Part shown: one piece after another, positions 1-64,000 of the stretch
How the letters are laid out: each line of letters opens with the position of its first letter
Numbering within the stretch: position 1 is the first letter of the stretch
Assembly: GCA_016214855.1 (NCBI GenBank)
Contig: JACRMT010000002.1
Coordinates: 124,001-188,000 of the forward strand
DNA length: 64,000 nucleotides
Direction of reading: 5' to 3'
Origin: Nitrospirota bacterium
GTDB lineage: Bacteria > Nitrospirota > Thermodesulfovibrionia > Thermodesulfovibrionales > UBA6898
Made by a program: the position numbers and the translations under genes
Notes under the pieces: model-generated
What the model was told of the DNA's origin: nothing
Databases searched by the model: none
The model's input: only the letters and a program-made list of their open reading frames with translations

Positions 1-2
1 GA

Positions 3-113
3 GAAGAGATCAGCGAAAAGCGGCTGCATGTCATTCCCACAGCAACACTCTGTATTGACTGCAAGGAACAGAGAGAAAAAATGGCTATCCTGGAGCAGGA
101 AACAGAAGTATAG
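3..113 (+). CDS. DksA/TraR-family zinc-finger protein, C-terminal fragment
   Basis: The reading frame is open from the window edge to a TAG stop and gives 36 residues. It contains the tail of a DksA/TraR zinc finger, with a run like RLHVIPTATLCIDCKEQRE that holds the second CxxC pair of the four-cysteine finger. Proteins of this family bind the secondary channel of RNA polymerase and tune transcription; that role is known for the family and inferred here. The N-terminal coiled coil and first cysteine pair lie upstream of the window. A strong inverted repeat follows directly. The family call rests on the short C-terminal motif only. Confidence 0.7.
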   Translation, partial: EEISEKRLHVIPTATLCIDCKEQREKMAILEQETEV

Positions 114-120
114 TTACTAC

Positions 121-147
121 GGCAGCATCGGTTCATCTGATGCTGCC
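121..147 (+). terminator. Hairpin after the DksA/TraR gene
   Basis: A perfect 9-bp stem (GGCAGCATC pairing with GATGCTGCC) with a 9-nt loop begins 8 nt after the stop codon. The following tract is only moderately T-rich, so this may be a weak intrinsic terminator or a 3'-end stabilising hairpin. Confidence 0.5.
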
Positions 148-527
148 TGATTTCCCCTGTTGAGAGACTTCATAGGTGGTTAGTTCAATATAATAGAGAA
201 GGCTGTCACGAGTGGCTTACAGTTTGGGCATAAATTGATCTGTTTTTGGACTGATTATCCCACCAGCAGCATCGGGATTTATCCCGCTATCGTGAGTTTT
301 AGTTCTTTTATCGTCCCACTCCGTTTCTATGCGTAACAGGGCGGTTACTACCATTACAAAAAGCCATGAAACCATTATATGCGTCAACTACAGTATTTGG
401 ATTGTTTATTAAGACCCTTCAATTAGAACAAAATCCATGAGCCAAGATAGCGTTTCATCATTTCCTCCAGCACTTCACTCAGTTCAGCGGTGCTGAAGAG
501 GAATTCGAAGGCATCAGGAAATTCATT
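148..527. other. Intergenic stretch without recognisable genes
   Basis: No convincing coding region, tRNA or repeat is visible. The frame of the following ORF stays open upstream of its ATG back to about 441, so a non-ATG start inside this stretch is possible, but no clear ribosome binding site supports it. Confidence 0.4.
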
Positions 528-857
528 ATGGCCGGGGGAAAAGTTAAGGACTGGGTCAAAAACATACCCGGCACATTTCTCTACGATTTGAAGGACCCTC
601 ACATTTTTATTGATAAGTACGCGCACTTCATCGCTACGGAAAAGAATGACAGATACATCGTTTCAAAGATGGTGTTCTTCATCGGCCCTGAGGCGAAACC
701 GCCATCATATTTTCAGGTGATGATCGGCAGGAACCCGGAAAGAATACATTACCCTCAGAATGTGGGACACCAGATAGTTTATTTCGAACAGAAGGATAAT
801 GACGGCTACATTGGTATAATGCAACCGATGAATAGTGTTTCACAATTATTGCTTTGA
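528..857 (+). CDS. Hypothetical protein, 109 aa
   Basis: I do not recognise this protein. The first ATG gives 109 residues, predicted soluble, with no signal peptide and no cysteines. The frame remains open for about 29 codons upstream (from 441), giving a glutamate- and phenylalanine-rich extension, so the true start could be earlier at a non-ATG codon. No good Shine-Dalgarno sequence precedes the ATG. Amino-acid use looks protein-like (mixed charged and aromatic residues, a proline-rich middle). It sits alone between the DksA/TraR tail and a TA pair, so it could be accessory DNA or a decayed gene. Confidence 0.35.
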   Translation: MAGGKVKDWVKNIPGTFLYDLKDPHIFIDKYAHFIATEKNDRYIVSKMVFFIGPEAKPPSYFQVMIGRNPERIHYPQNVGHQIVYFEQKDNDGYIGIMQPMNSVSQLLL

Positions 858-1047
858 TTTCATATGCAATGTTGACGGATTCCATTTGGACAGGACTTAA
901 TTCCTTCTCATATAGAGCAATATGAAGAATATGAGCAGCCCAAGGCTAGCACATGACGGGCTTGTATCATTCACCACGTAGCATCCACGGCCTATTCTCC
1001 AAAAACTACCGATGTAGGTTTGACTGTTTTTTCTCTTATGCATGGAC

Positions 1048-1076
1048 TTGACATTATGTCATATCTGACATAGTAT
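1048..1076 (+). promoter_or_regulatory. Promoter with embedded palindromic operator for the TA pair
   Basis: TTGACA (1048-1053) and TAGTAT (1071-1076) are separated by 17 nt. A perfect inverted repeat, TATGTCA-TATC-TGACATA (1055-1072), fills the spacer and touches the -10 box. This is the classic placement for autorepression by a TA antitoxin. The toxin ATG is only 6 nt past the -10 box, so the transcript would be nearly leaderless. Confidence 0.75.
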
Positions 1077-1081
1077 TAAGC

Positions 1082-1414
1082 ATGAGCCCTTTCGACAAAC
1101 CGATTGTGTGGCTTCACGGGGAAATACGCACGCCACCTCTGTCTAAAGAGGCGCGGATTGAAACTGGGTTTCTACTGAGGATGCTTCAAAAAGGCGAAAA
1201 ACTCAGCATGCCTCAATCGCGACCCATGAAAGTCATAGGCAGCAGATGCCACGAGCTTAGAATTGATGATGAGCACGTAACGTGGAGGATCATTTGCCGG
1301 GTGGATGATGATGCAATTGTCATACTCGAAGTCTTCAAGAAAAAGAGCGAACAGACGCCACAGCAGGTGATCGATACATGCAAGAAAAGGTTAAAGGAGT
1401 ACGACGAATCATGA
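1082..1414 (+). CDS. HigB/RelE-like toxin (Gp49 family)
   Basis: This 110-aa basic protein resembles the phage Gp49-like/HigB branch of RelE-type mRNA interferases. It has an N-terminal strand-helix section followed by the typical core of strands around SRCHELRIDD and the segment ICRVDDDAIVILEVFKKK, then a lysine-rich C-terminal helix. Family members cleave mRNA on the ribosome when freed from the antitoxin. The toxin precedes the antitoxin, the usual higBA order, and its TGA stop overlaps the antitoxin ATG as ATGA. A promoter with a palindromic operator lies immediately upstream. Activity of this copy is inferred, but the gene appears intact. Confidence 0.85.
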   Translation: MSPFDKPIVWLHGEIRTPPLSKEARIETGFLLRMLQKGEKLSMPQSRPMKVIGSRCHELRIDDEHVTWRIICRVDDDAIVILEVFKKKSEQTPQQVIDTCKKRLKEYDES

Positions 1415-1719
1415 ACAAGAAGAAAATGGCAACATTGGAACAAAAAGGGTGGAATGTCGGAACTGCGGCTGAGTTCCTGGGCTTGTCTGCTGAAGAGGCG
1501 ACTTATGTGGAGCTGAAACTCTCGTTGGCCCTCTATCTGCAGAAGAAAAGAAAGGCCAAACACATGACGCAGGACCAACTCGCAAGGCTTATTCATTCGA
1601 GCCAGTCACGGGTTGCCAAGATGGAAAAAAGCGATCCTACGATTTCAATCGACTTGCTGATGAAATCTCTGCTGGCTCTCGGCGCTTCCAGATCGGAACT
1701 TGCCCGCACCATATCGTAA
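1411..1719 (+). CDS. HigA-like antitoxin with XRE HTH domain
   Basis: The start is the ATG that overlaps the toxin stop (ATGA), giving 102 aa; an in-frame upstream ATG lies inside the toxin gene and is less likely. Residues about 35-95 form a helix-turn-helix of the XRE/Cro type (KHMTQDQLARLIHSSQSRVA followed by KMEKSDPTISIDLL). The product is expected to neutralise the toxin and bind the operator at 1055-1072. The N-terminal third, with a KGWNVGTAAEFLGLS segment, is typical of antitoxins paired with Gp49-like toxins. Confidence 0.85.
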   Translation: MNKKKMATLEQKGWNVGTAAEFLGLSAEEATYVELKLSLALYLQKKRKAKHMTQDQLARLIHSSQSRVAKMEKSDPTISIDLLMKSLLALGASRSELARTIS

Positions 1720-1804
1720 AGCTGAACTACTGCCAACTTTGCAAGATCATTGACATGGATCGGCTGAAGGCGATATTCGCCATTCCCAAAGACCCCAATG
1801 CCAT

Positions 1805-1850
1805 AAAACTCATTTGCGCGCCATTTATTATGGCGCGCAATGTCAGTTTT
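1805..1850. terminator. Strong inverted repeat between TA pair and pyrE
   Basis: A perfect 10-bp stem (TTGCGCGCCA with TGGCGCGCAA, 7-nt loop, 1814-1840) is flanked by a second complementary pair (AAAACT with AGTTTT). A-rich DNA on the left and T-rich DNA on the right make it a plausible bidirectional terminator for the convergent TA and pyrE transcripts. Confidence 0.65.
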
Positions 1851-1927
1851 ACTTTATTAGGGGGGGGGGACGCCAGCCCATATCCCACGTATAACTCAGG
1901 ACGCGAGCTTCTGGATGGTTTGTGGTT

Positions 1928-2494
1928 TTATGATCCGATCATCCCGCGGTAAAGCTCCATCACTTCATCCCTGGTCACGACCGTATCGACCTTGTATCCG
2001 AGGGCCTCGATATTCTCCTTGCCGCCCTCCTGCCTGTCCACAAGCGCGATGACCTTAACGACCTCGAGGCCGCCCTCTTTTGCCTTGGTGATAGCTTCGA
2101 TCGTTGACTTGCCGGTGGTGATCACATCGTCAACGATAACGACCTTGTCCCCTGCCGCTACATTCCCCTCTATCCACTGCATGGTACCGTGGGCTTTGGC
2201 TGTCTTGCGGCAGACAAATGCCTCGACAGAGTTCTTCTTCAGATACGACGTGTACGCTACGGCATCTGCAATGGGATCAGCACCGAGGGTAAGGCCGCCG
2301 ATGCCTTGCGCTCCTGAAGCCTTGATCATATCGAAGATGATGTTTCCGATGAGATACATGCCTTCGGGATGGAGCGTAACGGTCTTGCAGTTGAAATAGT
2401 AATTGCTCATCCTTCCTGATACGAGCTTGAAGGTCGGCTCCTCGCTGTATCTGAATGCCTTTTCGTAGACAAGTTGAATAAGTCTTTTTTTCAT
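1928..2494 (-). CDS. pyrE: Orotate phosphoribosyltransferase
   Basis: PyrE joins orotate to PRPP to make orotidine 5'-monophosphate in de novo pyrimidine synthesis, in the cytoplasm. The 188-aa length is usual for the family. The PRPP-binding loop VVIVDDVITTGKST sits at about residue 118-131, and the FKLVSGRMSNYYFNCK segment near residue 22 matches the N-terminal substrate region. A GGGGAA Shine-Dalgarno-like sequence lies a few bases before the ATG. The gene stands alone, convergent with the TA pair, and appears intact. Confidence 0.95.
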   Translation of the reverse strand: MKKRLIQLVYEKAFRYSEEPTFKLVSGRMSNYYFNCKTVTLHPEGMYLIGNIIFDMIKASGAQGIGGLTLGADPIADAVAYTSYLKKNSVEAFVCRKTAKAHGTMQWIEGNVAAGDKVVIVDDVITTGKSTIEAITKAKEGGLEVVKVIALVDRQEGGKENIEALGYKVDTVVTRDEVMELYRGMIGS

Positions 2495-2678
2495 GGGTTC
2501 CCCTGGAGCATGTATTTTCTGCGACTATTATAATCGATAAGCCTGGTTATAAGTAACCAATAAATAAGGGTGAAATGCCGTTTCAGAAGATGAAGAAAAC
2601 TTAATTGGACATTGAGGCTGGCTCTTTATAAAGTAAGTCTATTAATTATTTATGACAAGGTCGACCCGAAGCTCTGAT

Positions 2679-3185
2679 ATGAGAAAAAGATCTTACATGC
2701 TGCTGGGCAGTATGCTCCTGCTCCTCTGTCTGTCTGCAAGTCTTGCATCCGCAGCTAAGGGCATTTTCCCTTTGCCTGAATCCCGGGAGACGTTCCTCTA
2801 TAGCGCTGCTGCCTATCCCCTTGAGGATAGGGTGCTTTCGACGGCAAAGCCGGTTGGCATTGGTACTGTGGCTGAAGGCGGCGATTCCTTCAATCTGCAG
2901 GTCAGCATAGGCACTTTTGCCCGGCCCGTAGACATGTATCTCACCTTGCTCTCTCCTGATGACAAACAGGGTTCTGTGCTCTCGCTCCGTCCGGATAATA
3001 CATTCGAAACGTTTTCAGGCAGCATGATACCTTGGCGGAAAAAAGTGACGGCTGCAGGTGAGTTCATCATGGATGTCCCTGTCTCATCCCTGGCATCAGG
3101 CCCCTATGTGCTGATGTTTGCGGTCATGCCTGCTGATAACAGCGACAGATATTACCTCTGGACCGTACCCTTCCTCATACCATAG
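2679..3185 (+). CDS. Secreted hypothetical protein
   Basis: I do not recognise the family. From the ATG at 2679 the protein is 168 aa and begins with a clear signal peptide (MRKRSYMLLG, a leucine-rich core, then SASLASAA). An in-frame ATG at 2652 would add nine residues. The mature part is about 140 residues, predicted beta-rich, with no cysteines and no lipobox, so it is probably periplasmic. It lies 50 nt before the HAD phosphatase and may share its transcript. Nothing in the sequence points to a function. Confidence 0.65.
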   Translation: MRKRSYMLLGSMLLLLCLSASLASAAKGIFPLPESRETFLYSAAAYPLEDRVLSTAKPVGIGTVAEGGDSFNLQVSIGTFARPVDMYLTLLSPDDKQGSVLSLRPDNTFETFSGSMIPWRKKVTAAGEFIMDVPVSSLASGPYVLMFAVMPADNSDRYYLWTVPFLIP

Positions 3186-3235
3186 ATCACTATTGGAAGT
3201 TGACTTGCCCTCAGCTGCGTGGCTATCGTAAGACT

Positions 3236-3916
3236 ATGAAATTCATACTGTTTGATATAGACGGAACGCTTATAGACTCGGGCGGCGCAGGCGTCAGGTC
3301 GCTGAACCATGCATTTGAAGAGCTCTTTTCAGTTGGCGATGCGTTTGGTTCCATACGCATGGCAGGGAAAACAGACCTCCAGATACTGACTGAGGGACTG
3401 AACCTGCACAACATCTCAAGTTCAAACGGAGTTGTTCCTGAATTTTTCGAAAGCTATATATCGCATCTCAGGAAGACCATTGATGCAACAGAAGGCCACG
3501 TGAAGGCCGGCATACGGGAAGCGCTCGCTGAGATCGAAAAGAGGGACGATTGCATGCTCGGACTTCTCACCGGCAACATTGAACGGGGCGCAATGATAAA
3601 ACTTGAGACCTTTGATCTGGACAGATACTTTGAAATGGGTGCATACGGCGATGATGATGCTGACCGGAACAGGCTCCTCCCTGTAGCGTGCGAAAAGCTC
3701 CGGAAAAGCAAAGCTCTTGATATTGATTACAGGGACTGTATTGTTATCGGCGACACGCCAAGAGATATTGAGTGTGCCAAGCCCTATGGTGCCTATTCGA
3801 TTGCAGTTGCAACCGGCCCCTATTCATACAGCTTACTTTCCGAAACGGCAGCAGATATGGTCTTTCACGATCTCTCTGACACAGACAGATTGCTCAGCCT
3901 GCTGAAGAGTTGGTAG
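3236..3916 (+). CDS. HAD-superfamily phosphatase (phosphoglycolate phosphatase-like)
   Basis: This 226-aa protein has the haloacid-dehalogenase fold. Motif I is FDIDGTLIDSGG with the nucleophile at Asp7 and acid/base at Asp9. A small helical cap follows, then the motif II-like LLTGN and motif III/IV region DCIVIGDTPRDIECA. It should hydrolyse a small phosphomonoester in the cytoplasm; the Gph-like substrate is a family guess. I chose the ATG at 3236 because the DxD motif follows at the usual spacing; an upstream in-frame ATG at 3200 would add 12 unlikely residues. The TAG stop directly abuts the uvrB ATG, so the two genes are probably co-translated. Confidence 0.85.
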   Translation: MKFILFDIDGTLIDSGGAGVRSLNHAFEELFSVGDAFGSIRMAGKTDLQILTEGLNLHNISSSNGVVPEFFESYISHLRKTIDATEGHVKAGIREALAEIEKRDDCMLGLLTGNIERGAMIKLETFDLDRYFEMGAYGDDDADRNRLLPVACEKLRKSKALDIDYRDCIVIGDTPRDIECAKPYGAYSIAVATGPYSYSLLSETAADMVFHDLSDTDRLLSLLKSW

Positions 3917-5914
3917 ATGACCTCATTCAAAATCTCCACGCCATTTGAGCCTGGAGGTGACCAGCCTGAGGCTATCAGGAGGCTCACGGATGGGGTGAAG
4001 AAAGGCAGGCAGCATCAGGTCCTGCTTGGCGTTACCGGATCAGGCAAGACCTTTACGATTGCACAGGTGATAGCCAAATTGGGGCGGCCTGCCCTTATCA
4101 TGGCCCATAACAAGACACTCGCTGCACAGCTGTACGGCGAATTCAAGGAACTTTTCCCGTACAATGCGGTCGAGTTCTTTGTGAGCTACTATGACTATTA
4201 CCAGCCTGAGGCATATCTTCCCACTACTGATACGTACATAGAAAAAGATGCGCTTATCAATGACGATATAGACAGGCTCAGACACTCTGCAACGCGGGCC
4301 GTACTCGAAAGAAGAGATGTTATAGTCGTGGCGTCCGTCTCCTGCATCTACGGCATAGGCTCGCCTCAGGATTACAGGGATATGCACCTTTATCTTGAGG
4401 AGAGCATGCAGACAGAAAGGGACGCGGTCCTGGACCGGCTTGTCGAGATCCAGTACAACCGGACAGATATGGACTTCAAACGGGGCAGTTTCAGGGTGCG
4501 GGGAGATGTTGTCGAGATCTATCCTTCCTTTGCTCAGGACCGTGCGATCAGGCTGGAGTTCTTCGGCGATACGATCGATGCCATCAGCGAAATAGACCCG
4601 CTGAGCGGCAACCGGATACGGAAGATGGAAAAGATCGCACTTTTCCCGAACAGCCACTGGCTTACGCCAAGGGACCGTCTTGAAACTGCGCTGAAAAATA
4701 TCGAACAGGAGATGAAGGGACAGGTCGAAAAGTTCCTGCAGCAGGGCAAGATCATCGAGGCCCGGAGGATCGAGGAGCGGACGCGCTTTGATATGGAGAT
4801 GCTGAAGGAGTTCAATTACTGTCACGGCATAGAGAACTATTCCCGCCATTTGAGCGGAAGGGCTGCCGGCGCAGCTCCCTATACCCTGATGCACTATTTT
4901 CCTGAGGACTTTCTAATGGTGCTCGATGAATCACACGCGACCGTGCCCCAGATACGCGGTATGTACGAAGGTGACCGGTCGAGAAAGCAGACGCTCATAG
5001 ATTTTGGTTTCAGGCTGCCGTCCGCACTTGATAACAGGCCTCTGAAGTTCGATGAGTTTGCTGCGAAGGTCGGACAGGCCATTTATGTGTCAGCAACCCC
5101 CGCACCATATGAGGTGGAAAAGTCAGGCAGCAGGATCATTGAACAGATCATCCGGCCGACAGGCCTCCTTGACCCGAGGCCCTCTGTGCGTCCGGTATCA
5201 GGTCAGGTCCAGGACCTGTTAGGCGAGATACGCACGAGAGCTGAAAAGAACGAGCGGGTGCTGGTGACAACGCTTACCAAAAAGATGGCAGAGGATCTGA
5301 CCGATTATTATCTCGAACTCGGTGTCAGGACCAGGTATCTGCATTCGGATATTGATACGCTCGAACGGGTCGAGATCATCAGGGATCTGAGACTGGGCAA
5401 GTTCGATGTCCTTGTCGGCGTGAACCTCCTGAGGGAAGGGCTGGACCTGCCTGAGGTCTCGCTTGTGGCTATCCTCGATGCTGACAAGGAGGGCTTTCTC
5501 AGGTCAGAGCGTTCGCTCATACAGACGACAGGAAGGGCTGCACGGAATGTGAACGGAGAAGTGATATTTTATGCTGACAAGGTGACCGGTTCCATGAAGA
5601 AGGCCCTTGATGAAACGAACCGGAGGCGTATGATCCAGGAGGCGCATAACCGAAAAATGGGTATCACGCCTGAAACGATAAAGAGCAGCATCAAGGACAT
5701 TGCGGCTTCCATTTATGAGGCTGATTATTGGAGCGTGCCGCTGGCCGCAGAGGAAGAGGCTGAATACGGTGTTGACGAGGGAACGCTTAAACGGCTTGAT
5801 GCAGAGATGAGAGAGGCAGCAAAAAAACTCGATTTCGAACGTGCAGCAGTTATCCGGGACAAGATAAAAGAGATAAAGAAGAAGATGCTGGAGATAGGGG
5901 TGAAGAGTTCATAG
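3917..5914 (+). CDS. uvrB: Excinuclease ABC subunit B
   Basis: UvrB is the damage-verifying helicase-like subunit of nucleotide excision repair, loaded by UvrA and then recruiting UvrC. The 665-aa length is normal. Visible elements are Walker A GVTGSGKT (about residue 37), the beta-hairpin region [12 protein letters not shown] that is inserted behind the lesion, helicase motifs such as VLDESHAT and QTTGRAARN, and a C-terminal UVR domain ([18 protein letters not shown]) that contacts UvrC. It starts on the base after the HAD gene's stop. No defects are visible. Confidence 0.98.
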
Positions 5915-5960
5915 CCCTCCAAAACGTAATATAACTTAACTCTCCCACCCCGCCCTGTTA

Positions 5961-6110
5961 ATGCGTGATGTTATGACCTTTAAAGGCGATACAATAAAGC
6001 AGCCTATCCCCATTGAGAACCTTAATGACGCATTGACCTATGCGGAGCAGGATTTAAAGGACAGATGGGAATGGTATAAGGAAAAGTTTAGGAAAGGAAT
6101 AAAAAAATGA
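5961..6110 (+). CDS. Small hypothetical protein, 49 aa, first gene of an ATGA-coupled pair
   Basis: The short frame encodes 49 residues with a lysine- and tryptophan-rich C-terminal helix (QDLKDRWEWYKEKFRKGIKK). Its TGA overlaps the next ATG as ATGA, an arrangement that favours real translation and is common in TA pairs. The N-terminal part (MRDVMTFKGDTIKQPIPIEN) could be a strand with a linker. There is no recognised family. A second ATG at 5973 is an alternative start. Confidence 0.5.
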   Translation: MRDVMTFKGDTIKQPIPIENLNDALTYAEQDLKDRWEWYKEKFRKGIKK

Positions 6111-6322
6111 CAAAAAAAGAACTTGCAGAAAGAAATATCGGTATGACCTTTGATTTTATCAGGCAGGTTGTTGAGAGTCCTGAGCTTGCAAAAACTATCC
6201 GCGACGGTGCTGAGGTCGATTTTATTGATAAAGACATGCCGACAAAACATGCGCTTACAGGGAAGAAAAAGAAAGTATCTCTCTATAAAGTAGAGCATGT
6301 TTTCGAAGCGGTCAAAGGGTAG
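6107..6322 (+). CDS. Small protein resembling DUF5647, 71 aa
   Basis: This 71-aa protein has an N-terminal helix pair (KKELAERNIGMTFDFIRQVV) and an IRDGAEVDFIDKD segment similar to the small DUF5647-type proteins often found near TA loci. It is translationally coupled to the 49-aa ORF by an ATGA overlap and lies 52 nt before a decayed HigA gene. I infer a TA-like or orphan accessory role, but no toxin motif is visible. The family match is from memory of the motif pattern and is moderate at best. Confidence 0.55.
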   Translation: MTKKELAERNIGMTFDFIRQVVESPELAKTIRDGAEVDFIDKDMPTKHALTGKKKKVSLYKVEHVFEAVKG

Positions 6323-6374
6323 GCGGCTGCAAAGCTCACAATGGGCGCAATTTATCATTAAGGAGAGGTGCCTG

Positions 6375-6679
6375 ATGAGTATTCCTAACAAGAGAGATCG
6401 GCGTATCCGGCCTACCCATCCCGGTGAGATGCTGCGCGAGGATTTTCTGCCGGATTTCGAACTGACTGTGGCAGGTTTTGCTGAGGCACTTGGCGTATCG
6501 CGCCAGACAGTAAATGAACTCCTTAGGGAACGACGGGCTCTAAGCCCGGCCATGGCATTGCGGCTTGCAAAATTGCTCCAGAATTTTGGCTTAATGCACA
6601 GCGTGCCGTCGATCTATGGGAGGCTGCTCGAGTAATGAAAAAAGGGATTGAGCGCATTGCCCCGCTTCATGCAGCATAA
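6375..6679 (+). pseudogene. Frameshifted HigA-family antitoxin gene
   Basis: The gene starts at a good ATG behind AAGGAGAGG and encodes a normal HigA N-terminus (RRIRPTHPGEMLREDFLPDF and an XRE-type HTH, VSRQTVNELL). After AKLLQN near 6583 the open frame ends in a non-family tail. The neighbouring frame continues the family sequence instead (FWLNAQRAVDLWEAARVMKK) to a TAA at 6677-6679. About five family residues are also missing at the junction. This is a small deletion with frameshift, so the gene is probably inactive. No HigB partner is adjacent, which supports decay. Confidence 0.75.
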
Positions 6680-6742
6680 TATGGTCGGCATGCAATGTAT
6701 GGACCCATGATCGAAACTCCGTTAGAATTAAATGGAAAGGGA

Positions 6743-6793
6743 ATGACCATGAAGTGGAATGATCCGATAGTGGCTGATGCAAGAAAAACTTAA
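6743..6793 (+). pseudogene. Remnant of a small DPIV-type protein
   Basis: Sixteen residues (MTMKWNDPIVADARKT) resemble the conserved start of a small protein family that begins with a W-x-DPIVEEVRK pattern and is often found beside TA genes. The frame then stops and no continuation is recognisable. It follows the broken higA gene, so I read it as part of the same decayed TA patch. Confidence 0.4.
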
Positions 6794-6864
6794 GTCAGAT
6801 GCTTAGGGTATATTAGGAAAAGAAATGGGTCAGGGTAAGACCTGCAGATATTCTTATTGAAGTC

Positions 6865-6895
6865 TATGGCCGCACTGTTGTAACAGGCGGCCATA
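6865..6895 (-). terminator. Hairpin downstream of the S1-repeat gene
   Basis: A perfect 9-bp stem (TATGGCCGC with GCGGCCATA, 13-nt loop) lies 14 nt beyond the stop codon of the minus-strand S1 protein. No T-tract follows, so it may protect the mRNA 3' end or work with Rho rather than be a canonical terminator. Confidence 0.45.
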
Positions 6896-6909
6896 AATAA
6901 TTATAAAAA

Positions 6910-8388
6910 CTACTTCTTTTCTTCCAGTTTTGCCTTGAGCAGATCACCGAACGTTCCGAAGCTGGACGAAGAACTGCTCGTCTGGCCGGACTCTGTAAGG
7001 TAATCCTGATATTCCTGCTTTACGACCATATCCATGGCAGCCTTTCTGCTGAGCTTGACCTTGTTGCTCTCCTTGTCGACTTCGACGACCGTCACCTTCA
7101 TCTCAGAACCTTCAGGGAACATCTTTTTGTGGTCAGCACCCTGCGAGGTCGCCATCTCATTGTTCGGCACAAGGCCGGTCAGGCCGCTCTTGAGCTTTAC
7201 GAATATACCGAAGGGCATGATCTTTTCGACCTTGCCTTCAAGGGTTTCGCCAACCTCAGGGAGGGTGATCTTCTGGGGTTCTACCCGGGGATTTATCGAG
7301 AGGCTGATCTTCCTGCTTTCTTTATCAACCGCGAGGACATAGACCTCAACAGTCTGACCGGTCTCTACCACCTCCTTTGGATGGTTGATCCTTCTGCCTG
7401 CGCCGAGGTTTGAGATATGAATAAGTCCGTCAATGCCCGGCTCGAGGTTCACGAAAGCGCCAAACGGAGTGAGACGAACGATCTTCCCGCTGACACGGCT
7501 TCCTTCTGCATAGGTGTCTGCGATCTGTGTCCAGGGGTCTGGTTCCATTGCCTTGAGGCTCAGGCTCAGCTTATTCTTCTCCCAGTCGATCGAGAGTATC
7601 TTTGCTGTAACCTGCTGGCCAAGGGACAGGATGTCGGAAGGCTTTTCGTTCCTTACCCAGGAAAGCTCGCTTGCAGGGATAAGGCCGTCAATGCCGCCGA
7701 GGTCAACGAAGGCCCCGAAATTCATTACTGACCTGACCGAGCCCGTGACCTCTGCCCCGACCTGGAGGGTTTCTCTGAGTTTCTCTATTTTTTCCGTTTT
7801 TTCCTTTTCGAGGTTTGCACGGCGGGAGAGGATGATGTTCCTCCCATTCTCTTCGAACTCAAGAACTTTGAACGGGAAGGTGCGGCCGAGATACACGCCT
7901 CCTTCGCGGCCTCCCTTAAGATCTATCTGCGAAAAGGGGCAGAAGCACCGGACATCACCTACAAGGACCTCGAAGCCGCCCTTTACCTCGCGCTTGATCT
8001 CGCCCTGCACCGGTATTTCAGCTTCAAAGGCGTCGCGGATGCTTTTAAGGCTCACGGCTGAATATCCGTGTACCAGGGTTGTGAACTTTCGCAGGCCGCT
8101 TTCAACAGATATGAAAAAAACATCAAACTCATCGCCTGTCTTTACCTGTATATTGCCATCCTTGTCTCTGAACTCGCTCAGATTGATAGCCCCTTCGCTC
8201 TTGTCACCAAGGTCTATGAAGGCAAGATCGCCGGAGATGCTTACGATCCTGGTCCTCATCTTCTGGCCCGGAGAGAATCTGACCGTCTGCTTGCTGCTCT
8301 GTGCGAGCAGTTCTGCAAAGCTCTCTTCCCGGGGAGCATTTGAGACATTCGTATCAGGTGAAATGTTTTTTGCAGTTTCGGAATTCAT
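6910..8388 (-). CDS. rpsA: S1 RNA-binding repeat protein (ribosomal protein S1-like)
   Basis: The protein of about 492 aa carries several consecutive S1 OB-fold repeats. Repeats with the GxVxxxxxFGAFVDL signature are clear in the middle and C-terminal parts (GSVRSVMNFGAFVDLGGIDG, GKIVRLTPFGAFVNL, GKVEKIMPFGIFVKL), with more divergent ones at the N-terminus. It should bind mRNA and help initiation as ribosomal protein S1, or act as a related translation factor. The ATG at 8388 follows GAGAGG at good spacing; a TTG six codons upstream is less likely. The tail has a serine-rich linker before a short lysine-rich end. Confidence 0.85.
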   Translation of the reverse strand: MNSETAKNISPDTNVSNAPREESFAELLAQSSKQTVRFSPGQKMRTRIVSISGDLAFIDLGDKSEGAINLSEFRDKDGNIQVKTGDEFDVFFISVESGLRKFTTLVHGYSAVSLKSIRDAFEAEIPVQGEIKREVKGGFEVLVGDVRCFCPFSQIDLKGGREGGVYLGRTFPFKVLEFEENGRNIILSRRANLEKEKTEKIEKLRETLQVGAEVTGSVRSVMNFGAFVDLGGIDGLIPASELSWVRNEKPSDILSLGQQVTAKILSIDWEKNKLSLSLKAMEPDPWTQIADTYAEGSRVSGKIVRLTPFGAFVNLEPGIDGLIHISNLGAGRRINHPKEVVETGQTVEVYVLAVDKESRKISLSINPRVEPQKITLPEVGETLEGKVEKIMPFGIFVKLKSGLTGLVPNNEMATSQGADHKKMFPEGSEMKVTVVEVDKESNKVKLSRKAAMDMVVKQEYQDYLTESGQTSSSSSSFGTFGDLLKAKLEEKK

Positions 8389-8520
8389 GCGTGCATAACC
8401 TCTCAAATATTAAAATATGTACCCGAACTGTATCACAAAGGATTTTTTAAACAGCATGGCGGGTAAAGTGTTCTCTAAGTTTATAGGATTTGTTCCTTCT
8501 GAGTCAAACCGCCGGGCAGC

Positions 8521-8868
8521 TCAAACCTCAAAGGCGTCCTGAATATAGTGAATGTCCGGCTTTCCGCTCTTCATCGAGATGCTGATAACATCGAATCGCG
8601 CAGGCATCTCTTTCCTGAATCTCTTCAGGTAGCTCATGGCGACCTTCGTGATCTTTGCCTGTTTTCGACTGGTTACTGCCTCGAACGGAGCGCCGTACGC
8701 ATCGCCTGCCCGTGCTTTTACTTCAATAAACACAAAGACATTGCCGTCCTTTGCGATAATGTCGATCTCGCCAAAAGGGGTGCGAAAGTTCTGCTCAATA
8801 ATAGTAAGCCCTTTTTCCCTGCAGAGAGCCACTGCAAGGTCTTCGCCCTTTTTGCCGAGGTCTTTCAT
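8521..8868 (-). CDS. YraN/UPF0102 family endonuclease-like protein
   Basis: This 115-aa protein matches the UPF0102 (YraN) family, which has a PD-(D/E)XK nuclease-like core. The core is visible as FGEIDIIAKDGNVFVFIEVKAR, holding the catalytic Asp and ExK. The family is associated with Holliday-junction or DNA processing, but its role is poorly defined. The ATG at 8868 starts 4 nt after the upstream Toprim gene's stop; a TTG seven codons earlier would overlap that gene. The pair is likely co-transcribed. Confidence 0.85.
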   Translation of the reverse strand: MKDLGKKGEDLAVALCREKGLTIIEQNFRTPFGEIDIIAKDGNVFVFIEVKARAGDAYGAPFEAVTSRKQAKITKVAMSYLKRFRKEMPARFDVISISMKSGKPDIHYIQDAFEV

Positions 8869-8872
8869 GGAG

Positions 8873-9304
8873 CTAATCGCTTCCCTCAAGTCTCATGAGC
8901 AGGGCTGGTATGCTTTCTATATCCTTAATGTCCTTTTGGCAGAGCATCCTGAACAATTCCCTGAATGCTGCATATTCTTCCCAATGCCCGTGAAGGTTTC
9001 CTGTCAATGACCTGAACAGCATATCTCCCTTTGCATCCCAGTCAAGGAGCAGGACGACCTTTGAGAACTGCTCTGCCAATTCCTCGGAAAAATCATAAAG
9101 CCCCTTGCCGCGGTGAAGCGGTATGATTTCTCCGGAAAGGCCGAGCTTTCTCAGTGCCTGCAGGTCTTTTTTCCCTTCCACAACGACCGGGAAACGTCTG
9201 TTAAGCTCACAAAGGGCCTCAATGACCTCACGGAGCCGTTCAGCCCGTTCAAGGTCTTCAGTTGACGGCATGTTATGGCTATGCTTGTTGTTCATGAGAG
9301 GCAT
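8873..9304 (-). CDS. Toprim-domain protein, 143 aa
   Basis: The protein has a compact Toprim fold: the glutamate motif VVVEGKKDLQALRKLG near residue 40 and the DxD motif LLLDWDAKGD near residue 85. Small stand-alone Toprim proteins are related to RNase M5 and primase cores, and this one is short like archaeal-type Toprim proteins of unknown function. It heads a two-gene unit with the YraN-like gene. A TATAAT-like -10 sequence lies just upstream of the first ATG; the third in-frame codon is also ATG and could be the real start. Confidence 0.75.
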   Translation of the reverse strand: MPLMNNKHSHNMPSTEDLERAERLREVIEALCELNRRFPVVVEGKKDLQALRKLGLSGEIIPLHRGKGLYDFSEELAEQFSKVVLLLDWDAKGDMLFRSLTGNLHGHWEEYAAFRELFRMLCQKDIKDIESIPALLMRLEGSD

Positions 9305-9483
9305 TTTCTTATTATAATCATATGCTGGTCAAAAAGTAGGGTCTTCAGACGCCGCAGACGGCAAGTGACGGAAAAGCTGAACAGAATAGTTTGCCGTGTT
9401 CCTGATAAGGATAGCTTCCAGGGGACGCATATGAAGAACATGAAAAAATGGAAGGAGAGAGAATGAAAAAGTGCTTGAAGATA

Positions 9484-9508
9484 AACAAGAAATATTATAT
9501 TTCTTGTT
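9484..9508. repeat. Perfect inverted repeat upstream of the pil promoter
   Basis: Eleven bases (AACAAGAAATA) are repeated as a perfect complement after a 3-nt loop. The element ends 13 nt before the predicted -35 box of pilB. Its AT-rich symmetry suits either a regulator site or a hairpin; no T-tract follows. Confidence 0.6.
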
Positions 9509-9521
9509 ATCAGTTTGTTTG

Positions 9522-9550
9522 TTGACAAGAGCCCTATTTTCATATATTTT
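9522..9550 (+). promoter_or_regulatory. Predicted promoter of the pil operon
   Basis: TTGACA (9522-9527) and a TATTTT -10-like box (9545-9550) are 17 nt apart and end just before the pilB ATG at 9557. The -10 is imperfect. Confidence 0.5.
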
Positions 9551-9556
9551 AGACAT

Positions 9557-11389
9557 ATGGCGGCTAAACTCGGGCAGATTCTCATTGCCTCAAGTATTAT
9601 TACTGAAGATCAGCTGAAGCAGGCCCTTAACGCCCAGAAAAGGGAAGGTGGAAGGCTTGGGACGAATCTGGTAAAACTGGGCTTCATTACTGAAGAAAAA
9701 CTCGTTGCTTTTTTGAGCAAACAGTATGGTGTTCCCGCGATAAACCTTTCTGATTACAAGATCGATTCTGCAGTGCTGAAACTGGTTCCCGCTGATATGG
9801 CAAAGAAGTACCTGATCATGCCTGTGGCAAGGGTCGGAGCAACGCTCACCATTGCAATGGCTGACCCGTCAAATGTGTTTGCGATCGACGATGTAAAGTT
9901 CATGACCGGCTACAATGTCGAGGTCGTTGTCTCGAGCGAGAGCGCGATCATAGGCGGCATCACGACCTGCTATCTCGGCAAGGGTGAGAATGTCCTTGCA
10001 ACTTCCGGTGCTTCGCAGAAGGCGGCTGCTACCACAAATGCAATTCTTCAGGCAAAGGATTATACCTTCACCGAAGCCGATCTGGCTGCCGGGGCTGATT
10101 TTGGGGGCACGGACGATGGCCCGCAGGTCAGCGTTGAGGATTTCGATTCGATCGTCGGCAATGCTCTTGATGGTGTTGACGTCCTTGAGGAAAAAGATGA
10201 TTCTGAGGTCGTAAGGGACGTTGAGGCGCCGATCGTGAAGCTCGTGAACGGCATTTTCGTTAATGCTATCAAATCAGGCGCCAGCGATATCCATATTGAG
10301 CCCTATGAGAACTCCCTGAGAGTACGATACCGTGTAGACGGCGTTATGTACACGGTCATGAACCTTCCGACCAAGATCAAGGCTGCTCTTACTTCACGAA
10401 TCAAGATCATGTCCAAACTTGATATTGCAGAGCGCAGGCTTCCGCAGGACGGCAGGATCAAGCTCAAGCTGGGGAAGAAACGGGAGATCGATTTCCGCGT
10501 ATCGGTCCTTCCCTGCCTGTTCGGCGAAAAGACGGTTCTCAGACTTCTTGACAAGGCCAACCTGCAGGTCGATCTCACGAAGCTGGGCTTTGAGGTTGCT
10601 GCCATGGATGACTTCATGGAAGCCCTCAATAAACCGTATGGCATGATCCTGGTGACCGGCCCTACGGGCAGCGGAAAGACCACGACCCTTTATTCTGCCT
10701 TGAGCTATCTCAATAAAGCTGACACGAATATCATGACTGCCGAAGATCCGGTCGAGTTCAATTTCATGGGCATCAACCAGGTGCAGATGAAGGAAGAAAT
10801 AGGCCTGACCTTTGCCGCAGCATTGAGATCATTCCTCCGGCAGGACCCTGACATCATCATGGTCGGTGAGATCCGGGACTTCGAGACCGCTGAGATCGGC
10901 GTCAAGGCGGCTCTGACAGGACATCTGGTGCTGAGTACGCTTCATACGAACGATGCTCCGGGTACGATAAGCAGACTTTTGAATATGGGTATTGAGCCTT
11001 TCCTTGTTTCGTCCGCCGTTATTATCATTGTTGCCCAGAGGCTTGCAAGAAGGATCTGCGCCAGCTGTAAGGCAGAAGATCCTGTCCCTGCGCTGGCACT
11101 GACAAAGGTCGGTTATACGGAGGACGAGGCAAAGACCATGAAGGTCTTTAAAGGCAAAGGCTGCCCGGCCTGTAATAATACCGGGTACAAGGGCAGAGTT
11201 GCGCTGTATGAGGTAATGCTTCTCAAGGATGAGATCAAGGAACTTGTCCTTGAAGGAGCATCTTCTGCGGAGATAAAAAAGGCTGCAATCCGCCTCGGCA
11301 TGAAGTCATTAAGAATGAGCGGCATGACAAAGATCGTAGAAGGCGTAACGACGATAGAAGAAGTCTTGCGTGTCACCTTCGGAGATTAA
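9557..11389 (+). CDS. pilB: Type IV pilus assembly ATPase PilB
   Basis: PilB is the hexameric cytoplasmic ATPase that drives pilus extension. The 610-aa protein starts with an MshEN/T2SSE N-terminal domain (KLGQILIASSIITEDQLKQA), which in relatives binds c-di-GMP. A middle domain and the motor follow: Walker A GPTGSGKTTT near residue 369, the Asp and Glu boxes, LSTLHTNDAPGT, and a C-terminal zinc-binding four-cysteine region (CASC and CPAC). I chose ATG 9557 because the MshEN domain begins there; an in-frame ATG at 9515 lies before the predicted promoter. It leads an operon with pilT, pilC, pilS and pilR. Confidence 0.95.
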   Translation: MAAKLGQILIASSIITEDQLKQALNAQKREGGRLGTNLVKLGFITEEKLVAFLSKQYGVPAINLSDYKIDSAVLKLVPADMAKKYLIMPVARVGATLTIAMADPSNVFAIDDVKFMTGYNVEVVVSSESAIIGGITTCYLGKGENVLATSGASQKAAATTNAILQAKDYTFTEADLAAGADFGGTDDGPQVSVEDFDSIVGNALDGVDVLEEKDDSEVVRDVEAPIVKLVNGIFVNAIKSGASDIHIEPYENSLRVRYRVDGVMYTVMNLPTKIKAALTSRIKIMSKLDIAERRLPQDGRIKLKLGKKREIDFRVSVLPCLFGEKTVLRLLDKANLQVDLTKLGFEVAAMDDFMEALNKPYGMILVTGPTGSGKTTTLYSALSYLNKADTNIMTAEDPVEFNFMGINQVQMKEEIGLTFAAALRSFLRQDPDIIMVGEIRDFETAEIGVKAALTGHLVLSTLHTNDAPGTISRLLNMGIEPFLVSSAVIIIVAQRLARRICASCKAEDPVPALALTKVGYTEDEAKTMKVFKGKGCPACNNTGYKGRVALYEVMLLKDEIKELVLEGASSAEIKKAAIRLGMKSLRMSGMTKIVEGVTTIEEVLRVTFGD

Positions 11390-11400
11390 AGGAGACCTGA

Positions 11401-12495
11401 ATGGCAACAATTTATGACCTGCTGAAAGTCATGATAGAGAAAGGAGCATCTGACCTTCATATTACGACTGCAAGCCCTCCGAGACTGAGGATCGACGGGA
11501 AACTGATCCCCCTTGATCATCCGACTCTTACGCCTGTTGAGACAAAGACATTGGCGTACAGCATTCTGACGGATGCCCAGAAACATAAGTTTGAAGAGAA
11601 TAACGAGCTTGACCTTTCATTCGGGGTGAAAGGACTGAGCAGATTCAGGGGGAACATCTTCATGCAGAGGGGCGCTGTTGCCGGAGCGTTCAGGACCATT
11701 CCCTTCGAGATAAAGACCTTCCAGGACCTGGGTCTCCCTGAGGTGGTGAATGACCTGGTTAAAAGGCCGAGGGGCCTTATTCTTTGCACTGGACCTACTG
11801 GCAGCGGTAAATCGACGACCCTTGCAGCCATGGTCGACAGGATAAACTCGGAACGCTATGATCATATCATTACGGTTGAAGATCCGATCGAATATCTGCA
11901 TGGACACAAAAAATGTCTGATCAATCAGAGGGAGGTCCATGCTGACACTGCCTCATTCAAGGCTGCGCTCCGGTATATTCTCAGGCAAGACCCGGATGTG
12001 GTGCTTATTGGTGAGATGAGAGATCTTGAAACCATTGAAGCTGCTCTGACCGTAGCTGAAACAGGTCATTTGACGCTTGCAACGCTTCATACCAACTCAG
12101 CCGTGCAGACCATGAACCGTATCATCGATGTCTTTCCACCGCATCAGCAGGAGCAGATCCGTGTTCAGCTCTCGTTCGTTCTTGAGGGTGTATTGTCACA
12201 GCAGCTGATTGCGAAGAAATCCGGAAAGGGGAGAGCACTTGCTATTGAACTGCTTGTGCCGAACGCTGCCATCAGAAACCTGATCCGCGAGGACAAGATC
12301 CACCAGGTGTACTCCATGATGCAGACAGGCCAGGGAAAGTTCGGCATGCAGACCATGAACCAGTCGCTCATTGAGCTGTATACTAAGGGGCATATTGCCT
12401 ATGAAGATGCGATCGCCAGGTCGTCGGTACCTGAGGAAATAATCCAGATGCTGCAGAGGCTCAGTTCTTCTCCCTCTGCACGCGGGAGGCAATAG
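11401..12495 (+). CDS. pilT: Type IV pilus retraction ATPase PilT
   Basis: PilT powers pilus retraction and twitching. The 364-aa length is normal. Walker A GPTGSGKSTT is near residue 130, followed by the Asp box (TVEDPIEY), Walker B (DVVLIGEMRD), the His box (LATLHTNSAVQTMNRIIDVF) and the C-terminal AIRNLIREDK motif needed for retraction. It starts behind a clear AAAGGAG, 11 nt after pilB, and is followed by pilC after 3 nt. Confidence 0.97.
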   Translation: MATIYDLLKVMIEKGASDLHITTASPPRLRIDGKLIPLDHPTLTPVETKTLAYSILTDAQKHKFEENNELDLSFGVKGLSRFRGNIFMQRGAVAGAFRTIPFEIKTFQDLGLPEVVNDLVKRPRGLILCTGPTGSGKSTTLAAMVDRINSERYDHIITVEDPIEYLHGHKKCLINQREVHADTASFKAALRYILRQDPDVVLIGEMRDLETIEAALTVAETGHLTLATLHTNSAVQTMNRIIDVFPPHQQEQIRVQLSFVLEGVLSQQLIAKKSGKGRALAIELLVPNAAIRNLIREDKIHQVYSMMQTGQGKFGMQTMNQSLIELYTKGHIAYEDAIARSSVPEEIIQMLQRLSSSPSARGRQ

Positions 12496-12498
12496 ATC

Positions 12499-13707
12499 AT
12501 GGCAACGATTTTTGAATGGTCAGGTAAAACAACCAAGGGATTAATCGAGTCAGGTGAGATTTCTGCCAACTCGAAGGATGAGGTAATTGCCCAGCTCAGA
12601 AAAAGGAGCATCACGGCGACCCTGGTCCGGGAAAAGAAGAAGACTGCGAGTAAATTCAACTTTGGCGGCGGGGTCAAAGACAAGGATATCGTCATTTTTA
12701 CCCGTCAGTTCGCCACTATGATAGACGCAGGCCTTCCGCTTGTTCAGGCCCTTGAGATCCTTTCGCAGCAGGTTGAGAGCAAGTCCCTGGCAACAGCCCT
12801 CACGGGTATCAAGAACGATGTCGAGGGAGGCGCCACCTATGCTGATGCGCTGAGAAAGCATCCCAAAGTTTTCACTGACCTGTATGCGAACATGGTGGCA
12901 GCGGGTGAGTCAGGAGGTATTCTCGATACTATTCTGAACCGGCTCGCAGCGTATATGGAAAAAGCGATGAAACTGAAGAAAAAGGTCAAGGGAGCGATGA
13001 TCTATCCGATCGTTGTCTCATCGATCGCGGTCGGCGTTATCGCGGTCATTATGATATTTGTTGTGCCGACCTTCTCAAAGATGTTCACACAGATGGGCGG
13101 CACCCTTCCGCTGCCTACACTGCTTGTCATGAAGACCAGTAATTTCCTTGCCGGTATCGGAGGAGTGATCTCGGGGATGATCATCGCCGCTGCTATTGTT
13201 GCCTTTAAACAGATCCGGAAGACCGAAAAAGGCACTGCGATGACTGATCGTATCTTCCTGAAATTGCCGATCTTCGGTATTCTGCTCAGAAAGGTCGCGG
13301 TTGCCAAGTTTACCCGAACGCTCGGAACGTTGATCAGCAGCGGCGTCCCGATCCTGGACGGGCTTGAGATAACGGCAAAAACAGCCGGCAACAAGGTCAT
13401 TGAGTATGCGGTCATGGAGGTCAGGCAGGCAGTTACTGAAGGTAAGACACTTGCTGAGCCGCTTATGAGATCCAAGGTTTTTCCTCCTATGGTCACGCAT
13501 ATGATCGCAGTCGGTGAAGCGACCGGTGCACTCGATGCCATGCTTAACAAGATCGCTGATTTTTACGATGACGAAGTTGACGCTTCGGTCGGTAACCTGA
13601 CTGCCATGATGGAGCCGATGCTGATGGTCTTTCTCGGAGGCTCGGTCGGTTTTATCGTTATCGCGATGTATCTGCCCATCTTCAAGCTTATCACCCTCAT
13701 CAAGTAA
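12499..13707 (+). CDS. pilC: Type IV pilus inner-membrane platform protein PilC
   Basis: PilC is the inner-membrane platform that couples the PilB/PilT motors to pilin polymerisation. The 402-aa protein has the duplicated GspF domain: the first starts near residue 65 (FTRQFATMIDAGLPLVQALE), the second near residue 270 (FTRTLGTLISSGVPILDGLE). Transmembrane helices lie near residues 170, 215 and 375. It is 3 nt downstream of pilT and 6 nt upstream of pilS. Confidence 0.96.
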   Translation: MATIFEWSGKTTKGLIESGEISANSKDEVIAQLRKRSITATLVREKKKTASKFNFGGGVKDKDIVIFTRQFATMIDAGLPLVQALEILSQQVESKSLATALTGIKNDVEGGATYADALRKHPKVFTDLYANMVAAGESGGILDTILNRLAAYMEKAMKLKKKVKGAMIYPIVVSSIAVGVIAVIMIFVVPTFSKMFTQMGGTLPLPTLLVMKTSNFLAGIGGVISGMIIAAAIVAFKQIRKTEKGTAMTDRIFLKLPIFGILLRKVAVAKFTRTLGTLISSGVPILDGLEITAKTAGNKVIEYAVMEVRQAVTEGKTLAEPLMRSKVFPPMVTHMIAVGEATGALDAMLNKIADFYDDEVDASVGNLTAMMEPMLMVFLGGSVGFIVIAMYLPIFKLITLIK

Positions 13708-13713
13708 GCTTGC

Positions 13714-15300
13714 ATGGCAGATGCCGCCATGCATCTAAGACTCAAGGCCCTGATTGTATTCAGGGCCTTGTTTGTCAGCCTGCTCCTTGGCTCTGCATTC
13801 ATTTTTAAAATAGAATTTTTTCCAAACCCCCGTGCCATATCTTTTTTTATTATTGCGCTCTATAGCCTCACCATACTGTATGTCCTGCTTATACAGCGCA
13901 TTAAAAAGGTTTTTCTCTTTGCTTACATTCAGCTCGTCCTCGATGTCTTTGCCGAGATAGCGCTTATCTATATTACGGGCGGCATTGAGAGCTGGTTCTC
14001 CTTTACCCTGATCCTTACGGTGATGTCCTCAAGCATAGTGCTTAATCAGAAAGCCGGTTACATTGTCGCAAGCATGAGCTGCATCCTGTATGGAGCCATG
14101 CTCGATTTGCAATTTTACGGCCTGATACCTATCCCCTACGAAAGGACCATGCTGGAAAAACAGTTTCTGTATAATATTTTTATTCATACCATCTCGCTCT
14201 ATGTTACCGCCTATCTTGCGGGCTATCTCTCCTCGCGGCTCGAAAAGACCACAGAGGAGCTTGCCGAGAAAGACACGCATCTCAGAGACCTGGAGCTTTT
14301 TAACATGAAGGTTATCGAGAGCCTGCCGAGCGGTCTTGTTACGACCGATATTGAGGGAAAGGTGCTTATCTTTAACAGAGCTGCCGAGCAGATTACCGGC
14401 ACGGCAAAACAGGAGATTATCGGCAGGACCATAGAGCATGGCCTGCCATTCCTGAAAATTCCGATCAGGGAAGGACGGCAGGATGGGGTCCTGAACAGAC
14501 ATAATCATGAGAAGAAGATCATCGGGATACACATTTCTATCCTGAGGGATATCAGCGGCAAGGAAACAGGGTTCATCGGCATCTTTCAGGATCTGACTGC
14601 GCTGAAAGAACTCGAAAATGAGATGAAGAACAAGGAAAAATGGGCGGCAATAGGCGAACTGTCTGCGAATATCGCACATGAGATCAGAAATCCGCTCGCA
14701 TCCCTCAGGGGATCCATAGAGATGCTCAGGGAGGGCAGGATCCCGGAAAAGTACCGTGACAAGCTTATGGGAATAGCTATCAATGAGACGGAGAGGCTCA
14801 ATACTATTGTGACAGATTTTCTCACCTATTCAAGGCCAAAGCCGCTTGATATTCAGAACGCGGACCTGAATGCGCTTCTGCGCGATACGCTTGAACTCCT
14901 TCGAAACAGAGCGCAGAGCATGGGGGATATCATTGTCCGTCCGGAATGCGATGGGGAACTGATTGTTTCTTTGGATCCGCAGAAGATAAGGCAGGTCTTC
15001 TGGAACCTCGGCATCAACGCCCTTGAGGCCATGGAAAAGGGCGGTGAGCTGACGGTCTCAACAAAGGAAACGCCGGATAAGATATCGGTCATATTTTCCG
15101 ACACGGGCTTCGGCATGGCTGCCGAGGACCTGGAGAGGATCTTTTATCCCTTTCATACCACAAAAGATAAGGGGACCGGGCTCGGATTGTCTATTGCGCT
15201 CAGGATCGTGGAGGAGCATCAGGGAAGGATCGTGGTAAAGAGCAAGCTTGGCTCAGGGACGACCTTTGAGATCATACTACCGAGGACCTATGGAAAATAA
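13714..15300 (+). CDS. pilS: Sensor histidine kinase PilS
   Basis: PilS senses membrane pilin and phosphorylates PilR to adjust pilin transcription. This 528-aa protein has about six N-terminal transmembrane helices (residues 10-180), a PAS domain (about 195-310), the phospho-accepting histidine in ANIAHEIRNPLASLRG (near 327) and an ATPase domain with GFGMAAEDLERIFYPF and GTGLGLSIALRIV boxes. An ATG five codons later is an alternative start. Its stop overlaps the pilR start, so the pair is translationally coupled. Confidence 0.9.
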   Translation: MADAAMHLRLKALIVFRALFVSLLLGSAFIFKIEFFPNPRAISFFIIALYSLTILYVLLIQRIKKVFLFAYIQLVLDVFAEIALIYITGGIESWFSFTLILTVMSSSIVLNQKAGYIVASMSCILYGAMLDLQFYGLIPIPYERTMLEKQFLYNIFIHTISLYVTAYLAGYLSSRLEKTTEELAEKDTHLRDLELFNMKVIESLPSGLVTTDIEGKVLIFNRAAEQITGTAKQEIIGRTIEHGLPFLKIPIREGRQDGVLNRHNHEKKIIGIHISILRDISGKETGFIGIFQDLTALKELENEMKNKEKWAAIGELSANIAHEIRNPLASLRGSIEMLREGRIPEKYRDKLMGIAINETERLNTIVTDFLTYSRPKPLDIQNADLNALLRDTLELLRNRAQSMGDIIVRPECDGELIVSLDPQKIRQVFWNLGINALEAMEKGGELTVSTKETPDKISVIFSDTGFGMAAEDLERIFYPFHTTKDKGTGLGLSIALRIVEEHQGRIVVKSKLGSGTTFEIILPRTYGK

Positions 15301-16651
15301 AGGCAGAATTCTTATTATTGAAGACGAAAAGAGCATGCGCGAGGTGCTTAATATCCTGCTGGAGGAGGAGGGGTATGAGACCCTGTCAGCCTCAGACGGG
15401 CAGGACGGCATCAGGATGATCCAGGAGGACATTTTCGATATCGTGATCACGGACATCAGGATGCCGAGAGCAGACGGCTTTGAGGTCCTCAGGAAAGTGA
15501 AAGAAATATCGCCTACCAGTATTGTGATCATGATCACTGCCTTCGGCACAACAGAATCGACCATAGAAGCAATGAAGCTGGGGGCGTACGACTACATTCA
15601 CAAGCCCTTCAAGATCGATGAGATCCGTCTTATCATTAACAAGGCCTTTGAGAAGAAGAGGCTCAGCGAGGAGATCTCTGTTCTCAGAGAGAAGGTTCAG
15701 ACCACCTACCGCATTGAGAACATCATCGGCAAAAGCCCCAGGATGCAGGAACTTTTCAGGCTGATCCCAAAAGTTGCCCAGAGCAGTTCGACCGTGCTGA
15801 TCACCGGCGAGAGCGGCTGCGGCAAGGAACTGGTCGCTGCAGCCCTGCATAACCTGAGTATGAGAAAGAACAAGAACTTTGTCACGATCAACTGTGCCAC
15901 CTTCCCGGAAGGGCTTCTTGAAACAGAACTCTTTGGCCATGTCAAGGGATCCTTCACCGGTGCTGTACAGAACAAGGAGGGGCTCTTCGAGATCGCTGAC
16001 CAGGGGACCATCCTCCTTGACGAAATAGCTGAAATGCCGCTGTCCCTCCAGCCGAAGCTGCTGCGGGTGCTCGAGAACGGCATATTTAGAAGGGTGGGCG
16101 GCGTAGCAGACATTACGGTCGATGTCAGGGTACTATCTGCGACAAACAGGAACCTGGCCGAAGCAATAGCAGAAGGGAAATTCCGGGAGGACCTTTTCTA
16201 CCGGCTGAATGTCATCCCTTTGCATATGCCGCCGCTGAGGGAACGGCCTGAGGATATCCCGCTTCTGCTGGACCATTTTTTCCGCAAGTTTTCCGGAGGC
16301 TCGAAGAAGCTCACTTCAGAAGCGCTTCGCATACTCATGAAGTATCCCTGGAAAGGCAATGTGCGGGAGCTTGAGAATATGGTCGAGAGAGTTGTCCTGC
16401 TGACTGAAGGAGATGCCATTTTGCCGGAAGACCTTCCCGAAGAGTTCTTTCTAACTTCACGCAAGGATACAGGCCTCCCCGCTGTTGATGACGAGGGCGT
16501 TGACCTTGAAAAGATTATTGAGGAGATCGAAAAGGACTATCTCCTGAAGGCATTGGCAAAGGCTAATGGCAGCAAGACCGATGCTGCAAAGCTTCTCAAT
16601 CTTTCATTCAGGTCTTTCAGACACCGCTTATATAAATACGGGATAAAGTGA
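15290..16651 (+). CDS. pilR: Sigma-54-dependent response regulator PilR
   Basis: PilR activates sigma-54 promoters of pilin genes. The start is taken as ATG 15290, overlapping the end of pilS, because the receiver domain begins at once; this gives 453 aa. Domains in order are the receiver (phospho-Asp in IVITDIRMPRADG), an AAA+ domain with Walker A GESGCGKE and a C-terminal Fis-type HTH (AKLLNLSFRSFRHRLYKYG). The sigma-54 contact loop reads GSFTGA rather than the usual GAFTGA; Ser in this place occurs in natural activators. No pilin gene or sigma-54 promoter target is visible in the window. Confidence 0.93.
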   Translation: MENKGRILIIEDEKSMREVLNILLEEEGYETLSASDGQDGIRMIQEDIFDIVITDIRMPRADGFEVLRKVKEISPTSIVIMITAFGTTESTIEAMKLGAYDYIHKPFKIDEIRLIINKAFEKKRLSEEISVLREKVQTTYRIENIIGKSPRMQELFRLIPKVAQSSSTVLITGESGCGKELVAAALHNLSMRKNKNFVTINCATFPEGLLETELFGHVKGSFTGAVQNKEGLFEIADQGTILLDEIAEMPLSLQPKLLRVLENGIFRRVGGVADITVDVRVLSATNRNLAEAIAEGKFREDLFYRLNVIPLHMPPLRERPEDIPLLLDHFFRKFSGGSKKLTSEALRILMKYPWKGNVRELENMVERVVLLTEGDAILPEDLPEEFFLTSRKDTGLPAVDDEGVDLEKIIEEIEKDYLLKALAKANGSKTDAAKLLNLSFRSFRHRLYKYGIK

Positions 16652-16664
16652 TACAATAGCTCTG

Positions 16665-17630
16665 ATGAAACTTGGCGAGGCATTAATCAAAGACAGCATC
16701 ATCACCAGGGACCAGCTTAAGAAGGCCCTTGAGAGACAGGTTATCTTCGGCGGACGGATCGGGTCGAACATCATTGAGCTCGGCTTTGTCAAAGAGAATG
16801 AAATGCTTTCCTTCCTGAGTTCTTTTTTTAAGGTCCCGGCAGTCAAGGTCGCTGATCTGAATGCTATTGACCCGGAGGTCATTGCAAGCATCACCGCAGA
16901 GATTGCCGATAAATACAAGATCTTGCCGTTTAAGAAAGACCGCAATAGGCTGCATGCGGCCATGCTCGACCCGCGATCCATGTCGAGTGTTGACGAGATG
17001 AGATTTCTCATCGGGCTTGATATTGTCCCCTATGTCATTACAGAACTGAGGCTCCTCTACTGCCTTGAAAAATATTACGACATCAAGAGAGACCTCCGTT
17101 ACATCAGTGTCTTTGGCAGGGAGGAGGCTGCGGAGGAGAAGAAACCCGAGGACGAGGCAAAGCAGATCCTGAAGGTGAAAGAGCAGTTTGCCGCAGTGCG
17201 GGATAAGGAAGAGGTCATCGGTATACTCCTGAGCATGACGAAGACGGTTGCGTCAAGGGCTGCAGTGTTCCTGGTCAAGGGTAATGCCGTTTCCGGATGG
17301 AAGGCCCGCGGGGTTGATATAGACGCGTTTAATACGTCTGCTGAAGGTCAGTCCATATTCTCAGAGGTCCTTAGCCGAAAGACCTATTACCGAGGCCCCC
17401 TTCTGAAGATACCGGGCAATGCATTGCTTATTGAACGGCTGAACGGAACGCCCCAGGACTGCTGCATGATGCCGGTCACGATCAGGGACAAGATCATTGG
17501 TCTTCTCTATGTTGACAACGGCAATAATTCGGTGCTTGATGCAGGACTTGGGTACATACACAGCCTTGTTGCGCTGGCGTCTGTCAGTTTTGAGATTGTG
17601 ATCCTCAGAAAGAAGCTCTTCGACCTATAG
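16665..17630 (+). CDS. MshEN-domain protein with GAF-like C-terminus, last gene of pil operon
   Basis: The 321-aa protein repeats the N-terminal MshEN module of PilB (KLGEALIKDSIITRDQLKKA and GRIGSNIIELGFVKENEMLSF) but has no ATPase. Residues about 175-320 look like a GAF-type sensory domain (AVFLVKG, then PVTIRDKIIGLLYVDNG). MshEN modules bind c-di-GMP in relatives, so I infer a regulator that links c-di-GMP to pilus motors. It begins 13 nt after pilR. Its last bases overlap the convergent fdhD by 6 nt. The exact role is unknown. Confidence 0.75.
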   Translation: MKLGEALIKDSIITRDQLKKALERQVIFGGRIGSNIIELGFVKENEMLSFLSSFFKVPAVKVADLNAIDPEVIASITAEIADKYKILPFKKDRNRLHAAMLDPRSMSSVDEMRFLIGLDIVPYVITELRLLYCLEKYYDIKRDLRYISVFGREEAAEEKKPEDEAKQILKVKEQFAAVRDKEEVIGILLSMTKTVASRAAVFLVKGNAVSGWKARGVDIDAFNTSAEGQSIFSEVLSRKTYYRGPLLKIPGNALLIERLNGTPQDCCMMPVTIRDKIIGLLYVDNGNNSVLDAGLGYIHSLVALASVSFEIVILRKKLFDL

Positions 17631-18386
17631 TCGTATCCTCTCCTTTCCTGTATAGATATTCATTCTGTCTCCGCGGGCAAACCCGATAAGGGTCACGCCG
17701 GACGAAGCAGCGATCTCAACGGAAAGGCTCGTAGGCGCTGCCCTGCTGATGATCACCGGGATGCCGCAGCGTCCGCATTTCAGAACGATCTCAGACGAGA
17801 GCCTGCCGCTTGCAAGCATGATCTTTCCGGGGAAGGGTATGTCTTCAAGAAGCGCATACCCGATCACCTTGTCCACGGCATTATGTCTGCCGATATCCTC
17901 GGTAAAGACGAGTATGTGCTGGCTGTCTGCAAGGGCTGCGCTATGGACTCCGCCCGTTGCCTTATATCCTTCAGATCTTTTTTGAAATTCATGGTACAGT
18001 GCCCTTATATCCTGAAGATCAAAGACCGCGGGATCAGATATTTTATTTTCGGGAAGCTGTCTGTTCAGGCTTATGCCGCCGGCGCAGCCAGAGGTGACAA
18101 CCTTTTCACCTGCAGCGATCGTACCGCTCGCCGGAATATCCACATTGATCTCATCGCCATAGGTGATCGATATCCTCTCTGCACACCATCCCCCTGAGAT
18201 AAGACCCTCATTGAAGACCACGCCGACGACAAACTCCCTGATCATCTGCGGACTGCAATAGAGGCTGAGTGCGTGATCGCCATTCACTGATATTCTTACT
18301 TTTTTTTCAACAGCAACAACATCCTCGACCTCTTCGACAGAGGCATCTCTGATCTTCACTATGTTGACTCTGCTCGATATGTCCAT
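17625..18386 (-). CDS. fdhD: Formate dehydrogenase sulfurtransferase FdhD
   Basis: FdhD moves sulfur from a cysteine desulfurase to the molybdenum cofactor of formate dehydrogenase, which is essential for activity. The 253-aa protein has the conserved segments FTEDIGRHNAVDKVIG and LKCGRCGIPVIISRAAPT. The loop that carries two cysteines in E. coli FdhD reads SGCAGG here, with one cysteine, a form I believe also occurs elsewhere. No formate dehydrogenase lies in the window. Such enzymes are often selenoproteins, which fits the Sec genes at 51-64 kb. Confidence 0.93.
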   Translation of the reverse strand: MDISSRVNIVKIRDASVEEVEDVVAVEKKVRISVNGDHALSLYCSPQMIREFVVGVVFNEGLISGGWCAERISITYGDEINVDIPASGTIAAGEKVVTSGCAGGISLNRQLPENKISDPAVFDLQDIRALYHEFQKRSEGYKATGGVHSAALADSQHILVFTEDIGRHNAVDKVIGYALLEDIPFPGKIMLASGRLSSEIVLKCGRCGIPVIISRAAPTSLSVEIAASSGVTLIGFARGDRMNIYTGKERIRL

Positions 18387-18425
18387 ATCTTATGCCTTCA
18401 GATATACGATGTTCTTGAGACTCAC

Positions 18426-18455
18426 TTGACAAGCGGCAGGCTTGCTTTCTATTAT
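18426..18455 (+). promoter_or_regulatory. Promoter of tRNA-Pro
   Basis: TTGACA (18426-18431) and TATTAT (18450-18455) are 18 nt apart, and the tRNA begins 9 nt after the -10 box. Confidence 0.75.
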
Positions 18456-18463
18456 GTCATGTT

Positions 18464-18540
18464 CGGGGCGTAGCGCAGTCCGGTAGCGCACACGGTTCGG
18501 GACCGTGGGGTCGAAGGTTCAAATCCTTTCGCCCCGACCA
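18464..18540 (+). tRNA. tRNA-Pro (CGG)
   Basis: The 77-nt gene folds as a cloverleaf: acceptor CGGGGCG with CGCCCCG, D arm with GCGC pairs, anticodon stem CACGG/CCGTG with loop TTCGGGA (anticodon CGG), T arm with TTCAAAT, and an encoded 3' CCA after the discriminator base A. It is an isolated gene with its own promoter. Confidence 0.95.
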
Positions 18541-18750
18541 TTTTCCCCTTTGATTTCATTGAATTATTCTATCACACTGTTGATAAAATAGGTGTGTGCT
18601 GATCTGCTGTAGGGTACAGCACGTGTCGATAACCTGAAAGTTCCTCATCGGCGCGGGATGGTCAGCCTTTTCGCTGCTGTTTGTCTTTCAACGAGAGCTG
18701 CCTGCCATTCGTTGCCTTGACAACCGTTTGGTGGTATCCTGTGCGTAGCC

Positions 18751-19590
18751 ATGTATAAGAAGATCCTTGCTGCGGTCAATGAACATCTGAACTCTGAAGT
18801 TGCTGCGCGCTATGCCCTGCATCTTGCGAAAGAAAATAACGCAAAGTTCTATATCTGTTTTGTTGCCGGGAAATGTATGTCGCAGCATAACTGCCGGACA
18901 GCCGAGGATGCAGTAAAACGTCTTTTCAATGAGGCAAAGGACCTGAACGTGCATGCTGAGAGCATTGCCGAAATGGGCGATCCTGTCGCAGATATCAGGA
19001 AGATCGTTCAGCATGAGAATATCAGCATTGTTTTTGCCGCAACGCGGCGGGAAGACATAAAAAGAAGGTTCTATGCAGGTACGATAGCGCGGAGTCTTTC
19101 CCTGAAGCTTCCCTGCTCGGTTGCCCTGGTGCGCGTAGTACATTCAGGGAGAGTGCATCCCGGCAAGATACTGGTCCCGCTCAAAGAAAAACTCGATCAC
19201 GTTACCGAGCGCGCCTCCTTTGTCACGCATATGGCCCATGCCTTCGGCTCAAAGGTCTTTGTCTTCCATGCCCCAAGACCCCTGACGAAATTCTTTCATG
19301 GGGAGATCCATCTGACAGAGCCGGAGTGGTCGGAGCGCAGATCACAGGACATCGCGCATTTCATGACCTATCTTAAAGAGCATGACATTGAACATGAAGG
19401 CCGTCACCTGCCCGGACAAACTGCCCGGAACATTACCATAGAAGCATTCGCAAAAAGACATGACCTTATCATCATGGGAGCAAGCGAGCGGAACCTTCTG
19501 ACATCCCTGTTGAAAGGCAATCCGGTTGAAGAAGTGCTTAAAGACACACCCTGCGACCTGATCATTCTGAAACCGCGTCATGAGGATTAA
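18751..19590 (+). CDS. Tandem universal stress protein (UspA) domains
   Basis: The 279-aa protein has two Usp domains. The first begins YKKILAAVNEHLNSEVAARYA and the second begins GKILVPLKEKLDHV and ends with the nucleotide-loop type motif IIMGASERNLLTSLLKGNPVEEVL. Usp proteins bind ATP or other nucleotides and serve in stress responses; several are tied to ion transporters. The gene overlaps the start of the P-type ATPase by 11 nt, so I infer a partner role in cation homeostasis. Confidence 0.85.
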   Translation: MYKKILAAVNEHLNSEVAARYALHLAKENNAKFYICFVAGKCMSQHNCRTAEDAVKRLFNEAKDLNVHAESIAEMGDPVADIRKIVQHENISIVFAATRREDIKRRFYAGTIARSLSLKLPCSVALVRVVHSGRVHPGKILVPLKEKLDHVTERASFVTHMAHAFGSKVFVFHAPRPLTKFFHGEIHLTEPEWSERRSQDIAHFMTYLKEHDIEHEGRHLPGQTARNITIEAFAKRHDLIIMGASERNLLTSLLKGNPVEEVLKDTPCDLIILKPRHED

Positions 19591-22288
19591 CGGCCTCTCG
19601 AAGGAGGAAGCCCTCAGGCAGCTTGTCAGTTCTGAGGAAGGCCTGTCAGAAGCAGAGGCAGCCAAACGATTGTCTGAGAGCGGTTTCAACGAGATCAGGG
19701 AGGTGCATAAGACACGTCTCACCCTGCGCTTTTTTAGCCAGTTCACACATTTTCTTGCGATCCTGCTTTGGGTTGGTGCAGGCCTCTCGTTCCTTTCCGA
19801 CTATCTCCATTCCGGTGAAGGCATGGCAACCCTCGGTTTTGCGATCATCGGCGTCATTGTAATCAATGCAATTTTCACCTTTATTCAGGAATACCGTGCA
19901 GAAAAAGCTCTCGAGGCGCTAAAGAAACTTTTGCCCTTCCAGGTAAGGATCATGAGGGAAGGAAAGGAAAAACAGGTCCATTCCCGGGAGGTCGTGCCCG
20001 GAGACATTGTTTTTTTTTCAGAAGGAGACAGGATACCGGCTGACACACGCCTGATCGAAAGCTCAACGCTCAAGGTGAATAACGCTGCCCTGACGGGTGA
20101 GTCAGAGGCAAGCCTCAGAGACCATAGCCCTTTTCAGGGAGAGCTGCCGGATAGTCCCAATATTGTGTTTGCCGGAACAACCGTAACAAGCGGCTCGGGC
20201 AAGGGACTGGTCTTCGCAACCGGCATGAGCACAGAGTTCGGAAGAATTGCCCATCTAACCAGCGCTGTTGAATCAGGCCTGAGCCCGCTTCAGAAAGAGA
20301 TAACCCGGACCACCAGGATCATAGCCGTTCTTGCTACGATCATCGGCCTCAGTTTCTTTGTCATCGGCCATTTCATGGGAAGGGTCTTTTGGGAGAACTT
20401 CATCTTTGCGATAGGAGTTATTGTGGCGCTGGTCCCTGAGGGCATGCTGCCGACCGTCACCCTTGCCCTTGCCATGGCAAGTCAGAGGATGGCAAAAAGA
20501 AAGGCCCTCATCAAAAACCTTTCTTCTGTAGAGACCCTGGGCTGTGTAACCGTGATCTGCACTGACAAGACCGGTACGCTGACCCAGAACAGGATGACTG
20601 CATCAAAAATATGGACAGATAACAGGATCACTGAGGCAAAGGACTATAGGCCGCAGGCAACAGACGTGCTGATGCAGGCTGCGTTCCTCTGCAATAATGC
20701 CCGCTATGCTGATAACGAATACCAGGGCGATCCCACAGAAACGGCTCTTCTAAAGCTCGCAACAGAAGGCATGGGCAGTCTCGATGCAGAGCGCATTTCA
20801 GAGATACCTTTTGACCCTGACCGCAAGAGGATGACAACACTGAACAGGATCGGAGATAAAAAATACGTCTTCTCAAAAGGCGCAATGGAGAGCATTTTGC
20901 CTTTATGCAGCAGATACCTGATTGACGGGGCGAATCAGGAGATGAATGAGCTGTTCCGCAAGCAGGCGATGAATGCATATCATCAGCTGATGGACAGCGG
21001 CCTGCGGGTACTTGCGTTTGCGTATAAAACGGCAGCGAACAGTGATCAGCTGTCAGTAATCAGCTCCCAATCCCCAATCCCTGGCCCCCAGGCCCTTGAA
21101 TCTGATCTCGTCTTCCTCGGATTGATCGGGCTTGAAGACCCGCCGCGTCCTGAAGTTCCTGATGCCTTAACAAAATGCCATGGGGCAGGGATCAGGGTGA
21201 TCATGATCACCGGCGATGGAAGCAGAACAGCCGTTGCCATAGCGCGCGAGATAGGCCTGGTAAGAGGAGAGCCGGTCGTTATAGAAGGCTCCGAGCTCGT
21301 CACTATGAATGACCATGAACTGCGAGAAAAACTCTCTGCAAAAGAGATCATCTTTGCGCGTATGACGCCCAAGCACAAGATGCGGGTCGTCTCGATTCTG
21401 AAAGAGCAGGGAGAACGGGTTGCCGTAACAGGCGATGGCGTCAATGATGCCCCTGCGCTCAAGATGGCAGACATAGGCATCGCCATGGGCATCTCAGGCA
21501 CAGACGTAGCAAAAGAAGCGTCAGACATGATACTGCTCGACGACAACTTTGCCACGATCATCAATGCGGTCGAGGAAGGCAGGGCAGTATTTGAAAATAT
21601 ACGAAAATTTATTGTCTACTTTTTCACTTCGAATGTTGCTGAACTGGTGCCGTTCGTCATTTTTGTGATCTTCAGAGTGCCACTGCCTCTGACAATCATG
21701 CAGGTGCTTGCCATCGACCTGGGGACTGACCTGATCCCAGGTCTCGCTCTCGGGGCCGAAAAACCGACAAAAGGTCTGATGGCATTGCCTCCCCGCAGCC
21801 CCCGGGAGAAGCTGCTGAATGCGAAAGTGCTCTCTCTGGTCTTTCTTTTTCTCGGCTCGATCGAGGCTTCAGCAGGTCTCTTCGGATTTTTCCATGTTAT
21901 GGAACAGGGCGGATGGCAATGGGGTGAGATGCTGCCTCCCAATAACATCCTCTATATTCAGGCAACTACAGCCTGTCTTACCGGCATCGTGATCGCACAG
22001 GTAGCAAATGTCTTTGCCTGCAGGTCATTCAGGGAATCTGTCTTCAGCATCGGGTTCTTCACGAACAGGCTGATATTTGTCGGCATAGCCTTTGAGCTGG
22101 CACTCCAGTTCTTCATTGTGTACCACCCTTGGGGAAACAGGATATTCAGCACTTATCCGATCGCCATGAGCACATGGCTTGTGCTCATCCCCTTTGCCTT
22201 TGTCCTCTTCTTTGCCGAAGAAGCGAGGAAAGCAATTATGCGATATAATCACCCGCTCAGTTCATCAAAATCCACTTTTAGTCTGTAA
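19580..22288 (+). CDS. P2-type cation-transporting ATPase
   Basis: This 902-aa P-type ATPase has an N-terminal cation-ATPase domain, the A-domain loop TGES, the TM4 motif ALVPEGMLPTVTLALAMAS, the phosphorylation site CTDKTGTLTQNRM (Asp near residue 329), the hinge GDGVNDAPALKMADIGIAMG and six C-terminal TM helices. The PEGMLPTVT region resembles Na+/K+- and Ca2+-ATPases; the transported ion cannot be told from sequence alone. A short linker near residues 487-505 (SDQLSVISSQSPIPGPQ) looks like an inserted repeat. It overlaps the Usp gene upstream and overlaps convergent kdpE by 40 nt. Confidence 0.92.
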   Translation: MRINGLSKEEALRQLVSSEEGLSEAEAAKRLSESGFNEIREVHKTRLTLRFFSQFTHFLAILLWVGAGLSFLSDYLHSGEGMATLGFAIIGVIVINAIFTFIQEYRAEKALEALKKLLPFQVRIMREGKEKQVHSREVVPGDIVFFSEGDRIPADTRLIESSTLKVNNAALTGESEASLRDHSPFQGELPDSPNIVFAGTTVTSGSGKGLVFATGMSTEFGRIAHLTSAVESGLSPLQKEITRTTRIIAVLATIIGLSFFVIGHFMGRVFWENFIFAIGVIVALVPEGMLPTVTLALAMASQRMAKRKALIKNLSSVETLGCVTVICTDKTGTLTQNRMTASKIWTDNRITEAKDYRPQATDVLMQAAFLCNNARYADNEYQGDPTETALLKLATEGMGSLDAERISEIPFDPDRKRMTTLNRIGDKKYVFSKGAMESILPLCSRYLIDGANQEMNELFRKQAMNAYHQLMDSGLRVLAFAYKTAANSDQLSVISSQSPIPGPQALESDLVFLGLIGLEDPPRPEVPDALTKCHGAGIRVIMITGDGSRTAVAIAREIGLVRGEPVVIEGSELVTMNDHELREKLSAKEIIFARMTPKHKMRVVSILKEQGERVAVTGDGVNDAPALKMADIGIAMGISGTDVAKEASDMILLDDNFATIINAVEEGRAVFENIRKFIVYFFTSNVAELVPFVIFVIFRVPLPLTIMQVLAIDLGTDLIPGLALGAEKPTKGLMALPPRSPREKLLNAKVLSLVFLFLGSIEASAGLFGFFHVMEQGGWQWGEMLPPNNILYIQATTACLTGIVIAQVANVFACRSFRESVFSIGFFTNRLIFVGIAFELALQFFIVYHPWGNRIFSTYPIAMSTWLVLIPFAFVLFFAEEARKAIMRYNHPLSSSKSTFSL

Positions 22289-22962
22289 CCGACACCGGGT
22301 TCATTAATGAAGAAACGCGGCCGCGCAGGATCAGCCTCCAGCTTATGGCGAAGCTGGGCCATATAGATGCGCAGATAATGGCTCTGGTTCACATATGCAG
22401 GGCCCCAGACCTCCTTCATCAGCTGACTGTGGGTAATGACCTTGCCGGAATGTTTTATCAGTGTCGTCAGGAGCCGGTATTCAATAGGGGTCAGATGCAC
22501 TTCTCTGTCATCAAGCAACACCTGCCTCTTCACAAGGTCGACCTTCAGGTTGTCCAGAACAAAGACTGCCTCCTCTTCGCCATGCTGCGTTGCCGTATGA
22601 CGGAGCGCCACTCGAATTCTGGCTAATAGTTCGCCTGCGCCAAAGGGCTTGGTCAGATAGTCGTCTGCGCCTGCATCAAGCGCCCTGATCTTATCCTCTT
22701 CCTGTTCCCGTGCAGAAAGAACAATGATAGGGATCTGAGTCCACTCCCGCAGCCTTTTCGTAACCTCAATTCCGTCGATATCGGGCAGGCCGAGATCGAG
22801 CAGCACGACATCCGGATTTCGTGTTGCTGCCTGAGTCAAGCCATCCTGTCCCGTACCCGACTCAATAAGGCGGTACCCGTGACCCTGGAGCGTTATCCGC
22901 AGGAAGCGGCGCATCTGCGGCTCGTCCTCGATCAGGAGTATTAATCCCTTATCCTCGGCCAT
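22249..22962 (-). CDS. kdpE: OmpR-family response regulator KdpE-like
   Basis: The 237-aa protein has a receiver domain (phospho-Asp in VVLLDLGLPDIDG, switch Lys in LTKPFGAGELLARI) and a C-terminal winged helix (LTPIEYRLLTTLIKHSGKVITHSQLMKEVWG). The wording of both domains is KdpE-like. KdpE normally controls the kdpFABC potassium pump, but no kdp structural genes are present. It sits 10 nt after its kinase. Targets may include the neighbouring P-type ATPase or the permease. Confidence 0.85.
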   Translation of the reverse strand: MAEDKGLILLIEDEPQMRRFLRITLQGHGYRLIESGTGQDGLTQAATRNPDVVLLDLGLPDIDGIEVTKRLREWTQIPIIVLSAREQEEDKIRALDAGADDYLTKPFGAGELLARIRVALRHTATQHGEEEAVFVLDNLKVDLVKRQVLLDDREVHLTPIEYRLLTTLIKHSGKVITHSQLMKEVWGPAYVNQSHYLRIYMAQLRHKLEADPARPRFFINEPGVGYRLKVDFDELSG

Positions 22963-22972
22963 ACGGCTTACC

Positions 22973-24031
22973 TCATTCCTTTTCCATCAACGGCTGTTCA
23001 CCTTCCAACGGAAGGGTGAAGCGGAAGGCTGCTCCTTTGCCAATGCGATTTTCGGCCCATATGCTGCCACCGTGGGCAGTTACAATTGCCCGACAGATCG
23101 CCAGTCCCAAGCCGATGCCGCCCCCGGGTCCTGGGCCGCGCACAAACTTCTCAAAGATGCGTTCTTCGCCTGCATGAGGAAGACCCGGACCTCTGTCAGC
23201 AATTTCTATCGTCACTTCGGATTCCGTGACAGATGCGGAGATCTCAAGCGGCGTCCGGGCGGGCGTATATTTAAGTGCATTATCAAACAGATTCATAAGG
23301 ACCTGCTCAATAAGCAGAGGGTCAAAGGGGATCAGCGGCAGATCTCCAGGAAGGCTGACTGCGACATGACGATCTTTGAGCTTTCCAGAAAGCCGGTTCA
23401 GCACAACCCCGACGATCTCCTCCAGGGACTGCCATTCCTTCTTTATGGTTATGGCCCTGGATTCAAGGCGTGTCATATCCAGCACATTACGGATGATCTG
23501 GTTCAGGTGGTCAGCTTCTTCAGCAATGGTCTTTGTAAGCTCTTGCTTATTGTGCTGATCAAGAATTGCGTCCTGCTGCAGAAGGGTCGTTGCAGCGCCG
23601 GTAATAGCTGCAAGCGGGGTCCTAAGGTCATGCGAAACCGAACTGAGCATAGTGCTTCGCAGCGCCTCGGTCTCAGCCCTTAAAAGCGCCTGCTGCGCTG
23701 CAGTTGCCTGTTCACGCACTCGCAGGGTTAATCTGCTGATCACAACAGCAACGACGAACATTACAGCAAAGGTAACGACGTATCGTGCATCGTGCACCGC
23801 AAAGGTAAAGTATGGGGGAATAAAAAAGAAATCAAAGGCAGCGACGCTCAGAAGTGTGGCCAGGAGAGATGGTCCCTTACTGCTGAAGCTTGCGGTAACA
23901 ACGATTCCCAGGAGGTATATCATCGCAAGATCGACATGGGTAACGTATGGTGAAAAAATACCTGCCAGGACCGTACAGACGGCAACACTGCCGATGCTCA
24001 GGAGCCAGCCGCGTCCAGCTATCTTGATCAT
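22973..24031 (-). CDS. KdpD-like sensor kinase lacking the N-terminal KdpD/Usp domains
   Basis: The 352-aa protein matches only the C-terminal part of KdpD: a DUF4118 four-helix membrane region (about residues 8-105, with FFFIPPYFTFAV), the histidine in SSVSHDLRTPLAAITG (near 135) and an ATPase domain ending in GGGIGLGLAICRAIV. Classical KdpD is near 900 aa and starts with KdpD and Usp domains, which are absent. A separate Usp protein is encoded 4.4 kb away. It probably senses potassium or envelope status and phosphorylates the adjacent KdpE-like protein. Confidence 0.85.
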   Translation of the reverse strand: MIKIAGRGWLLSIGSVAVCTVLAGIFSPYVTHVDLAMIYLLGIVVTASFSSKGPSLLATLLSVAAFDFFFIPPYFTFAVHDARYVVTFAVMFVVAVVISRLTLRVREQATAAQQALLRAETEALRSTMLSSVSHDLRTPLAAITGAATTLLQQDAILDQHNKQELTKTIAEEADHLNQIIRNVLDMTRLESRAITIKKEWQSLEEIVGVVLNRLSGKLKDRHVAVSLPGDLPLIPFDPLLIEQVLMNLFDNALKYTPARTPLEISASVTESEVTIEIADRGPGLPHAGEERIFEKFVRGPGPGGGIGLGLAICRAIVTAHGGSIWAENRIGKGAAFRFTLPLEGEQPLMEKE

Positions 24032-24185
24032 TGATTATGGTTGCATATGCCTGCTGAAATTACAAGACAGGAGACGCTCCCTGTTCTGTTCCGGTGCGTA
24101 AAAATGTTGTAAAGAATTGCAGAATGGCTATTGTTACCATTGACAGGTCTGCGCATGCGGAGTTAGCATGCAATTAATACATGCA

Positions 24186-24335
24186 GCCGAGATCCATTGT
24201 TCATCGCTTCGATGGAGATGGATGCGGGGGACCCAGATTTTGGGGCGTATTTCCCGATCGCATATCGGGAATAGGGCACTTCCAGGCCCGAGCCCGTCAG
24301 CTAACCTCGTAGGCATATGGAAGGGCCAGGCCAGG
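24186..24335 (+). ncRNA. c-di-AMP riboswitch (ydaO/yuaA type)
   Basis: The leader of the permease gene contains the hallmark ydaO segments in order: GGGGGACCCA, GGGGCGTATTTCCC, GGGAATAGGGCACTTCC, and the highly conserved CCCGTCAGCTAACCTCGTAGGC. Known members turn genes off when c-di-AMP is high, commonly genes for potassium or osmolyte uptake. An intrinsic terminator follows directly. Boundaries are approximate because the outer P1 stem was not modelled. Confidence 0.92.
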
Positions 24336-24343
24336 AATAACGA

Positions 24344-24364
24344 CCGCCGCCCGGCGGTTTTTTA
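24344..24364 (+). terminator. Riboswitch-controlled intrinsic terminator
   Basis: CCGCCG and CGGCGG pair across a 2-nt loop and are followed by six T residues. It lies between the c-di-AMP aptamer and the permease start, the expected place for ligand-dependent termination. Confidence 0.88.
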
Positions 24365-24396
24365 TTTTCTCCTTCAGCCCTCAGAGGAGTACTATC

Positions 24397-26211
24397 ATGT
24401 CTCTCAAGAGTTTTCTTATCGGCAGTCCCATTGAAACCATCAAGGAAAAGCACGAACGCCTCTCAAAGACCATGGGTCTGGCCGTCTTTTCCTCTGACCC
24501 CCTCTCATCCGTAGCATATGGAACTGAAGAGATCCTTTTTGCCCTTGTGGTCGGCGGAGCAGCATTTCTGAACTACCTTCTGCCGATCGCTGCAGCGATC
24601 GTGGTGCTCGTATTGATCGTGGCAACATCGTATTACCAGACGATCCATGCATATTCCTCGGGCGGCGGCGCGTATATCGTTGCAAAGGACAATCTTGGCG
24701 ACTATCCCGGTCTTGTGGCAGGGGCGGCCCTCCTGATCGACTATGTGCTTACGGTTACGGTCAGCGTCTCTGCAGGCATTGCTGCCATAACCTCAGCCTT
24801 TCCCCTGATGCGCGACCATACGGTCTCACTCTGCCTCTTTGCCATATTGTTCATCTCGCTCATGAACCTGAGAGGCGTGCGGGAATCAGGCAAGGCATTT
24901 TCGCTGCCGGTATATGTCTTCATCGGCGGTCTGCTGCTGCTCATCGGAGCAAGCTTTGCAAACTCCTTTTCACATCCATCTGTCGCTTATGCAGCCCTCA
25001 GGGAGCCTGCCTCGGCAATATTCCCTGCCTTCATCATTTTGAAGGCCTTTGCCTCGGGCTGTGCCACACTCACCGGCATAGAAGCAGTCTCCAACGGCGT
25101 CAAGGCATTCAAGGCACCTGAGGCAAAAAATGCCGGCATCACGCTTATCTGGATGGCTGTTACGCTGGCCATACTCACCGTCGGCATCGCATACTACGCG
25201 CATTATTATGCTATCCTGCCGAACGAGAACGAGACTGTGCTTTCGCAGCTCACCAGAACGATCTTTTCGAAAGGGCCCATCTATTATGGCATTCAGTTTG
25301 CCACAGCGCTCATCCTGATCCTCGCAGCCAATACGTCATATGCGGATTTTCCGCGGCTTTCCTCGATCATGGCAAATGACCGGTACCTGCCGAGACAGCT
25401 CAGCAACCGCGGAGACAAGCTGGTATTTTCGAACGGCATACTTATCCTTGGTTTCCTCTCTGCCCTGCTGCTCGTGCTCTTCAGGGGTGACACCCATTCC
25501 CTTATTCCGCTCTATGCTGTCGGCGTCTTTACGGCCTTTACCCTTTCCCAGGTCGGCATGGTGAAGCACTGGATGCGAGAAAAAGGAAGAGGCTGGATCA
25601 AGAGTGCAGTGATAAACGGTATTGGAGGTCTTGTCACCGGTGTAGTTCTGATAATCATTGCTGTCGAAAAATTCAGCCAGGGGGCCTGGATGGTGCTGGT
25701 CGCCATACCGGTGCTTGTGTTTCTAACAAGAAAGGTCCATCAGCATTATCAGTCCGTTGCCGATCAGCTCTCAATTGACGGGTGTGTTATCGAGGAAATG
25801 GATTATCAGCACCACTCGGTCATCATCCCGATCTCAGGCATGCAGCAGGCGGTCATCGGGGCTATAAGATACGGAAAGGCGCTCTCTGATGATGTCACGG
25901 CTGTTTATGTATACATAGACCCTGTCGAGACCAGAAAGATGAAGGAGAAGTGGGACTCCCGCTGCATGGGAGTAAAACTCGAGATCCTGCATTCTCCTTA
26001 CCGGTCAGTAACAGAGCCTCTCATGGACTATATAGACGGCATACGAGACCATTACCCGGACGGTGTTATCACGGTGGTGCTGCCGGAGTTCGTGCCGACC
26101 AGGTGGTGGCATCACCTTCTGCATAACCAGACGGCTCTATTTCTCAAAGGGATACTGCTCTTCAAAAAAGGAGTCGTTTCGACCAGCGTGCCGTTCCATC
26201 TGAGAAAATAG
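24397..26211 (+). CDS. KimA-like APC-family potassium transporter
   Basis: The 604-aa protein has about twelve TM helices, an APC-superfamily start (DPLSSVAYGTEEILFAL) and a C-terminal cytoplasmic domain of about 150 residues (from KVHQHYQSVADQL). Length and layout match B. subtilis KimA (YdaO), a high-affinity K+ importer. The c-di-AMP riboswitch and terminator in its leader support a K+ role, since high c-di-AMP signals potassium excess. The start follows GAGGAG. The substrate could be another cation or an amino acid, but context favours K+. Confidence 0.88.
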   Translation: MSLKSFLIGSPIETIKEKHERLSKTMGLAVFSSDPLSSVAYGTEEILFALVVGGAAFLNYLLPIAAAIVVLVLIVATSYYQTIHAYSSGGGAYIVAKDNLGDYPGLVAGAALLIDYVLTVTVSVSAGIAAITSAFPLMRDHTVSLCLFAILFISLMNLRGVRESGKAFSLPVYVFIGGLLLLIGASFANSFSHPSVAYAALREPASAIFPAFIILKAFASGCATLTGIEAVSNGVKAFKAPEAKNAGITLIWMAVTLAILTVGIAYYAHYYAILPNENETVLSQLTRTIFSKGPIYYGIQFATALILILAANTSYADFPRLSSIMANDRYLPRQLSNRGDKLVFSNGILILGFLSALLLVLFRGDTHSLIPLYAVGVFTAFTLSQVGMVKHWMREKGRGWIKSAVINGIGGLVTGVVLIIIAVEKFSQGAWMVLVAIPVLVFLTRKVHQHYQSVADQLSIDGCVIEEMDYQHHSVIIPISGMQQAVIGAIRYGKALSDDVTAVYVYIDPVETRKMKEKWDSRCMGVKLEILHSPYRSVTEPLMDYIDGIRDHYPDGVITVVLPEFVPTRWWHHLLHNQTALFLKGILLFKKGVVSTSVPFHLRK

Positions 26212-26265
26212 GAGCTTCCCTGTTAAGGGGTTGTTCTGTAACACTTCAGTGGACAGATTCAAGAT

Positions 26266-26353
26266 CCCCTCCTTACCAAGGAGGGGTATGGGGAGGTTTT
26301 TGTTCATTTTCCGATACCCCACCCGACCTCCCCTTGGAAAGGGGAGGAGGATT
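26266..26353. repeat. Imperfect palindromic repeat, CCTCCCC/GGGGAGG type
   Basis: Two C/G-rich hairpins (CCCCTCCTT with AAGGAGGGG; CCTCCCCTT with AAGGGGAGG) frame a shared ATACCCC/GGGGTAT pair, so the whole unit can fold as one large cruciform. A related piece recurs near 28550. It looks like a dispersed extragenic repeat, not a gene. Confidence 0.6.
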
Positions 26354-26429
26354 GCCACCAACAACTGAAGCGTTACGCTGTTGCCAATAAAACAGTGGAC
26401 ATTTGTGCGGTTTTCTCTATAATGAAGGC

Positions 26430-27686
26430 ATGAACCAGGAGGATCTCAACCCAACCGCTGAGGAGCAGATGTCTCCTGCTTTAGGCTGGCTGCTCTACAA
26501 GATCACCCGCGAGTTCTCGTCGTCGCTCGATCTCGATAAGGTGCTGAGTCGGGTGCTGATCTTTACGGTGCAGGTGTTTGGCGCATCGGTCGGGAGCATC
26601 TTTCTGTTGGACAGTCGCGGCAGAATCACAAAAAGCATCCTCGCGCGGCAGGACCTTTCCCCTGAGGTGAAGGAACAGACAGTCGATGCTGTCATGGAGA
26701 AGGGGTTTGGCGGGTGGGTGTACAGGCACGCCAAAGCAGATATTATCTCTGACACCAGGCGGGACAGCCGCTGGATATCGCTGCCTGACGATTCCCTCGT
26801 AACTCTCTCGGCGGTTTCGGCACCGCTTATCAGGCGCGGCCACGTCACCGGAATCATCACACTGCATCATCCTGAGCCTGACCATTTCAACCGGGAACAG
26901 CTTGATCTCATGCAGGCCATTGCCGGAGAGGCTGCAATGGCCGTTGAAAATGCATCGTTATACAAGAAGGTTATGGAAGAACATGTCATGCTGAAGCGGC
27001 TTGACGAACTGAAGAACGAATTTGTCGCCCATGTTGCCCACGACCTGAAGTCCCCTTTGAGCGTCATATACAGCTATGCCGAACTTCTGCAGCGCTTCAA
27101 CGGTCTTGATACAGAAGGACAGGAGTTTCTCAAAGAGATCCATACCGCGGTTGACCGCATGAGATCGCTCATTGGTAATGTCCTTGATATCAACAGGATC
27201 GAGATGGGCATTGAGTCTGAGTTGGGACCTGTTGATGTTGCTGAAGTTCTGAATTGTTCTGCGGGAACGCTTCAGGGCCTGGCCCGTGACAGAGGGGTTT
27301 CTCTCTCTATCAGTGTCAGCGAAAAGCTTCCGCTGGTCAACGGTGCCCCGATCAGGCTCGGGCAGGTCTTTAGCAACCTTGCCGGCAATGCCATAAAATT
27401 CACGCCTTCAGGCGGGTCGGTCAGCATCAACGGGAGTTATGAAGGAGACCGTGTGATCGTCCGCGTTGTGGATTCCGGGCCCGGTATTCCTGAGAATCTC
27501 ATGCCAAAGCTGTTCCAGAAGTTCTCAAAGCTCGGACAGGCCGAAACACGCAAATATGAAGGCCATGGTCTCGGCCTTGCTATCGCGAAATCGATCATTG
27601 ATGCACATAAAGGGGATCTCTGGGTGGAGTCTGTTCCCGGCGCAGGCAGCACCTTCTCCTTTTCACTCCCTCTGGCCGCACAATAA
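26430..27686 (+). CDS. GAF-domain sensor histidine kinase
   Basis: The protein of about 418 aa has no membrane span. A GAF domain covers residues about 25-180 (SVGSIFLLDSRGRITKSI), a HisKA domain has its histidine in HVAHDLKSPLSVIYSY and the ATPase domain has RVVDSGPGIPENL and [16 protein letters not shown]. It would phosphorylate an unidentified regulator, as none is adjacent. ATG 26430 is preferred over an in-frame ATG at 26403 because the predicted -10 (CTATAATG) lies between them. Its last 122 bp are repeated at 28716-28844 beyond a TA cassette. Confidence 0.85.
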   Translation: MNQEDLNPTAEEQMSPALGWLLYKITREFSSSLDLDKVLSRVLIFTVQVFGASVGSIFLLDSRGRITKSILARQDLSPEVKEQTVDAVMEKGFGGWVYRHAKADIISDTRRDSRWISLPDDSLVTLSAVSAPLIRRGHVTGIITLHHPEPDHFNREQLDLMQAIAGEAAMAVENASLYKKVMEEHVMLKRLDELKNEFVAHVAHDLKSPLSVIYSYAELLQRFNGLDTEGQEFLKEIHTAVDRMRSLIGNVLDINRIEMGIESELGPVDVAEVLNCSAGTLQGLARDRGVSLSISVSEKLPLVNGAPIRLGQVFSNLAGNAIKFTPSGGSVSINGSYEGDRVIVRVVDSGPGIPENLMPKLFQKFSKLGQAETRKYEGHGLGLAIAKSIIDAHKGDLWVESVPGAGSTFSFSLPLAAQ

Positions 27687-27693
27687 AAAAGGC
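27565..27693 (+). repeat. Direct repeat copy 1 (3' end of the histidine kinase gene)
   Basis: A 129-bp segment covering the last codons of the kinase, its stop and seven following bases recurs at 28716-28844 with one mismatch (AAAGGGGAT here, AAAGGAGAT there). The two copies are 1151 bp apart and flank the PIN/RHH toxin-antitoxin cassette. Confidence 0.95.
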
Positions 27694-27720
27694 TGTTTCG
27701 ACCCGCAAACATAATTCCGA

Positions 27721-27750
27721 TTGACAATTCTGTAATACCGTATATAGTAT
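27721..27750 (+). promoter_or_regulatory. Promoter and operator-like palindrome of the PIN TA pair
   Basis: TTGACA (27721-27726) is followed after 16 nt by TATAGT. An imperfect palindrome (AATACCG...TAGTATT) overlaps the -10, a likely antitoxin binding site. The toxin ATG is at 27757. Confidence 0.6.
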
Positions 27751-27756
27751 TATTAA

Positions 27757-28179
27757 ATGCGCAATAAGATCAGGATCATCCTTGACACAAATGTGCTTTA
27801 TGCAGGACTTTATTCATCAAAGGGAGCGTCTTTTAAGGTCTTGGCGGCAATAGCAAGCGATGACCTGAAAATGGTTATATCAACGACGTTGTTGTTTGAA
27901 TATGAGGATATTCTGAAAAGATATCAGGAGATATTAGGGTTATCGGGCGGTGACATTGAAAAGTTGCTGGATTATTTCTGTTTGCAGAGTGACCATCAGA
28001 AGATACATTTTTTATGGCGGCCCTGTTTGCCTGATCCCAATGACGACCACATATTGGAGTTGGCCGTTGCCTCCGAAACAGGTATTATTGTGACCCACAA
28101 CATGAGGGATTTCAAAGGAATTGAAAAATTTGGTGTTAGAGCCCTGACACCAAAAGAACTATTGGAGGATGTATTATGA
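27757..28179 (+). CDS. PIN-domain toxin (VapC-like)
   Basis: The 140-aa protein is a PIN-domain ribonuclease of the putative TA toxin type. Acidic active-site residues appear in RIILDTNVLYAG (Asp10), a mid-protein Glu (LFEYEDILKR) and the C-terminal PDPNDDHILELAVAS and IIVTHNMRDF segments. PIN toxins cut tRNA or rRNA when the antitoxin is lost. The TGA overlaps the next ATG as ATGA. Toxin-first order is less usual for vapBC but common for this PIN subfamily. The cassette is flanked by a 129-bp direct repeat. Confidence 0.88.
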   Translation: MRNKIRIILDTNVLYAGLYSSKGASFKVLAAIASDDLKMVISTTLLFEYEDILKRYQEILGLSGGDIEKLLDYFCLQSDHQKIHFLWRPCLPDPNDDHILELAVASETGIIVTHNMRDFKGIEKFGVRALTPKELLEDVL

Positions 28180-28412
28180 GCGCTTTAAGCCTGAGGTTAC
28201 CAGAGTCAATCCATCGTCATATCAAAGAGGTGGCAAAAAAAGAAGGCGTTTCGATCAACCAGTTCATTTCAGCTGCTGTGTCGGAAAAAATTTCTGCCCT
28301 GATGACAGAAGATTATTTGAAAGACAGGGCCAAACGTGCAAAAAAAGAAGATTTCAGAAAGATGCTTGCAAAGGTGCCGGCCCGAAAGCCAATAAAAGGC
28401 GATGAACTGTAG
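28176..28412 (+). CDS. Ribbon-helix-helix antitoxin
   Basis: The 78-aa protein begins with a ribbon strand (MSALSLRLPESIHRHIK) and a helix-turn-helix of the Arc/HicB-like type (KKEGVSINQFISAAVSEKI), then a charged tail that likely wraps the PIN toxin. The ATG overlaps the toxin stop, so translation is coupled. It should repress the promoter at 27721-27750. Confidence 0.85.
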   Translation: MSALSLRLPESIHRHIKEVAKKEGVSINQFISAAVSEKISALMTEDYLKDRAKRAKKEDFRKMLAKVPARKPIKGDEL

Positions 28413-28715
28413 AGGTCTGGAATTTTCGGGGCCTCTGTCCATGTCAAGCAATTACCACCCCGGCCTGCGGCTACCCCTCCTGAAACAGGCGGGGAGCAGG
28501 TGCCTTAGGCAGCGGGGAGTTCCTGAAACTCAGGATATTTTTAAAGCCCCCTCCTAATTCCTTCGGCCCTCCCCTTGAGGTAAGGGGAGGCGAAGGTGGG
28601 GTTATGTTCTAACAATGTTGAGGTGCCCCGCAATGGTTTGATTCATGGCTGAAGACGCAAAACAGATTCAGCCATCATGTGTAATGTGTAGACCTGACCC
28701 TTACTGGTCTTCGCA
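28413..28715. repeat. Intergenic repeat-rich stretch
   Basis: No gene is seen. It contains a CCCCTCCTG/CAGGCGGGG hairpin near 28475-28500 and a CCTCCCCTT/AAGGGGAGG element near 28570-28592 related to the repeat at 26266-26353. These look like dispersed palindromic repeats carried with, or gathered around, the TA cassette. Confidence 0.55.
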
Positions 28716-28844
28716 ATGGTCTCGGCCTTGCTATCGCGAAATCGATCATTGATGCACATAAAGGAGATCTCTGGGTGGAGTCTGTTCCCGGCGCAGGCAG
28801 CACCTTCTCCTTTTCACTCCCTCTGGCCGCACAATAAAAAAGGC
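28716..28844 (+). repeat. Direct repeat copy 2 (displaced end of the histidine kinase gene)
   Basis: This copy matches 27565-27693 with one mismatch. It has no start of its own and runs straight into a terminator hairpin, so it probably marks the original kinase 3' end and its terminator, now separated by the inserted TA cassette. Confidence 0.93.
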
Positions 28845-28868
28845 CCCCGGCATTGCCGGAGGCCTTTC
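28836..28868. terminator. Bidirectional terminator
   Basis: AGGCCCCCGGC and GCCGGAGGCCT pair with one mismatch across a short loop. T-runs lie on both sides (CCTTTCCTT on the plus strand, CCTTTTTTATT on the minus strand), so it can end both the plus-strand transcript and the minus-strand small-protein transcript. Confidence 0.8.
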
Positions 28869-28892
28869 CTTGCCTGTCAGAAATATCTTAGT

Positions 28893-29138
28893 TCAGCTGC
28901 AGATGTAATACCACTGACCGTTTTTAAAGACCCAGCGGCAGGTCGGGTTTGGTGTGGTCACAACTGTTTTTACTATTCTCGGTAGTAATGGGTTTTCCAC
29001 TGCTGGCATTGGGCCTTGTAAATCAGTAAAATCGAAAGGCTGCACTTCCTTTGGCCCAGCTCCCACGACAGCAAATGCACTTGCTCCAAGACCAAGAACA
29101 AAGATCACTCCTACGATTAGCACTAATACTTTTTTCAT
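28893..29138 (-). CDS. Small secreted protein with C-terminal NPTCRW...WYYICS motif
   Basis: The 81-aa protein has a strong Shine-Dalgarno (AAGGAGG) and a signal peptide of about 23 residues (MKKVLVLIVGVIFVLGLGAS then AFA). The mature part is short and proline-rich and ends in NPTCRWVFKNGQWYYICS. That last 18-residue stretch is shared, at the same position, with the next small gene. Its two cysteines are 12 residues apart and could form a disulfide-closed aromatic hairpin. I do not recognise the family. It is the last gene before a terminator, downstream of the FecR-TPR-barrel and CHASE2-cyclase genes. Confidence 0.8.
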   Translation of the reverse strand: MKKVLVLIVGVIFVLGLGASAFAVVGAGPKEVQPFDFTDLQGPMPAVENPLLPRIVKTVVTTPNPTCRWVFKNGQWYYICS

Positions 29139-29297
29139 CTCGCGTCCTCCTTAAGAATTTTCTGGCACTGTAAAACAGTGCGCCCGCTGCTCTAAACTAT
29201 CTCCCCTAATAACGAAAATTTAAGGTGCAAAGCACCTCAATAAGGCTCTCGACAATGCCTGAGGCTTAAGAACTACATTTTTCAGTCAACTTCGATC

Positions 29298-29558
29298 TCA
29301 GCTGCAGATGTAATACCAGACTCCACCTATCTTGGCCCAGCGGCAAGTCGGATTATGTTTTGTCACAAAGGTCGTACCATCGGGCGCGTCAATGATTGCT
29401 GCCTCGATATCGCCGATCTTGATCTTCAGTGCCCCCATCTTCACTTTCTTCGCAGCCTTGCCATTCTCATCTGTAACACTGATCAGTTTCTTTTCGCTAT
29501 CGTGTTCAACGATCATCTTTCTTGCTGTTCCCGGGATATCAAATGTCTTCTTCGCCAT
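29298..29558 (-). CDS. Small protein with C-terminal NPTCRW...WYYICS motif, no signal peptide
   Basis: The 86-aa protein follows a strong AAGGAGGAAA site. Its N-terminal two thirds are lysine-rich and beta-like (MAKKTFDIPGTARKMIVEHD), unlike its neighbour, with no signal peptide. It ends in NPTCRWAKIGGVWYYICS, matching the neighbour's end in 13 of 18 residues, and the DNA of both 3' ends is also similar. Different leaders joined to a common cysteine/aromatic tail recall ribosomally made peptide precursors or sorting tags, but no modifying enzyme is adjacent. Function is unknown. Confidence 0.8.
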   Translation of the reverse strand: MAKKTFDIPGTARKMIVEHDSEKKLISVTDENGKAAKKVKMGALKIKIGDIEAAIIDAPDGTTFVTKHNPTCRWAKIGGVWYYICS

Positions 29559-29672
29559 GCTGTTTCCTCCTTATTTTATGTTTTTTCGTTCCCTGTCTTA
29601 CTGCTCTTTCAACTGGTTTTCTTTGCAATCTGACTCTTACTCCTCGCTCCACCTCCTTTTTGCAGAGTATTG

Positions 29673-32600
29673 TTACAGAGCCAACGTAAGCTTGAAAAAG
29701 ACCGATCGCCCCGGCTGTATGATCGGACTTTTTGGGTCAATATCCTGATACTTGAATGATTTATCAAAGAGATTTTTTCCCACGATCGAAATCATTCCTA
29801 TCCGTTTCGGCAGCCGGTATCCAATCGACGCATCGAATAGCCAGAAGTTTGACTGATCGCTGACCGCAAAAGGAGAAGTCAGGGGGCTGAATTTGCCCTC
29901 TTGTGTTATATACGTGGCCTTGGCTTTTGCGGTGATTCCGGAGGGATGATAGAAATTAATGGCCAGAGGAAACCTGTGCGTATCGAGATGCTCAACCTCA
30001 GGAAAAGACGCCGGGTCCCTGTCAAACCGCTCGTAAAGATATTCCGCGCTCAGCGCAATCCATTTATGGGGCGTCCAGTAAAGATACGCCCTGCCAAAAC
30101 GCTCCTTCCAGTCAGCAACCTTGATTACAGGGCTACCGCCACTGCTAATGACCTTTACCGGCAGATCGAGCTGTCTGTGTGAATATTCAAGCCCGGCACT
30201 GACATTTTTCGAAAGTTTCTGATCAATACCAATACCGTAGGTCCAGGCATCAGTGCCCTCACCGTCATCAAAGAACTGACTAAAACCGGCGACTTGTATA
30301 GGCTCTATGGTCTGGCTTGAGGTGAGCGTCCTCTCCAGTGTTCTGAATATAGCAGCACGGATTGTAGTGTCAGGGAGCGGCGACCAGATCAAACCGAACT
30401 TTGGATTGAGTTGGTCTTTATCGAAATTAGCGCCTTTCAATAGATCAGCGCTTAAGCCGAGAGTAAAAATGAAATCTTTGTGAAAGTTTATTTTTGAATA
30501 GAGATAAACATTTTCATGTGATATTTTATTATCCATCGTATCCTTCACTGATTCGGGAGGAGCGACAAAGACATATTTCGACGTTACGTTACGATCAATA
30601 CTGAAATATCCCAGGCCGGCAATAAGATCGAACTTTTCTCTTTTCAGAAGGTATTGAACCTCACTGCTGAGACTATGATCATCCACGACGTCTAAGTCAA
30701 AGGAGCTGATAACAGGAGGGAATATCTCATGATAGGTGAACTTCGACTTCTGATAACCTATGTTAGCGATCAGGTCTGAGCCCGGTCCAAGGGAGTGGTG
30801 CAATCCAATTCTGGCGGATGTCATCTCGTCTTTATTGCGCAATGTTTCCGAAAAGTTGTCTTGAAAAAATCTTAGTGCGAGATCGCCGTAGGATTTGATC
30901 TCTTTTCTGAATTCTGCCTGTACGCTTGTCCGGGACGAGACGCTATACTGGACAAATACATTGTAAATATCCTGTCGCACATCATTGTTCTTCCGGAACC
31001 CGTCGGTTTCATAGTGGAACTGGCCGACGCTTAATGAGAGTCTATCGTGCAGGCCGGATACCACCATCTCATCACCAAAGGTGTTATGGCTTCCAACAAC
31101 ACCGCTCATCAGAAGAGAGAACCGACTTCTGTTAAAGAGAGAATTATATTCATTGAACCCTGCATCTGCCGGTCCCGACCCCTGGAGAATGAAGGAACCG
31201 GGGTCTGCAAGGTGCGGCTGCACCGGGTTGAGGCCCACAGGCTGAAGCAACTGGGCCTGAAGCAGCTCACTTACGCGGGCTATCTCATGTCTCGGCAGCG
31301 CTGCATAGGAATCAGACAGAAACCGGTGGGCAGAGGCATTGGCCGGGTCAGCATTGACCGACTTATACCCTTCGCTTAATGCAAGCTGCTGGAATCCGAG
31401 ATCATCATATATCCTTGCAAGGCTTGCACCCCTTGCTGCCTGATCTTCATCAAGAAGGAGCCGTGAGCGGTACACAGCACGGTTATCGTTCAGCGCCATG
31501 GACTTTTCAAGGTCCTGCAAAGCCTCAACCGGTCGGTTCTGGGTCTGCTTCTGGAGCGCGCTGTAAAAGAAGGCAGTCGGGTCTTTCGGATCAGCAGCCT
31601 CGGCCATGATGAACTGGTCAGACGCAACGCTGTCCCTCTTCTCTTCGTGATATGCCTTGCCAAGATAACTCCTGATCAGGGCATTGCCGGTATCAAGGCT
31701 TACTGCTATCTCTATCTCGCGCCTTCCGTCCTCAAGCTGGCCCTTTCTTATCTTTGCAAGTCCGAGCCCGAGTCTCGGCAGAGGATCAGCAGGATCAAGA
31801 CCTGCTGCTTTTTCGAATGCTGTCATCGCCTCATTTGTCCTGATCTGTGAAAGATGGGCAAAACCGAGGACTGTCTGTGTGCGCGAAAGATCAGGTGCAA
31901 GCCCGGCAGCTTTTTCTGCCGCAGCAAGAGACTCTTTCCTGTCTCCAAGTGACAGATTCAACTCTGAAAGCCGCGCCCAGGCAAGCGCGTTATTCGGCTC
32001 CCGCTGCACTGCTGTTTTGACACTTTGAACTGCACCTGCAAGATCGAATCTTGCCTGGAGCGCATAGGAAAGCGCAATATGGGCTGACCCTGAATTCGGC
32101 GCTGAAGCTACAGCTCTTCTTGCATACTCAAGTGCCTTATCCTTTTCATTCTGTGCAACAGCGATGACAGCCTGGAGGCTGAGTGCAGCGCTGTTGGAGG
32201 GCTCCTGTCCCAGAGCCTTTTCGAGTTCGATGTTCGCCTCATCAACTCTGCCGACAGAAAGCAGAGAAGAGACCTGATTCTGCCAATCAGCAGAAATGCC
32301 GTCCTGCTTCAGGGAAATGACCTGTGGATAGTAGAGGGTCCACTGCACCGCGTCTTTCGGCCTGATCGTAATATTCAAAACCGGTGTCCTGCCTTCAGCT
32401 GCTGATGCGGTCTGGCCCTGAGTCAGCGTGACAGCACCCGCATTATTTTCGGCCAGTACAATACCTTCGAAGACCGAGACCATGGCATCACGGTCCCCGA
32501 CGCTCACAAGAAATTCAGTGCCCTCAATGCCTGCATTCAGGAAAGGCGTGTTCACCCTGAACTTCTGAGGCGTTCTGCTGATGAAATAGGCTGCCCCCCT

Positions 32601-32939
32601 GATCAGGTCCAGAAGAGAAGGTTTTTGCTGGGTTGGTGCTGCGAGGGTAATAGTTGTGTTCTGGTCAAGCCTCATGACCGTCTCATTCTTCAATACAATG
32701 ATAGCACGGCTCTTTTCCATGACCCGCAGCATGTCGCCGGCGCAGAAGGAGTCTTTCGATAAGACCTGTTTCCATTCGACACCGCTTGTTCGCTTTGCCT
32801 GGACCTTTCCCTGAAAAGAGTCGAGCTTTGCGACCCAGTCAGTGCAGGAGTCGGCATATGCCATGCCTGACAGAAAAAAGAGTATATTCAAAATGATCGC
32901 AAGATAGGACGCTGAGTGCAGTCTGCCAGTTGTGTTCAT
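29673..32939 (-). CDS. FecR-TPR-outer-membrane-barrel fusion protein
   Basis: The 1088-aa protein has a signal peptide (to about residue 29), a FecR-type domain (about 35-190, with FRVNTPFLNAGIEGTEFLV), a long TPR array (about 225-560, with units such as AHIALSYALQARFDLAGAV) and a C-terminal half that reads as a TonB-receptor-like beta-barrel ending in VGKNLFDKSF and a final SVFFKLTLAL. I see no plug domain. The fusion suggests an outer-membrane assembly or sensing protein with periplasmic FecR and TPR parts. It is 39 nt downstream of the CHASE2 cyclase and 114 nt upstream of the two small proteins. Confidence 0.85.
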   Translation of the reverse strand: MNTTGRLHSASYLAIILNILFFLSGMAYADSCTDWVAKLDSFQGKVQAKRTSGVEWKQVLSKDSFCAGDMLRVMEKSRAIIVLKNETVMRLDQNTTITLAAPTQQKPSLLDLIRGAAYFISRTPQKFRVNTPFLNAGIEGTEFLVSVGDRDAMVSVFEGIVLAENNAGAVTLTQGQTASAAEGRTPVLNITIRPKDAVQWTLYYPQVISLKQDGISADWQNQVSSLLSVGRVDEANIELEKALGQEPSNSAALSLQAVIAVAQNEKDKALEYARRAVASAPNSGSAHIALSYALQARFDLAGAVQSVKTAVQREPNNALAWARLSELNLSLGDRKESLAAAEKAAGLAPDLSRTQTVLGFAHLSQIRTNEAMTAFEKAAGLDPADPLPRLGLGLAKIRKGQLEDGRREIEIAVSLDTGNALIRSYLGKAYHEEKRDSVASDQFIMAEAADPKDPTAFFYSALQKQTQNRPVEALQDLEKSMALNDNRAVYRSRLLLDEDQAARGASLARIYDDLGFQQLALSEGYKSVNADPANASAHRFLSDSYAALPRHEIARVSELLQAQLLQPVGLNPVQPHLADPGSFILQGSGPADAGFNEYNSLFNRSRFSLLMSGVVGSHNTFGDEMVVSGLHDRLSLSVGQFHYETDGFRKNNDVRQDIYNVFVQYSVSSRTSVQAEFRKEIKSYGDLALRFFQDNFSETLRNKDEMTSARIGLHHSLGPGSDLIANIGYQKSKFTYHEIFPPVISSFDLDVVDDHSLSSEVQYLLKREKFDLIAGLGYFSIDRNVTSKYVFVAPPESVKDTMDNKISHENVYLYSKINFHKDFIFTLGLSADLLKGANFDKDQLNPKFGLIWSPLPDTTIRAAIFRTLERTLTSSQTIEPIQVAGFSQFFDDGEGTDAWTYGIGIDQKLSKNVSAGLEYSHRQLDLPVKVISSGGSPVIKVADWKERFGRAYLYWTPHKWIALSAEYLYERFDRDPASFPEVEHLDTHRFPLAINFYHPSGITAKAKATYITQEGKFSPLTSPFAVSDQSNFWLFDASIGYRLPKRIGMISIVGKNLFDKSFKYQDIDPKSPIIQPGRSVFFKLTLAL

Positions 32940-32978
32940 AGTTCCCCCCGGATTGTTGGTTGATTATAATTCAGCCAT

Positions 32979-35219
32979 CTATTTATAGTCCATCCTTATC
33001 ACGCCGTCCCATTCCCCCTCCGGCGGATTGTTAAGATACCGGCTGCAGAGGTCGAGATAGAAGCGCGCAGGGCCGTCTTCGCCGAATGCTTTACGGCATG
33101 CTGAAAATCCCCTTTGTGCCTCTTTCCATGAGCCCTGCCTGAAGAGTGAGAGGGCTTCGGAAAATGCGCTGCAGGCCAGCCCGGTATGTGCCTCTGCGTT
33201 TTCTTTTCTGCAGATCAGTTCATAAACCTTCATGGGACTGGCCTTCCCTTTCACCAGGAAAGTCCCGATCTCCCTGATCACAAATCCCTCGAGATGCTCA
33301 GCCACACTTTCAGAGATCAGGATTCGCGTGGCAAGCAGTTTATTCAATCCGTCGAGCCTTGTCGTAGCGTTCACGATGTCGCCCACAGGCCGGTACTCAA
33401 AGTGGTCGGCAGCACCCACGTTGCCGAGCATGATCTGGCCTGCATGGACACCAATCCGCGTCGGCAACTGGTACGATCCGGCAACCCTGTCCTCAAAGGA
33501 AAGCATCTGCCTGCTGATCTCAAGCGCTGCACTGCAGGCACTGCTGAGGCGTTTTTTATCAGTCTCTGTGCCAAGCCAGAGCGCAAGCACCGAATCGCCC
33601 ACCACATTCGAAATGGTACCTCCATGTTCCTTGATCGGACTAAAGACCATCTCATAGTACTGGTTCATATGCCGGCCGAGCTTCTGGCTGTCCATGGTCT
33701 CTGCAAGCGATGTATATCCCTCGGCATCAGTATAGAGGCAGACGCCCTGGACAGCCTTGCTGTCTGTCCTGAGCCCGGTCATGTTCTTCGCGAGTCTGTC
33801 CACCACGTCTCCCGGAAGGTAGTAACCAAAGGCATTGCGGATGTTCTTCCGCTCTCTGTTGGCGTCGGCATATTTCCAGAGCAGAGCTCCCACAAAAGCA
33901 AAGGTCGGCTGGATAAACGCAGGAACAAGGACCGGATACCAGACCCCTGATGTCTTGAACAGGGAAAACGCAAAAAACAGGTACAATATTGCCGAGAAGA
34001 TTGCTACTACACCCGAGGCAATGGGAGAAAGCGTTTTGCAGACAGCTCCCATGACAAATCCCCAGCAGAACATGACCGTGAGATACAAACCGAAGCTGAG
34101 CGGCTTCACCGGCATGTCTTCGATCAGATTGGCAAATTCGGTCGCAGCCAGCTCTATGCCGCTGATGTCACGGCCGTCCTCCTGGGAAAAGACCGTAAAG
34201 AATGTATCTTTCTGCTCAGGCTGGTACAGTTCGGAGAAGCCGACAAAGACCATTTTCCCTTTGAGGTCCGGTGCGGTCTCAAGGCCGGTCTTTCCGGTGC
34301 CGAGCATGTGATCATAGGGGATTGTCTGAACTGAGCCTGGCGGGCCGTAGAAGTTTAAATATTTTCTGGCATCACCCGAATACATGCCGATCAGTGACCT
34401 GAGACGCTGCAATTTCGTGCCGCCATGCCTTCCCTCGTCAAGAAGCCTCAGCATTTTTGTCTCCAGATCAGGGTCTTTTTCGAAGGCTGTGCGTATCTCC
34501 TGAATAGCGTAAACCATTGCACCGCGCTTCATGACTGACAGCTTGTCCCCGGGAAGATCTTTCGGAATGGCAGTGCCGGTCTGTCTCAGCATTGCAAGAA
34601 AGTCTTCATACGCGTCTATGGCAAAAAGCTGAAACGAGACTATCGGGAGTGTCGGGGCATCACCGGCGCTGGTCTTGAACATCCAGTTCCTGATTACGCT
34701 TAATGCCACCTTCGGCATCGGGAACGGGGCCAATGCAAACGCTTTTTTCTCGAGGGCTGAGACGGGCGAGACAAGCCGTTCCGTATATAATCCGCTGCCG
34801 TCAGGTGCATCTGAGCGCTCAGCAAGAAGTCTCTGGCAGAGGATAACCCTTCCTGATCTCTGTATGGCGTCGGCGAAGATCAGGTCATCCCTTCCTGATC
34901 TCGGCTCCTCAAAAAAAATATCAAAGGCAATACCGGAAGCGCCGGAAGCCATTATCCTGTCGATCAGCTCTGCATGAAGAGCACGCGGCCATTTTCTGGG
35001 ATCATTTTTCAGGCCGAGCTCATCCGAAGACCGTTTATCTATGCTGACAACCACAACCTCGGATGGTACAGGCCTGCTCCCTCTGAGTCTGAACAGAAGG
35101 GAAAGGCCTGTGCCCTCTTCAAGGCTTACACCGAAAGGGAGTATCCCTATGATGAGTCCTGCAAGGGCAGTGACCAGACCGAGGATGATAGATTTAGTCG
35201 TCCGGGACAGCGTAAGCAC
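32979..35219 (-). CDS. CHASE2-domain class III adenylate/guanylate cyclase
   Basis: The 746-aa protein has an N-terminal TM helix, an extracytoplasmic CHASE2 domain (about residues 40-360), three TM helices (about 365-455) and a class III cyclase domain (about 485-670). Both metal-binding aspartates are present (CLYTDAEGYTSLAE and ISNVVGDSVLALW), as is FEYRPVGDIVNATTRL. A C-terminal helical repeat region follows. It would make cAMP or cGMP in response to an envelope signal. CHASE2 cyclases often lie beside FecR proteins; here the FecR-TPR-barrel gene is next. Confidence 0.92.
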   Translation of the reverse strand: MLTLSRTTKSIILGLVTALAGLIIGILPFGVSLEEGTGLSLLFRLRGSRPVPSEVVVVSIDKRSSDELGLKNDPRKWPRALHAELIDRIMASGASGIAFDIFFEEPRSGRDDLIFADAIQRSGRVILCQRLLAERSDAPDGSGLYTERLVSPVSALEKKAFALAPFPMPKVALSVIRNWMFKTSAGDAPTLPIVSFQLFAIDAYEDFLAMLRQTGTAIPKDLPGDKLSVMKRGAMVYAIQEIRTAFEKDPDLETKMLRLLDEGRHGGTKLQRLRSLIGMYSGDARKYLNFYGPPGSVQTIPYDHMLGTGKTGLETAPDLKGKMVFVGFSELYQPEQKDTFFTVFSQEDGRDISGIELAATEFANLIEDMPVKPLSFGLYLTVMFCWGFVMGAVCKTLSPIASGVVAIFSAILYLFFAFSLFKTSGVWYPVLVPAFIQPTFAFVGALLWKYADANRERKNIRNAFGYYLPGDVVDRLAKNMTGLRTDSKAVQGVCLYTDAEGYTSLAETMDSQKLGRHMNQYYEMVFSPIKEHGGTISNVVGDSVLALWLGTETDKKRLSSACSAALEISRQMLSFEDRVAGSYQLPTRIGVHAGQIMLGNVGAADHFEYRPVGDIVNATTRLDGLNKLLATRILISESVAEHLEGFVIREIGTFLVKGKASPMKVYELICRKENAEAHTGLACSAFSEALSLFRQGSWKEAQRGFSACRKAFGEDGPARFYLDLCSRYLNNPPEGEWDGVIRMDYK

Positions 35220-35368
35220 CCCTCCTGTTTTTCCGGCGCTGATCGTTCATGAGAACTTTCAGGGCCGCTGCCACTGTTGTGGTCTATGCCCTATGTACTA
35301 TCACAAAATGAGCAGGAAGTCTAAGGATTTATAAGATCTGCCTGAACCGTGATTATTTTATGCTCTGC

Positions 35369-35692
35369 TTATTCAAAACAGTCCATCGACCGCATCTTAT
35401 GGATCTCGGCCTTCTTTCGGTCGCACCAGACATTGCCCAGCTGGAGCGCGCCGCCTGACGGCAGGGTTATCCTGGCCCGCCTGCAGTCGACGCAGTGATG
35501 GATCTTCATGCCCGGCATAGGCATAAAACAGTCCATCTGGCGGGGCTTTGCCATCTGGATCTTACGCTTGCCGCACCAGACCGTGCCTGGTGATGGCTTC
35601 TCGCCGGAAGGCTTGGTGTCATACCCGTATTTACAGATCCCGCAGGTGCTCGGCATGTATGGAGTATAAAAGGGATCTGAATGGCATATCAA
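35369..35692 (-). CDS. Cysteine-rich protein with duplicated CxxC-WC-DCF module
   Basis: The 107-aa protein contains two copies of a module of about 40 residues. Copy 1 has CGIC, then VWCGKRKIQ, then RQMDCF; copy 2 has CVDC, then VWCDRKKAE, then RSMDCF. Each module has four cysteines and could bind a metal ion or Fe-S centre like a small zinc ribbon or rubredoxin knuckle. I do not recognise a named family. It lies 18 nt downstream of the CDF exporter gene on the same strand, which hints at a metal-related role. Confidence 0.75.
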   Translation of the reverse strand: MICHSDPFYTPYMPSTCGICKYGYDTKPSGEKPSPGTVWCGKRKIQMAKPRQMDCFMPMPGMKIHHCVDCRRARITLPSGGALQLGNVWCDRKKAEIHKMRSMDCFE

Positions 35693-35710
35693 GTTATACT
35701 GCTCAAAGGA

Positions 35711-36655
35711 TCAGGGAATGGGCAGGTCGTCTTTTTGCGCGGAACATTTTGCACGATCCAGGGGTATGTCGTCCCAGGAAACAGGATCATGTATTGATTC
35801 GAGGTGGGTAAATACCGTCACATTCGGCAAGGCATTACGGATATCATTTTCCATCTGCTCCAGAAGATCATGACCTTTATCGACCGACCATTCACCCGGC
35901 ACAAGCACATGAAACGATACAAATTTTCGTGAGCCGGCCTGACGCGTACGCAGTGCATGGCACTGGATGTCCGTCCTGCAATGCCTGTCCAATATACCCT
36001 GCACCACGCTGAGGTCTTCGACGGGCAGTGACGCGTCCATCAGCCCGAATACCGATTCACGCACAATGCGAACCCCTGACCAGACGATATTACCGGCAAC
36101 GATCAGCGCAACGAAGGGATCCAGTTGCTGCCATCCTGTTATGGCGACCAGACCGACGCCGATCAGAACACCGCCAGACGTCCAGACGTCGGTCAGCAGG
36201 TGCTGTGCGTTTGCCTTTAGAGTGATAGAGTGGTAGCTTTTTGCAGCCTGTAGCAGTATGAGAGCCACAAACAGGTTGACGAGTGAGGCAGCAACAGAGA
36301 CCACAAGTCCAAGCCCGATCTGTTCGAGGGGCTTCGGCGCGAAAAGCCGCTGTACTGCTGCTACGGCAATACTGATGGCCGCTATCAGGATAAGGGTGCC
36401 TTCAACGCCGCTCGAGAAATATTCGGCCTTGCTGTGACCGTATGCATGATCCTCATCAGCAGGCCGCGCAGCTATGGTGAGCATGGCAAGGGCCATGAGC
36501 GCTCCGGCCAGGTTGACCAGGGACTCCATCGCGTCCGACAGCAATCCTACTGAACCGGTCAGCAGGTATGCAGCGGTCTTCAGCGCCATGGTCAAGAGCG
36601 CAGCTGCTATCGACAGCCAGGCAAACCGTGCAAGCGTCCCATGAGGCGCTGTCAT
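35711..36655 (-). CDS. Cation diffusion facilitator (CDF) metal efflux protein
   Basis: The 314-aa protein has six TM helices and a C-terminal cytoplasmic domain (from about residue 210). Metal-site motifs are [10 protein letters not shown] in TM2 and [11 protein letters not shown] in TM5. The TM2 site has SDxxES rather than the HxxxD of zinc-selective members, so Mn, Fe or Co are possible substrates. The exporter uses the proton gradient to remove divalent cations. It is followed on the same strand by the cysteine-rich protein. Confidence 0.9.
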
Positions 36656-36864
36656 AATTCCCCCCCTGATCTCATACCTGATACCTTACCGCAATTTCAT
36701 GAATTAATAAATATGGTGCTGTTTGTACTCAAACCGTAACTTCGCTGCCGCCGTCTCTTCGATTCTCATCAGGAAACAGGTGAAAAGGATAAGTCCTGTT
36801 ATAATAAGGCAGATAAAATAGCTGCAATGCTATGTTGTGATATTTCAGGCATAAGGCAATTAAC

Positions 36865-37512
36865 ATGAAGAAGTCCCGAAAAACAGAGGATGCTGAGATA
36901 AAACGCTTTCATTTTTCTGAAGACGAAGCACGGTTTGCATGGCTTCCCCTGCTCCTTGATGGATACGAGATCATCGACAGAGGTATTGATATTGCCATAA
37001 AACGGGAGAAGAGGAAAACACTGAGAAGGTCAGCCTGCAGGGAAGGGTGTGCAGTCTGCTGCGATTCGCAGGCTGATATCCCGTTGTATCCCCTTGAACT
37101 TGCCGGCATATACTGGTACGCGATCGAAAAGATAACGGGGCAGAGCAGGACTGTTCTTGCAGGGCAGCTTGCTGCTCATGCCGGCAAGCCGCCCTGCCCA
37201 TTTCTCATGGATAATGTCTGTTCGATCTATCCGGTGCGACCTGCAGCATGCCGGCAGTTCATCGTTTTCACAAGACCGTGCAGCCAGGGAGAAGATGCAT
37301 ACCATACCAGGAGAGAGGATGTCCTGACCCCTTTGCAGGATTTTGTTGACCGGGCTTTTTTTGTGATGCTTCCGTTTTATGGCATCACCAGGGAAGCCGA
37401 TCGGATCCAGGCTGTCAAAAATAAAGTCCTCAACACTCGTGTCAGGAACCTTCTGGAATTCGACTGGAAGGCACTGGCCGGAAAGATGGAAGTGATCGAC
37501 TTTCGTTCATGA
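36865..37512 (+). CDS. YkgJ-family cysteine-cluster protein
   Basis: The 215-aa cytoplasmic protein has the YkgJ/CxxxCxxCC pattern CREGCAVCC (about residues 58-66), a second cluster PCPFLMDNVCSIYPVRPAACR (about 111-131) and a downstream PC, typical of proteins proposed to bind zinc or iron. The biochemical role of the family is unknown. It precedes a two-component system by about 35 nt but need not share its function. Confidence 0.85.
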   Translation: MKKSRKTEDAEIKRFHFSEDEARFAWLPLLLDGYEIIDRGIDIAIKREKRKTLRRSACREGCAVCCDSQADIPLYPLELAGIYWYAIEKITGQSRTVLAGQLAAHAGKPPCPFLMDNVCSIYPVRPAACRQFIVFTRPCSQGEDAYHTRREDVLTPLQDFVDRAFFVMLPFYGITREADRIQAVKNKVLNTRVRNLLEFDWKALAGKMEVIDFRS

Positions 37513-37546
37513 CAGAATCTGTTGTTCGCAGGGTATAATGGAAGTT

Positions 37547-38245
37547 ATGCAGACGATATTTATTGTTGAGGACGACCGGAAGATCGCAAAAGTGGTGAAG
37601 GTCTATCTCGAAGAGGCAGGCTTCAGGGTCCTTCACTTTGAGAAGGGCAAGGATGCGGTTGCAGCCCTCCTGACGCAGAAACCCCTGCTGGTCATCCTTG
37701 ACCTCATGCTCCCTGATACCACCGGTGAGGAGGTCTGTCAGGAGATCAAGGAAAGCGGCGATATCCCGATCATCATGCTCACGGCCAAGTCTTCTGAAGA
37801 GGAGCGCGTTGCCGGCTTTGCGCTTGGTGCGGACGATTACGTGGTAAAGCCTTTCAGTCCGCGGGAGCTGGTGTACCGCGTTAAGGCGCTGCTGAAAAGG
37901 GCTCAGAAGGAAGACCTCAGTTCAGCTGAACCGATGAGTTTTAATCATGGCAGCCTTATGATCGACGGCCACAGCTATGCAGTGAAAAAACATGGCGAGG
38001 TGGTTGATATCACGCCGACCGAATTCAAGGTCCTCTTCAGTCTGGCATCAGCGCCGGGCAAGGTCTTTACCCGCGAGGAGCTTGTTGACAAGGCGCTCGG
38101 GTACCAGTTCGAAGGTTACGAGCGGAGCATAGATGCCCATATCAAGAATATCAGACACAAGATCGAGGATGACCCCAAAAACCCTGCCATCATCCTTACC
38201 ATCTACGGCGTGGGCTATCGCTTTTCGATCAAAAAAGATGTATAG
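37547..38245 (+). CDS. OmpR-family response regulator
   Basis: The protein of about 232 aa has a receiver domain (phospho-Asp in VILDLMLPDTTGEE, Lys in VVKPFSPRELVYRV) and a winged-helix DNA-binding domain (ITPTEFKVLFSLASAPGKVF). It controls transcription in response to the kinase encoded next; their coding regions overlap by 8 nt. An ATG three codons upstream (37538) is possible; the second is preferred because TGGAAG precedes it. Target genes are unknown; the triheme cytochrome just downstream is a candidate. Confidence 0.92.
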   Translation: MQTIFIVEDDRKIAKVVKVYLEEAGFRVLHFEKGKDAVAALLTQKPLLVILDLMLPDTTGEEVCQEIKESGDIPIIMLTAKSSEEERVAGFALGADDYVVKPFSPRELVYRVKALLKRAQKEDLSSAEPMSFNHGSLMIDGHSYAVKKHGEVVDITPTEFKVLFSLASAPGKVFTREELVDKALGYQFEGYERSIDAHIKNIRHKIEDDPKNPAIILTIYGVGYRFSIKKDV

Positions 38246-39593
38246 ACAACTCTGGTTCCGGGTATTCCTTATTCTCATTTCGGTTTCTGCGATCGCCCTT
38301 TCCTCTGCCCTTGTCCTTCGGGAGCTTATGGTGAGGGACTTCAGGGGGTATCTCGAGGGAGAGGTCGAGGACAGGGCTTCATGGATCACGACCTCGCTCG
38401 AAAGCACCTTCGAAAAATACAGCGTATGGCCAAACCCGGAGATCGTCGAGAATACGGTCTGGGCGCTTATGTTAGGCTTTGAAATGAAACTGTATGATGC
38501 AGACGGCTCCTTTGTGATCGATACGGACAGCGCGGTCAATATTCTTTCTCCGTATGTGAAAAAGCGGATCGTTGCGATCTCGAGCCTCAGGTATAAGGAT
38601 GAAGCGGGCAGATTCCAGCCCTATGCACTTTTTCTCTCCGGCAGGGAGATCGGCAGGGTGGAGCTCAGATTTCTGCGCAGCCAGAAGGAGCTCTTCTTTG
38701 TCAAACGCTCCAACAGGCTGCTTATCTTCTCGCTTCTCGGCATGGGCGGCACGGCAGTGTTTCTGAGCGTCATTTTCTCAAAGAGGCTCACCACCCCGGT
38801 GGAGCAGCTTACCCGGGCAGTTGCTGATGTTGCGGAGGGTAATCTCGCCAGCAGGGTCGCAGCATCAGGCATTGATGAGATCAACAGACTCTCTGAGGCA
38901 TTCAATAAAATGGCCCATGCTCTTGAGGTCCAGGAATCGCTCAGGAAGAAGATGACGTCAAATATTGCTCATGAACTCAGGACGCCGGTGAGTGCCATAC
39001 GGGGTGAACTTGAAGGAATGATGGACGGACTGATACCGCTTGACCAGGAGCATATCCAGTCGCTCCATGCAGAGATAGGGAGATTCAAGGCGATCATCGA
39101 AGGCCTCGAAGAGCTGTCGTCTGCAGAAGCGAGCAGCCTCAGTCTTGAAAAGCAGGCGGTCAGTCTCGATACCTTCCTTCGGAACATTATCGAGCGGTAC
39201 CGCAAGATGTTCAGCGACCAGGGTGTGGGCCTGGCGCTTGACTGCAGACAGGCCATCACGCTGCAGGCAGACCCTGACCGGCTGAGCCAGGTGGTGATCA
39301 ATCTCCTGAGCAACGCGCTCAAGGCAACTGCCGGAGGAGGCAAGGTCGAGGTAAAGGCCATGGGAGAGGGAAAAGCTGTCATCATAGAGGTCTCGGACAC
39401 CGGTGAGGGGATAAGAAAAGAGGACCTGCCGTTTATCTTCGAACGGTTCTACAAGGCGAGCAGGGGCGGTCTCGGACTTGGGCTTGCCATAGCAAAGGAA
39501 CTGGTCCTTGCCCATGAAGGAACGATTGCTGCAGCGAGCGAATACGGCAAAGGGACAACATTCACCATATCGCTGCCAAACAGGCCTGCCTGA
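38238..39593 (+). CDS. Membrane sensor histidine kinase with HAMP domain
   Basis: The 451-aa protein has an N-terminal TM helix (MYRQLWFRVFLILISVSAIA), a periplasmic sensor segment of about 130 residues, a second TM near residue 165, a HAMP domain (about 185-235), the histidine in SNIAHELRTPVSAIRG and an ATPase domain with [17 protein letters not shown]. The ATG at 38238 overlaps the response-regulator stop and fits the TM start; longer upstream frames lie inside the regulator gene. The signal is unknown. Confidence 0.92.
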   Translation: MYRQLWFRVFLILISVSAIALSSALVLRELMVRDFRGYLEGEVEDRASWITTSLESTFEKYSVWPNPEIVENTVWALMLGFEMKLYDADGSFVIDTDSAVNILSPYVKKRIVAISSLRYKDEAGRFQPYALFLSGREIGRVELRFLRSQKELFFVKRSNRLLIFSLLGMGGTAVFLSVIFSKRLTTPVEQLTRAVADVAEGNLASRVAASGIDEINRLSEAFNKMAHALEVQESLRKKMTSNIAHELRTPVSAIRGELEGMMDGLIPLDQEHIQSLHAEIGRFKAIIEGLEELSSAEASSLSLEKQAVSLDTFLRNIIERYRKMFSDQGVGLALDCRQAITLQADPDRLSQVVINLLSNALKATAGGGKVEVKAMGEGKAVIIEVSDTGEGIRKEDLPFIFERFYKASRGGLGLGLAIAKELVLAHEGTIAAASEYGKGTTFTISLPNRPA

Positions 39594-39717
39594 GTTCCTT
39601 CACAATCCTTCACAATGCGTTCGTTGCTGATTCATAATTAAGTGGTATGGTATAGTCAATAGCAAATAAAGGCATGGTTGGTTTCAACCAAATATTTCAC
39701 AAGGAGGATTCAAGAAG

Positions 39718-40035
39718 ATGAAGAAGACCGTATTGGCAGTAGTAGTTTTGGTGATCGTGGCATTTGTGGGAAGTGCACTCGCAGTGCCTCCGGGCAAGAC
39801 CATTGATTACGCAGGCGGCAGCGCAGGCAAGGTTGTGTTCGACGGCAAGACCCATGCTGACAAGGGCCTTAAGTGCAATGACTGCCATACCAAGATCTTT
39901 CAGATGAAGAAGGGTACGGCAAAGATCACCATGGCAGAGATGAATGCAGCAAAGTTCTGCGGCGAGTGCCATAACGGAACCAAGGCATTCAAATCAAGCG
40001 ATGCAGCAAACTGCGCAAAGTGCCATAAGAAGTAA
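39718..40035 (+). CDS. Periplasmic triheme c7-type cytochrome
   Basis: The 105-aa protein has a signal peptide (to about residue 22) and three CxxCH haem motifs: CNDCH at 53-57, CGECH at 81-85 and CAKCH at 99-103. Additional histidines such as H46 can be distal ligands. Size and spacing match the c(7)-type triheme cytochromes of metal- and sulfur-reducing anaerobes, which shuttle electrons in the periplasm. A strong AAGGAGG precedes the start and a good terminator follows, so it is a single-gene transcript likely expressed at a high level. Confidence 0.93.
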   Translation: MKKTVLAVVVLVIVAFVGSALAVPPGKTIDYAGGSAGKVVFDGKTHADKGLKCNDCHTKIFQMKKGTAKITMAEMNAAKFCGECHNGTKAFKSSDAANCAKCHKK

Positions 40036-40063
40036 CCTTTTAATATCCCAAATTTAGATCCGC

Positions 40064-40097
40064 AAAAGGGGGCTGATTTTATCAGTCCCCTTTTTTT
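40064..40097 (+). terminator. Intrinsic terminator of the cytochrome gene
   Basis: AAAAGGGGGCTGAT pairs with ATCAGTCCCCTTTT (one G-T pair) across a 3-nt loop, continuing into a run of T residues. Confidence 0.92.
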
Positions 40098-40137
40098 GCC
40101 AGAAAAGGTCTTTACCTGAACAGGTGACGGCTCTATA

Positions 40138-40476
40138 ATGGTATCTATGACCGCAACGTGTAAGCAGCGATGTCTGATCGTTATCGCCGCCGTGTTAACT
40201 GTTCTTGTTTCTGAGCTGGGCATCAGCCCCCTATCCATATTTGCCGGCAGAGCTTTGGCTGCTGATCAGTCTGGCTTTGGAGAGAAAAAGGTTGTAACAA
40301 CGGCAGAGGGCGCCCTTAAGACCCTGAAAAAGCATTTTGGGAAAAAAGATGTTGTGATCGGCGATATCGCAGAGAAAGAACTTTACTTTGAGGCAGAAAT
40401 AAAGGATAGAAAAAACATGGTTATCGATAAGGTGATCGTTGACAAACGTACCGGCAGAGTTCGTTCGATCTACTGA
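40138..40476 (+). CDS. Small secreted PepSY-like protein
   Basis: The 112-aa protein has an N-terminal membrane/signal segment (LIVIAAVLTVLVSELG) and a C-terminal domain of about 60 residues (ALKTLKKHFGKKDVVIGDIA ... VDKRTGRVRSIY) that resembles a PepSY-type fold, with a helix followed by a paired sheet. PepSY domains are linked to peptidase inhibition or cation and haem handling; no specific role is visible. An ATG three codons later is also possible as start. Confidence 0.6.
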   Translation: MVSMTATCKQRCLIVIAAVLTVLVSELGISPLSIFAGRALAADQSGFGEKKVVTTAEGALKTLKKHFGKKDVVIGDIAEKELYFEAEIKDRKNMVIDKVIVDKRTGRVRSIY

Positions 40477-40590
40477 CCTGACGCTGCCGGCCGTCTTGCG
40501 TTGGTTGTCGTGCTCCATTGATCTTTCCATGCACTTGTCTCCGAATTGGTGTCTGCCGATAAGAACGACTTGTGCTATAATGCAGACCAG

Positions 40591-43020
40591 ATGCAGAGAA
40601 GGCGCTCAGAGAGAATTCCCCTGAACCTGCCGGCCAAGATCTTCCTCGGCGGGAAATCCTATGATGGAACCCTCATAAATGTTTCTGAAGACGGCATAGG
40701 GTCTTCAGTAACATCGGTTGTCGAAGCACAGGAAGAATTCATTCCGGTAAACAATATCCAGCTTCATTTCCAGGACCCTTCCGGCAAGGCCATTGACCTT
40801 GTCTGTGAACTGGCCTGGTTTTCCCGAGGCGAGGACAATGCCAGGAAGATCACCATCGGCATGAAGATCATCAACCCTCCTCTTATCTATAGGGTATTCA
40901 TAAAGACATTGTCAGATGCCAATCTGAAGGAGAAATCAAAGGAGCAGCTGATTACGGCTCTTCTTGAGGTGCGCAGGAAGCTCTCTGACCATGAGACGCA
41001 GGCCTTTGATCTGCGGGCATGCAGAGGAGCGTTGAAGGACGAAGACGCATATTATGCGCTGGTCGAGTCGACCGAGGACTCCATCTATATCGTCGACCGG
41101 GAATGCCGGTATCAGTTCATGAACCAGGTGCACCTGTCCCGTTTAGGTCTCACGTCCGGGGAGTATCTCGGTCGTCCGTACGCTGATTTTCATTCCTCCT
41201 GGGAAGCAGAAGAACTGCTCGGGAAGGTGAATGAAGTTTTTGAGACAGGGGCCTCTCTCCGCTATGAGCAGCAGAACAGCAGGGACGGCAGATATTATCT
41301 CCGGACGCTCAGCCCCATCAAGGATTCCGACAACGGTATAAAAGCAGTGACCATAATATCGAAGAATATCACAGACCGAAAACTGGCGGAAGAACTGCTG
41401 ATAAATTCCCATCAGGAACTCGAAAAACAGGTACAGGAGCGGACGGCGGCTCTTGCTGAACTGAATGAAAGTCTGAACAGGGAGATCACCGAGCGCAGGC
41501 AGACCGAGGATGCCCTCAAAAAATCATCGGATGAGTGGCGCATCACCTTTGATTCGACAAAGGATATCATGCTTATGCTGGACGAGGCATTCAGGGTCAT
41601 ACGGGTGAACAGGGCAACCGCGGTATTTCTCAACAGGCCCTACAACGAGCTTATCGGCAGCAATGTTTTTGAGCTCATCCCGGATATGGACATCCGGTCG
41701 GACCGGCACCCCCTGAAGAAAATGGAAAGGTCAAAAAGACACGAAGAATTAGAGATCTATTGCAAGGATAAAAACATATGGGTATTGGCCTCAGCCGATC
41801 CTATTATGAGCGAATATGGTCATATGACAGGCTCTGTCCATATTGTTCGGGACATAACAGAGCAGAAAAATCTGCATCTGCAGCTGCTCCAGGCGCAGAA
41901 AATGGAATCCATAGGCCGTCTTGCCGGCGGCGTTGCCCATGATTTTAACAACCTCCTGTCTGCCATTATCGGGTACACGGAACTGACCCTGCTCAAACTT
42001 CCTGCTGAAAGTCCTCTGAAGGATTATCTTCTGACGGTCAAGAGGTCCGGTGAAAAGGCTGCTGAGCTCACCCGCCGGCTGCTTGCGTTCAGCAGAAAGC
42101 AGGTGCTCCAGATGCAGGTGTTTAATCTCAATGTGAACCTCGAAAGCATGGTTAAGATGATGTCCCGCATGGTCAGGGAGGATGTCTCTCTGGAACTCCA
42201 TCCAGACCCATCCCTCAGCATGATCATGGCTGATCCCGTCCAGATCGAGCAGATCGTGATGAACCTGATCGTAAACGCACGCGATGCAATGCCCAATGGC
42301 GGGAGGCTGATCATCGAGACGGCCAATGCTTACCTGGATGACGATTTCATCATCCGGCATGAAAATGTAGAGCGGGGCGCCTATGTGCTTCTGTCGGTGA
42401 GTGACACGGGCATCGGCATGAGCAAGAGTGTGCAGGAACGAATATTTGAGCCTTTCTACACCACCAAGGGAATAGGAGAAGGGACCGGTCTTGGACTTGC
42501 AACGGTCTATGGCATTGTCAAACAGCATAACGGGTATATCTACGTGTATAGTGAGGCGGGTAAGGGCACGACCTTCAAGATCTACCTGCCTGCCTCGGGA
42601 GAGAAGAAGGCTGAACAGCCGGAAAACGAGAAGCAGGGCCTGGCCGGCGGCAGTGAGACGATCATTGTTGTTGATGACGATCCCTCGATCCGAAGACTGA
42701 TAGGGGATATTCTCAAACCTCTGGGTTACCGGCTCTTCATTGCTGATGACGGTGAGGAGGCCCTGAACATTGCCGGCAGAGAGGGATCTGTTGATGTGCT
42801 GCTGACCGATGTGATCATGCCGAACATGAATGGCAAGCAACTTGCCGATATTTTTCGCAGGGACTATCCTGGCGTAAAGATCGTATTCATGTCGGGATAT
42901 ACTGACGAGACGATCTCCCGGCAGGGCGTATTGCATGAGGGCGACATCCTTATCCAGAAACCTCTTTCACCTGCCAAATTGACGGGCAGACTGCGTGAGA
43001 TATTAGATCAGGCGAAGTGA
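40591..43020 (+). CDS. PilZ-PAS-PAS hybrid histidine kinase with receiver domain
   Basis: The protein of about 809 aa starts with a PilZ domain (QRRRSERIPLNLPAKIFL and NVSEDGIGSS), giving likely c-di-GMP binding. Two PAS domains follow (about residues 155-275 and 320-440, joined by a coiled coil), then HisKA (GGVAHDFNNLLSAIIGYTEL), an ATPase domain (GEGTGLGLATVYGIVKQH) and a C-terminal receiver (VLLTDVIMPNMNGKQ). ATG 40591 gives a PilZ start right at MQRRRSER; an earlier in-frame ATG adds 15 non-family residues. PilZ at the front of a hybrid kinase is uncommon and links c-di-GMP to phosphorelay. Confidence 0.9.
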   Translation: MQRRRSERIPLNLPAKIFLGGKSYDGTLINVSEDGIGSSVTSVVEAQEEFIPVNNIQLHFQDPSGKAIDLVCELAWFSRGEDNARKITIGMKIINPPLIYRVFIKTLSDANLKEKSKEQLITALLEVRRKLSDHETQAFDLRACRGALKDEDAYYALVESTEDSIYIVDRECRYQFMNQVHLSRLGLTSGEYLGRPYADFHSSWEAEELLGKVNEVFETGASLRYEQQNSRDGRYYLRTLSPIKDSDNGIKAVTIISKNITDRKLAEELLINSHQELEKQVQERTAALAELNESLNREITERRQTEDALKKSSDEWRITFDSTKDIMLMLDEAFRVIRVNRATAVFLNRPYNELIGSNVFELIPDMDIRSDRHPLKKMERSKRHEELEIYCKDKNIWVLASADPIMSEYGHMTGSVHIVRDITEQKNLHLQLLQAQKMESIGRLAGGVAHDFNNLLSAIIGYTELTLLKLPAESPLKDYLLTVKRSGEKAAELTRRLLAFSRKQVLQMQVFNLNVNLESMVKMMSRMVREDVSLELHPDPSLSMIMADPVQIEQIVMNLIVNARDAMPNGGRLIIETANAYLDDDFIIRHENVERGAYVLLSVSDTGIGMSKSVQERIFEPFYTTKGIGEGTGLGLATVYGIVKQHNGYIYVYSEAGKGTTFKIYLPASGEKKAEQPENEKQGLAGGSETIIVVDDDPSIRRLIGDILKPLGYRLFIADDGEEALNIAGREGSVDVLLTDVIMPNMNGKQLADIFRRDYPGVKIVFMSGYTDETISRQGVLHEGDILIQKPLSPAKLTGRLREILDQAK

Positions 43021-43081
43021 GCCCGGATGACTGCAGATGTGTTTTGCCGCGAACATGTTTTGGCTGATATCGGCAGGCTGT

Positions 43082-43372
43082 TCAGGCTATAGAACCTTCG
43101 TCGACCAGCGATGCTCCTGCAATATACCGGTCTCCCAGGTCCTTGATCCACATGACAACGCCGTGGCCGTAAAGACCGATGCTTTTTTTGAACTTGATAA
43201 CGTGTCCCGATTTCAGGGGATAGCGTGTGATAAAGCAGACACCTTTTTTTGACATGTTTATCGCCAGACCTGAGAGGTCGATAAACCGCAGCCTGTTGTT
43301 ATAGAAGACAGCAACCGTAAATTCGAGTATCTCAGCGCATCCCTTCCTGGCATCTCTCTGTTCCTGTTGCAT
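43082..43372 (-). CDS. Single-domain PilZ protein
   Basis: The 96-aa protein has a PilZ-like barrel with the motif NMSKKGVCFIT (the D/NxSxxG box) and an arginine pair near the start (QRDARKG) as a possible c-di-GMP clamp. The usual RxxxR spacing is not exact, so binding is uncertain. It is convergent with the PilZ hybrid kinase, 61 nt away, so two PilZ proteins lie side by side. Confidence 0.75.
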   Translation of the reverse strand: MQQEQRDARKGCAEILEFTVAVFYNNRLRFIDLSGLAINMSKKGVCFITRYPLKSGHVIKFKKSIGLYGHGVVMWIKDLGDRYIAGASLVDEGSIA

Positions 43373-43597
43373 GGAACCCTCCTGTCATATGCAGAAAAGT
43401 TTTTCGCCTTCAGTATACAACCGCCTCCCTCAGACATCCAGTTAAGTTATTTTCATAAATAGGTTAGACCATGGCATTGACTTCTATGCCGTTTTATAGG
43501 GTTAACATGGCCGATTTCCCTGCCGGACCATTGAAGACTGACCCGAAAACCCCATTAGTTATTGCGCTGGGACATAATCCCTGATAAGCTAAATGTC

Positions 43598-44629
43598 ATG
43601 AAAACAACCCAGAATATCTCCCGTCTTTGTGAGCTCCGGAGATCAGCTGTGACGAGCAGTGCTGAGTTCATATCACGCAGGCTGCTTCCCGCGCTCGTTA
43701 TCTCTCTTCTTATTCTGGCCGTCGGCTGCGAGAAGAAGGCGACTTCTCTGTTCCAGGGTTATGCTGAAGGTGAATTCGTGCTGGTTGCAGCGCCCACGGC
43801 GGGCAGACTGGAGAAGCGATGGGTGCAGCGCGGCCAGAAGATCCAGGCCAATGCCCCGCTTTTTGCGCTTGAGCAGGAAAATGAACGGTCAGCACAGCGC
43901 GAGGCTGAAGCAAGACTTCATACTGCAGAGGCTCGTCTTGCCAATATCACGGTTGGCCGCCGGTCTTCAGAGATCGATGCGATCATTGCCGCTGAAGCCC
44001 AGGCCGAGGCTGCACGCAGGTTCTCCCAAGGGCAGGTTGAGCGCTATGAGAAACTTTTTGCCTCCGGATATATCTCGCGGGAGCAGCTCGACGAGATACG
44101 TGCAAGTCATACGACAAATACGGCGCGCGTGGCTGAGGCAAAGGCGCAGCTGCGTACAGCTCAACAGTCATTAGGCCGTGACAAGGAGATCGAGGCTGCC
44201 CGTACCGAGGTCGAGGCTGCACGCGCGGCAGTTGCTCAAAGCAGCTGGCGGCTGGAGCAGCGTGCAGTCCGTGCACCTGCTGCAGCTCTTGTGCATGATA
44301 CATTCTACTCTGAGGGCGAGTGGGTCCAGGCAGGGAGCCCTGTGGCAAGCCTTCTGCCACCGGGCAATATCAAACTGCGGTTCTTTGTGCCGGAGACCAT
44401 ATTGGGTTCGGTAAAGATCGGTCAGCCGGTCTCTGCCACCTGCAACGGCTGCGGCAAGGCAATTGCAGCGAAGATCAGCTACCTTTCGCGTCAGCCGGAG
44501 TATACCCCGCCTGTCATATACAGCCGTGACCAGCGTACAAGGCTTGTCTTCCTTGTAGAGGCCCTGCCTGATGCGTCGGATGCCGTGAGGCTTCATCCGG
44601 GTCAGCCCATGGATGTCGAGCTGAAGTGA
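43598..44629 (+). CDS. HlyD-family periplasmic adaptor of an ABC exporter
   Basis: The 343-aa protein has an N-terminal hydrophobic segment ending in a possible lipobox (LLILAVGC, Cys44), a barrel-sandwich domain (GRLEKRWVQRGQKIQANAPL), a long alpha-helical hairpin (EARLHTAEARLANI ... EQLDEIRAS) and a C-terminal beta domain. It matches the YbhG-type adaptor of YbhGFSR-like exporters. The stop overlaps the GTG start of the ATPase gene. Together with the next two genes it should form a tripartite efflux pump of unknown substrate. Confidence 0.88.
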   Translation: MKTTQNISRLCELRRSAVTSSAEFISRRLLPALVISLLILAVGCEKKATSLFQGYAEGEFVLVAAPTAGRLEKRWVQRGQKIQANAPLFALEQENERSAQREAEARLHTAEARLANITVGRRSSEIDAIIAAEAQAEAARRFSQGQVERYEKLFASGYISREQLDEIRASHTTNTARVAEAKAQLRTAQQSLGRDKEIEAARTEVEAARAAVAQSSWRLEQRAVRAPAAALVHDTFYSEGEWVQAGSPVASLLPPGNIKLRFFVPETILGSVKIGQPVSATCNGCGKAIAAKISYLSRQPEYTPPVIYSRDQRTRLVFLVEALPDASDAVRLHPGQPMDVELK

Positions 44630-45564
44630 GCAGCCGGATGGTCTCTGACCTGGTGATCGATGTTGCGGGCCTGAACAAATTCTACGGGAAAAAACATGTG
44701 GTCCGCGACCTTTCACTCCAGGTGCGGCGCGGCGAGATATTCGGTTTCCTCGGCCCCAATGGCAGCGGCAAAACAACCTCGATAAGGCTTTTATGCGGGC
44801 TGCTGACGCCGGACTCCGGCAGCGGCACCTGCCTCGGCTTTGATATTGTCCGCGAAACCTTATCGATCAAACGCGAGGTCGGATATATGACTCAGCGTTT
44901 TTCTCTTTGGGAGGACCTCACGATCCGGGAGAACCTTGAATTTATCGCCAGGATGTACGGCATGCAGGACCGCGGTCAGGCCGTGGCAGCCTCGATCGAC
45001 AGACTCGGTCTGACATCACGCCAGAACCAGCTGGCAGGCACCCTGTCCGGCGGCTGGAAGCAGAGGCTTGCACTTGCGTCATGCATGCTGCATAACCCGA
45101 AGCTCCTGCTGCTGGATGAACCGACAGCAGGGGTTGACCCCAAGGCAAGACGCGACTTCTGGAACGAGATCAATGAACTCGCAGGCAGCGGGATCACGGT
45201 GCTCGTCTCTACGCACTATATGGATGAGGCTGAGCGCTGTCACCGTCTGGCGTATCTCGCATACGGCAATCTGCTGGTCTCGGGGACTGCACAGGAGGTG
45301 GTCGATTCACAGGCTCTTGCCGGCTTTGAGGTGAGCGGTCCTGACCTGGTCCAATATGCGACGCAGCTTCGCGGCCTGCCCGGTGTGGAGCAGATCACGG
45401 CGTTTGGCAGCACCCTCCATGTCACCGGACATGATGCTGATGCTCTCAAGACGACCGCAGCACGCAGGCAGAAAGAAGATATCCATCGCTGGGTGCCTAT
45501 ACAGGCCGGTCTGGAGGACGTATTTATCAGTCTGATGGAAAACGCAGCAGAGGACAACACCTGA
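44626..45564 (+). CDS. ABC transporter ATP-binding protein (YbhF-like)
   Basis: The 312-aa ATPase has Walker A GPNGSGKTTS, Q-loop region YMTQRFSLWEDL, the signature LSGGWKQR and Walker B LLLLDEPTAGVDPKARR, all in DRA-type drug-exporter context. I use the GTG at 44626, which overlaps the previous stop; ATG 44638 is an alternative. It carries a single ATPase cassette, unlike E. coli YbhF, which has two. Confidence 0.92.
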   Translation: MSSRMVSDLVIDVAGLNKFYGKKHVVRDLSLQVRRGEIFGFLGPNGSGKTTSIRLLCGLLTPDSGSGTCLGFDIVRETLSIKREVGYMTQRFSLWEDLTIRENLEFIARMYGMQDRGQAVAASIDRLGLTSRQNQLAGTLSGGWKQRLALASCMLHNPKLLLLDEPTAGVDPKARRDFWNEINELAGSGITVLVSTHYMDEAERCHRLAYLAYGNLLVSGTAQEVVDSQALAGFEVSGPDLVQYATQLRGLPGVEQITAFGSTLHVTGHDADALKTTAARRQKEDIHRWVPIQAGLEDVFISLMENAAEDNT

Positions 45565-45574
45565 GAATACTGCC

Positions 45575-46735
45575 ATGAAATTCACTGCGAAATTTTCGAT
45601 GCATCTCGGACTCTCCTGGTCGCGCTGGAGCGGGATTATTGTGAAGGAATTCATTCAGCTGAGACGCGACCGGCTCACCTTCGGCATGATCGTCGGTATC
45701 CCGATCATGCAGCTGATCCTCTTTGGTTATGCCATAAACTCTGACCCGAAACGTCTGCCGTCAGCAGCGATCATGGGTGACCACAGCCTGTACAGCAGGA
45801 CACTGCTTCAGGGGCTGAAGAACAGCGACTATTTCCGCATCGACCATGAGGTGTCAGGCCGGGCCGAGGCCGAAGAGCTTATGGCACACGGGGAGGTACA
45901 GCTTCTGGTGACCATTCCTGCGGATTTCGGAAGGATGCTGGTGCGCGGCGAGCGGCCGACACTCCTTGTCGAGGCCGATGCCTCAGACCCAAGCGCGATC
46001 GGCAATGCGGTAGCTTCGCTTACAGGAGTGGCCCGTACTGCACTCGCCCGTGATCTCCAGGGCACGCTGCTGCAGCTCGTTCCTGCTGCTGACCCCATCG
46101 ATATCCGTATCCACCGGCGCTACAATCCCGAGGGAATTACATCGTATAACATTGTTCCGGGCCTTCTTGGTACGATACTTACCATGACCATGATCCTGAT
46201 GACAGGCCTTGCGATGACGCGGGAGCGGGAACGCGGGACCTTCGAAAATCTTCTTGCAACGCCTGCACTGCCGATCGAGGTGATGACCGGGAAGATCGTT
46301 CCCTACATCATGATCGGGCTGATCCAGGTGACGCTACTTCTTGCTGCCGCGGTCCTCATATTCAAGGTCCCGATGCAGGGCAGCCTCCTGCTCCTCTATT
46401 TTTCCGTCTCGCTCTTCATCGCAGCTAATCTCACGCTCGGGATAACCTTTTCTTCGATCGCGCGCAATCAGCTTCAGGCAATGCAGATGACGTTCTTCTT
46501 CTTTCTGCCTTCGATCCTGCTTTCGGGTTTTATGTTCCCATTCCGCGGCATGCCCGAGTGGGCGCAGTGGATAGGCACGGTCCTGCCGCTGACCCATTTC
46601 CTGCGGATCGTGCGAGGCATCCTGCTGAAGGGCAACTCCTTTGCCGAGGTCTGGCCGAACATCTGGCCTATCCTTGCCTTTACGCTGGCAGTGATCGGCC
46701 TCGGTCTCGGCGTGTATCGCAAGACACTGGACTGA
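45575..46735 (+). CDS. ABC-2 type permease (YbhS/YbhR-like)
   Basis: The 386-aa permease has one N-terminal TM helix, a large periplasmic domain (about residues 55-190), then five C-terminal TM helices (from about 200), the ABC-2 layout. The motif MTRERERGTFENLLATP is typical of YbhS/YbhR proteins. Only one permease gene is present, so the pump may be a homodimer. It starts 10 nt after the ATPase gene and ends the operon. Confidence 0.9.
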   Translation: MKFTAKFSMHLGLSWSRWSGIIVKEFIQLRRDRLTFGMIVGIPIMQLILFGYAINSDPKRLPSAAIMGDHSLYSRTLLQGLKNSDYFRIDHEVSGRAEAEELMAHGEVQLLVTIPADFGRMLVRGERPTLLVEADASDPSAIGNAVASLTGVARTALARDLQGTLLQLVPAADPIDIRIHRRYNPEGITSYNIVPGLLGTILTMTMILMTGLAMTRERERGTFENLLATPALPIEVMTGKIVPYIMIGLIQVTLLLAAAVLIFKVPMQGSLLLLYFSVSLFIAANLTLGITFSSIARNQLQAMQMTFFFFLPSILLSGFMFPFRGMPEWAQWIGTVLPLTHFLRIVRGILLKGNSFAEVWPNIWPILAFTLAVIGLGLGVYRKTLD

Positions 46736-46761
46736 TCATTGTCCGGCCGTTCAATGCCCGC

Positions 46762-47724
46762 TCATCCATAGATCCTGCATATCTTCCCGGCCTCACCCTT
46801 GATCAGGTCCCTGAGCGCTTTTGGCCTGATAACCTCTGCCCCTGATCCGAGCTTCAGGATCTCCCTCGATATCTCCATGAAGTCAGCGACCGGAAAGGTC
46901 AGTTCAAGCGAGCCATCTTTCAGGACTTTTTCTTCCTGGTCCTTATGCCAGATCTGGCCTTTTATCCAGACAGCCTGCGATGGCTGAAAGCGTATCACGA
47001 CCTCATGCTTTGTCGAACCCTTGTACAGGCCGAACGATGAATCGAAATACCTGTTGAAGTCAAAGCTCCTGGGGACGATGAAGGTCTCATTCTCTATACT
47101 CTGATTGTCTATCCTCCCCATATGGAAGTCCCTGATCGACTTCCTCAGATGGCAGTACCCCATCAGGTGCCAGTTGCCCATATAGTTGAAAATATGATAG
47201 GGGTCCACGGTCCTCTCGGTCTTCTCCTTATGTGCAGGTGATGCATACCTGAAAGAAAAAGACCGTTTCTTCATGCATGCCTCCAGAGCTGCCTTGAACA
47301 GATCCTCCTTGACCGGTGAATAGCGGATAACGTGGAAGGATACCGACCGTTCTATACTCTCAGGCGATTCCGTATGTCTTTCGATGACCGAGGTGATCTT
47401 CTGTACCGCCTTTTCCAGGTCTCCTGCTATGGAGCCGCTTATGTCCAGGAGCAGCTTCCTCGCAAGGATAAGGGAAGAGAACTCGGATGAAGACATATGC
47501 ATGACCGGCAGGGAGAAGGTCTCGTCTTCGTAATAGAACCCCTTCCGGGTCATATCATACTGGAGGGGGCAGTCCAGACGTCCTCTCATGAAATCTATAT
47601 CCCTCTGGGCCGTCTTTGCGGACATCTCGAACTTTTTGGCAAGGGAGGTAGTATTCGGAAACTTCCCTTTCTTCACCTGCCGCTCGAACCAGAGGAACCT
47701 CTCATAGATGATCTTGCTGCTCAT
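46762..47724 (-). CDS. WYL-domain transcriptional regulator
   Basis: The 320-aa protein has an N-terminal HTH (LAKKFEMSAKTAQRDIDFM), a helical linker and a WYL domain near residues 150-230 (YHIFNYMGNWHLMGYCHLRK), where the WYL triplet reads WHL. A C-terminal WCX region follows. WYL regulators sense nucleic acids or nucleotides and often control stress or defence genes. It is divergent from a 33-aa membrane peptide, with inverted repeats in the shared upstream region. Confidence 0.88.
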   Translation of the reverse strand: MSSKIIYERFLWFERQVKKGKFPNTTSLAKKFEMSAKTAQRDIDFMRGRLDCPLQYDMTRKGFYYEDETFSLPVMHMSSSEFSSLILARKLLLDISGSIAGDLEKAVQKITSVIERHTESPESIERSVSFHVIRYSPVKEDLFKAALEACMKKRSFSFRYASPAHKEKTERTVDPYHIFNYMGNWHLMGYCHLRKSIRDFHMGRIDNQSIENETFIVPRSFDFNRYFDSSFGLYKGSTKHEVVIRFQPSQAVWIKGQIWHKDQEEKVLKDGSLELTFPVADFMEISREILKLGSGAEVIRPKALRDLIKGEAGKICRIYG

Positions 47725-47745
47725 AGGTCAATACCCCCTTTATCT

Positions 47746-47839
47746 CCCATATCTGGCTGTCCGGCTGAACCAGTGACCATCATAGCACAGAAATATGGGG
47801 ACCAAGGCATCAATTGCAGGACCCCGGACACGATATGGG
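47746..47839. promoter_or_regulatory. Inverted repeats between the WYL regulator and the small membrane peptide
   Basis: CCCATATC...GTCCGG (47746-47764) and CCGGAC...GATATGGG (47824-47839) are reverse complements with slightly different spacing, about 60 nt apart. A third ATATGGGG lies between them (near 47793). This suggests an autoregulatory operator for the WYL protein. Confidence 0.5.
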
Positions 47840-47898
47840 GGAGGTGCCGTTATAAGCTATGCGCAGAAGGACATTTTAGTATGAAAGGAGAGTTGATC

Positions 47899-48000
47899 AT
47901 GGAAGGTTCAATGCCAGTTCTTGTCGAGTTCGCTGCGTCCGCTTTTATCTATGCAATAGGGTTCATAACGGTTTATCTGTTGGGACTGCTTTACTGCTGA
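47899..48000 (+). CDS. 33-aa single-pass membrane peptide
   Basis: The ATG sits behind AAAGGAGAG at good spacing. The product has a short charged start (MEGSMPVLVEF) and one TM helix (AASAFIYAIGFITVYLLGLL) and ends YC. It resembles other small membrane regulators in layout only. It is divergent from the WYL regulator and may be its target. An in-frame ATG at 47881 would add six residues. Confidence 0.6.
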   Translation: MEGSMPVLVEFAASAFIYAIGFITVYLLGLLYC

Positions 48001-48127
48001 GCCTGACGCGGTCTTCTGATCTGTCTGTCGAATGTTGCTGCGCTTTCTGAGGACAGACCATTGTTAGATATCTTTCACGTCAGAGGAATAGCAGAAGCTC
48101 ACGGCTGGTGTAAGTCATTGATAAATA

Positions 48128-48203
<76 letters not shown>

Positions 48204-48214
48204 AAGGAGAGATA

Positions 48215-48243
48215 ATATAACGATTATTTGGACATATTTGCAA
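48215..48243 (-). promoter_or_regulatory. Promoter of tRNA-Ala
   Basis: On the minus strand TTGCAA and TTATAT are 17 nt apart, and the tRNA begins 11 nt after the -10 box. Confidence 0.6.
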
Positions 48244-48339
48244 CCTATCCGGGAAAGGAGAAGTCCTGAGTCAAAAAGTATTCTGAACTCTGCTGCACAT
48301 TGCGTATAATGGAACAAGAGGCGACCGTAAGGAGGAATC

Positions 48340-48825
48340 ATGAATACTATTGGGATAGCCGCAAAGATGGAGCAGGAGGCAGTTGTCTTCTACCGGCAGT
48401 GCGCCGAGAAGACCTCAAGCCTGGTAGGGAAAAAGATGTTTCTGAGTATTGCCGCTGACGAGCAGTACCACTTTGAATGCGCCCTCCGGATGAGGGAGGA
48501 CAAGTCTGTTACGCCTTCGGCAACAACACCGTTTGAAGACATGAAGAAGATCTTCGACGAGCATAAACAGGCGATGCTGGAGAGGATGCCTTCCACTGCC
48601 GATGAGCTGGATGCCCTGAAGGTGGCGATGAAGATGGAGGAAGAGTCGATCGCTTTTTATAAGAAGGCCTCGGCCCTTGCAGCGAATGCTGCAGAGAAGC
48701 ACTTCTTCGACTGCCTCATAAGAGATGAGGAAGAGCACTTCCATATCTTCCAGAATACCTATACCTTTCTTGAGGATTCAGGCAACTGGTTCATGTGGGA
48801 GGAGAAAGGGATCGTTGAGGGATAG
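48340..48825 (+). CDS. Ferritin-like diiron protein (rubrerythrin-type, no rubredoxin domain)
   Basis: The 161-aa protein is a four-helix ferritin-like bundle with duplicated iron-ligand motifs: EQEAVVFYR and DEQYHFE in the first half, EEESIAFYK and DEEEHFHIF in the second. Rubrerythrin-type proteins remove peroxide or store iron in anaerobes. No C-terminal rubredoxin finger is present. It has a TATAAT -10 (48305-48310) and a strong AAGGAGG, and ends at a shared terminator. Confidence 0.88.
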   Translation: MNTIGIAAKMEQEAVVFYRQCAEKTSSLVGKKMFLSIAADEQYHFECALRMREDKSVTPSATTPFEDMKKIFDEHKQAMLERMPSTADELDALKVAMKMEEESIAFYKKASALAANAAEKHFFDCLIRDEEEHFHIFQNTYTFLEDSGNWFMWEEKGIVEG

Positions 48826-48932
48826 TGAGGGATCTGCTATTCTGCTGAATCAGGTTACTGCTGCCGGCTGCCTGATGGTTTCAGGCAGATGAAAAATTAA
48901 GAGAAAGCGGCATTCCGGATATCTGGAAACAG

Positions 48933-48960
48933 AGAGCCCGGAGCTGTCTCCGGGCTCTTC
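48933..48960. terminator. Bidirectional terminator
   Basis: AGAGCCCGGAG and CTCCGGGCTCT pair perfectly across a 4-nt loop between two convergent genes. Confidence 0.82.
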
Positions 48961-48979
48961 GATCTTCCGTCTTTTCTGT

Positions 48980-49447
48980 TTACTTATCGCAGGGGCCGAT
49001 ATGTTTTCCCTTCATGGTCATCTTCATGTTCATATCCTTGCCGCCTTCTTTCATGGTCATTTCCATGGTCCCGTCATAGGTATCGCCTGCATAGGTGATT
49101 GTGCCCTTACCGCTTGAGTCCTTGCATACAGCTTCCCAGGAGACGGTGTTTCCGCTGACATTGACATCTTTCATGGTGCAGTCCTTCTGGTCAGAGCTCT
49201 TCGGCACATAGTCTGTCTGCTTGAGGCAGGTGGTGAAGGTCTGCGGTTTCATCATGCCTGCAGGCATGCCCTTCATCTCGACCATGGAGGTGATTTCCCA
49301 CTTGCCTTCTTTCATGTTGACGCCTTTTACTGCGGCAGCAGGCTTTTCTGCCGGCGCCGAACCCTCCGGCTTTTTGCTGCATCCTGCCATGACCAGTCCG
49401 AGTGCAACCAGAACAACAACTGCAAATAACCCCTTGGTACGCTTCAT
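48980..49447 (-). CDS. DUF3617 lipoprotein
   Basis: The 155-aa protein has a lipoprotein signal (LVALGLVMAGC with Cys at about 23) and a DUF3617-type domain (MKEGKWEITSMVEMKGMPAG and a TTCLKQTDYVPK segment) with paired cysteines, rich in methionine. Family function is unknown. I chose the ATG at 49447 because it starts the signal peptide behind AAGGAG; an in-frame ATG 17 codons earlier would hide it. Confidence 0.85.
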   Translation of the reverse strand: MKRTKGLFAVVVLVALGLVMAGCSKKPEGSAPAEKPAAAVKGVNMKEGKWEITSMVEMKGMPAGMMKPQTFTTCLKQTDYVPKSSDQKDCTMKDVNVSGNTVSWEAVCKDSSGKGTITYAGDTYDGTMEMTMKEGGKDMNMKMTMKGKHIGPCDK

Positions 49448-49558
49448 GATATTCTCCTTTTTCACCGGTTTTGCCACCGGTCTCAGATAGTTGTTCATTC
49501 ATTATACCGGACGGGGCTCTTTGAGAGGAACCGTTTCCCCGGCTGCATGATCTCTGTG

Positions 49559-50236
49559 TCAGTTCTTGCGGCGGGGCGGTCTGGAGAGGCCGGCCTTATT
49601 GGCGCCATGCAGTCCTGCCCGACAGGAGCGATCATCGAGCAGGGAGAGTCTCCCTGCCATTGCCCGCGTCAGGATGCCGTACCTGGGGCTCTTGTCGAGT
49701 TTCTCCGCAATGCGGTCCATGGTCTTATCATCGGTCATCCAGCAGAGGTGATCAAAGGCCTTGAGATCGAGCGGCCGGGTATATCCCCTGAGCGTCTTTT
49801 CCCGGTGCAGATTGTAGTAATGCTCAAAATATGACATGACCAGTTCGCGCAGATCGCGATACACAGGCTCGCGAAAGCGGAGGCCTGAAAAATTCGATTT
49901 CGCAACTGCGCCCCAGTGGCCTTCCTGCTGAAAGAGCGCGAGTACATGGTCATCATCGCGTCTGTTTGGCAGCAGGTTCAGGATCAGGGCAGGGTATCCG
50001 AGCCGATTCAGCATGGCAGCTGCAAAGACGGCACCGTCAAAGCACTGGCAGGTCTGCTCATGCAGTACCCTGAGAGGGGACCGGTAGATCGTTTCCGAGG
50101 CGTATGCGAGGCTGTCAAGAAAGAGCTGTATGCAGTCAGGCGTCTTAAGGCGCCTCAAAAGCAGCATTTCTGAACTGGTCAGGGCCTTATTAAAATGATC
50201 AACTGCTGATCTGGTGGCGGCAACTGTTTGTGTCAT
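49559..50236 (-). CDS. Transglutaminase-like superfamily protein
   Basis: The 225-aa cytoplasmic protein has a possible catalytic cysteine in QTCQCFDGAVFAAAML and a histidine in DDDHVLALFQ, then an Asn/Ser-rich strand, the pattern of the transglutaminase/cysteine-protease fold. Such proteins can be proteases or cross-linkers, or inactive. No partner gene is clear. The C-terminal 25 residues are basic and may be poorly conserved. Confidence 0.6.
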   Translation of the reverse strand: MTQTVAATRSAVDHFNKALTSSEMLLLRRLKTPDCIQLFLDSLAYASETIYRSPLRVLHEQTCQCFDGAVFAAAMLNRLGYPALILNLLPNRRDDDHVLALFQQEGHWGAVAKSNFSGLRFREPVYRDLRELVMSYFEHYYNLHREKTLRGYTRPLDLKAFDHLCWMTDDKTMDRIAEKLDKSPRYGILTRAMAGRLSLLDDRSCRAGLHGANKAGLSRPPRRKN

Positions 50237-50613
50237 GTCAGGTGATTGTATCCGGCAGCAGAGCCGCTGTCAACAGACAGGCAGACAATTATCTGTATCG
50301 AGCCTCTGCTGTCGCAGGAGATCGTCATCAGGATGACTGACCTATCAAAAGGCAGGTTTATCCTGCCTGACAATTGTAATTACGGAATTGACATCATGCC
50401 AAAAGTCTCATACAGTGAAAGCACAGAGATCGAAGCTCAGGGGAGAAATAAGAGGACACAACCAGACCGGAGTTTCAGGATCATCGAAAGCAAGGGTCTG
50501 GTACACGGGAGCCGGGCAGATGGAGAAGACCTATCATCTGCCCGGTTCTTTCTTTATGTTCCGGTGCCGGGCCGTTCTTTTTTGTCTGATACGGCAGGGT
50601 TAATACTGCTTTC
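50237..50613. other. Intergenic stretch with nested hairpins
   Basis: Frames open on the plus strand here have no good ribosome site and no family-like features, so I do not call a gene. The main structure is a pair of hairpins at 50461-50548. Confidence 0.45.
50509..50552 (+). terminator. Strong hairpin with T-rich tail
   Basis: A 14-bp stem (GAGCCGGGCAGATG with CATCTGCCCGGTTC, 12-nt loop) precedes TTTCTTT on the plus strand. A second outer pair, ACCAGACC (50461-50468) with GGTCTGGT (50495-50502), is next to it. It may end a plus-strand transcript or the 3' region of the minus-strand zinc-ribbon gene. Confidence 0.55.
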
Positions 50614-50955
50614 TCAGAATATCGAAAGGAATTTAAGCAGATAATACCAGGCGAGGGCTGAAAGGATGATGACGCCTGCAGCCAAAAAGAAGAAGACCAC
50701 TTTTCTGTTGGTGTGTTTATTTTCTGCAAGGAGCTGATCATCTGTACTCTCTGTTCCCTTTTCTGCCCGGGCATCCTTTTGACCGGCATGAGAGGTCATC
50801 TTGATGTCCAGCATCTCCGTGCCTTTGAAGTCTTTGTAATGCACTTCCATACCCGGGGCGAATTCAATCTCTTTTCCGCAGTACCTGCATGTATCCCCTG
50901 AAGGGGTCTCTTTTCCACAATGAGGGCAGGTGGTCATTATCGGTTCTTTTGTCAT
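50614..50955 (-). CDS. Zinc-ribbon membrane protein, 113 aa
   Basis: The protein begins with a zinc ribbon (CPHC and CRYC pairs, within the first 30 residues) and ends with a TM helix (VVFFFLAAGVIILSALAWYY). The middle is charged and low in order. Proteins of this layout are common and uncharacterised. A start at the seventh codon (MTTCPHC) is also possible. Confidence 0.7.
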   Translation of the reverse strand: MTKEPIMTTCPHCGKETPSGDTCRYCGKEIEFAPGMEVHYKDFKGTEMLDIKMTSHAGQKDARAEKGTESTDDQLLAENKHTNRKVVFFFLAAGVIILSALAWYYLLKFLSIF

Positions 50956-51049
50956 TTTTCCCTGGTCGCTTTCAGAATTCAGATCTGTAATTCAGATTTT
51001 ACCGCTTTTCAGGGATAAATGAAAACTCCGGGGATCAAAGGGGAAGCAG

Positions 51050-51832
51050 TTATCTGAAGATATCCATCCAGATCTTGACTGCTGTTGCCGAAATGAGGGC
51101 TGCGAGGAGCCAGCGAAGATATTGCGTTTTTGTTTTTTTGCCGAGCATTGCCCCTGCTTTTGCAACAGGGATTGCTCCGATAATGATCGCAGACGCCATG
51201 GTAAACGGGATCTGGCCTATTGCGGTCTTGCCGATCATGCCCGCTGTTGCGGAAAAAAGGCCGATGGCAAGCGTTGAGCCTAATGCCACGCGCATCGGTA
51301 TTTTCAGGACATAGAGCATGAGCGGTATGGTGATAAAGGCTCCTCCCTGCCCGACCAGGCCGACCAGAAAGCCGACGATCAGACCGATAATGATCGCTGC
51401 AGGTCTATTGAAGCTAACCTGATCCTCGGTCATTTCATCTCTGCCATAGCTTCTCGGGATGAACATCAGGCCTGAGGCAATCAGCGCCAGTGCACCGAAG
51501 ATAAAGAGCAGCATGCTGTCCGGCGCTGCCTTTGAGATGAGCGAGCCTATAAGGGATGAGACGAAAAGTGAAAGGCCGAGGGTCAGCACAAGGGATCTGC
51601 TCACCAGTCCCTGCTTCTGGTAAAAGAGCATGGCAGAAAGCGAGGCAAAGAACCCCTGCACCATGGTGAGGCCGGTGATGTTCTTGACGCCGATCGGATC
51701 GAACCCGAAGACCTGGGGGCCATAGTGAAGCAGGGGGAACATGAGGATCCCCCCTCCGATGCCCAGCAATCCTGAAAAGAAGCCGACCGCAGCGCCGCTC
51801 ATTACCAGGAACAGGAAGAGTTCCGGTGTCAT
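51050..51832 (-). CDS. TauE/SafE-family permease
   Basis: The 260-aa membrane protein has about eight TM helices and the duplicated family motif (GLLGIGGGILMFPLL near the start, GLVGQGGAFITIPLMLYVL in the second half). TauE/SafE proteins move sulfite, sulfoacetate or related organosulfur anions. It starts 7 nt after the selD stop, so I infer co-expression with selenium activation and perhaps transport of a sulfur or selenium oxyanion. The exact substrate is not visible. Confidence 0.88.
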   Translation of the reverse strand: MTPELFLFLVMSGAAVGFFSGLLGIGGGILMFPLLHYGPQVFGFDPIGVKNITGLTMVQGFFASLSAMLFYQKQGLVSRSLVLTLGLSLFVSSLIGSLISKAAPDSMLLFIFGALALIASGLMFIPRSYGRDEMTEDQVSFNRPAAIIIGLIVGFLVGLVGQGGAFITIPLMLYVLKIPMRVALGSTLAIGLFSATAGMIGKTAIGQIPFTMASAIIIGAIPVAKAGAMLGKKTKTQYLRWLLAALISATAVKIWMDIFR

Positions 51833-51839
51833 GTAATGA

Positions 51840-52886
51840 CTATCTCTCTACGATGATGCGCGTAGAGGCTGCCGCATCTCCTTCAGCAAGATCTCCTATA
51901 TATGCGGCGAGGATCTTCTCTTTTTCGAGAGCAGAGATCAGGGCTGCCTTTTTGTCTGCCGGCACAAAGATCAGCAGACCGCCTGAGGTCTGTGCGTCAT
52001 TGATCAGTATCTTCTCAACATCCGGGACCGCTTTTTCATACATGACGTGCTGGCTATAGTTCTTGAAATTCGCCATGGTGCCGCCCGGCACCTTATTCAT
52101 GCCGGCAAGCCTCACTGCCTCTTCGAAAAACGGTACATTGCCGGTATGCAGTGTGGCCCGGCATCTGCTGGCTGTGAGCACCTCGTTAAGATGGCCGATC
52201 AGGCCGAAGCCTGTTATGTCGGTTGCAGTGCTCACGCCGATTTCGATCATGATCTCGCTTGCGCGTTTATTCAGAGCAGCCATCGAGAGGGTGAACTCCT
52301 CGATCACCGCATCGCTGCAGAGGCCTGCCTTGACGCCTGTGGAGATCACGCCGGTGCCGATCTTCTTGGTGAGGACCATGGCGTCTCCGGGCCGTGCCTT
52401 GGTGTTGTCGAGGATCTTGTCAGGATGGACAAGGCCCATGACCGTGTATCCGAACTTCGGCTCCTTGTCACGGATGGTATGGCCTCCGATGATCGAGACG
52501 CCTGCCTCTGTCATCTTGTCGCTTCCGCCCTGCATCACCTTATGCAGGGACGGGAAGAATTCAGGCTGGTTCGGGAACATGGCAAGGTTCAGGCTGACCA
52601 CAGCCCTGCCGCCCATTGCCCATACATCGGAAAGTGAATTTGCTGCAGAGATCGCGCCGAACCAGTATGGGTCGTCAACGATCGGCGTAAAGAAGTCTGT
52701 TGTCAGGACAACGGCGACCTCGTCATTGATTCTGTACACGCCTGCATCGTCTGCATTGTTCGAGCCGACCAGAACATTTTTATCTGTTATTGCTGGCAGC
52801 TGACCCAGAACCTGGGCCAGGTCCGAAGGACTGAATTTTGCCGCTCAACCCGCGCAGCCGGAAAGACTGGTGAGTTTGAGATCCAT
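51840..52886 (-). CDS. selD: Selenide, water dikinase SelD, itself a selenoprotein (Sec14)
   Basis: SelD makes selenophosphate from selenide and ATP, the Se donor for Sec-tRNA and selenouridine. The full frame from ATG 52886 (behind GAGGAGGTGGCGC) is 348 aa with one in-frame TGA at 52845-52847. The N-terminus reads MDLKLTSLSGCAG-U-AAKFSP, the active-site loop in which many SelD proteins have Cys or Sec at exactly this place. Downstream are the family segments VLVGSNNADDAGVYRI and TDFFTPIVDDPYWFGAI. A hairpin at 52808-52824 fits a SECIS element. Annotating only from the next ATG would lose the catalytic loop. It follows a selenocysteine-lyase-like gene by 90 nt. Confidence 0.95.
52808..52824 (-). 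promoter_or_regulatory. Candidate bacterial SECIS element of selD
   Basis: Read on the minus strand, GGACCTG and CAGGTTC form a 7-bp stem (one G-T) with a GCC loop. The loop starts 27 nt after the UGA and its first base is G, as expected of bacterial SECIS hairpins. Confidence 0.7.
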
Positions 52887-52976
52887 ATGCGCCACCTCCT
52901 CTTTTTTCTTTAACTATAAAGAGAGTGTGCTTCTATTGCAATGGGAAAGATAGAACGGGACAAGTGAGCCCCGGAT

Positions 52977-54104
52977 TCAGGCTTTGGAGAGTATGGTACG
53001 GAGCAATGCAAGGACTTCTTCGATCTCATCTGCTGTTGTGTATCTTCCGAGGCTGAACCTTATTGCACCCATGCCTTCTTCCGGCGGGACTCCCATTGCC
53101 GCCAGTACAGGAGAGAGCGTTACCGAACCGGAATGGCAGGCAGAGCCTGTTGATGCAGCGATCTCCGGCAGTTGGGCAAGGATTTCAGAGCCAATCCTTC
53201 CGATGAAATTGATGTTCAACGTATTGGGAAGCCGCTCTGTCGGATGGCCGTTAAGGGAGACCTTATCTCCAAAGGTTTTCTGAAGCATCTCCCAGAACCG
53301 ATCTCTCAGCGCCTGCAGCTGAGGCAGACCGTCCCATTCCTGTGCAGAACTGCAGGCCGCGCCCAGGGCAACGGCCAGAAGAACGTTTTCCGTGCCTGCC
53401 CTTCTTCCTGCTTCATGTCCTGCCCCATGCATAAATGGCTCCATGCTTGTCCCTTTTCTGATGTAAAGCGCGCCAATACCTTTTGGTGCATAGAGCTTAT
53501 GTCCGGCGACCGAAAGGAGATCAACTCCGAGTTCATTTACATCCGCGGGAATCTTTCCGATGCTCTGGGCAGCGTCAGTATGGAAGAGGACACCGGTCTC
53601 CCTGGCAATGGCTGCGATCTTTGAGATCGGCTGGATTGTCCCCACCTCGTTGTTTGCATGCATAACGGTAATAAGAACCGTTTTGGGTGTGACGGCACGT
53701 TTCACATCGTCAGGATCGACCATGCCAAAGCGGTCAACAGGAAGCACGGTTACCTGTGCCCCGAGCTTTTCAAGAAACCGGCATGGGTTGAGTATCGAGG
53801 GGTGTTCAACAGCGGTGGTGACAATATGATCGCCTTTCCCCTGAGCGGCAAAAAAGACACCTTTGAGAGCATGGTTGTTAGCCTCAGTCCCTCCGCTGGT
53901 AAAGACAATCTCTTCAGGGGTACAGCCGATGAGATCAGCGATCTGCCCGCGAGCTTTTGCCACTGCATTTTTGGCAGGGATTCCTGCCCAATGTGAGCTG
54001 GAGGGATTGCCGTAGTGATCTGTCAGAAAAGGCTGCATAGCCTCAATTGCTTCAGGTGCAATCGGCGTGCTGGCATTGTAATCAAGGTAGATCTTTTTGT
54101 TCAT
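52977..54104 (-). CDS. Selenocysteine-lyase-like cysteine desulfurase
   Basis: The 375-aa PLP enzyme of the NifS/IscS class takes S (or Se) from Cys (or Sec). The PLP lysine is in SVAGHKLYAPKG, and the start YLDYNASTPIAPEA is canonical. The catalytic loop reads GSACHSG...LSPVLAAMGVP, which from memory resembles animal selenocysteine lyase (ACHS...SPVL...YGVP) more than IscS (SACTS). ATG 54104, one base after the barrel gene's stop, is the start; a longer frame would overlap that gene. With selD 90 nt downstream it likely feeds selenide to SelD, though ordinary sulfur supply is possible. Confidence 0.88.
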   Translation of the reverse strand: MNKKIYLDYNASTPIAPEAIEAMQPFLTDHYGNPSSSHWAGIPAKNAVAKARGQIADLIGCTPEEIVFTSGGTEANNHALKGVFFAAQGKGDHIVTTAVEHPSILNPCRFLEKLGAQVTVLPVDRFGMVDPDDVKRAVTPKTVLITVMHANNEVGTIQPISKIAAIARETGVLFHTDAAQSIGKIPADVNELGVDLLSVAGHKLYAPKGIGALYIRKGTSMEPFMHGAGHEAGRRAGTENVLLAVALGAACSSAQEWDGLPQLQALRDRFWEMLQKTFGDKVSLNGHPTERLPNTLNINFIGRIGSEILAQLPEIAASTGSACHSGSVTLSPVLAAMGVPPEEGMGAIRFSLGRYTTADEIEEVLALLRTILSKA

Positions 54105-54105
54105 A

Positions 54106-55359
54106 TTAAAACTCATATCGCAACTGAAAATAGACATTGTCGTTTTTATCCAACTGCCCGAACTGGCTCCATTGTTCTCCGCCACCGAAGATGTTGGCTC
54201 CGATCGCTGCCCAGACATGGTCAGATAAATTATACTTTACCTCAGGATTAAGCAGGTAATCGCCGTCGGAAGGGTTCCAGAAGGAAAACACGGAAAGCCG
54301 CAGTGTCTGATGCATCAGAAATTGCGTAAGCCTCACGCTGACGAGTTCATGCAATCTTCTTTCCTGAGGAAATCCTGGAGGAAGATTCTTCTTGTATTCA
54401 GCATAATCATGCATGTACTCAGCGTAATACTGCACACCCACGGTAAAATCCTCCCAGAGCTGTCTCTGATAACCGAGCAGGAACCGTGTCTGGGAATTCG
54501 GCATCATTGGATCAGTGCCGCTTCTATCTTCTCTTGCATCGTAGTACCCGGCTTCGAGGCTCACAACACCATCAAGTGCCTTGCCCTGAAGGCTCGCGCC
54601 ATAGACTGTAAGCTTCGGATAGAAGAGGGTAAGCTTTGCCGGCATCATCGAATTGTCAGGCATCACTGACGGCTGCCTGAAAAAGCCACGATAATAATAC
54701 AGTGCAGCGTCATAGCCAGCAATATCCCGATACGCTCGAAACGCAACTTCCGTGTTTTTCAGTGTTGTTGCAGGCTCTTTCTTTTCACGGTCAATAATAG
54801 ACGACATGGGATCAAACATCCAAAACCGTTTTGCATTAGGGAATTTATTCGGTTCAAAAAATGGAATAATGACAAGCTCAAAGGATGCAAAACCGGGATA
54901 TGCGCCGATCTTTATGCCGTCTACGCCTTTTTTCAGGTATTCCATCGGCCTGCCTGAAAAGAATGCCTCATAGTCCTTTGGGAAAAAATCATTAATGAAG
55001 ATCAGGTCTCCAAGGCCCCAGGTCAGGATCTGCCTCCCCGCCCGTATGTCCCAGCTCGATGCAGTGTAATCGATGTATCCCTCCCGCAGTTCAAGATCAG
55101 CTCTTCTGTCGATATGGTCATAGAAGGCCTCGGTCTTGATAAAAAGATGAAGCGGCTCTCTGGACAGATCGAGCTTTAACTGTATGCGCTCCTCAGCAAG
55201 CTTGAAATTGCCTCCGTCAGGATTTGACCTCCCGGCATCGAAGGAATAATTGCCCTGCAGGAATCCGTGAAGCGGGATGTCAGCAGCATGGGCAGAGAGC
55301 GACAGGCAGCAGAAAAAAAACAATGACAAAAAAATTGATCTTAAATAGTTTAAATTCAT
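54106..55359 (-). CDS. Outer-membrane beta-barrel protein (DUF1302-like)
   Basis: The 417-aa protein has a signal peptide (to about residue 26), alternating beta strands throughout and a terminal aromatic strand (NDNVYFQLRYEF). The early segment LHGFLQGNYSFDAG and REGYIDYTASSWDIRAGRQI resemble DUF1302-type and related porins that co-occur with RND/MMPL exporters and LolA-like proteins, as here. I infer the outer-membrane exit of the neighbouring export system. It is 12 nt downstream of the methyltransferase gene. Confidence 0.85.
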   Translation of the reverse strand: MNLNYLRSIFLSLFFFCCLSLSAHAADIPLHGFLQGNYSFDAGRSNPDGGNFKLAEERIQLKLDLSREPLHLFIKTEAFYDHIDRRADLELREGYIDYTASSWDIRAGRQILTWGLGDLIFINDFFPKDYEAFFSGRPMEYLKKGVDGIKIGAYPGFASFELVIIPFFEPNKFPNAKRFWMFDPMSSIIDREKKEPATTLKNTEVAFRAYRDIAGYDAALYYYRGFFRQPSVMPDNSMMPAKLTLFYPKLTVYGASLQGKALDGVVSLEAGYYDAREDRSGTDPMMPNSQTRFLLGYQRQLWEDFTVGVQYYAEYMHDYAEYKKNLPPGFPQERRLHELVSVRLTQFLMHQTLRLSVFSFWNPSDGDYLLNPEVKYNLSDHVWAAIGANIFGGGEQWSQFGQLDKNDNVYFQLRYEF

Positions 55360-55371
55360 ATATTCCCCGGC

Positions 55372-56043
55372 CTACGACTTTTTCGCCAATATGCAGACAA
55401 AGCCTGCATCTTTTATCAAGACTTCACACGTCTCTTCTTTTTGCAGATTTTCTGATGGTGGCTGGCAGAGCGCTGAGGAGTATTGCTCTGCTTTCATGCC
55501 CTCGTTTATAAGCATGGCCTGTACCTCTGCAATGCTGAAAAAGTTCGCGTATTGGTAAATAGAGTCCTTTTCTCTGCCTTTCTGCATATAAGACCTTCCC
55601 CATGGGCTCTCCCGATTTATTAGACCGATGACCACGCCACCGTCTCCTTTCAGAACCCTGCGGGTCTCTGAGATAACCTTTTGTGGATCCTCCACAAAAC
55701 AGAGGGTAAACAGAATGAAGACGCAGCCGAAAAAGCTGTCAGCGTAAGGAAGTTTTTCGCCAAAGGCCTGCGCAACATTTACGCCTCTTTCCCTGGCCAT
55801 AGTGAGCAATGCTTCTGAAGGCTCAACGCCGTATCCTATTCCAAGCGCCTTTGCAAACCTTCCGGAGCCGACTCCTATTTCAAGAAAGGGTGGCGATAAA
55901 TTCTTCATCAGGAGTCGTATCGCTTTCACCTCAGCATCAAAAAGAATGCGGCCGTCCGGATCGTCAAACCAGTGATCATACTCTTCTGCATGAAGAGAGA
56001 AGGCTTCAGCTGCTGAAGTTGCGTGCCTGCTCAGTCTATCCAC
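55372..56043 (-). CDS. SAM-dependent methyltransferase (class I)
   Basis: The 223-aa protein has the class I Rossmann motif FLEIGVGSGRFAKALG, motif II-like EPSEALLTMARE and a motif IV-like FILFTLCFVED. It resembles UbiE/COQ5-type methyltransferases acting on small molecules. It overlaps the LolA-like gene start by 13 nt. The substrate is unknown; context suggests a lipid-like or thiol/selenol molecule exported by the MMPL pump, which is speculative. Confidence 0.85.
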   Translation of the reverse strand: MDRLSRHATSAAEAFSLHAEEYDHWFDDPDGRILFDAEVKAIRLLMKNLSPPFLEIGVGSGRFAKALGIGYGVEPSEALLTMARERGVNVAQAFGEKLPYADSFFGCVFILFTLCFVEDPQKVISETRRVLKGDGGVVIGLINRESPWGRSYMQKGREKDSIYQYANFFSIAEVQAMLINEGMKAEQYSSALCQPPSENLQKEETCEVLIKDAGFVCILAKKS

Positions 56044-56819
56044 TTTTTCGGCGGCTGCTTGAGAAAGCGCTCAGTAAAGAGACTGTCCTCAATGTTAATG
56101 TTGTAGTCCACCTTGCTATAGGTAACCTCTGTGGAATGACCACTCTGAAGGTTCTTCATTGTTCGCTTTGTGATGGTGGGCAAGCTTTTCACATCCTTTA
56201 TTTCATCCGCGGTGAAAGTCTTATACAGGTCTCCGCGCTTGTCATAATACTCTTCCTTCATCGGAAGGGAGTTTGTCTTGTCGATCCAGGCAAGCTTGTA
56301 ACTGTAATCAACATCAGCAGTCTTCGGGGTGCTTTTTATCACATAACAGTCCCTTGCACCGAGTTTTTCCTCTTTACTTATTGCATGCGTATCATCTTCG
56401 ATATCCCTTCCGGATACGTCCTCATAGGTGAAATCCGAACCAACAAAGCTCGACCGCTTGTCCTGAGCTGCAATTCGGCGCACCATGCTGATAGCCGGAA
56501 CGAACAGCCATCTGTCATCATCTTTCTTCGGATATTTGTACACCATAAAGGTCATGTCCTTCACATCTGCCGGCTGAAAGAAGTATATGAAATACTTTTG
56601 ATCGCCGCCGGTCTCTCCAAAGTTCTTTCTGAGCATGGTCATCTCCCTGACCCTTTCCTGTCCACCTTTGCTCACAAGCTTCATTACTACTCTTGCCTTG
56701 AAGTCCTTGCCCGGATACAGGAATGCGGCCTGGGACTTTTTCATTACCTCGTCGGCAGTTACGGCAAAAACCTCCATCGGCAGCAGAAGCGCCACTAGTA
56801 GCATCACCAATTGTTTCAT
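56031..56819 (-). CDS. LolA-like outer-membrane lipoprotein-sorting protein
   Basis: The 262-aa protein has a signal peptide (to about residue 19) and a periplasmic beta-sheet fold of the LolA_like family (PF17131 type), visible in RVVMKLVSKGGQERVREMTM and WLFVPAISMVRRIA segments. Such proteins shuttle hydrophobic cargo across the periplasm and often go with MMPL exporters and barrel proteins, as here. It starts 22 nt after the Fe-S oxidoreductase gene's stop. Confidence 0.88.
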   Translation of the reverse strand: MKQLVMLLVALLLPMEVFAVTADEVMKKSQAAFLYPGKDFKARVVMKLVSKGGQERVREMTMLRKNFGETGGDQKYFIYFFQPADVKDMTFMVYKYPKKDDDRWLFVPAISMVRRIAAQDKRSSFVGSDFTYEDVSGRDIEDDTHAISKEEKLGARDCYVIKSTPKTADVDYSYKLAWIDKTNSLPMKEEYYDKRGDLYKTFTADEIKDVKSLPTITKRTMKNLQSGHSTEVTYSKVDYNINIEDSLFTERFLKQPPKKWID

Positions 56820-56841
56820 GTCAATCCTCCATGTAGTTATT

Positions 56842-58047
56842 TTATTCCAATTGACCTGCGATCAATTCCATTATGTCCGTAATCCGAATCTGCTTGTCAT
56901 GTCCCTGCATCGCCTCGTTTACCTGCGCATAGCAGGCAGGGCAGCTGAGGATAAGCCGGTCTGCTTTCTTTGCTACGGCCTCGTCAATCGTCAATCTCCC
57001 CATTGCATTTGCATTCTCCTGAAAAACCTTGCGCGCAGCTCCTCCGGCACCACAGCAGCGCGAGTCGAGGCCGTGACTGTCGAATTCGAGGAGTTCTATG
57101 CCCTTCACACTTCTCAGCACAGCCCTGGGCTCCTCGATCACACCGACTCCTCTGCTCAAATAGCAGGGGTCATGGTAGATCAGACGTTCGTTCAGTTCTT
57201 TCTTCAGCTTCAGCTTTCCATTTTTCAATGCCTCGGTGACAAACTGCGTGATATGCCTGATCTTGAAAGGCAGCTCCTGTCCGTATATTGATGGCCAATC
57301 ACGGGCCATGATATTTACGCATCAGGGACAGGACGTGAGCAGCAGCTTTACCCCCTTTGCCTTGTACCCTTCCACAAGCCTTTTGACCAGGTCTTCAAGC
57401 ATGTCATGCTGACCTGAAATAAACAGAGGGAAGCCGCAGCAGACCTCTTCCTCAGGCCCCAGCATGGTGAAGCGATCGCCGATAGCACTTAGTACGAGAA
57501 CGTCACCCTTTACCATCGGCTGCGCTGAATATGCACCTGTGCAGCCTGCATAATAGGCGATTTCAGCATTTTTCTCGACCTTCACATTATCGGGGAACCA
57601 GGGACTGAATCTCTCTTTGGCCGGCATGTTGTAAGGGTTTCCGGTATTTTTGATCACCTCGGGCATCTTGGCCTGGCCCCCGATAGGGCCGATGCCGCGT
57701 TTGACCATCTCTTTCCTCAGCATAGGCCAGAGACGCTGTGTAAAGATGCCCACAGCACAGTGCTGTCCGCAGGCGCCGCAGGTAGTGCATTCAAATACAG
57801 CCTTTGTGAAATCCTCAAGGAGCCGATTGTCGATCCTGTCCGGTCCCATCAGCTTTGCCTTGAGCCCCTCGGTCGCTTTTATGAACTCCTTGAAAACTCG
57901 GATCTTTTCTGGCGGTGAGATGGCAGGATCGCTTTTGACGTTCTGCACCGGGCAGAACTGCAGGCACTGTCCGCACTGTGTGCAGGCATCCAGCTCGATA
58001 AGCTGCTGAGGGGTGAGGCTATTCGTAAAGCAGTCTTTCGGTTTCAT
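56842..58047 (-). CDS. Fe-S oxidoreductase with two CCG domains, selenoprotein (Sec242 in CPUC)
   Basis: Read through one in-frame TGA (57322-57324) the gene encodes 401 aa, the normal length of GlpC/HdrD-type proteins. Two ferredoxin-type clusters come first (CTQCGQCLQFCP, CTTCGACGQHC). A first CCG domain follows (EVCCGFPLF, ending SCP-U-C) and then a second (SRCCGAGG, ending SCPACYAQV). Sec242 lies inside the CPxC of domain 1, exactly where domain 2 has Ala. No frameshift is needed, and a good SECIS-like hairpin follows the TGA. The ATG overlaps the MMPL stop. Expected role: electron transfer or thiol/disulfide chemistry at the membrane. A plain nonsense mutation is the alternative. Confidence 0.88.
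57291..57309 (-). promoter_or_regulatory. Candidate bacterial SECIS element of the Fe-S oxidoreductase
   Basis: On the minus strand, ATGGCC and GGCCAT form a perfect 6-bp stem with a 7-nt loop (CGTGATT). The loop begins 19 nt after the UGA and has G as its second base. Confidence 0.75.
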
Positions 58048-60341
58048 CTCGACTTAAGCAGCCAGCCCTGCATGAGCGTGATGAGGGCAGGCAGATAGAT
58101 AAGTGTCATTACGGCGCTCAGGAGCATCATGCTCACAATGAACGCGCCGACGGTTATATAAGGCGTGAGCGGCGCGAATATCATCACGGCGAAGGAAGCG
58201 GCAAAAAGGATTGCATTTCGCATGATTCCTTTTCCGGGCCGCGCTGCGGTCCAGAGGAGAGCATCAGACAAAGGCTCTGTTGGAACTTCCTTCAGTCTCT
58301 GCCGCAGTCTGGACACAAAATGGATAGCAAAGTCCACGGCCATACCAAGCGAGAGGCAGGAAAGCACGGATATTGGCATATCAAAGTCTTTCCCAACATA
58401 GCCGACTACGCCGTACAGGAGCAGGACTGTGAAAAGCAGCGGTGCGTACCCTACAATTGCCCATTTCAGAGAGCGGAAATCATAGGCAAGTATGCCGAAG
58501 ACAACCACCAGCGCAAGAATGAACCCCTTTACCATGTCCCCAAGCACCTCGTCATTCCAGACAAGATTGAAATAGGCGATGCCGGCTGGTTTCATCTCCA
58601 TGGAAGTGGGATTGCTCTTCTTGTATTCTTCAACTGCCTTTATAACCTCTCTCATGGCATTGGCATCCCATGTCTTGAGCTGCACCCAAATGTTTGCGCT
58701 CTTAAAGGGATAGTCAACGACATTGTCCAGGTCTGACGGTTTGGCAGACATCGAAAAGAGGAAGATATACTGGCCAATCATCTCTTTTGTCTCCGGCACA
58801 GCATCATACTTAGGGTTATCGTCATGGAGCACGCGGTTTATCCGCTTCACGTAATCAACAACTGACGTTGTCTTGCCGACAACAGGCAGCTTTTCGAGAT
58901 GTTGCTGGAGCCCCTCTATATACCGCATTGCCCCAGGTGTCTTGATGTAATCGTCTTCCTTTGCAATGGCCACTACATAGCCGAGCGATGTGCCGCCGAG
59001 GGCCTTGTTAATTGCCGTATCAGCGACTCTTACATCGCTGTCTTTTTTGAACCACTCTACCAGGTTATTGTTCACGACAATCTTTGACAGTCCGATGACT
59101 GCTATTACAAAGAGGATGAGTCCGACCAGAACAGTCTGCTTTGGATGATGCGCTCCGAATCCGGCGAGACCTCTCAAAAATTCTGAACCCCTGCCTGCAT
59201 CGATATCTTCTGCATGGGCTATTTTCGCCAACTTCTCGTCCTTCACAAAGGTGAACATGGCAGGTATAAAGCTAAAACTGAGAATTCTGAGGGCAATAGT
59301 GCCGAAGGCAACAAGACCGCCAAAGACCTTAACTGGAATGATGTTCATAAAAAGAAGCACGCCAAAGCCTGCTGCTGTTGCAAGTGCGGTGTTCCTCACC
59401 GGGCGGCTTACCGCCTGCATGGTCTCGATGATCGCTCTTTTCTTGTCCTTTGTCTCTCTGTAGCGGAAGTAAAATTCATTGAAGATATGCATGCTGTCTG
59501 TTGCGATCGCCATAAGAAAGACCGGCGCCATGGAACTCATGATATGGATTGGGAAGCCCAGTCCGATGAGGAGTCCCATACTCCAGACAATGCTGATCAT
59601 GGCGTCCATCATCAGCGTGATCGAGAGGAAAAGATCCCTGAACATCAGATATCTGACAATAAGCATGACCATGCCTGCAATAGGTGCGAACAGGGCCATG
59701 AGCTTGAACATATCTGCGCCGAAGGTGTCGCGGGCAACCGGATCACCGGCAACATAGTATTGTTCATCTCCCTTTTCTTTTTTGACAATCTCCCGTATGT
59801 TGTCTGCGATCTCCTTGCCGTTTGAGCCCTTTTCGAGCGGGACATAAATGGCTGTTGTCTTGCCGTCCTTTGAGATGATACGGTTCAGAAAAAGAGGGTT
59901 CTCATACAGCATCTTCCTGAGATATTCGAGCCCCTTTTCATCTTCAGGAGCTTTTGTCATCAAGGGAGCGACCTTTAACGCTGCGTCTTCTACGGTGACA
60001 TTGTCTATGGTCGTAAAACTGGACACATCCCTTGCTGCAACGCCCTTGAGCTTAAGTATTTCATCCGTGATCCTTTGAATCTTTCCGAGTGTTCCTGTGT
60101 TGAGAATGCCTTTTTCGTTCACAATGCCAAGGGCAATCATGTCCTCGTACAGGCTGAAGGTCTTTTCGACCTCATCGTTCCATACCCTCACATCAGACGT
60201 TGCGGGGAGCATGTTCTTCGGATTCGTGTCGGTCCTCATCTTCGGAAACTGCGTCATGAAGGCCATGGTGACGAGTATTGAAAGCACCACAATTAGTTTC
60301 GGATGATTTACCGAAAATTCAACAAGAGAAAACTTTTTCAT
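58044..60341 (-). CDS. MMPL/RND-family exporter
   Basis: The 765-aa membrane protein has about twelve TM helices in two halves, each with a large periplasmic loop, as in RND-superfamily exporters for hydrophobic cargo (hopanoid-type and MMPL proteins). Signatures include SSMAPVFLMAIATDSMHIFN in the first half and LSLGMAVDFAIHFVSRLRQR in the second. Its stop overlaps the Fe-S oxidoreductase start as ATGA. With the LolA-like and barrel proteins it should form a trans-envelope path. The cargo is unknown. Confidence 0.92.
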   Translation of the reverse strand: MKKFSLVEFSVNHPKLIVVLSILVTMAFMTQFPKMRTDTNPKNMLPATSDVRVWNDEVEKTFSLYEDMIALGIVNEKGILNTGTLGKIQRITDEILKLKGVAARDVSSFTTIDNVTVEDAALKVAPLMTKAPEDEKGLEYLRKMLYENPLFLNRIISKDGKTTAIYVPLEKGSNGKEIADNIREIVKKEKGDEQYYVAGDPVARDTFGADMFKLMALFAPIAGMVMLIVRYLMFRDLFLSITLMMDAMISIVWSMGLLIGLGFPIHIMSSMAPVFLMAIATDSMHIFNEFYFRYRETKDKKRAIIETMQAVSRPVRNTALATAAGFGVLLFMNIIPVKVFGGLVAFGTIALRILSFSFIPAMFTFVKDEKLAKIAHAEDIDAGRGSEFLRGLAGFGAHHPKQTVLVGLILFVIAVIGLSKIVVNNNLVEWFKKDSDVRVADTAINKALGGTSLGYVVAIAKEDDYIKTPGAMRYIEGLQQHLEKLPVVGKTTSVVDYVKRINRVLHDDNPKYDAVPETKEMIGQYIFLFSMSAKPSDLDNVVDYPFKSANIWVQLKTWDANAMREVIKAVEEYKKSNPTSMEMKPAGIAYFNLVWNDEVLGDMVKGFILALVVVFGILAYDFRSLKWAIVGYAPLLFTVLLLYGVVGYVGKDFDMPISVLSCLSLGMAVDFAIHFVSRLRQRLKEVPTEPLSDALLWTAARPGKGIMRNAILFAASFAVMIFAPLTPYITVGAFIVSMMLLSAVMTLIYLPALITLMQGWLLKSR

Positions 60342-60392
60342 TAGGCCCTCCTATACATTCATATATGTCGATATTTGCATGGATATTCGTTT

Positions 60393-60815
60393 TTAGAAAG
60401 TCAGATTCATGTCTGCCGGAACCATAACTTCTTTGTAGTAGGTCGCTGGATTTGCCAGTTCCACACCCTCCACAAAGTCAGACTTTGACATGCCGAACAG
60501 AGGGACGTTAAGAGGGCAGGCAAGCATCTTTGCCCCTTCTTTATAGAGCATGAAGAGCATCTCCTCGACCGTGGGAAGTTCCATCTCTTCCATTCTCTTC
60601 ATCACAGCCTCACCGATCTCCTCAGGTTGATCAGGCATGCATTTCAGATCCTTCACCTTGTCTTTGTGAATCGCGATGACCCCGCGTGAACCGAAGAAGA
60701 TCGTGACATTAGAGCCCTCCCTCAAGAGGCTCAGAGCAGTCATTGCGGCATTGAATACCTGGCAGAGTTCATCATGGAAGCACATCACTGATACATTTTT
60801 TATTACCTTTGTCAT
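60393..60815 (-). CDS. DsrE2-like sulfur-carrier protein
   Basis: The 140-aa protein matches DsrE/DsrE2-type small proteins (MCFHDELCQVFNAAMTALSL, VTIFFGSRGVIAIHKDKVK), with a candidate persulfide cysteine in ACPLNVPLFGMSKSDF. Family members pass sulfane sulfur between enzymes. It lies between the ArsR regulator and the MMPL exporter, 51 nt from the latter. Confidence 0.85.
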   Translation of the reverse strand: MTKVIKNVSVMCFHDELCQVFNAAMTALSLLREGSNVTIFFGSRGVIAIHKDKVKDLKCMPDQPEEIGEAVMKRMEEMELPTVEEMLFMLYKEGAKMLACPLNVPLFGMSKSDFVEGVELANPATYYKEVMVPADMNLTF

Positions 60816-60836
60816 GACATTTCCCCTCTTATAACG

Positions 60837-61157
60837 TTATATATGTTCCTGCTGATGCACGGGAGAATTTTCCATAAGCTGTGCCAGGGCATCCTGCATA
60901 AGACTGCATGCCACACTAATATTATTGTTCGCTATTCTGTAATAAATATTAATACCGTCCCTTCTTGTTTTAAGAATCCTCATCTTCCGCATAACTGACA
61001 GATGCTGCGATGTATTGGCCTTTGGGATGCCGAGTTCCTTCGTGATATGGCCGGCAGACAGTTCTCCTGTCTTGAGCAGGTTAATTATCTCAAGCCTCCT
61101 CGAATTGGAAAAGGTTTTGCAAAACTCCGCATGAAAATCTAACACCTCTTTTTTCAT
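60837..61157 (-). CDS. ArsR-family regulator, possible persulfide sensor
   Basis: The 106-aa winged-helix protein has the HTH segment LGIPKANTSQHLSVMRKMRI. It carries two cysteines, C13 in the first helix and C84 near the C-terminal helix. Sulfide-sensing ArsR proteins (SqrR/BigR) also use two cysteines, though at other positions, so reactive-sulfur sensing is inferred. Its ATG overlaps the stop of the SQR-like gene, so it is probably the local regulator. Confidence 0.85.
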   Translation of the reverse strand: MKKEVLDFHAEFCKTFSNSRRLEIINLLKTGELSAGHITKELGIPKANTSQHLSVMRKMRILKTRRDGINIYYRIANNNISVACSLMQDALAQLMENSPVHQQEHI

Positions 61158-62341
61158 GGCAGCCCGCTCAGTCCGTTTTTCATCTTATAGAGAAAGTATT
61201 TCTCAAACCCGACCTTCATCCATTTTGCCCATATGCCTTTTTTTGTAAATGACGACTGGCGCGGAGGGAGTACCGGAGAGGCCTTCATCAGCGCGGCTGT
61301 GTTGCCCATATCCATCAGGCAGACAACACTCAATTCGTCCATGGCTGGCGGCGGTGTGCCTTTAATATCAGAATAGATCGTGGCAGCCGCTGTCTTTGCC
61401 ATCTTTACGGTCATGAAGCCTGTCTTTGGAACGCCGGTAGGTACGGGAGTAACCTCAGGAGGCGCTATCGCCATAGTCACGCCGATGGCAAAGATATTCT
61501 TGTGTTTGGTATGCCTGTAGTTCTTGTCAACAGGGATAAAGCCCCTCGGGTTGCCTAAGGGTGCAACAGCAGGCACGCCTTTGAATGGCGGGGCTATCAT
61601 GGCGAGTTTAAAAGGTATCTTTGTCCCGTCTTTCAGCTTTATCTCACCAGGCGTCACTTCTTCAATAGCCTGGCTCACAACTGATTTGATGTCCCTGTCT
61701 GCGAACTCGTCTTCCATGAAGCGCTTCGAGTTTCCAAGCCCTCCGACACCCATATGGCCGAGATACGGTTCAGACGTGAGATAGATGATCGGCACCTTAT
61801 GCCGCATCTTCCTCCTTTTCAGTTCATCATGCATCTCAAAGGCAAGCTCATAGGTGGGGCCAAAGCAGCTGACCATCTGGGAAGATCCGACAACAACAGG
61901 TCCAGGGTCTTCGAGAATCTTCTTCCATGTCTGGCCTGTCCTGACAGCGTGATCGAGGGTGAAGGTGCAGTCAGTGTATCCCTTGTCAGGGCCAAGACCG
62001 GGTATCTCATCAAATGAAAGATGAGGCCCTGTTGAGATGACGAGGTGATCGTATGAGAACTCTCTTGTTGCAGTCTTGACCTTCGATGTCTCAGGATCTA
62101 CCCCTATCGCGGCTTCATGGATGAACTGGATTCCCTTTGATTTAAGTATTTCACTGACATTCAGTGTGATATCCTCAGGCCCTCTCCAGCCCATGATCAG
62201 CCATGGGAGCGAAGGCAGAAATACGAATCGGTTATCTTCGCTGATAACCGTAACCTCTGCCTGCGAGCCTAACAGCCTTTTTATCTCAAAGGCTGCTGTA
62301 AGCCCTCCGAACGAGCCTCCTAAAATTACTATTCTTGCCAT
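61154..62341 (-). CDS. Sulfide:quinone oxidoreductase-like flavoprotein
   Basis: The 395-aa FAD protein starts with MARIVILGGSFGGLTAAFE and has the second FAD motif FAIGVTMAIAPPEVTPVPTG. Cysteines at family-like positions are in GYTDCTFTLDH, SSQMVSCFGPTYE and VVCLMDMGN. The C-terminal amphipathic segment (WMKVGFEKYFLYKMKNG) suits peripheral membrane binding. SQR oxidises sulfide to sulfane sulfur and passes electrons to quinone, supplying the Dsr/Tus carriers next to it. I chose ATG 62341 behind GGGGGAG; a frame 12 codons longer overlaps the upstream gene. Confidence 0.87.
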   Translation of the reverse strand: MARIVILGGSFGGLTAAFEIKRLLGSQAEVTVISEDNRFVFLPSLPWLIMGWRGPEDITLNVSEILKSKGIQFIHEAAIGVDPETSKVKTATREFSYDHLVISTGPHLSFDEIPGLGPDKGYTDCTFTLDHAVRTGQTWKKILEDPGPVVVGSSQMVSCFGPTYELAFEMHDELKRRKMRHKVPIIYLTSEPYLGHMGVGGLGNSKRFMEDEFADRDIKSVVSQAIEEVTPGEIKLKDGTKIPFKLAMIAPPFKGVPAVAPLGNPRGFIPVDKNYRHTKHKNIFAIGVTMAIAPPEVTPVPTGVPKTGFMTVKMAKTAAATIYSDIKGTPPPAMDELSVVCLMDMGNTAALMKASPVLPPRQSSFTKKGIWAKWMKVGFEKYFLYKMKNGLSGLP

Positions 62342-62363
62342 AGCACACTCCCCCTTTGTATTA

Positions 62364-62651
62364 TTAGAACATGCCAACTACGTTATTGCTTTCCGTCATC
62401 AAATCCACAAGCCCATCATAGGTAATCTCTTTTGCGCGCCGGTCCGACTCAATTGAATTCAGTCCGCGGAGTTTGCGATCATCTGAAAGCACATATGCAG
62501 TCCCGCAAAAACCCAGGTCTTCAAGGTGTTCCTGCTGTATAAAATAGACCCCGTTTTGCAAGAGTACTACGTCAGCGGCCAAGTCTCTGGCCATTTTAAC
62601 ACCCCTTCTCCCATCTACTGTGTCTGGTGCGCTTCTTACTATTACAAGCAT
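62364..62651 (-). CDS. DsrH/TusB-like small protein
   Basis: The 95-aa protein resembles DsrH/TusB proteins (MLVIVRSAPDTVDGRRGVKM, then ADVVLLQNGVYFIQQE). TusB-type proteins sit in the TusBCD sulfur relay. The only cysteine is in LGFCGTAYVL. A good AAAGGAGAA precedes the start; it is followed by the SQR gene after 22 nt. Confidence 0.8.
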   Translation of the reverse strand: MLVIVRSAPDTVDGRRGVKMARDLAADVVLLQNGVYFIQQEHLEDLGFCGTAYVLSDDRKLRGLNSIESDRRAKEITYDGLVDLMTESNNVVGMF

Positions 62652-62683
62652 TTATGTTCTCCTTTCAGATCTATGAGTTGCGA

Positions 62684-63037
62684 TCAAAAGATCATTGTTT
62701 GGTCAGCTTCTTTTAACAGAGAGGCTATATCTGATTCGTTTTTGACCTGCACGCCTGCAGGAAGCTCTTCTTCTTTTACTGACTGTAACGCCAGTGAAAG
62801 ATAATCAGCATACACATCCACGCCCATATCAACACAGTCCTTCAATGTGGACTCCAGATTTGTAAAACCGGTCCCTGTATCGTCCTGCCCCTTTTTGGCA
62901 AGGAGCACGCCTCCGTCAACCAATATGAGCGACACTTTCCAGTCGCCCGACGCCGCACCCAGCGCATGTCTGACAGCTTCTGCTGCATTAATATCGCCAT
63001 ACGGCGGTTTTCTGAGTATCATTGCTATATGTCCCAT
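62684..63037 (-). CDS. DsrE/DsrF (TusC/TusD)-like protein
   Basis: The 117-aa protein has the DsrE/F fold signature (MGHIAMILRKPPYGDINAAE, KVSLILVDGGVLLAKKG) with a single cysteine in LKDCVDMGVDVYAD. It likely receives persulfide sulfur. It is flanked by the DsrE selenoprotein (9 nt upstream) and the TusB-like gene (32 nt downstream), giving a TusBCD-like trio. Confidence 0.85.
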   Translation of the reverse strand: MGHIAMILRKPPYGDINAAEAVRHALGAASGDWKVSLILVDGGVLLAKKGQDDTGTGFTNLESTLKDCVDMGVDVYADYLSLALQSVKEEELPAGVQVKNESDIASLLKEADQTMIF

Positions 63038-63046
63038 GGTATCCTC

Positions 63047-63403
63047 CTATGCACCGATATTAAGCCAGACGTCACTTTCACCCAGGGTCTTAAACAACCC
63101 TTTGAGCGATCCGACCTCTGCACCTTCAAGATAATTGTCTTTCGCCGCACGGCGATAGTTTACACAGCCGCCTCAAAGGAAGACCTTGAGTCCCTTCTGA
63201 ATAAGTCGCGTAAACTCTTCCTCAGCATTTGTAATCCCCTTCGCCTTTTGAGCTTTCAAAAAGCAGTAGACTCCATCTGCCGAAGCGATGAGGTTAACGG
63301 TGTTTCCCTTTGCCAGCGCAGAGTCTGCAAGTCGCACTGTTGTGAGTGTGTTTTCATAAGAGTACGGTGATGTCGAGAGGTACAGCGTCATCGTTTTGCC
63401 CAT
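63047..63403 (-). CDS. DsrE-like selenoprotein (Sec77 in UGGC)
   Basis: Reading through the TGA at 63173-63175 gives 118 aa, the usual DsrE length. The N-terminal part (MTLYLSTSPYSYENTLTTVR, NLIASADGVYCF) and the section after the TGA fit one continuous DsrE protein. The Sec replaces the catalytic cysteine in KVFL-U-GGC-VNYRRA (family pattern like VFLCGxC). C80 is three residues on, so U-x-x-C could cycle between selenol and selenenylsulfide. A SECIS-like hairpin lies at 63142-63155. It is 12 nt downstream of the thioredoxin-like selenoprotein. Stopping at the TGA would remove the active site. Confidence 0.9.
63142..63155 (-). promoter_or_regulatory. Candidate bacterial SECIS element of the DsrE-like gene
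   Basis: TCGCC and GGCGA form a perfect 5-bp stem with a GTGC loop on the minus strand. The loop begins 23 nt after the UGA and its first base is G. Confidence 0.72.
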
Positions 63404-63415
63404 TTGTTTCCTCCT

Positions 63416-63679
63416 TTATGGCAGATGGGTTCTGCCCATCTCCTGAATGATCGCGGACTTCAGCTCCGCAATAGATACATCCTGACCCTTGAATACAATA
63501 GTGTCGTTGATCGCAAGCGAAGGAAATATATTTAAAGCTCTTCGGCTCAAGAAAGACATCTCCGATTTACTGATAATTTCAACATCGAAGGTATAGTTTC
63601 GGGAAAGTTCCATGACCACGGAATGGACATTCGTTCACCGGTTCCCGGGAGGACTGTTGAAATATAATGTGATCAGCAT
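63416..63679 (-). CDS. Thioredoxin-like selenoprotein without cysteine (Sec15)
   Basis: The frame from ATG 63679 (behind AAAGGATAA) reads MLITLYFNSPPGNR-U-TNVHSVV and runs 87 aa after reading through TGA 63635-63637. The fold pattern is thioredoxin-like: strand, active-site turn, helix, strand EIISKS and the cis-Pro-like NIFPSLAINDTIVFKGQ. Sec takes the place of an active-site cysteine (G-N-R-U instead of CxxC), and the protein has no cysteine at all, so chemistry would rest on one selenol. The next gene upstream encodes a paralogue fragment with the same PSIAIND segment. A SECIS-like hairpin with a GGTC loop follows the UGA. A GTG at 63619 gives a shortened product that misses the active site. 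Confidence 0.88.
63608..63623 (-). promoter_or_regulatory. Candidate bacterial SECIS element of the thioredoxin-like gene
   Basis: TTCCGT and ATGGAA form a 6-bp stem (one G-T) around a GGTC loop on the minus strand, similar to the GGUC apical loop of the classic E. coli fdhF element. The loop starts 18 nt after the UGA. Confidence 0.78.
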
Positions 63680-63699
63680 AGCGTGTTATCCTTTCATCC

Positions 63700-63856
63700 C
63701 TAATGACCTGTGATTATCTGATACCCATCCGCAGCCACGGTTATCGCTATGATCACGGCGATCGCAGACTTGAGGTATAAGGAGCAGGGGGATAAAGATG
63801 GCTCCGCCCAGACCAAGAAGCAGAAGAGCGACAAGGAAAGGGATGTCCATGATCAT
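63700..63856 (-). pseudogene. TauE/SafE remnant (start and end fused out of frame)
   Basis: From an ATG that overlaps the previous stop (ATGA, 63856) the frame reads like a TauE/SafE start (FLVALLLLGLGGAIFIPLLL). After about 26 codons that frame becomes non-family. A neighbouring frame gives a TauE-type C-terminus (YLKSAIAVIIAITVAADGYQ) ending at a TAG (63700-63702). The whole middle of the roughly 250-aa protein is missing. It looks like an internal deletion with frameshift, or an assembly collapse. A genuine 56-aa membrane peptide ending at 63686 is the alternative. Confidence 0.5.
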
Positions 63857-64000
63857 CCCGCGTTGAGAAGAGCGGTCTTCAGGTTTTCATAAGTGCTTAC
63901 GCCGTCGCTTACGATGATCAGGTCATTAATTGCTATGGACGGGCAGGCCGGAGGCTTGCTCTCTGACTGGTACTCCCGGGAGGTTTTGCTGATAATAATT
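63853..64000 (-). CDS. Thioredoxin-like protein, C-terminal fragment
   Basis: The gene runs off the right edge. The visible 48 residues (IIISKTSREYQSES, PPACPSIAINDLIIVSDG, ENLKTALLNAG) align with the C-terminal half of the thioredoxin-like selenoprotein, including the cis-Pro-like segment. The active-site half lies outside the window, so whether it uses Sec or Cys cannot be told. Its TGA overlaps the ATG of the TauE remnant. Confidence 0.7.
   Translation of the reverse strand, partial: IIISKTSREYQSESKPPACPSIAINDLIIVSDGVSTYENLKTALLNAG

Follow-up and report, generated by a model that had tools for sequence, protein, structure and literature searches.

An in-frame UGA, almost certainly a selenocysteine codon, in the CPUC motif of an HdrD-like iron-sulfur oxidoreductase from Nitrospirota

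The window, that is, the whole stretch of 64,000 nucleotides of Nitrospirota DNA that was analysed, carries on its minus strand a gene in which a UGA codon almost certainly encodes selenocysteine (Sec) within a CPUC motif (Table 1). The best explanation of this gene, in which we place slightly more belief than doubt, is that it encodes a selenoprotein, an HdrD-like iron-sulfur oxidoreductase whose Sec would reach from the first CCG domain to the cluster of the second and would take part in disulfide or persulfide chemistry.

The gene appears as two abutting open reading frames in one frame of the minus strand, 58047..57322 (241 residues, ending in TSCP) and 57309..56842, and when the TGA at 57324-57322 is translated as a residue these become one protein of 401 residues with a single U, at position 242, in the context LLLTSCPUCVNIM. 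It had been proposed from the sequence alone that two in-phase, abutting frames, for which no strand was given, rebuild a full-length 401-residue protein with Sec between the two Cys of a CPxC motif, and all of this was borne out, the motif being C240-P-U242-C243. The same proposal had put Sec within a ligand motif, which stands in so far as the residue lies between two ligand Cys, although U242 itself is an extra residue outside the five canonical cluster ligands. Genes of this type will be broken at the UGA by gene callers.

Table 1. Features of the selenoprotein gene and its surroundings, with positions in the window
Feature	Position	Strand	Basis
Selenoprotein gene, HdrD-like Fe-S oxidoreductase, 401 aa with Sec242	56842..58047	minus	single frame with TGA as Sec; CCG and Fer4 domains; orthologues with same TGA
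UGA codon, Sec242 of CPUC	57322..57324	minus	frame reading; same UGA in orthologues; Cys column in homologues
SECIS-like hairpin, 6-bp stem, 7-nt loop	57291..57309	minus	ATGGCC-CGTGATT-GGCCAT
First [4Fe-4S] motif, C22-x2-C25-x2-C28-x3-C32	57952..57984	minus	four Cys invariant, 65 members
Second [4Fe-4S] motif, C87-x2-C90-x2-C93-x3-C97	57757..57789	minus	invariant, 65 members
CCG domain 1: C169, C203-C204, C240-P-U242-C243	57319..57543	minus	Pfam PF02754; Cys invariant
CCG domain 2: C295, C331-C332, C369-x2-C372	56932..57165	minus	Pfam PF02754; Cys invariant
MMPL-family RND transporter, conserved upstream neighbour	58044..60341	minus	domains, synteny
LolA-like outer-membrane lipoprotein-sorting protein, conserved downstream neighbour	56031..56819	minus	domains, synteny
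SQR-like flavoprotein, conserved in Sec-type locus	61154..62377	minus	below-cutoff type III SQR match; synteny
DsrE-family protein, conserved in Sec-type locus	60393..60815	minus	domains, synteny
DsrE/TusD-like protein, conserved in Sec-type locus	62684..63037	minus	domains, synteny
selD, itself a selenoprotein gene (Sec codon 52847-52845, GCAGU)	51840..52886	minus	5 kb from HdrD-like gene

The Sec reading follows from the presence of the same UGA in two more MAGs, from a column that is otherwise Cys (62/62), from selection acting on both sides of the codon and from a full Sec machinery. A search of 150 relatives revealed the same in-frame TGA in one genome of the same genus (G003, 92% identical) and in one of another genus of the family (G025, 87%), and no stop codon in the other close full-length homologues. 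Among 65 family members, column 242 holds Cys in 62, which read CPCC at the CPUC site, and Sec in three, with no other residue, and all 18 Cys predicted to bind clusters are invariant (65/65); the hydrophobic residue in truncated homologues that the sequence-only reading had said would speak against it was thus met in no family member, and the Cys genes are untruncated at that point. Between the genome of the window and G003, dN/dS is 0.07 before the UGA and 0.085 after it, indicating purifying selection on both halves of the gene. The genome of the window has selA, selB, selD and tRNA-Sec(UCA), and G003 and G025 also have selA, selB and tRNA-Sec; in G002, of the same genus, neither selA nor a full selB was found, and the sole copy of the gene is of the Cys type. 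That the UGA is a true stop, marking a pseudogene or separating two proteins, or that it is an assembly error, is very improbable: although it lies in frame, the downstream frame happens to begin with ATG at the hairpin and the hairpin alone is weak evidence for Sec, the same codon occurs in three separate assemblies from two genera, falls exactly on an invariant Cys, has similar constraint on either side (dN/dS about 0.07-0.09) and is accompanied by the machinery, whereas G002 has a Cys copy only. Recoding of TGA throughout the genome was considered and rejected, TGA being the ordinary stop of many genes there.

At synonymous sites the divergence from G003 is uneven (dS 0.83 before the UGA, 0.29 after it), and the part before the UGA is nearer to G025 than the part after it; recombination inside the Sec gene is a possible reading of this mosaic pattern. 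The start of selD was called too late by the ORF caller, downstream of its own UGA.

In the tree, the Sec genes group together as a single clade (support 100/99) within the Cys genes, beside Cys genes that come from the same type of locus, so that one change from Cys to Sec is the simplest history. A scan of 85k genomes with a DNA pattern for the Sec motif, narrow enough that further CPUC genes may be missed, gave six matches, two of them genuine and both in Nitrospirota MAGs (groundwater and 'palsa'); the four others were unrelated frames riddled with stops. The CPUC site is known here from three genomes only, that of the window, G003 and G025, in keeping with the earlier suspicion that it might be uncommon.

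A perfect 6-bp hairpin with G in the second loop position had also been noticed after the UGA, and its stem is indeed exact, the G (57302) standing 19 nt after the codon. The stem codons are identical in the three Sec genes, where the sole change within the hairpin falls in the loop, and Cys orthologues have other codons at this site and another predicted fold. When the same peptide was recoded at random with synonymous codons, an equal or better stem arose in 49% of cases under loose rules and in 11% under strict rules, because the peptide MARDWP itself favours such a stem. Rfam gave no match to the gene region, and a SECIS_2 search of the whole genome was likewise empty. The hairpin, as a predicted fold, is compatible with a SECIS element but weak evidence by itself, and it is not taken as proof of Sec since it is not significant against synonymous recoding.

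Regarding the family of the protein, Pfam and the 65-member alignment reveal, besides two [4Fe-4S] motifs, a pair of CCG domains that each have all five Cys, the combination that defines HdrD/HdrB. The NCBIfam models all scored below their curated cut-offs (in bits, TfrB 186.6 against 385, LdhH 137.2 against 800, GlpC 101.5 against 278, DsrK 98.4 against 400 and TmcB 75.7 against 735). The best of them, TfrB, is a subunit of the CoM/CoB-dependent fumarate reductase, and no fumarate reductase partner gene was found among the identified neighbours of the Sec gene. The initial GlpC/HdrD-like assignment therefore holds, with HdrD-like as the better fit, given that the GlpC, DsrK, TmcB and TfrB models all fall short. 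By both sequence and fold, the top PDB match is EtfD (9ojn; E 5e-29, profile 2.6e-48, TM-score 0.79 by query length for an AF2 model of pLDDT 87), followed by LutA (fold) and HdrB, and these comparisons point to a member of the HdrD/EtfD group.

The alignment with EtfD also suggests where the Sec may sit. In a HMMER alignment of about 24% identity, C240-P-U242-C243 matches EtfD C581-P-H583-C584, placing U242 at H583. It has been reported that His583, in the CPHC of the first EtfD domain, completes the noncubane cluster D2, whose other ligands are Cys 637, 672, 673, 709 and 712 of the second domain, that this His renders the EtfD cluster non-catalytic, and that Hdr, by contrast, holds its special iron through a displaceable bridging Cys (PMC13083937). 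Plasmid-borne EtfD-like proteins keep the His of a PH pair at column 242 even where Cys of domain 1 are missing (for example TDPHT and SDPHS), which independently argues that this column serves cluster 2. As EtfD His583 aligns there, we infer that Cys or Sec242 reaches across the domains to the special iron of cluster 2, either binding it or lying next to it, and, with a cluster ligand in this column of a solved relative, selenium may sit at the active-site cluster.

The genome of the window carries, besides the Sec copy, a Cys paralogue in a different setting (L041:27-10320, G000:C3), where the genes run in the order MtaA-like methyltransferase, corrinoid protein, QueG-like, corrinoid activator, HdrE/DsrM-like cytochrome, CPCC protein, cysteate synthase (455 bits, over the cut-off) and sulfopyruvate decarboxylase. 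This order recurs across the phylum (syntenic loci L091-L105), and in most Cys loci examined an HdrE-like gene precedes the CPCC gene and cysteate synthase and sulfopyruvate decarboxylase follow it. Cysteate synthase is present in 52 of the 150 relatives, all 52 of which have the CPCC gene, while two have CPCC alone and 96 neither, a statistic that is inflated by shared ancestry. Cysteate synthase and sulfopyruvate decarboxylase lead to sulfoacetaldehyde, a precursor of coenzyme M. The conserved cluster suggests coenzyme M-linked thiol chemistry for the Cys homologues; PF01837, the known family of synthases for the last step, was not found, so that use of coenzyme M is likely rather than established, and a coenzyme M-linked methyl metabolism lacking the known synthase family is likely in Nitrospirota. 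In several genomes a second HdrD-like gene, about 29% identical and with CAGC for CPCC, lies just before the HdrE-like/CPCC pair (L093:9827-10996, L094:7193-8356).

The Sec-type locus is composed of TusD-like, SQR-like, DsrE and MMPL genes, an HdrE-like gene in G025, the Sec gene, LolA, a methyltransferase-like gene and DUF1302, in this order. In G003, MMPL and the Sec gene are separated by an insertion of rhodanese-like, YedE-like, TlpA-like and CcdA-like genes (the first two assigned by eye). The HdrE-like gene was not found beside the Sec gene in the genome of the window or in G003. Cysteate synthase was not found in G025, an 82% complete MAG that has the Sec gene. We read the Sec copy as an enzyme recruited to sulfur or thiol handling.

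In the proposed mechanism, the CCG domains would hold two noncubane clusters, and electrons would travel between these, two cubane [4Fe-4S] clusters and a partner, either a membrane protein of b-type (HdrE-like) or a soluble carrier. Residue 242 would reach over to the special iron in the cluster of domain 2, like EtfD His583, and the Sec selenolate would act as an exchangeable ligand or nucleophile in making or breaking a substrate disulfide or persulfide. For the Cys paralogue, the probable role is thiol/disulfide chemistry of coenzyme M connected with corrinoid methyl transfer, and the Sec copy would have been taken up into a locus for sulfur handling (SQR-like, DsrE/TusD-like, MMPL, LolA). 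The earlier idea that Sec beside a CCG-type cluster could serve disulfide or sulfur chemistry is favoured by this gene context and is adopted here as an inference. The most specific form of the proposal is tentative, and we consider it rather unlikely to hold in every part: the selenolate of Sec242 would bind the special iron of a noncubane [4Fe-4S] cluster directly and exchangeably, and the enzyme would belong to a bacterial HdrDE-type family that, in Nitrospirota, acts on disulfides of coenzyme M in parallel with corrinoid methyl transfer.

Residue 242 could equally close the site, given that a His ligand makes the EtfD cluster non-catalytic. It would then bind the special iron of cluster 2 as a fixed ligand in a protein acting only as an electron wire, where selenium just shifts the potential; such a role is conceivable, as EtfD, the best structural and sequence match, has its non-catalytic cluster through a residue in this very column (PMC13083937), but unlikely, since all ten CCG ligand Cys are kept here, including the second CCG Cys of domain 1, as in catalytic HdrB and unlike EtfD, the neighbouring genes encode thiol and sulfur enzymes, and Sec usually replaces a redox-active Cys (PMC1794560). 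That exchange of Cys and Sec is generally a sign of a redox-active Cys (PMC1794560) is also consistent with a residue 242 that stays off the iron, as a redox thiol or selenol forming a selenenylsulfide with the substrate or a neighbouring Cys. HdrB apparently has Gly at column 242 (CNGC, in alignments read by eye), which would make a ligand there dispensable. This placement is doubtful, however, since the EtfD side chain in that column binds the cluster (PMC13083937) and relatives hold His there after losing the domain-1 ligands.

If the exchangeable-ligand proposal is true, selenium would be found at the catalytic iron of the type of noncubane cluster that cleaves disulfides in methanogenesis, where it is a clean spectroscopic label for ligand exchange (77Se EPR, Se-edge EXAFS), and the Cys and Sec copies of one genome constitute a matched pair for probing the effect of selenium. 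The Cys family, for its part, points to a bacterial phylum with a methyl metabolism linked to coenzyme M, a trait of which no description was found in the literature searched.

The Sec site at CPUC is unusual, while a selenoprotein HdrD as such has already been reported. As the sequence-only reading stated, selenoprotein Fe-S oxidoreductases have been reported, the GlpC-like type being among the listed selenoproteins (PMC1794560), with UGH as its Sec motif (PMC13188914). These UGH proteins (COG0247/PTHR43551) are also CCG-type oxidoreductases with Sec in the domain-1 loop, but unlike the CPUC protein, which has no UGH motif, they have lost the domain-1 cluster ligands. A family search in Nitrospirota retrieved TmcB-like genes with TGA exactly in the UGH motif, and the comparison of Sec columns that had been suggested at the outset placed the UGH Sec, in both MAFFT and profile-profile alignments, at column 240, the first Cys of the domain-1 CPxC, and the UGH His at column 242. 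UGH and CPUC are thus two different Sec positions in one loop, two residues apart; placing the UGH Sec at the second Cys of CCG was rejected on the same alignments. One TmcB-like gene (L115:1501-2778; G057:C19:48841-50118) has two in-frame TGAs, one in the UGH motif and the other (PUHNC) in the domain-2 CxxC, where it takes the place of the first Cys; that position, predicted to ligate a noncubane cluster, is Cys in the relative L116. The 2009 genome report on Desulfobacterium autotrophicum HRM2 describes Sec-containing HdrD4 and HdrF2 (PMC2702500), so that HdrD proteins with Sec have a precedent; the likeness of these HdrD-type proteins to ours is by that description only.

Among non-selenium systems, EtfD, the mycobacterial ETF:menaquinone oxidoreductase, resembles the protein in fold and sequence, and its own residue at column 242 is a ligand of cluster 2. 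It differs in having a fused membrane domain, the 401 residues matching its Fe-S part only, in having His rather than U or C at 242, and in the replacement of the second Cys of the domain-1 CCG by Thr, which gives a linear [3Fe-4S] cluster (PMC13083937), whereas the HdrD-like protein keeps this Cys. HdrB, on the other hand, has five Cys in both CCG domains, in the same arrangement, but apparently without the extra Cys or Sec of the domain-1 CPxC. The CoM-S-S-CoB reductases, HdrD of HdrDE and HdrB of HdrABC, have in common with the present, bacterial family two [4Fe-4S] motifs and two complete CCG domains, the residues being compared through HdrB and archaeal HdrD by description only, and the Cys paralogues adjoin a gene for an HdrE-like cytochrome, together with coenzyme M pathway genes.

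Follow-up and report, generated by a model that had tools for sequence, protein, structure and literature searches.

The window, the whole 64,000-nt stretch of DNA that was analysed, carries on its minus strand a DsrE/DsrF-family gene, dsrE(U), whose product is probably the DsrE component of a sulfurtransferase of the DsrEFH type, with selenocysteine (Sec) replacing the sulfur-binding cysteine. Judged from sequence comparison, insertion of Sec at the in-frame UGA is near certain. The first-pass annotation, which gave 63047–63403 without a strand, had placed the TGA exactly at the active cysteine of the family with DsrE-like sequence on both sides, and both parts hold: the column aligns to Allochromatium DsrE Cys78, onto which the cysteine of a Cys orthologue also aligns, and the Pfam DsrE match (residues 6–113, E 7e-15) runs across codon 77.

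63047–63403, minus strand: dsrE(U), a DsrE/DsrF-family selenoprotein of 118 aa with Sec77 in the motif UGGC; translation MGKTMTLYLSTSPYSYENTLTTVRLADSALAKGNTVNLIASADGVYCFLKAQKAKGITNAEEEFTRLIQKGLKVFLUGGCVNYRRAAKDNYLEGAEVGSLKGLFKTLGESDVWLNIGA
63173–63175, minus strand: in-frame TGA, Sec codon 77, in the column of DsrE Cys78
63164–63166, minus strand: codon of Cys80, the invariant partner of Sec77 (UxxC)
63142–63155, minus strand: SECIS-type hairpin TCGCC[GTGC]GGCGA, loop starting 22 nt past the UGA
63410–63415, minus strand: ribosome-binding site AGGAGG, 5′ of the dsrE(U) ATG

The protein scores 55.6 bits against PF02635 (gathering score 22.7), which assigns it to the DsrE/DsrF family, and this domain together with UxxC is what defines the known DsrE-like selenoproteins. 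Its AlphaFold model (pLDDT 87.8) matches the folds of YchN, DsrEFH and TusBCD; PPR repeat matches in the same structure search were set aside as chance. Under the standard code, gene calling stops the protein at residue 76.

Judged by its relatives, the genome is a Nitrospirota member of the Thermodesulfovibrionia type, and the TGA is fixed throughout this class. Among 230 Thermodesulfovibrionia genomes, 107 contain a dsrE(U) orthologue, in 113 copies, all of which have exactly one TGA (113/113) and none a Cys (0/113); the further DsrE proteins of these genomes are far more distant. Likewise, the genome itself and 60 near relatives gave 39 full matches, each with one TGA at the codon 77 position. 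A search across the Nitrospirota phylum returned four strong stop-free orthologues, all with CGTC, and two more Cys orthologues come from an archaeal MAG (L089, CGPC) and from Mesoaciditoga (L113, CGIC). The alignment with Cys-bearing homologues that had been suggested beforehand thus puts Cys at the Sec column, and the Cys/Sec exchange is confined to that one column; the cysteine annotated three residues past Sec is present as Cys80 and is invariant. Neither homologues lacking both Cys and Sec at this column nor a correction of the TGA to TGC or TGT, the two refuting outcomes named in advance, was found. In a tree the Sec rows of this subfamily cluster together, as do the four Nitrospirota Cys rows among themselves; the tree gives no direction to the Cys/Sec change, and long branches meet at the Cys side. 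Downstream of the TGA, third-position changes dominate in the same way as upstream, and TGA also serves as the terminal stop of dsrE(U) in several relatives, which rules out its global reassignment. A search of plasmids yielded distant DsrE proteins only, mostly haloarchaeal.

Related forms were seen alongside. A UTGC subfamily of the selenoprotein (L092–L112) has a shorter loop ahead of Sec, and some genomes contain both subfamilies. A second, distant DsrE selenoprotein subfamily, with UGTC (VFAUGTCLKARG), occurs in another Nitrospirota family (L123–L125) and has a strong hairpin, CAAGGCCC[GTG]GGGTCTTG.

Bacterial SECIS elements place their loop 16–37 nt past the UGA. The 5-bp hairpin with a GTGC loop that had been annotated at SECIS distance was recovered at 63155–63142, with a G opening the loop and a distance inside this range, and in the relatives the loop likewise starts about 22 nt 3′ of the TGA with G first, as in CTTCCGTT[GTAT]AACGGAAG (L127) and ACCCGCG[GTCT]TGCGGGT (L104). 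Stem length in 76 Sec genes was 6.0, against 3.35 in peptide-preserving synonymous recodings; the Cys genes gave 2.5 against 3.2, indicating that they lack the hairpin. For the window gene alone, recoding the peptide synonymously gave a stem as long in 1% of cases. Over 71 distinct sequences, 70 of which have the loop-opening G, 84.7% of cells were paired compared with 72.7% after shuffling (0/2000), a test inflated by sequence relatedness, such that the Cys genes and the slid versions of the alignment (40–54% paired) weigh more as controls. By plain free energy, the 43 nt past the UGA in the window are unremarkable (z 0.20); stem geometry and covariation were used in its place. When these 43 nt were folded alone another pairing was slightly preferred, with the SECIS hairpin as the centroid, and for a shorter stretch past the UGA it is the optimum fold. 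Rfam gave no match at the gathering threshold around dsrE(U), and a freshwater-2 match (E 0.13) was taken as chance.

The genome encodes tRNA-Sec (70.9 bits) and SelB (375 bits), and selD lies within the window:

51840–52886, minus strand: selD, with its own in-frame TGA (Sec codon 52845–52847, GCAGUAAK)

In 12 genomes of the class SelB was found at background level only, and dsrE(U) occurs in 1 of these 12 versus 106 of the 218 others (Fisher p 0.006); the sole exception is a fragmented genome that contains a C-terminal piece of SelB. With the Cys orthologues, the Cys78 alignment, the covarying hairpin, the Sec machinery and the invariant Cys at +3, the original proposal that Sec replaces the persulfide cysteine is supported. 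selD is about 10 kb from dsrE(U), and a cysteine desulfurase gene adjoins it.

dsrE(U) is the leading gene of a conserved operon with dsrF, dsrH and an SQR-like gene; the genes around it in the window are:

63853–64000, minus strand: second TsoC-like selenoprotein gene, 3′ part only (39.2 bits, under the cut-off of 45)
63416–63679, minus strand: TsoC-type thioredoxin-like selenoprotein (Sec codon 63635–63637; NF045708, 54.3 bits, cut-off 45)
62684–63037, minus strand: dsrF-like (TusC) gene (TIGR03010, 1.4e-10, under the cut-off), a neighbour in about 70 loci
62364–62651, minus strand: dsrH-like (TusB) gene (Pfam DsrH, 3e-8)
61154–62341, minus strand: SQR-like FAD oxidoreductase (profile matches), a conserved neighbour
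60837–61157, minus strand: ArsR/SmtB-type regulator (NF033788, above the cut-off)
60393–60815, minus strand: DsrE2-like protein (Pfam DrsE_2, 5e-13) with four invariant Cys
58044–60341, minus strand: MMPL/RND-family transporter, a conserved neighbour

The order ArsR, (TsoC), dsrE(U), dsrF, dsrH, SQR-like flavoprotein recurs in about 70 loci, and nearly every locus long enough to include them has dsrF, dsrH and the SQR-like gene behind dsrE(U); 3′ of the SQR-like gene there are often ArsR, DsrE2, the MMPL transporter, and LolA-like and porin-like proteins. The two TsoC-type genes directly 5′ of dsrE(U) have the Sec contexts NSPPGNRU and NDPMGKRU, with the TGA kept in related loci; the start of the second (64107) and its Sec codon (64054–64056) both lie outside the window. 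Across 61 homologues of the SQR-like flavoprotein, Cys 125 is conserved in 52, Cys 159 in 60 and Cys 341 in 60, and these may be compared with the three SQR cysteines. Sulfur importers accompany Cys loci and one Sec locus: YeeE and TusA in L089, Sulf_transp (YeeE) and rhodanese in L119, and Sulf_transp (YeeE) and TauE in L126. Co-occurrence with dsrA is uninformative, dsrA being nearly universal in the class. Taken as a whole, the operon looks dedicated to sulfide handling.

In Allochromatium, DsrE Cys78 binds sulfur and hands it to DsrC (PMC3397948), and DsrEFH type II of cable bacteria, Nitrospirota and archaea acts through Cys67, which is 99.3% conserved (PMC13293266, 2026). The present locus has dsrE, dsrF and dsrH in one cluster, as type II does, and resembles that type in a cluster that is unlike type I and abundant in Nitrospirota, with yeeE or tusA beside related loci. 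It differs in its SQR-like, ArsR and TsoC neighbours and in having Sec where type II conserves the active Cys, with Cys found only in orthologues outside the class. DsrEFH type I and TusBCD share the fold and the position of the active residue with dsrE(U), but have a lone Cys without CxxC; the equivalent of Cys80 is Ala in Allochromatium DsrE and E. coli TusD. The resolving Cys is a feature of the YchN-like branch. E. coli YchN (1jx7) is the best solved match in both sequence and fold and has CxxC at the same place, with Cys where dsrE(U) has Sec. The operon also resembles the three-selenoprotein Tso operon (TsoA, TsoB, TsoC) in the TsoC-type genes adjoining dsrE(U). It differs in that the scanned neighbours matched TsoC-type profiles only, with no match to TsoA or TsoB, and in that the accessible part of the Tso description does not count a DsrE selenoprotein among its proteins.

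The comparative evidence shows that SelB and tRNA-Sec decode the UGA of codon 77 as Sec, with help from the hairpin just 3′ of it. We propose that the protein most likely joins DsrF and DsrH. Its selenol would take up sulfane sulfur as Sec-Se-S−, donated by the neighbouring SQR-like flavoprotein or by some partner protein, and would pass it onward, for example to DsrC; Cys80 could release the sulfur by displacement or, by forming a Se-S bond, return the site to its starting state. We infer the sulfur-carrier role of Sec77, the resolving role of Cys80 and the SQR-like protein as sulfur source, and such a selenol carrier with a resolving Cys, as first suggested, fits the operon. A sulfur-relay function is supported by the Cys78 column, the fold match, the linkage to dsrF, dsrH and the SQR-like gene, the three cysteines of the SQR-like protein and the loci with YeeE, TusA or rhodanese. 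The sulfurtransferase assignment is weakened because the DsrEFH type I/TusD models score far under their cut-offs (TIGR03012, 14.6 bits against 89.25), because UxxC, which type I DsrE and TusD lack, could point to a redox function instead of sulfur carriage, and because no yeeE or tusA was seen beside the cluster in the window locus, where ArsR and TsoC would also suit a response to metals or metalloids.

It is rather unlikely that UxxC instead acts as a thiol-disulfide or persulfide reductase, freeing sulfide from bound sulfane sulfur, with Sec serving speed and resistance to over-oxidation. UxxC is the classical redox selenoprotein motif, under which DsrE-like UxxC proteins are classed in the available portion of PMC1088965, Cys80 is invariant and two thioredoxin-like TsoC selenoproteins adjoin the gene, but the close linkage to dsrF and dsrH and the identity of the Sec column with the sulfur-transfer Cys78 point to a relay. 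Quite improbable is a role in selenium or metal(loid) handling, with the complex carrying Se for SelD or binding toxic metals under ArsR control: ArsR genes lie upstream of and within the operon, selD occurs in some dsrE(U) loci, and the selenium-linked YedF also has a DsrE-like CGxC domain (PMC5322559), but selD is nearby in few loci only, the Cys orthologues adjoin sulfur transport genes and the neighbour here is SQR-like. That there is no selenoprotein at all, through sequencing error, a pseudogene or a true stop yielding a 76-aa protein, has a negligible probability, for although the standard code stops at the TGA and one relative is frameshifted, conservation rules out error and pseudogene, with the same TGA in >100 independent assemblies, coding constraint and a conserved hairpin past it, and TGA not globally reassigned but ending the same gene in several relatives. 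The frameshift of that relative (L091:4218–4563) lies just past the TGA and reflects either assembly error or decay.

As a kind, the protein is already known: catalogues have listed DsrE-like UxxC selenoproteins since 2005 (PMC1088965, PMC1794560 and PMC13188914, as far as the accessible text of these sources goes), including PF02635 members from the Sargasso Sea (2005) and Desulfovibrio vulgaris and WP_014524487.1, which share the DsrE domain and Sec in UxxC with dsrE(U). The accessible text reports no operon role for them, whereas dsrE(U) has a conserved operon. A DsrEFH complex that has Sec as its transfer residue, fixed class-wide, appears not to have been described; a search of the open-access literature, partly by titles, found no reports of Sec in DsrEFH, TusD or DsrE plus DsrF. 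The DsrEFH type II survey published in May 2026 does not mention Sec and may have missed TGA-cut forms, because it drew on annotated proteins and HMM cut-offs (PMC13293266). Since standard gene calling cuts the dsrE(U) protein at residue 76, Thermodesulfovibrionia may be under-counted in DsrEFH surveys that rely on it. The complete picture, a class-wide selenol Se-S relay in DsrEFH that draws sulfur from sulfide:quinone oxidoreductase and was missed by surveys through TGA-cut annotation, we hold tentatively, at slightly short of even chances. If the role is true, selenium chemistry would carry sulfur, beyond redox catalysis, in underground and sediment sulfur-cycling bacteria, and the family offers a natural set of Sec/Cys pairs for testing why Sec persists.

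Two further minus-strand regions of the window stood out. At 63686–63862, a short membrane ORF looks like a decayed TauE/SafE gene when compared by eye with the TauE of L126, with a deletion between two GLGG repeats followed by a frameshift. At 56842–58047, two adjoining Fer4/CCG ORFs jointly look like a single TfrB/HdrB-type iron-sulfur protein that has been divided, an arrangement that is kept in some relatives.
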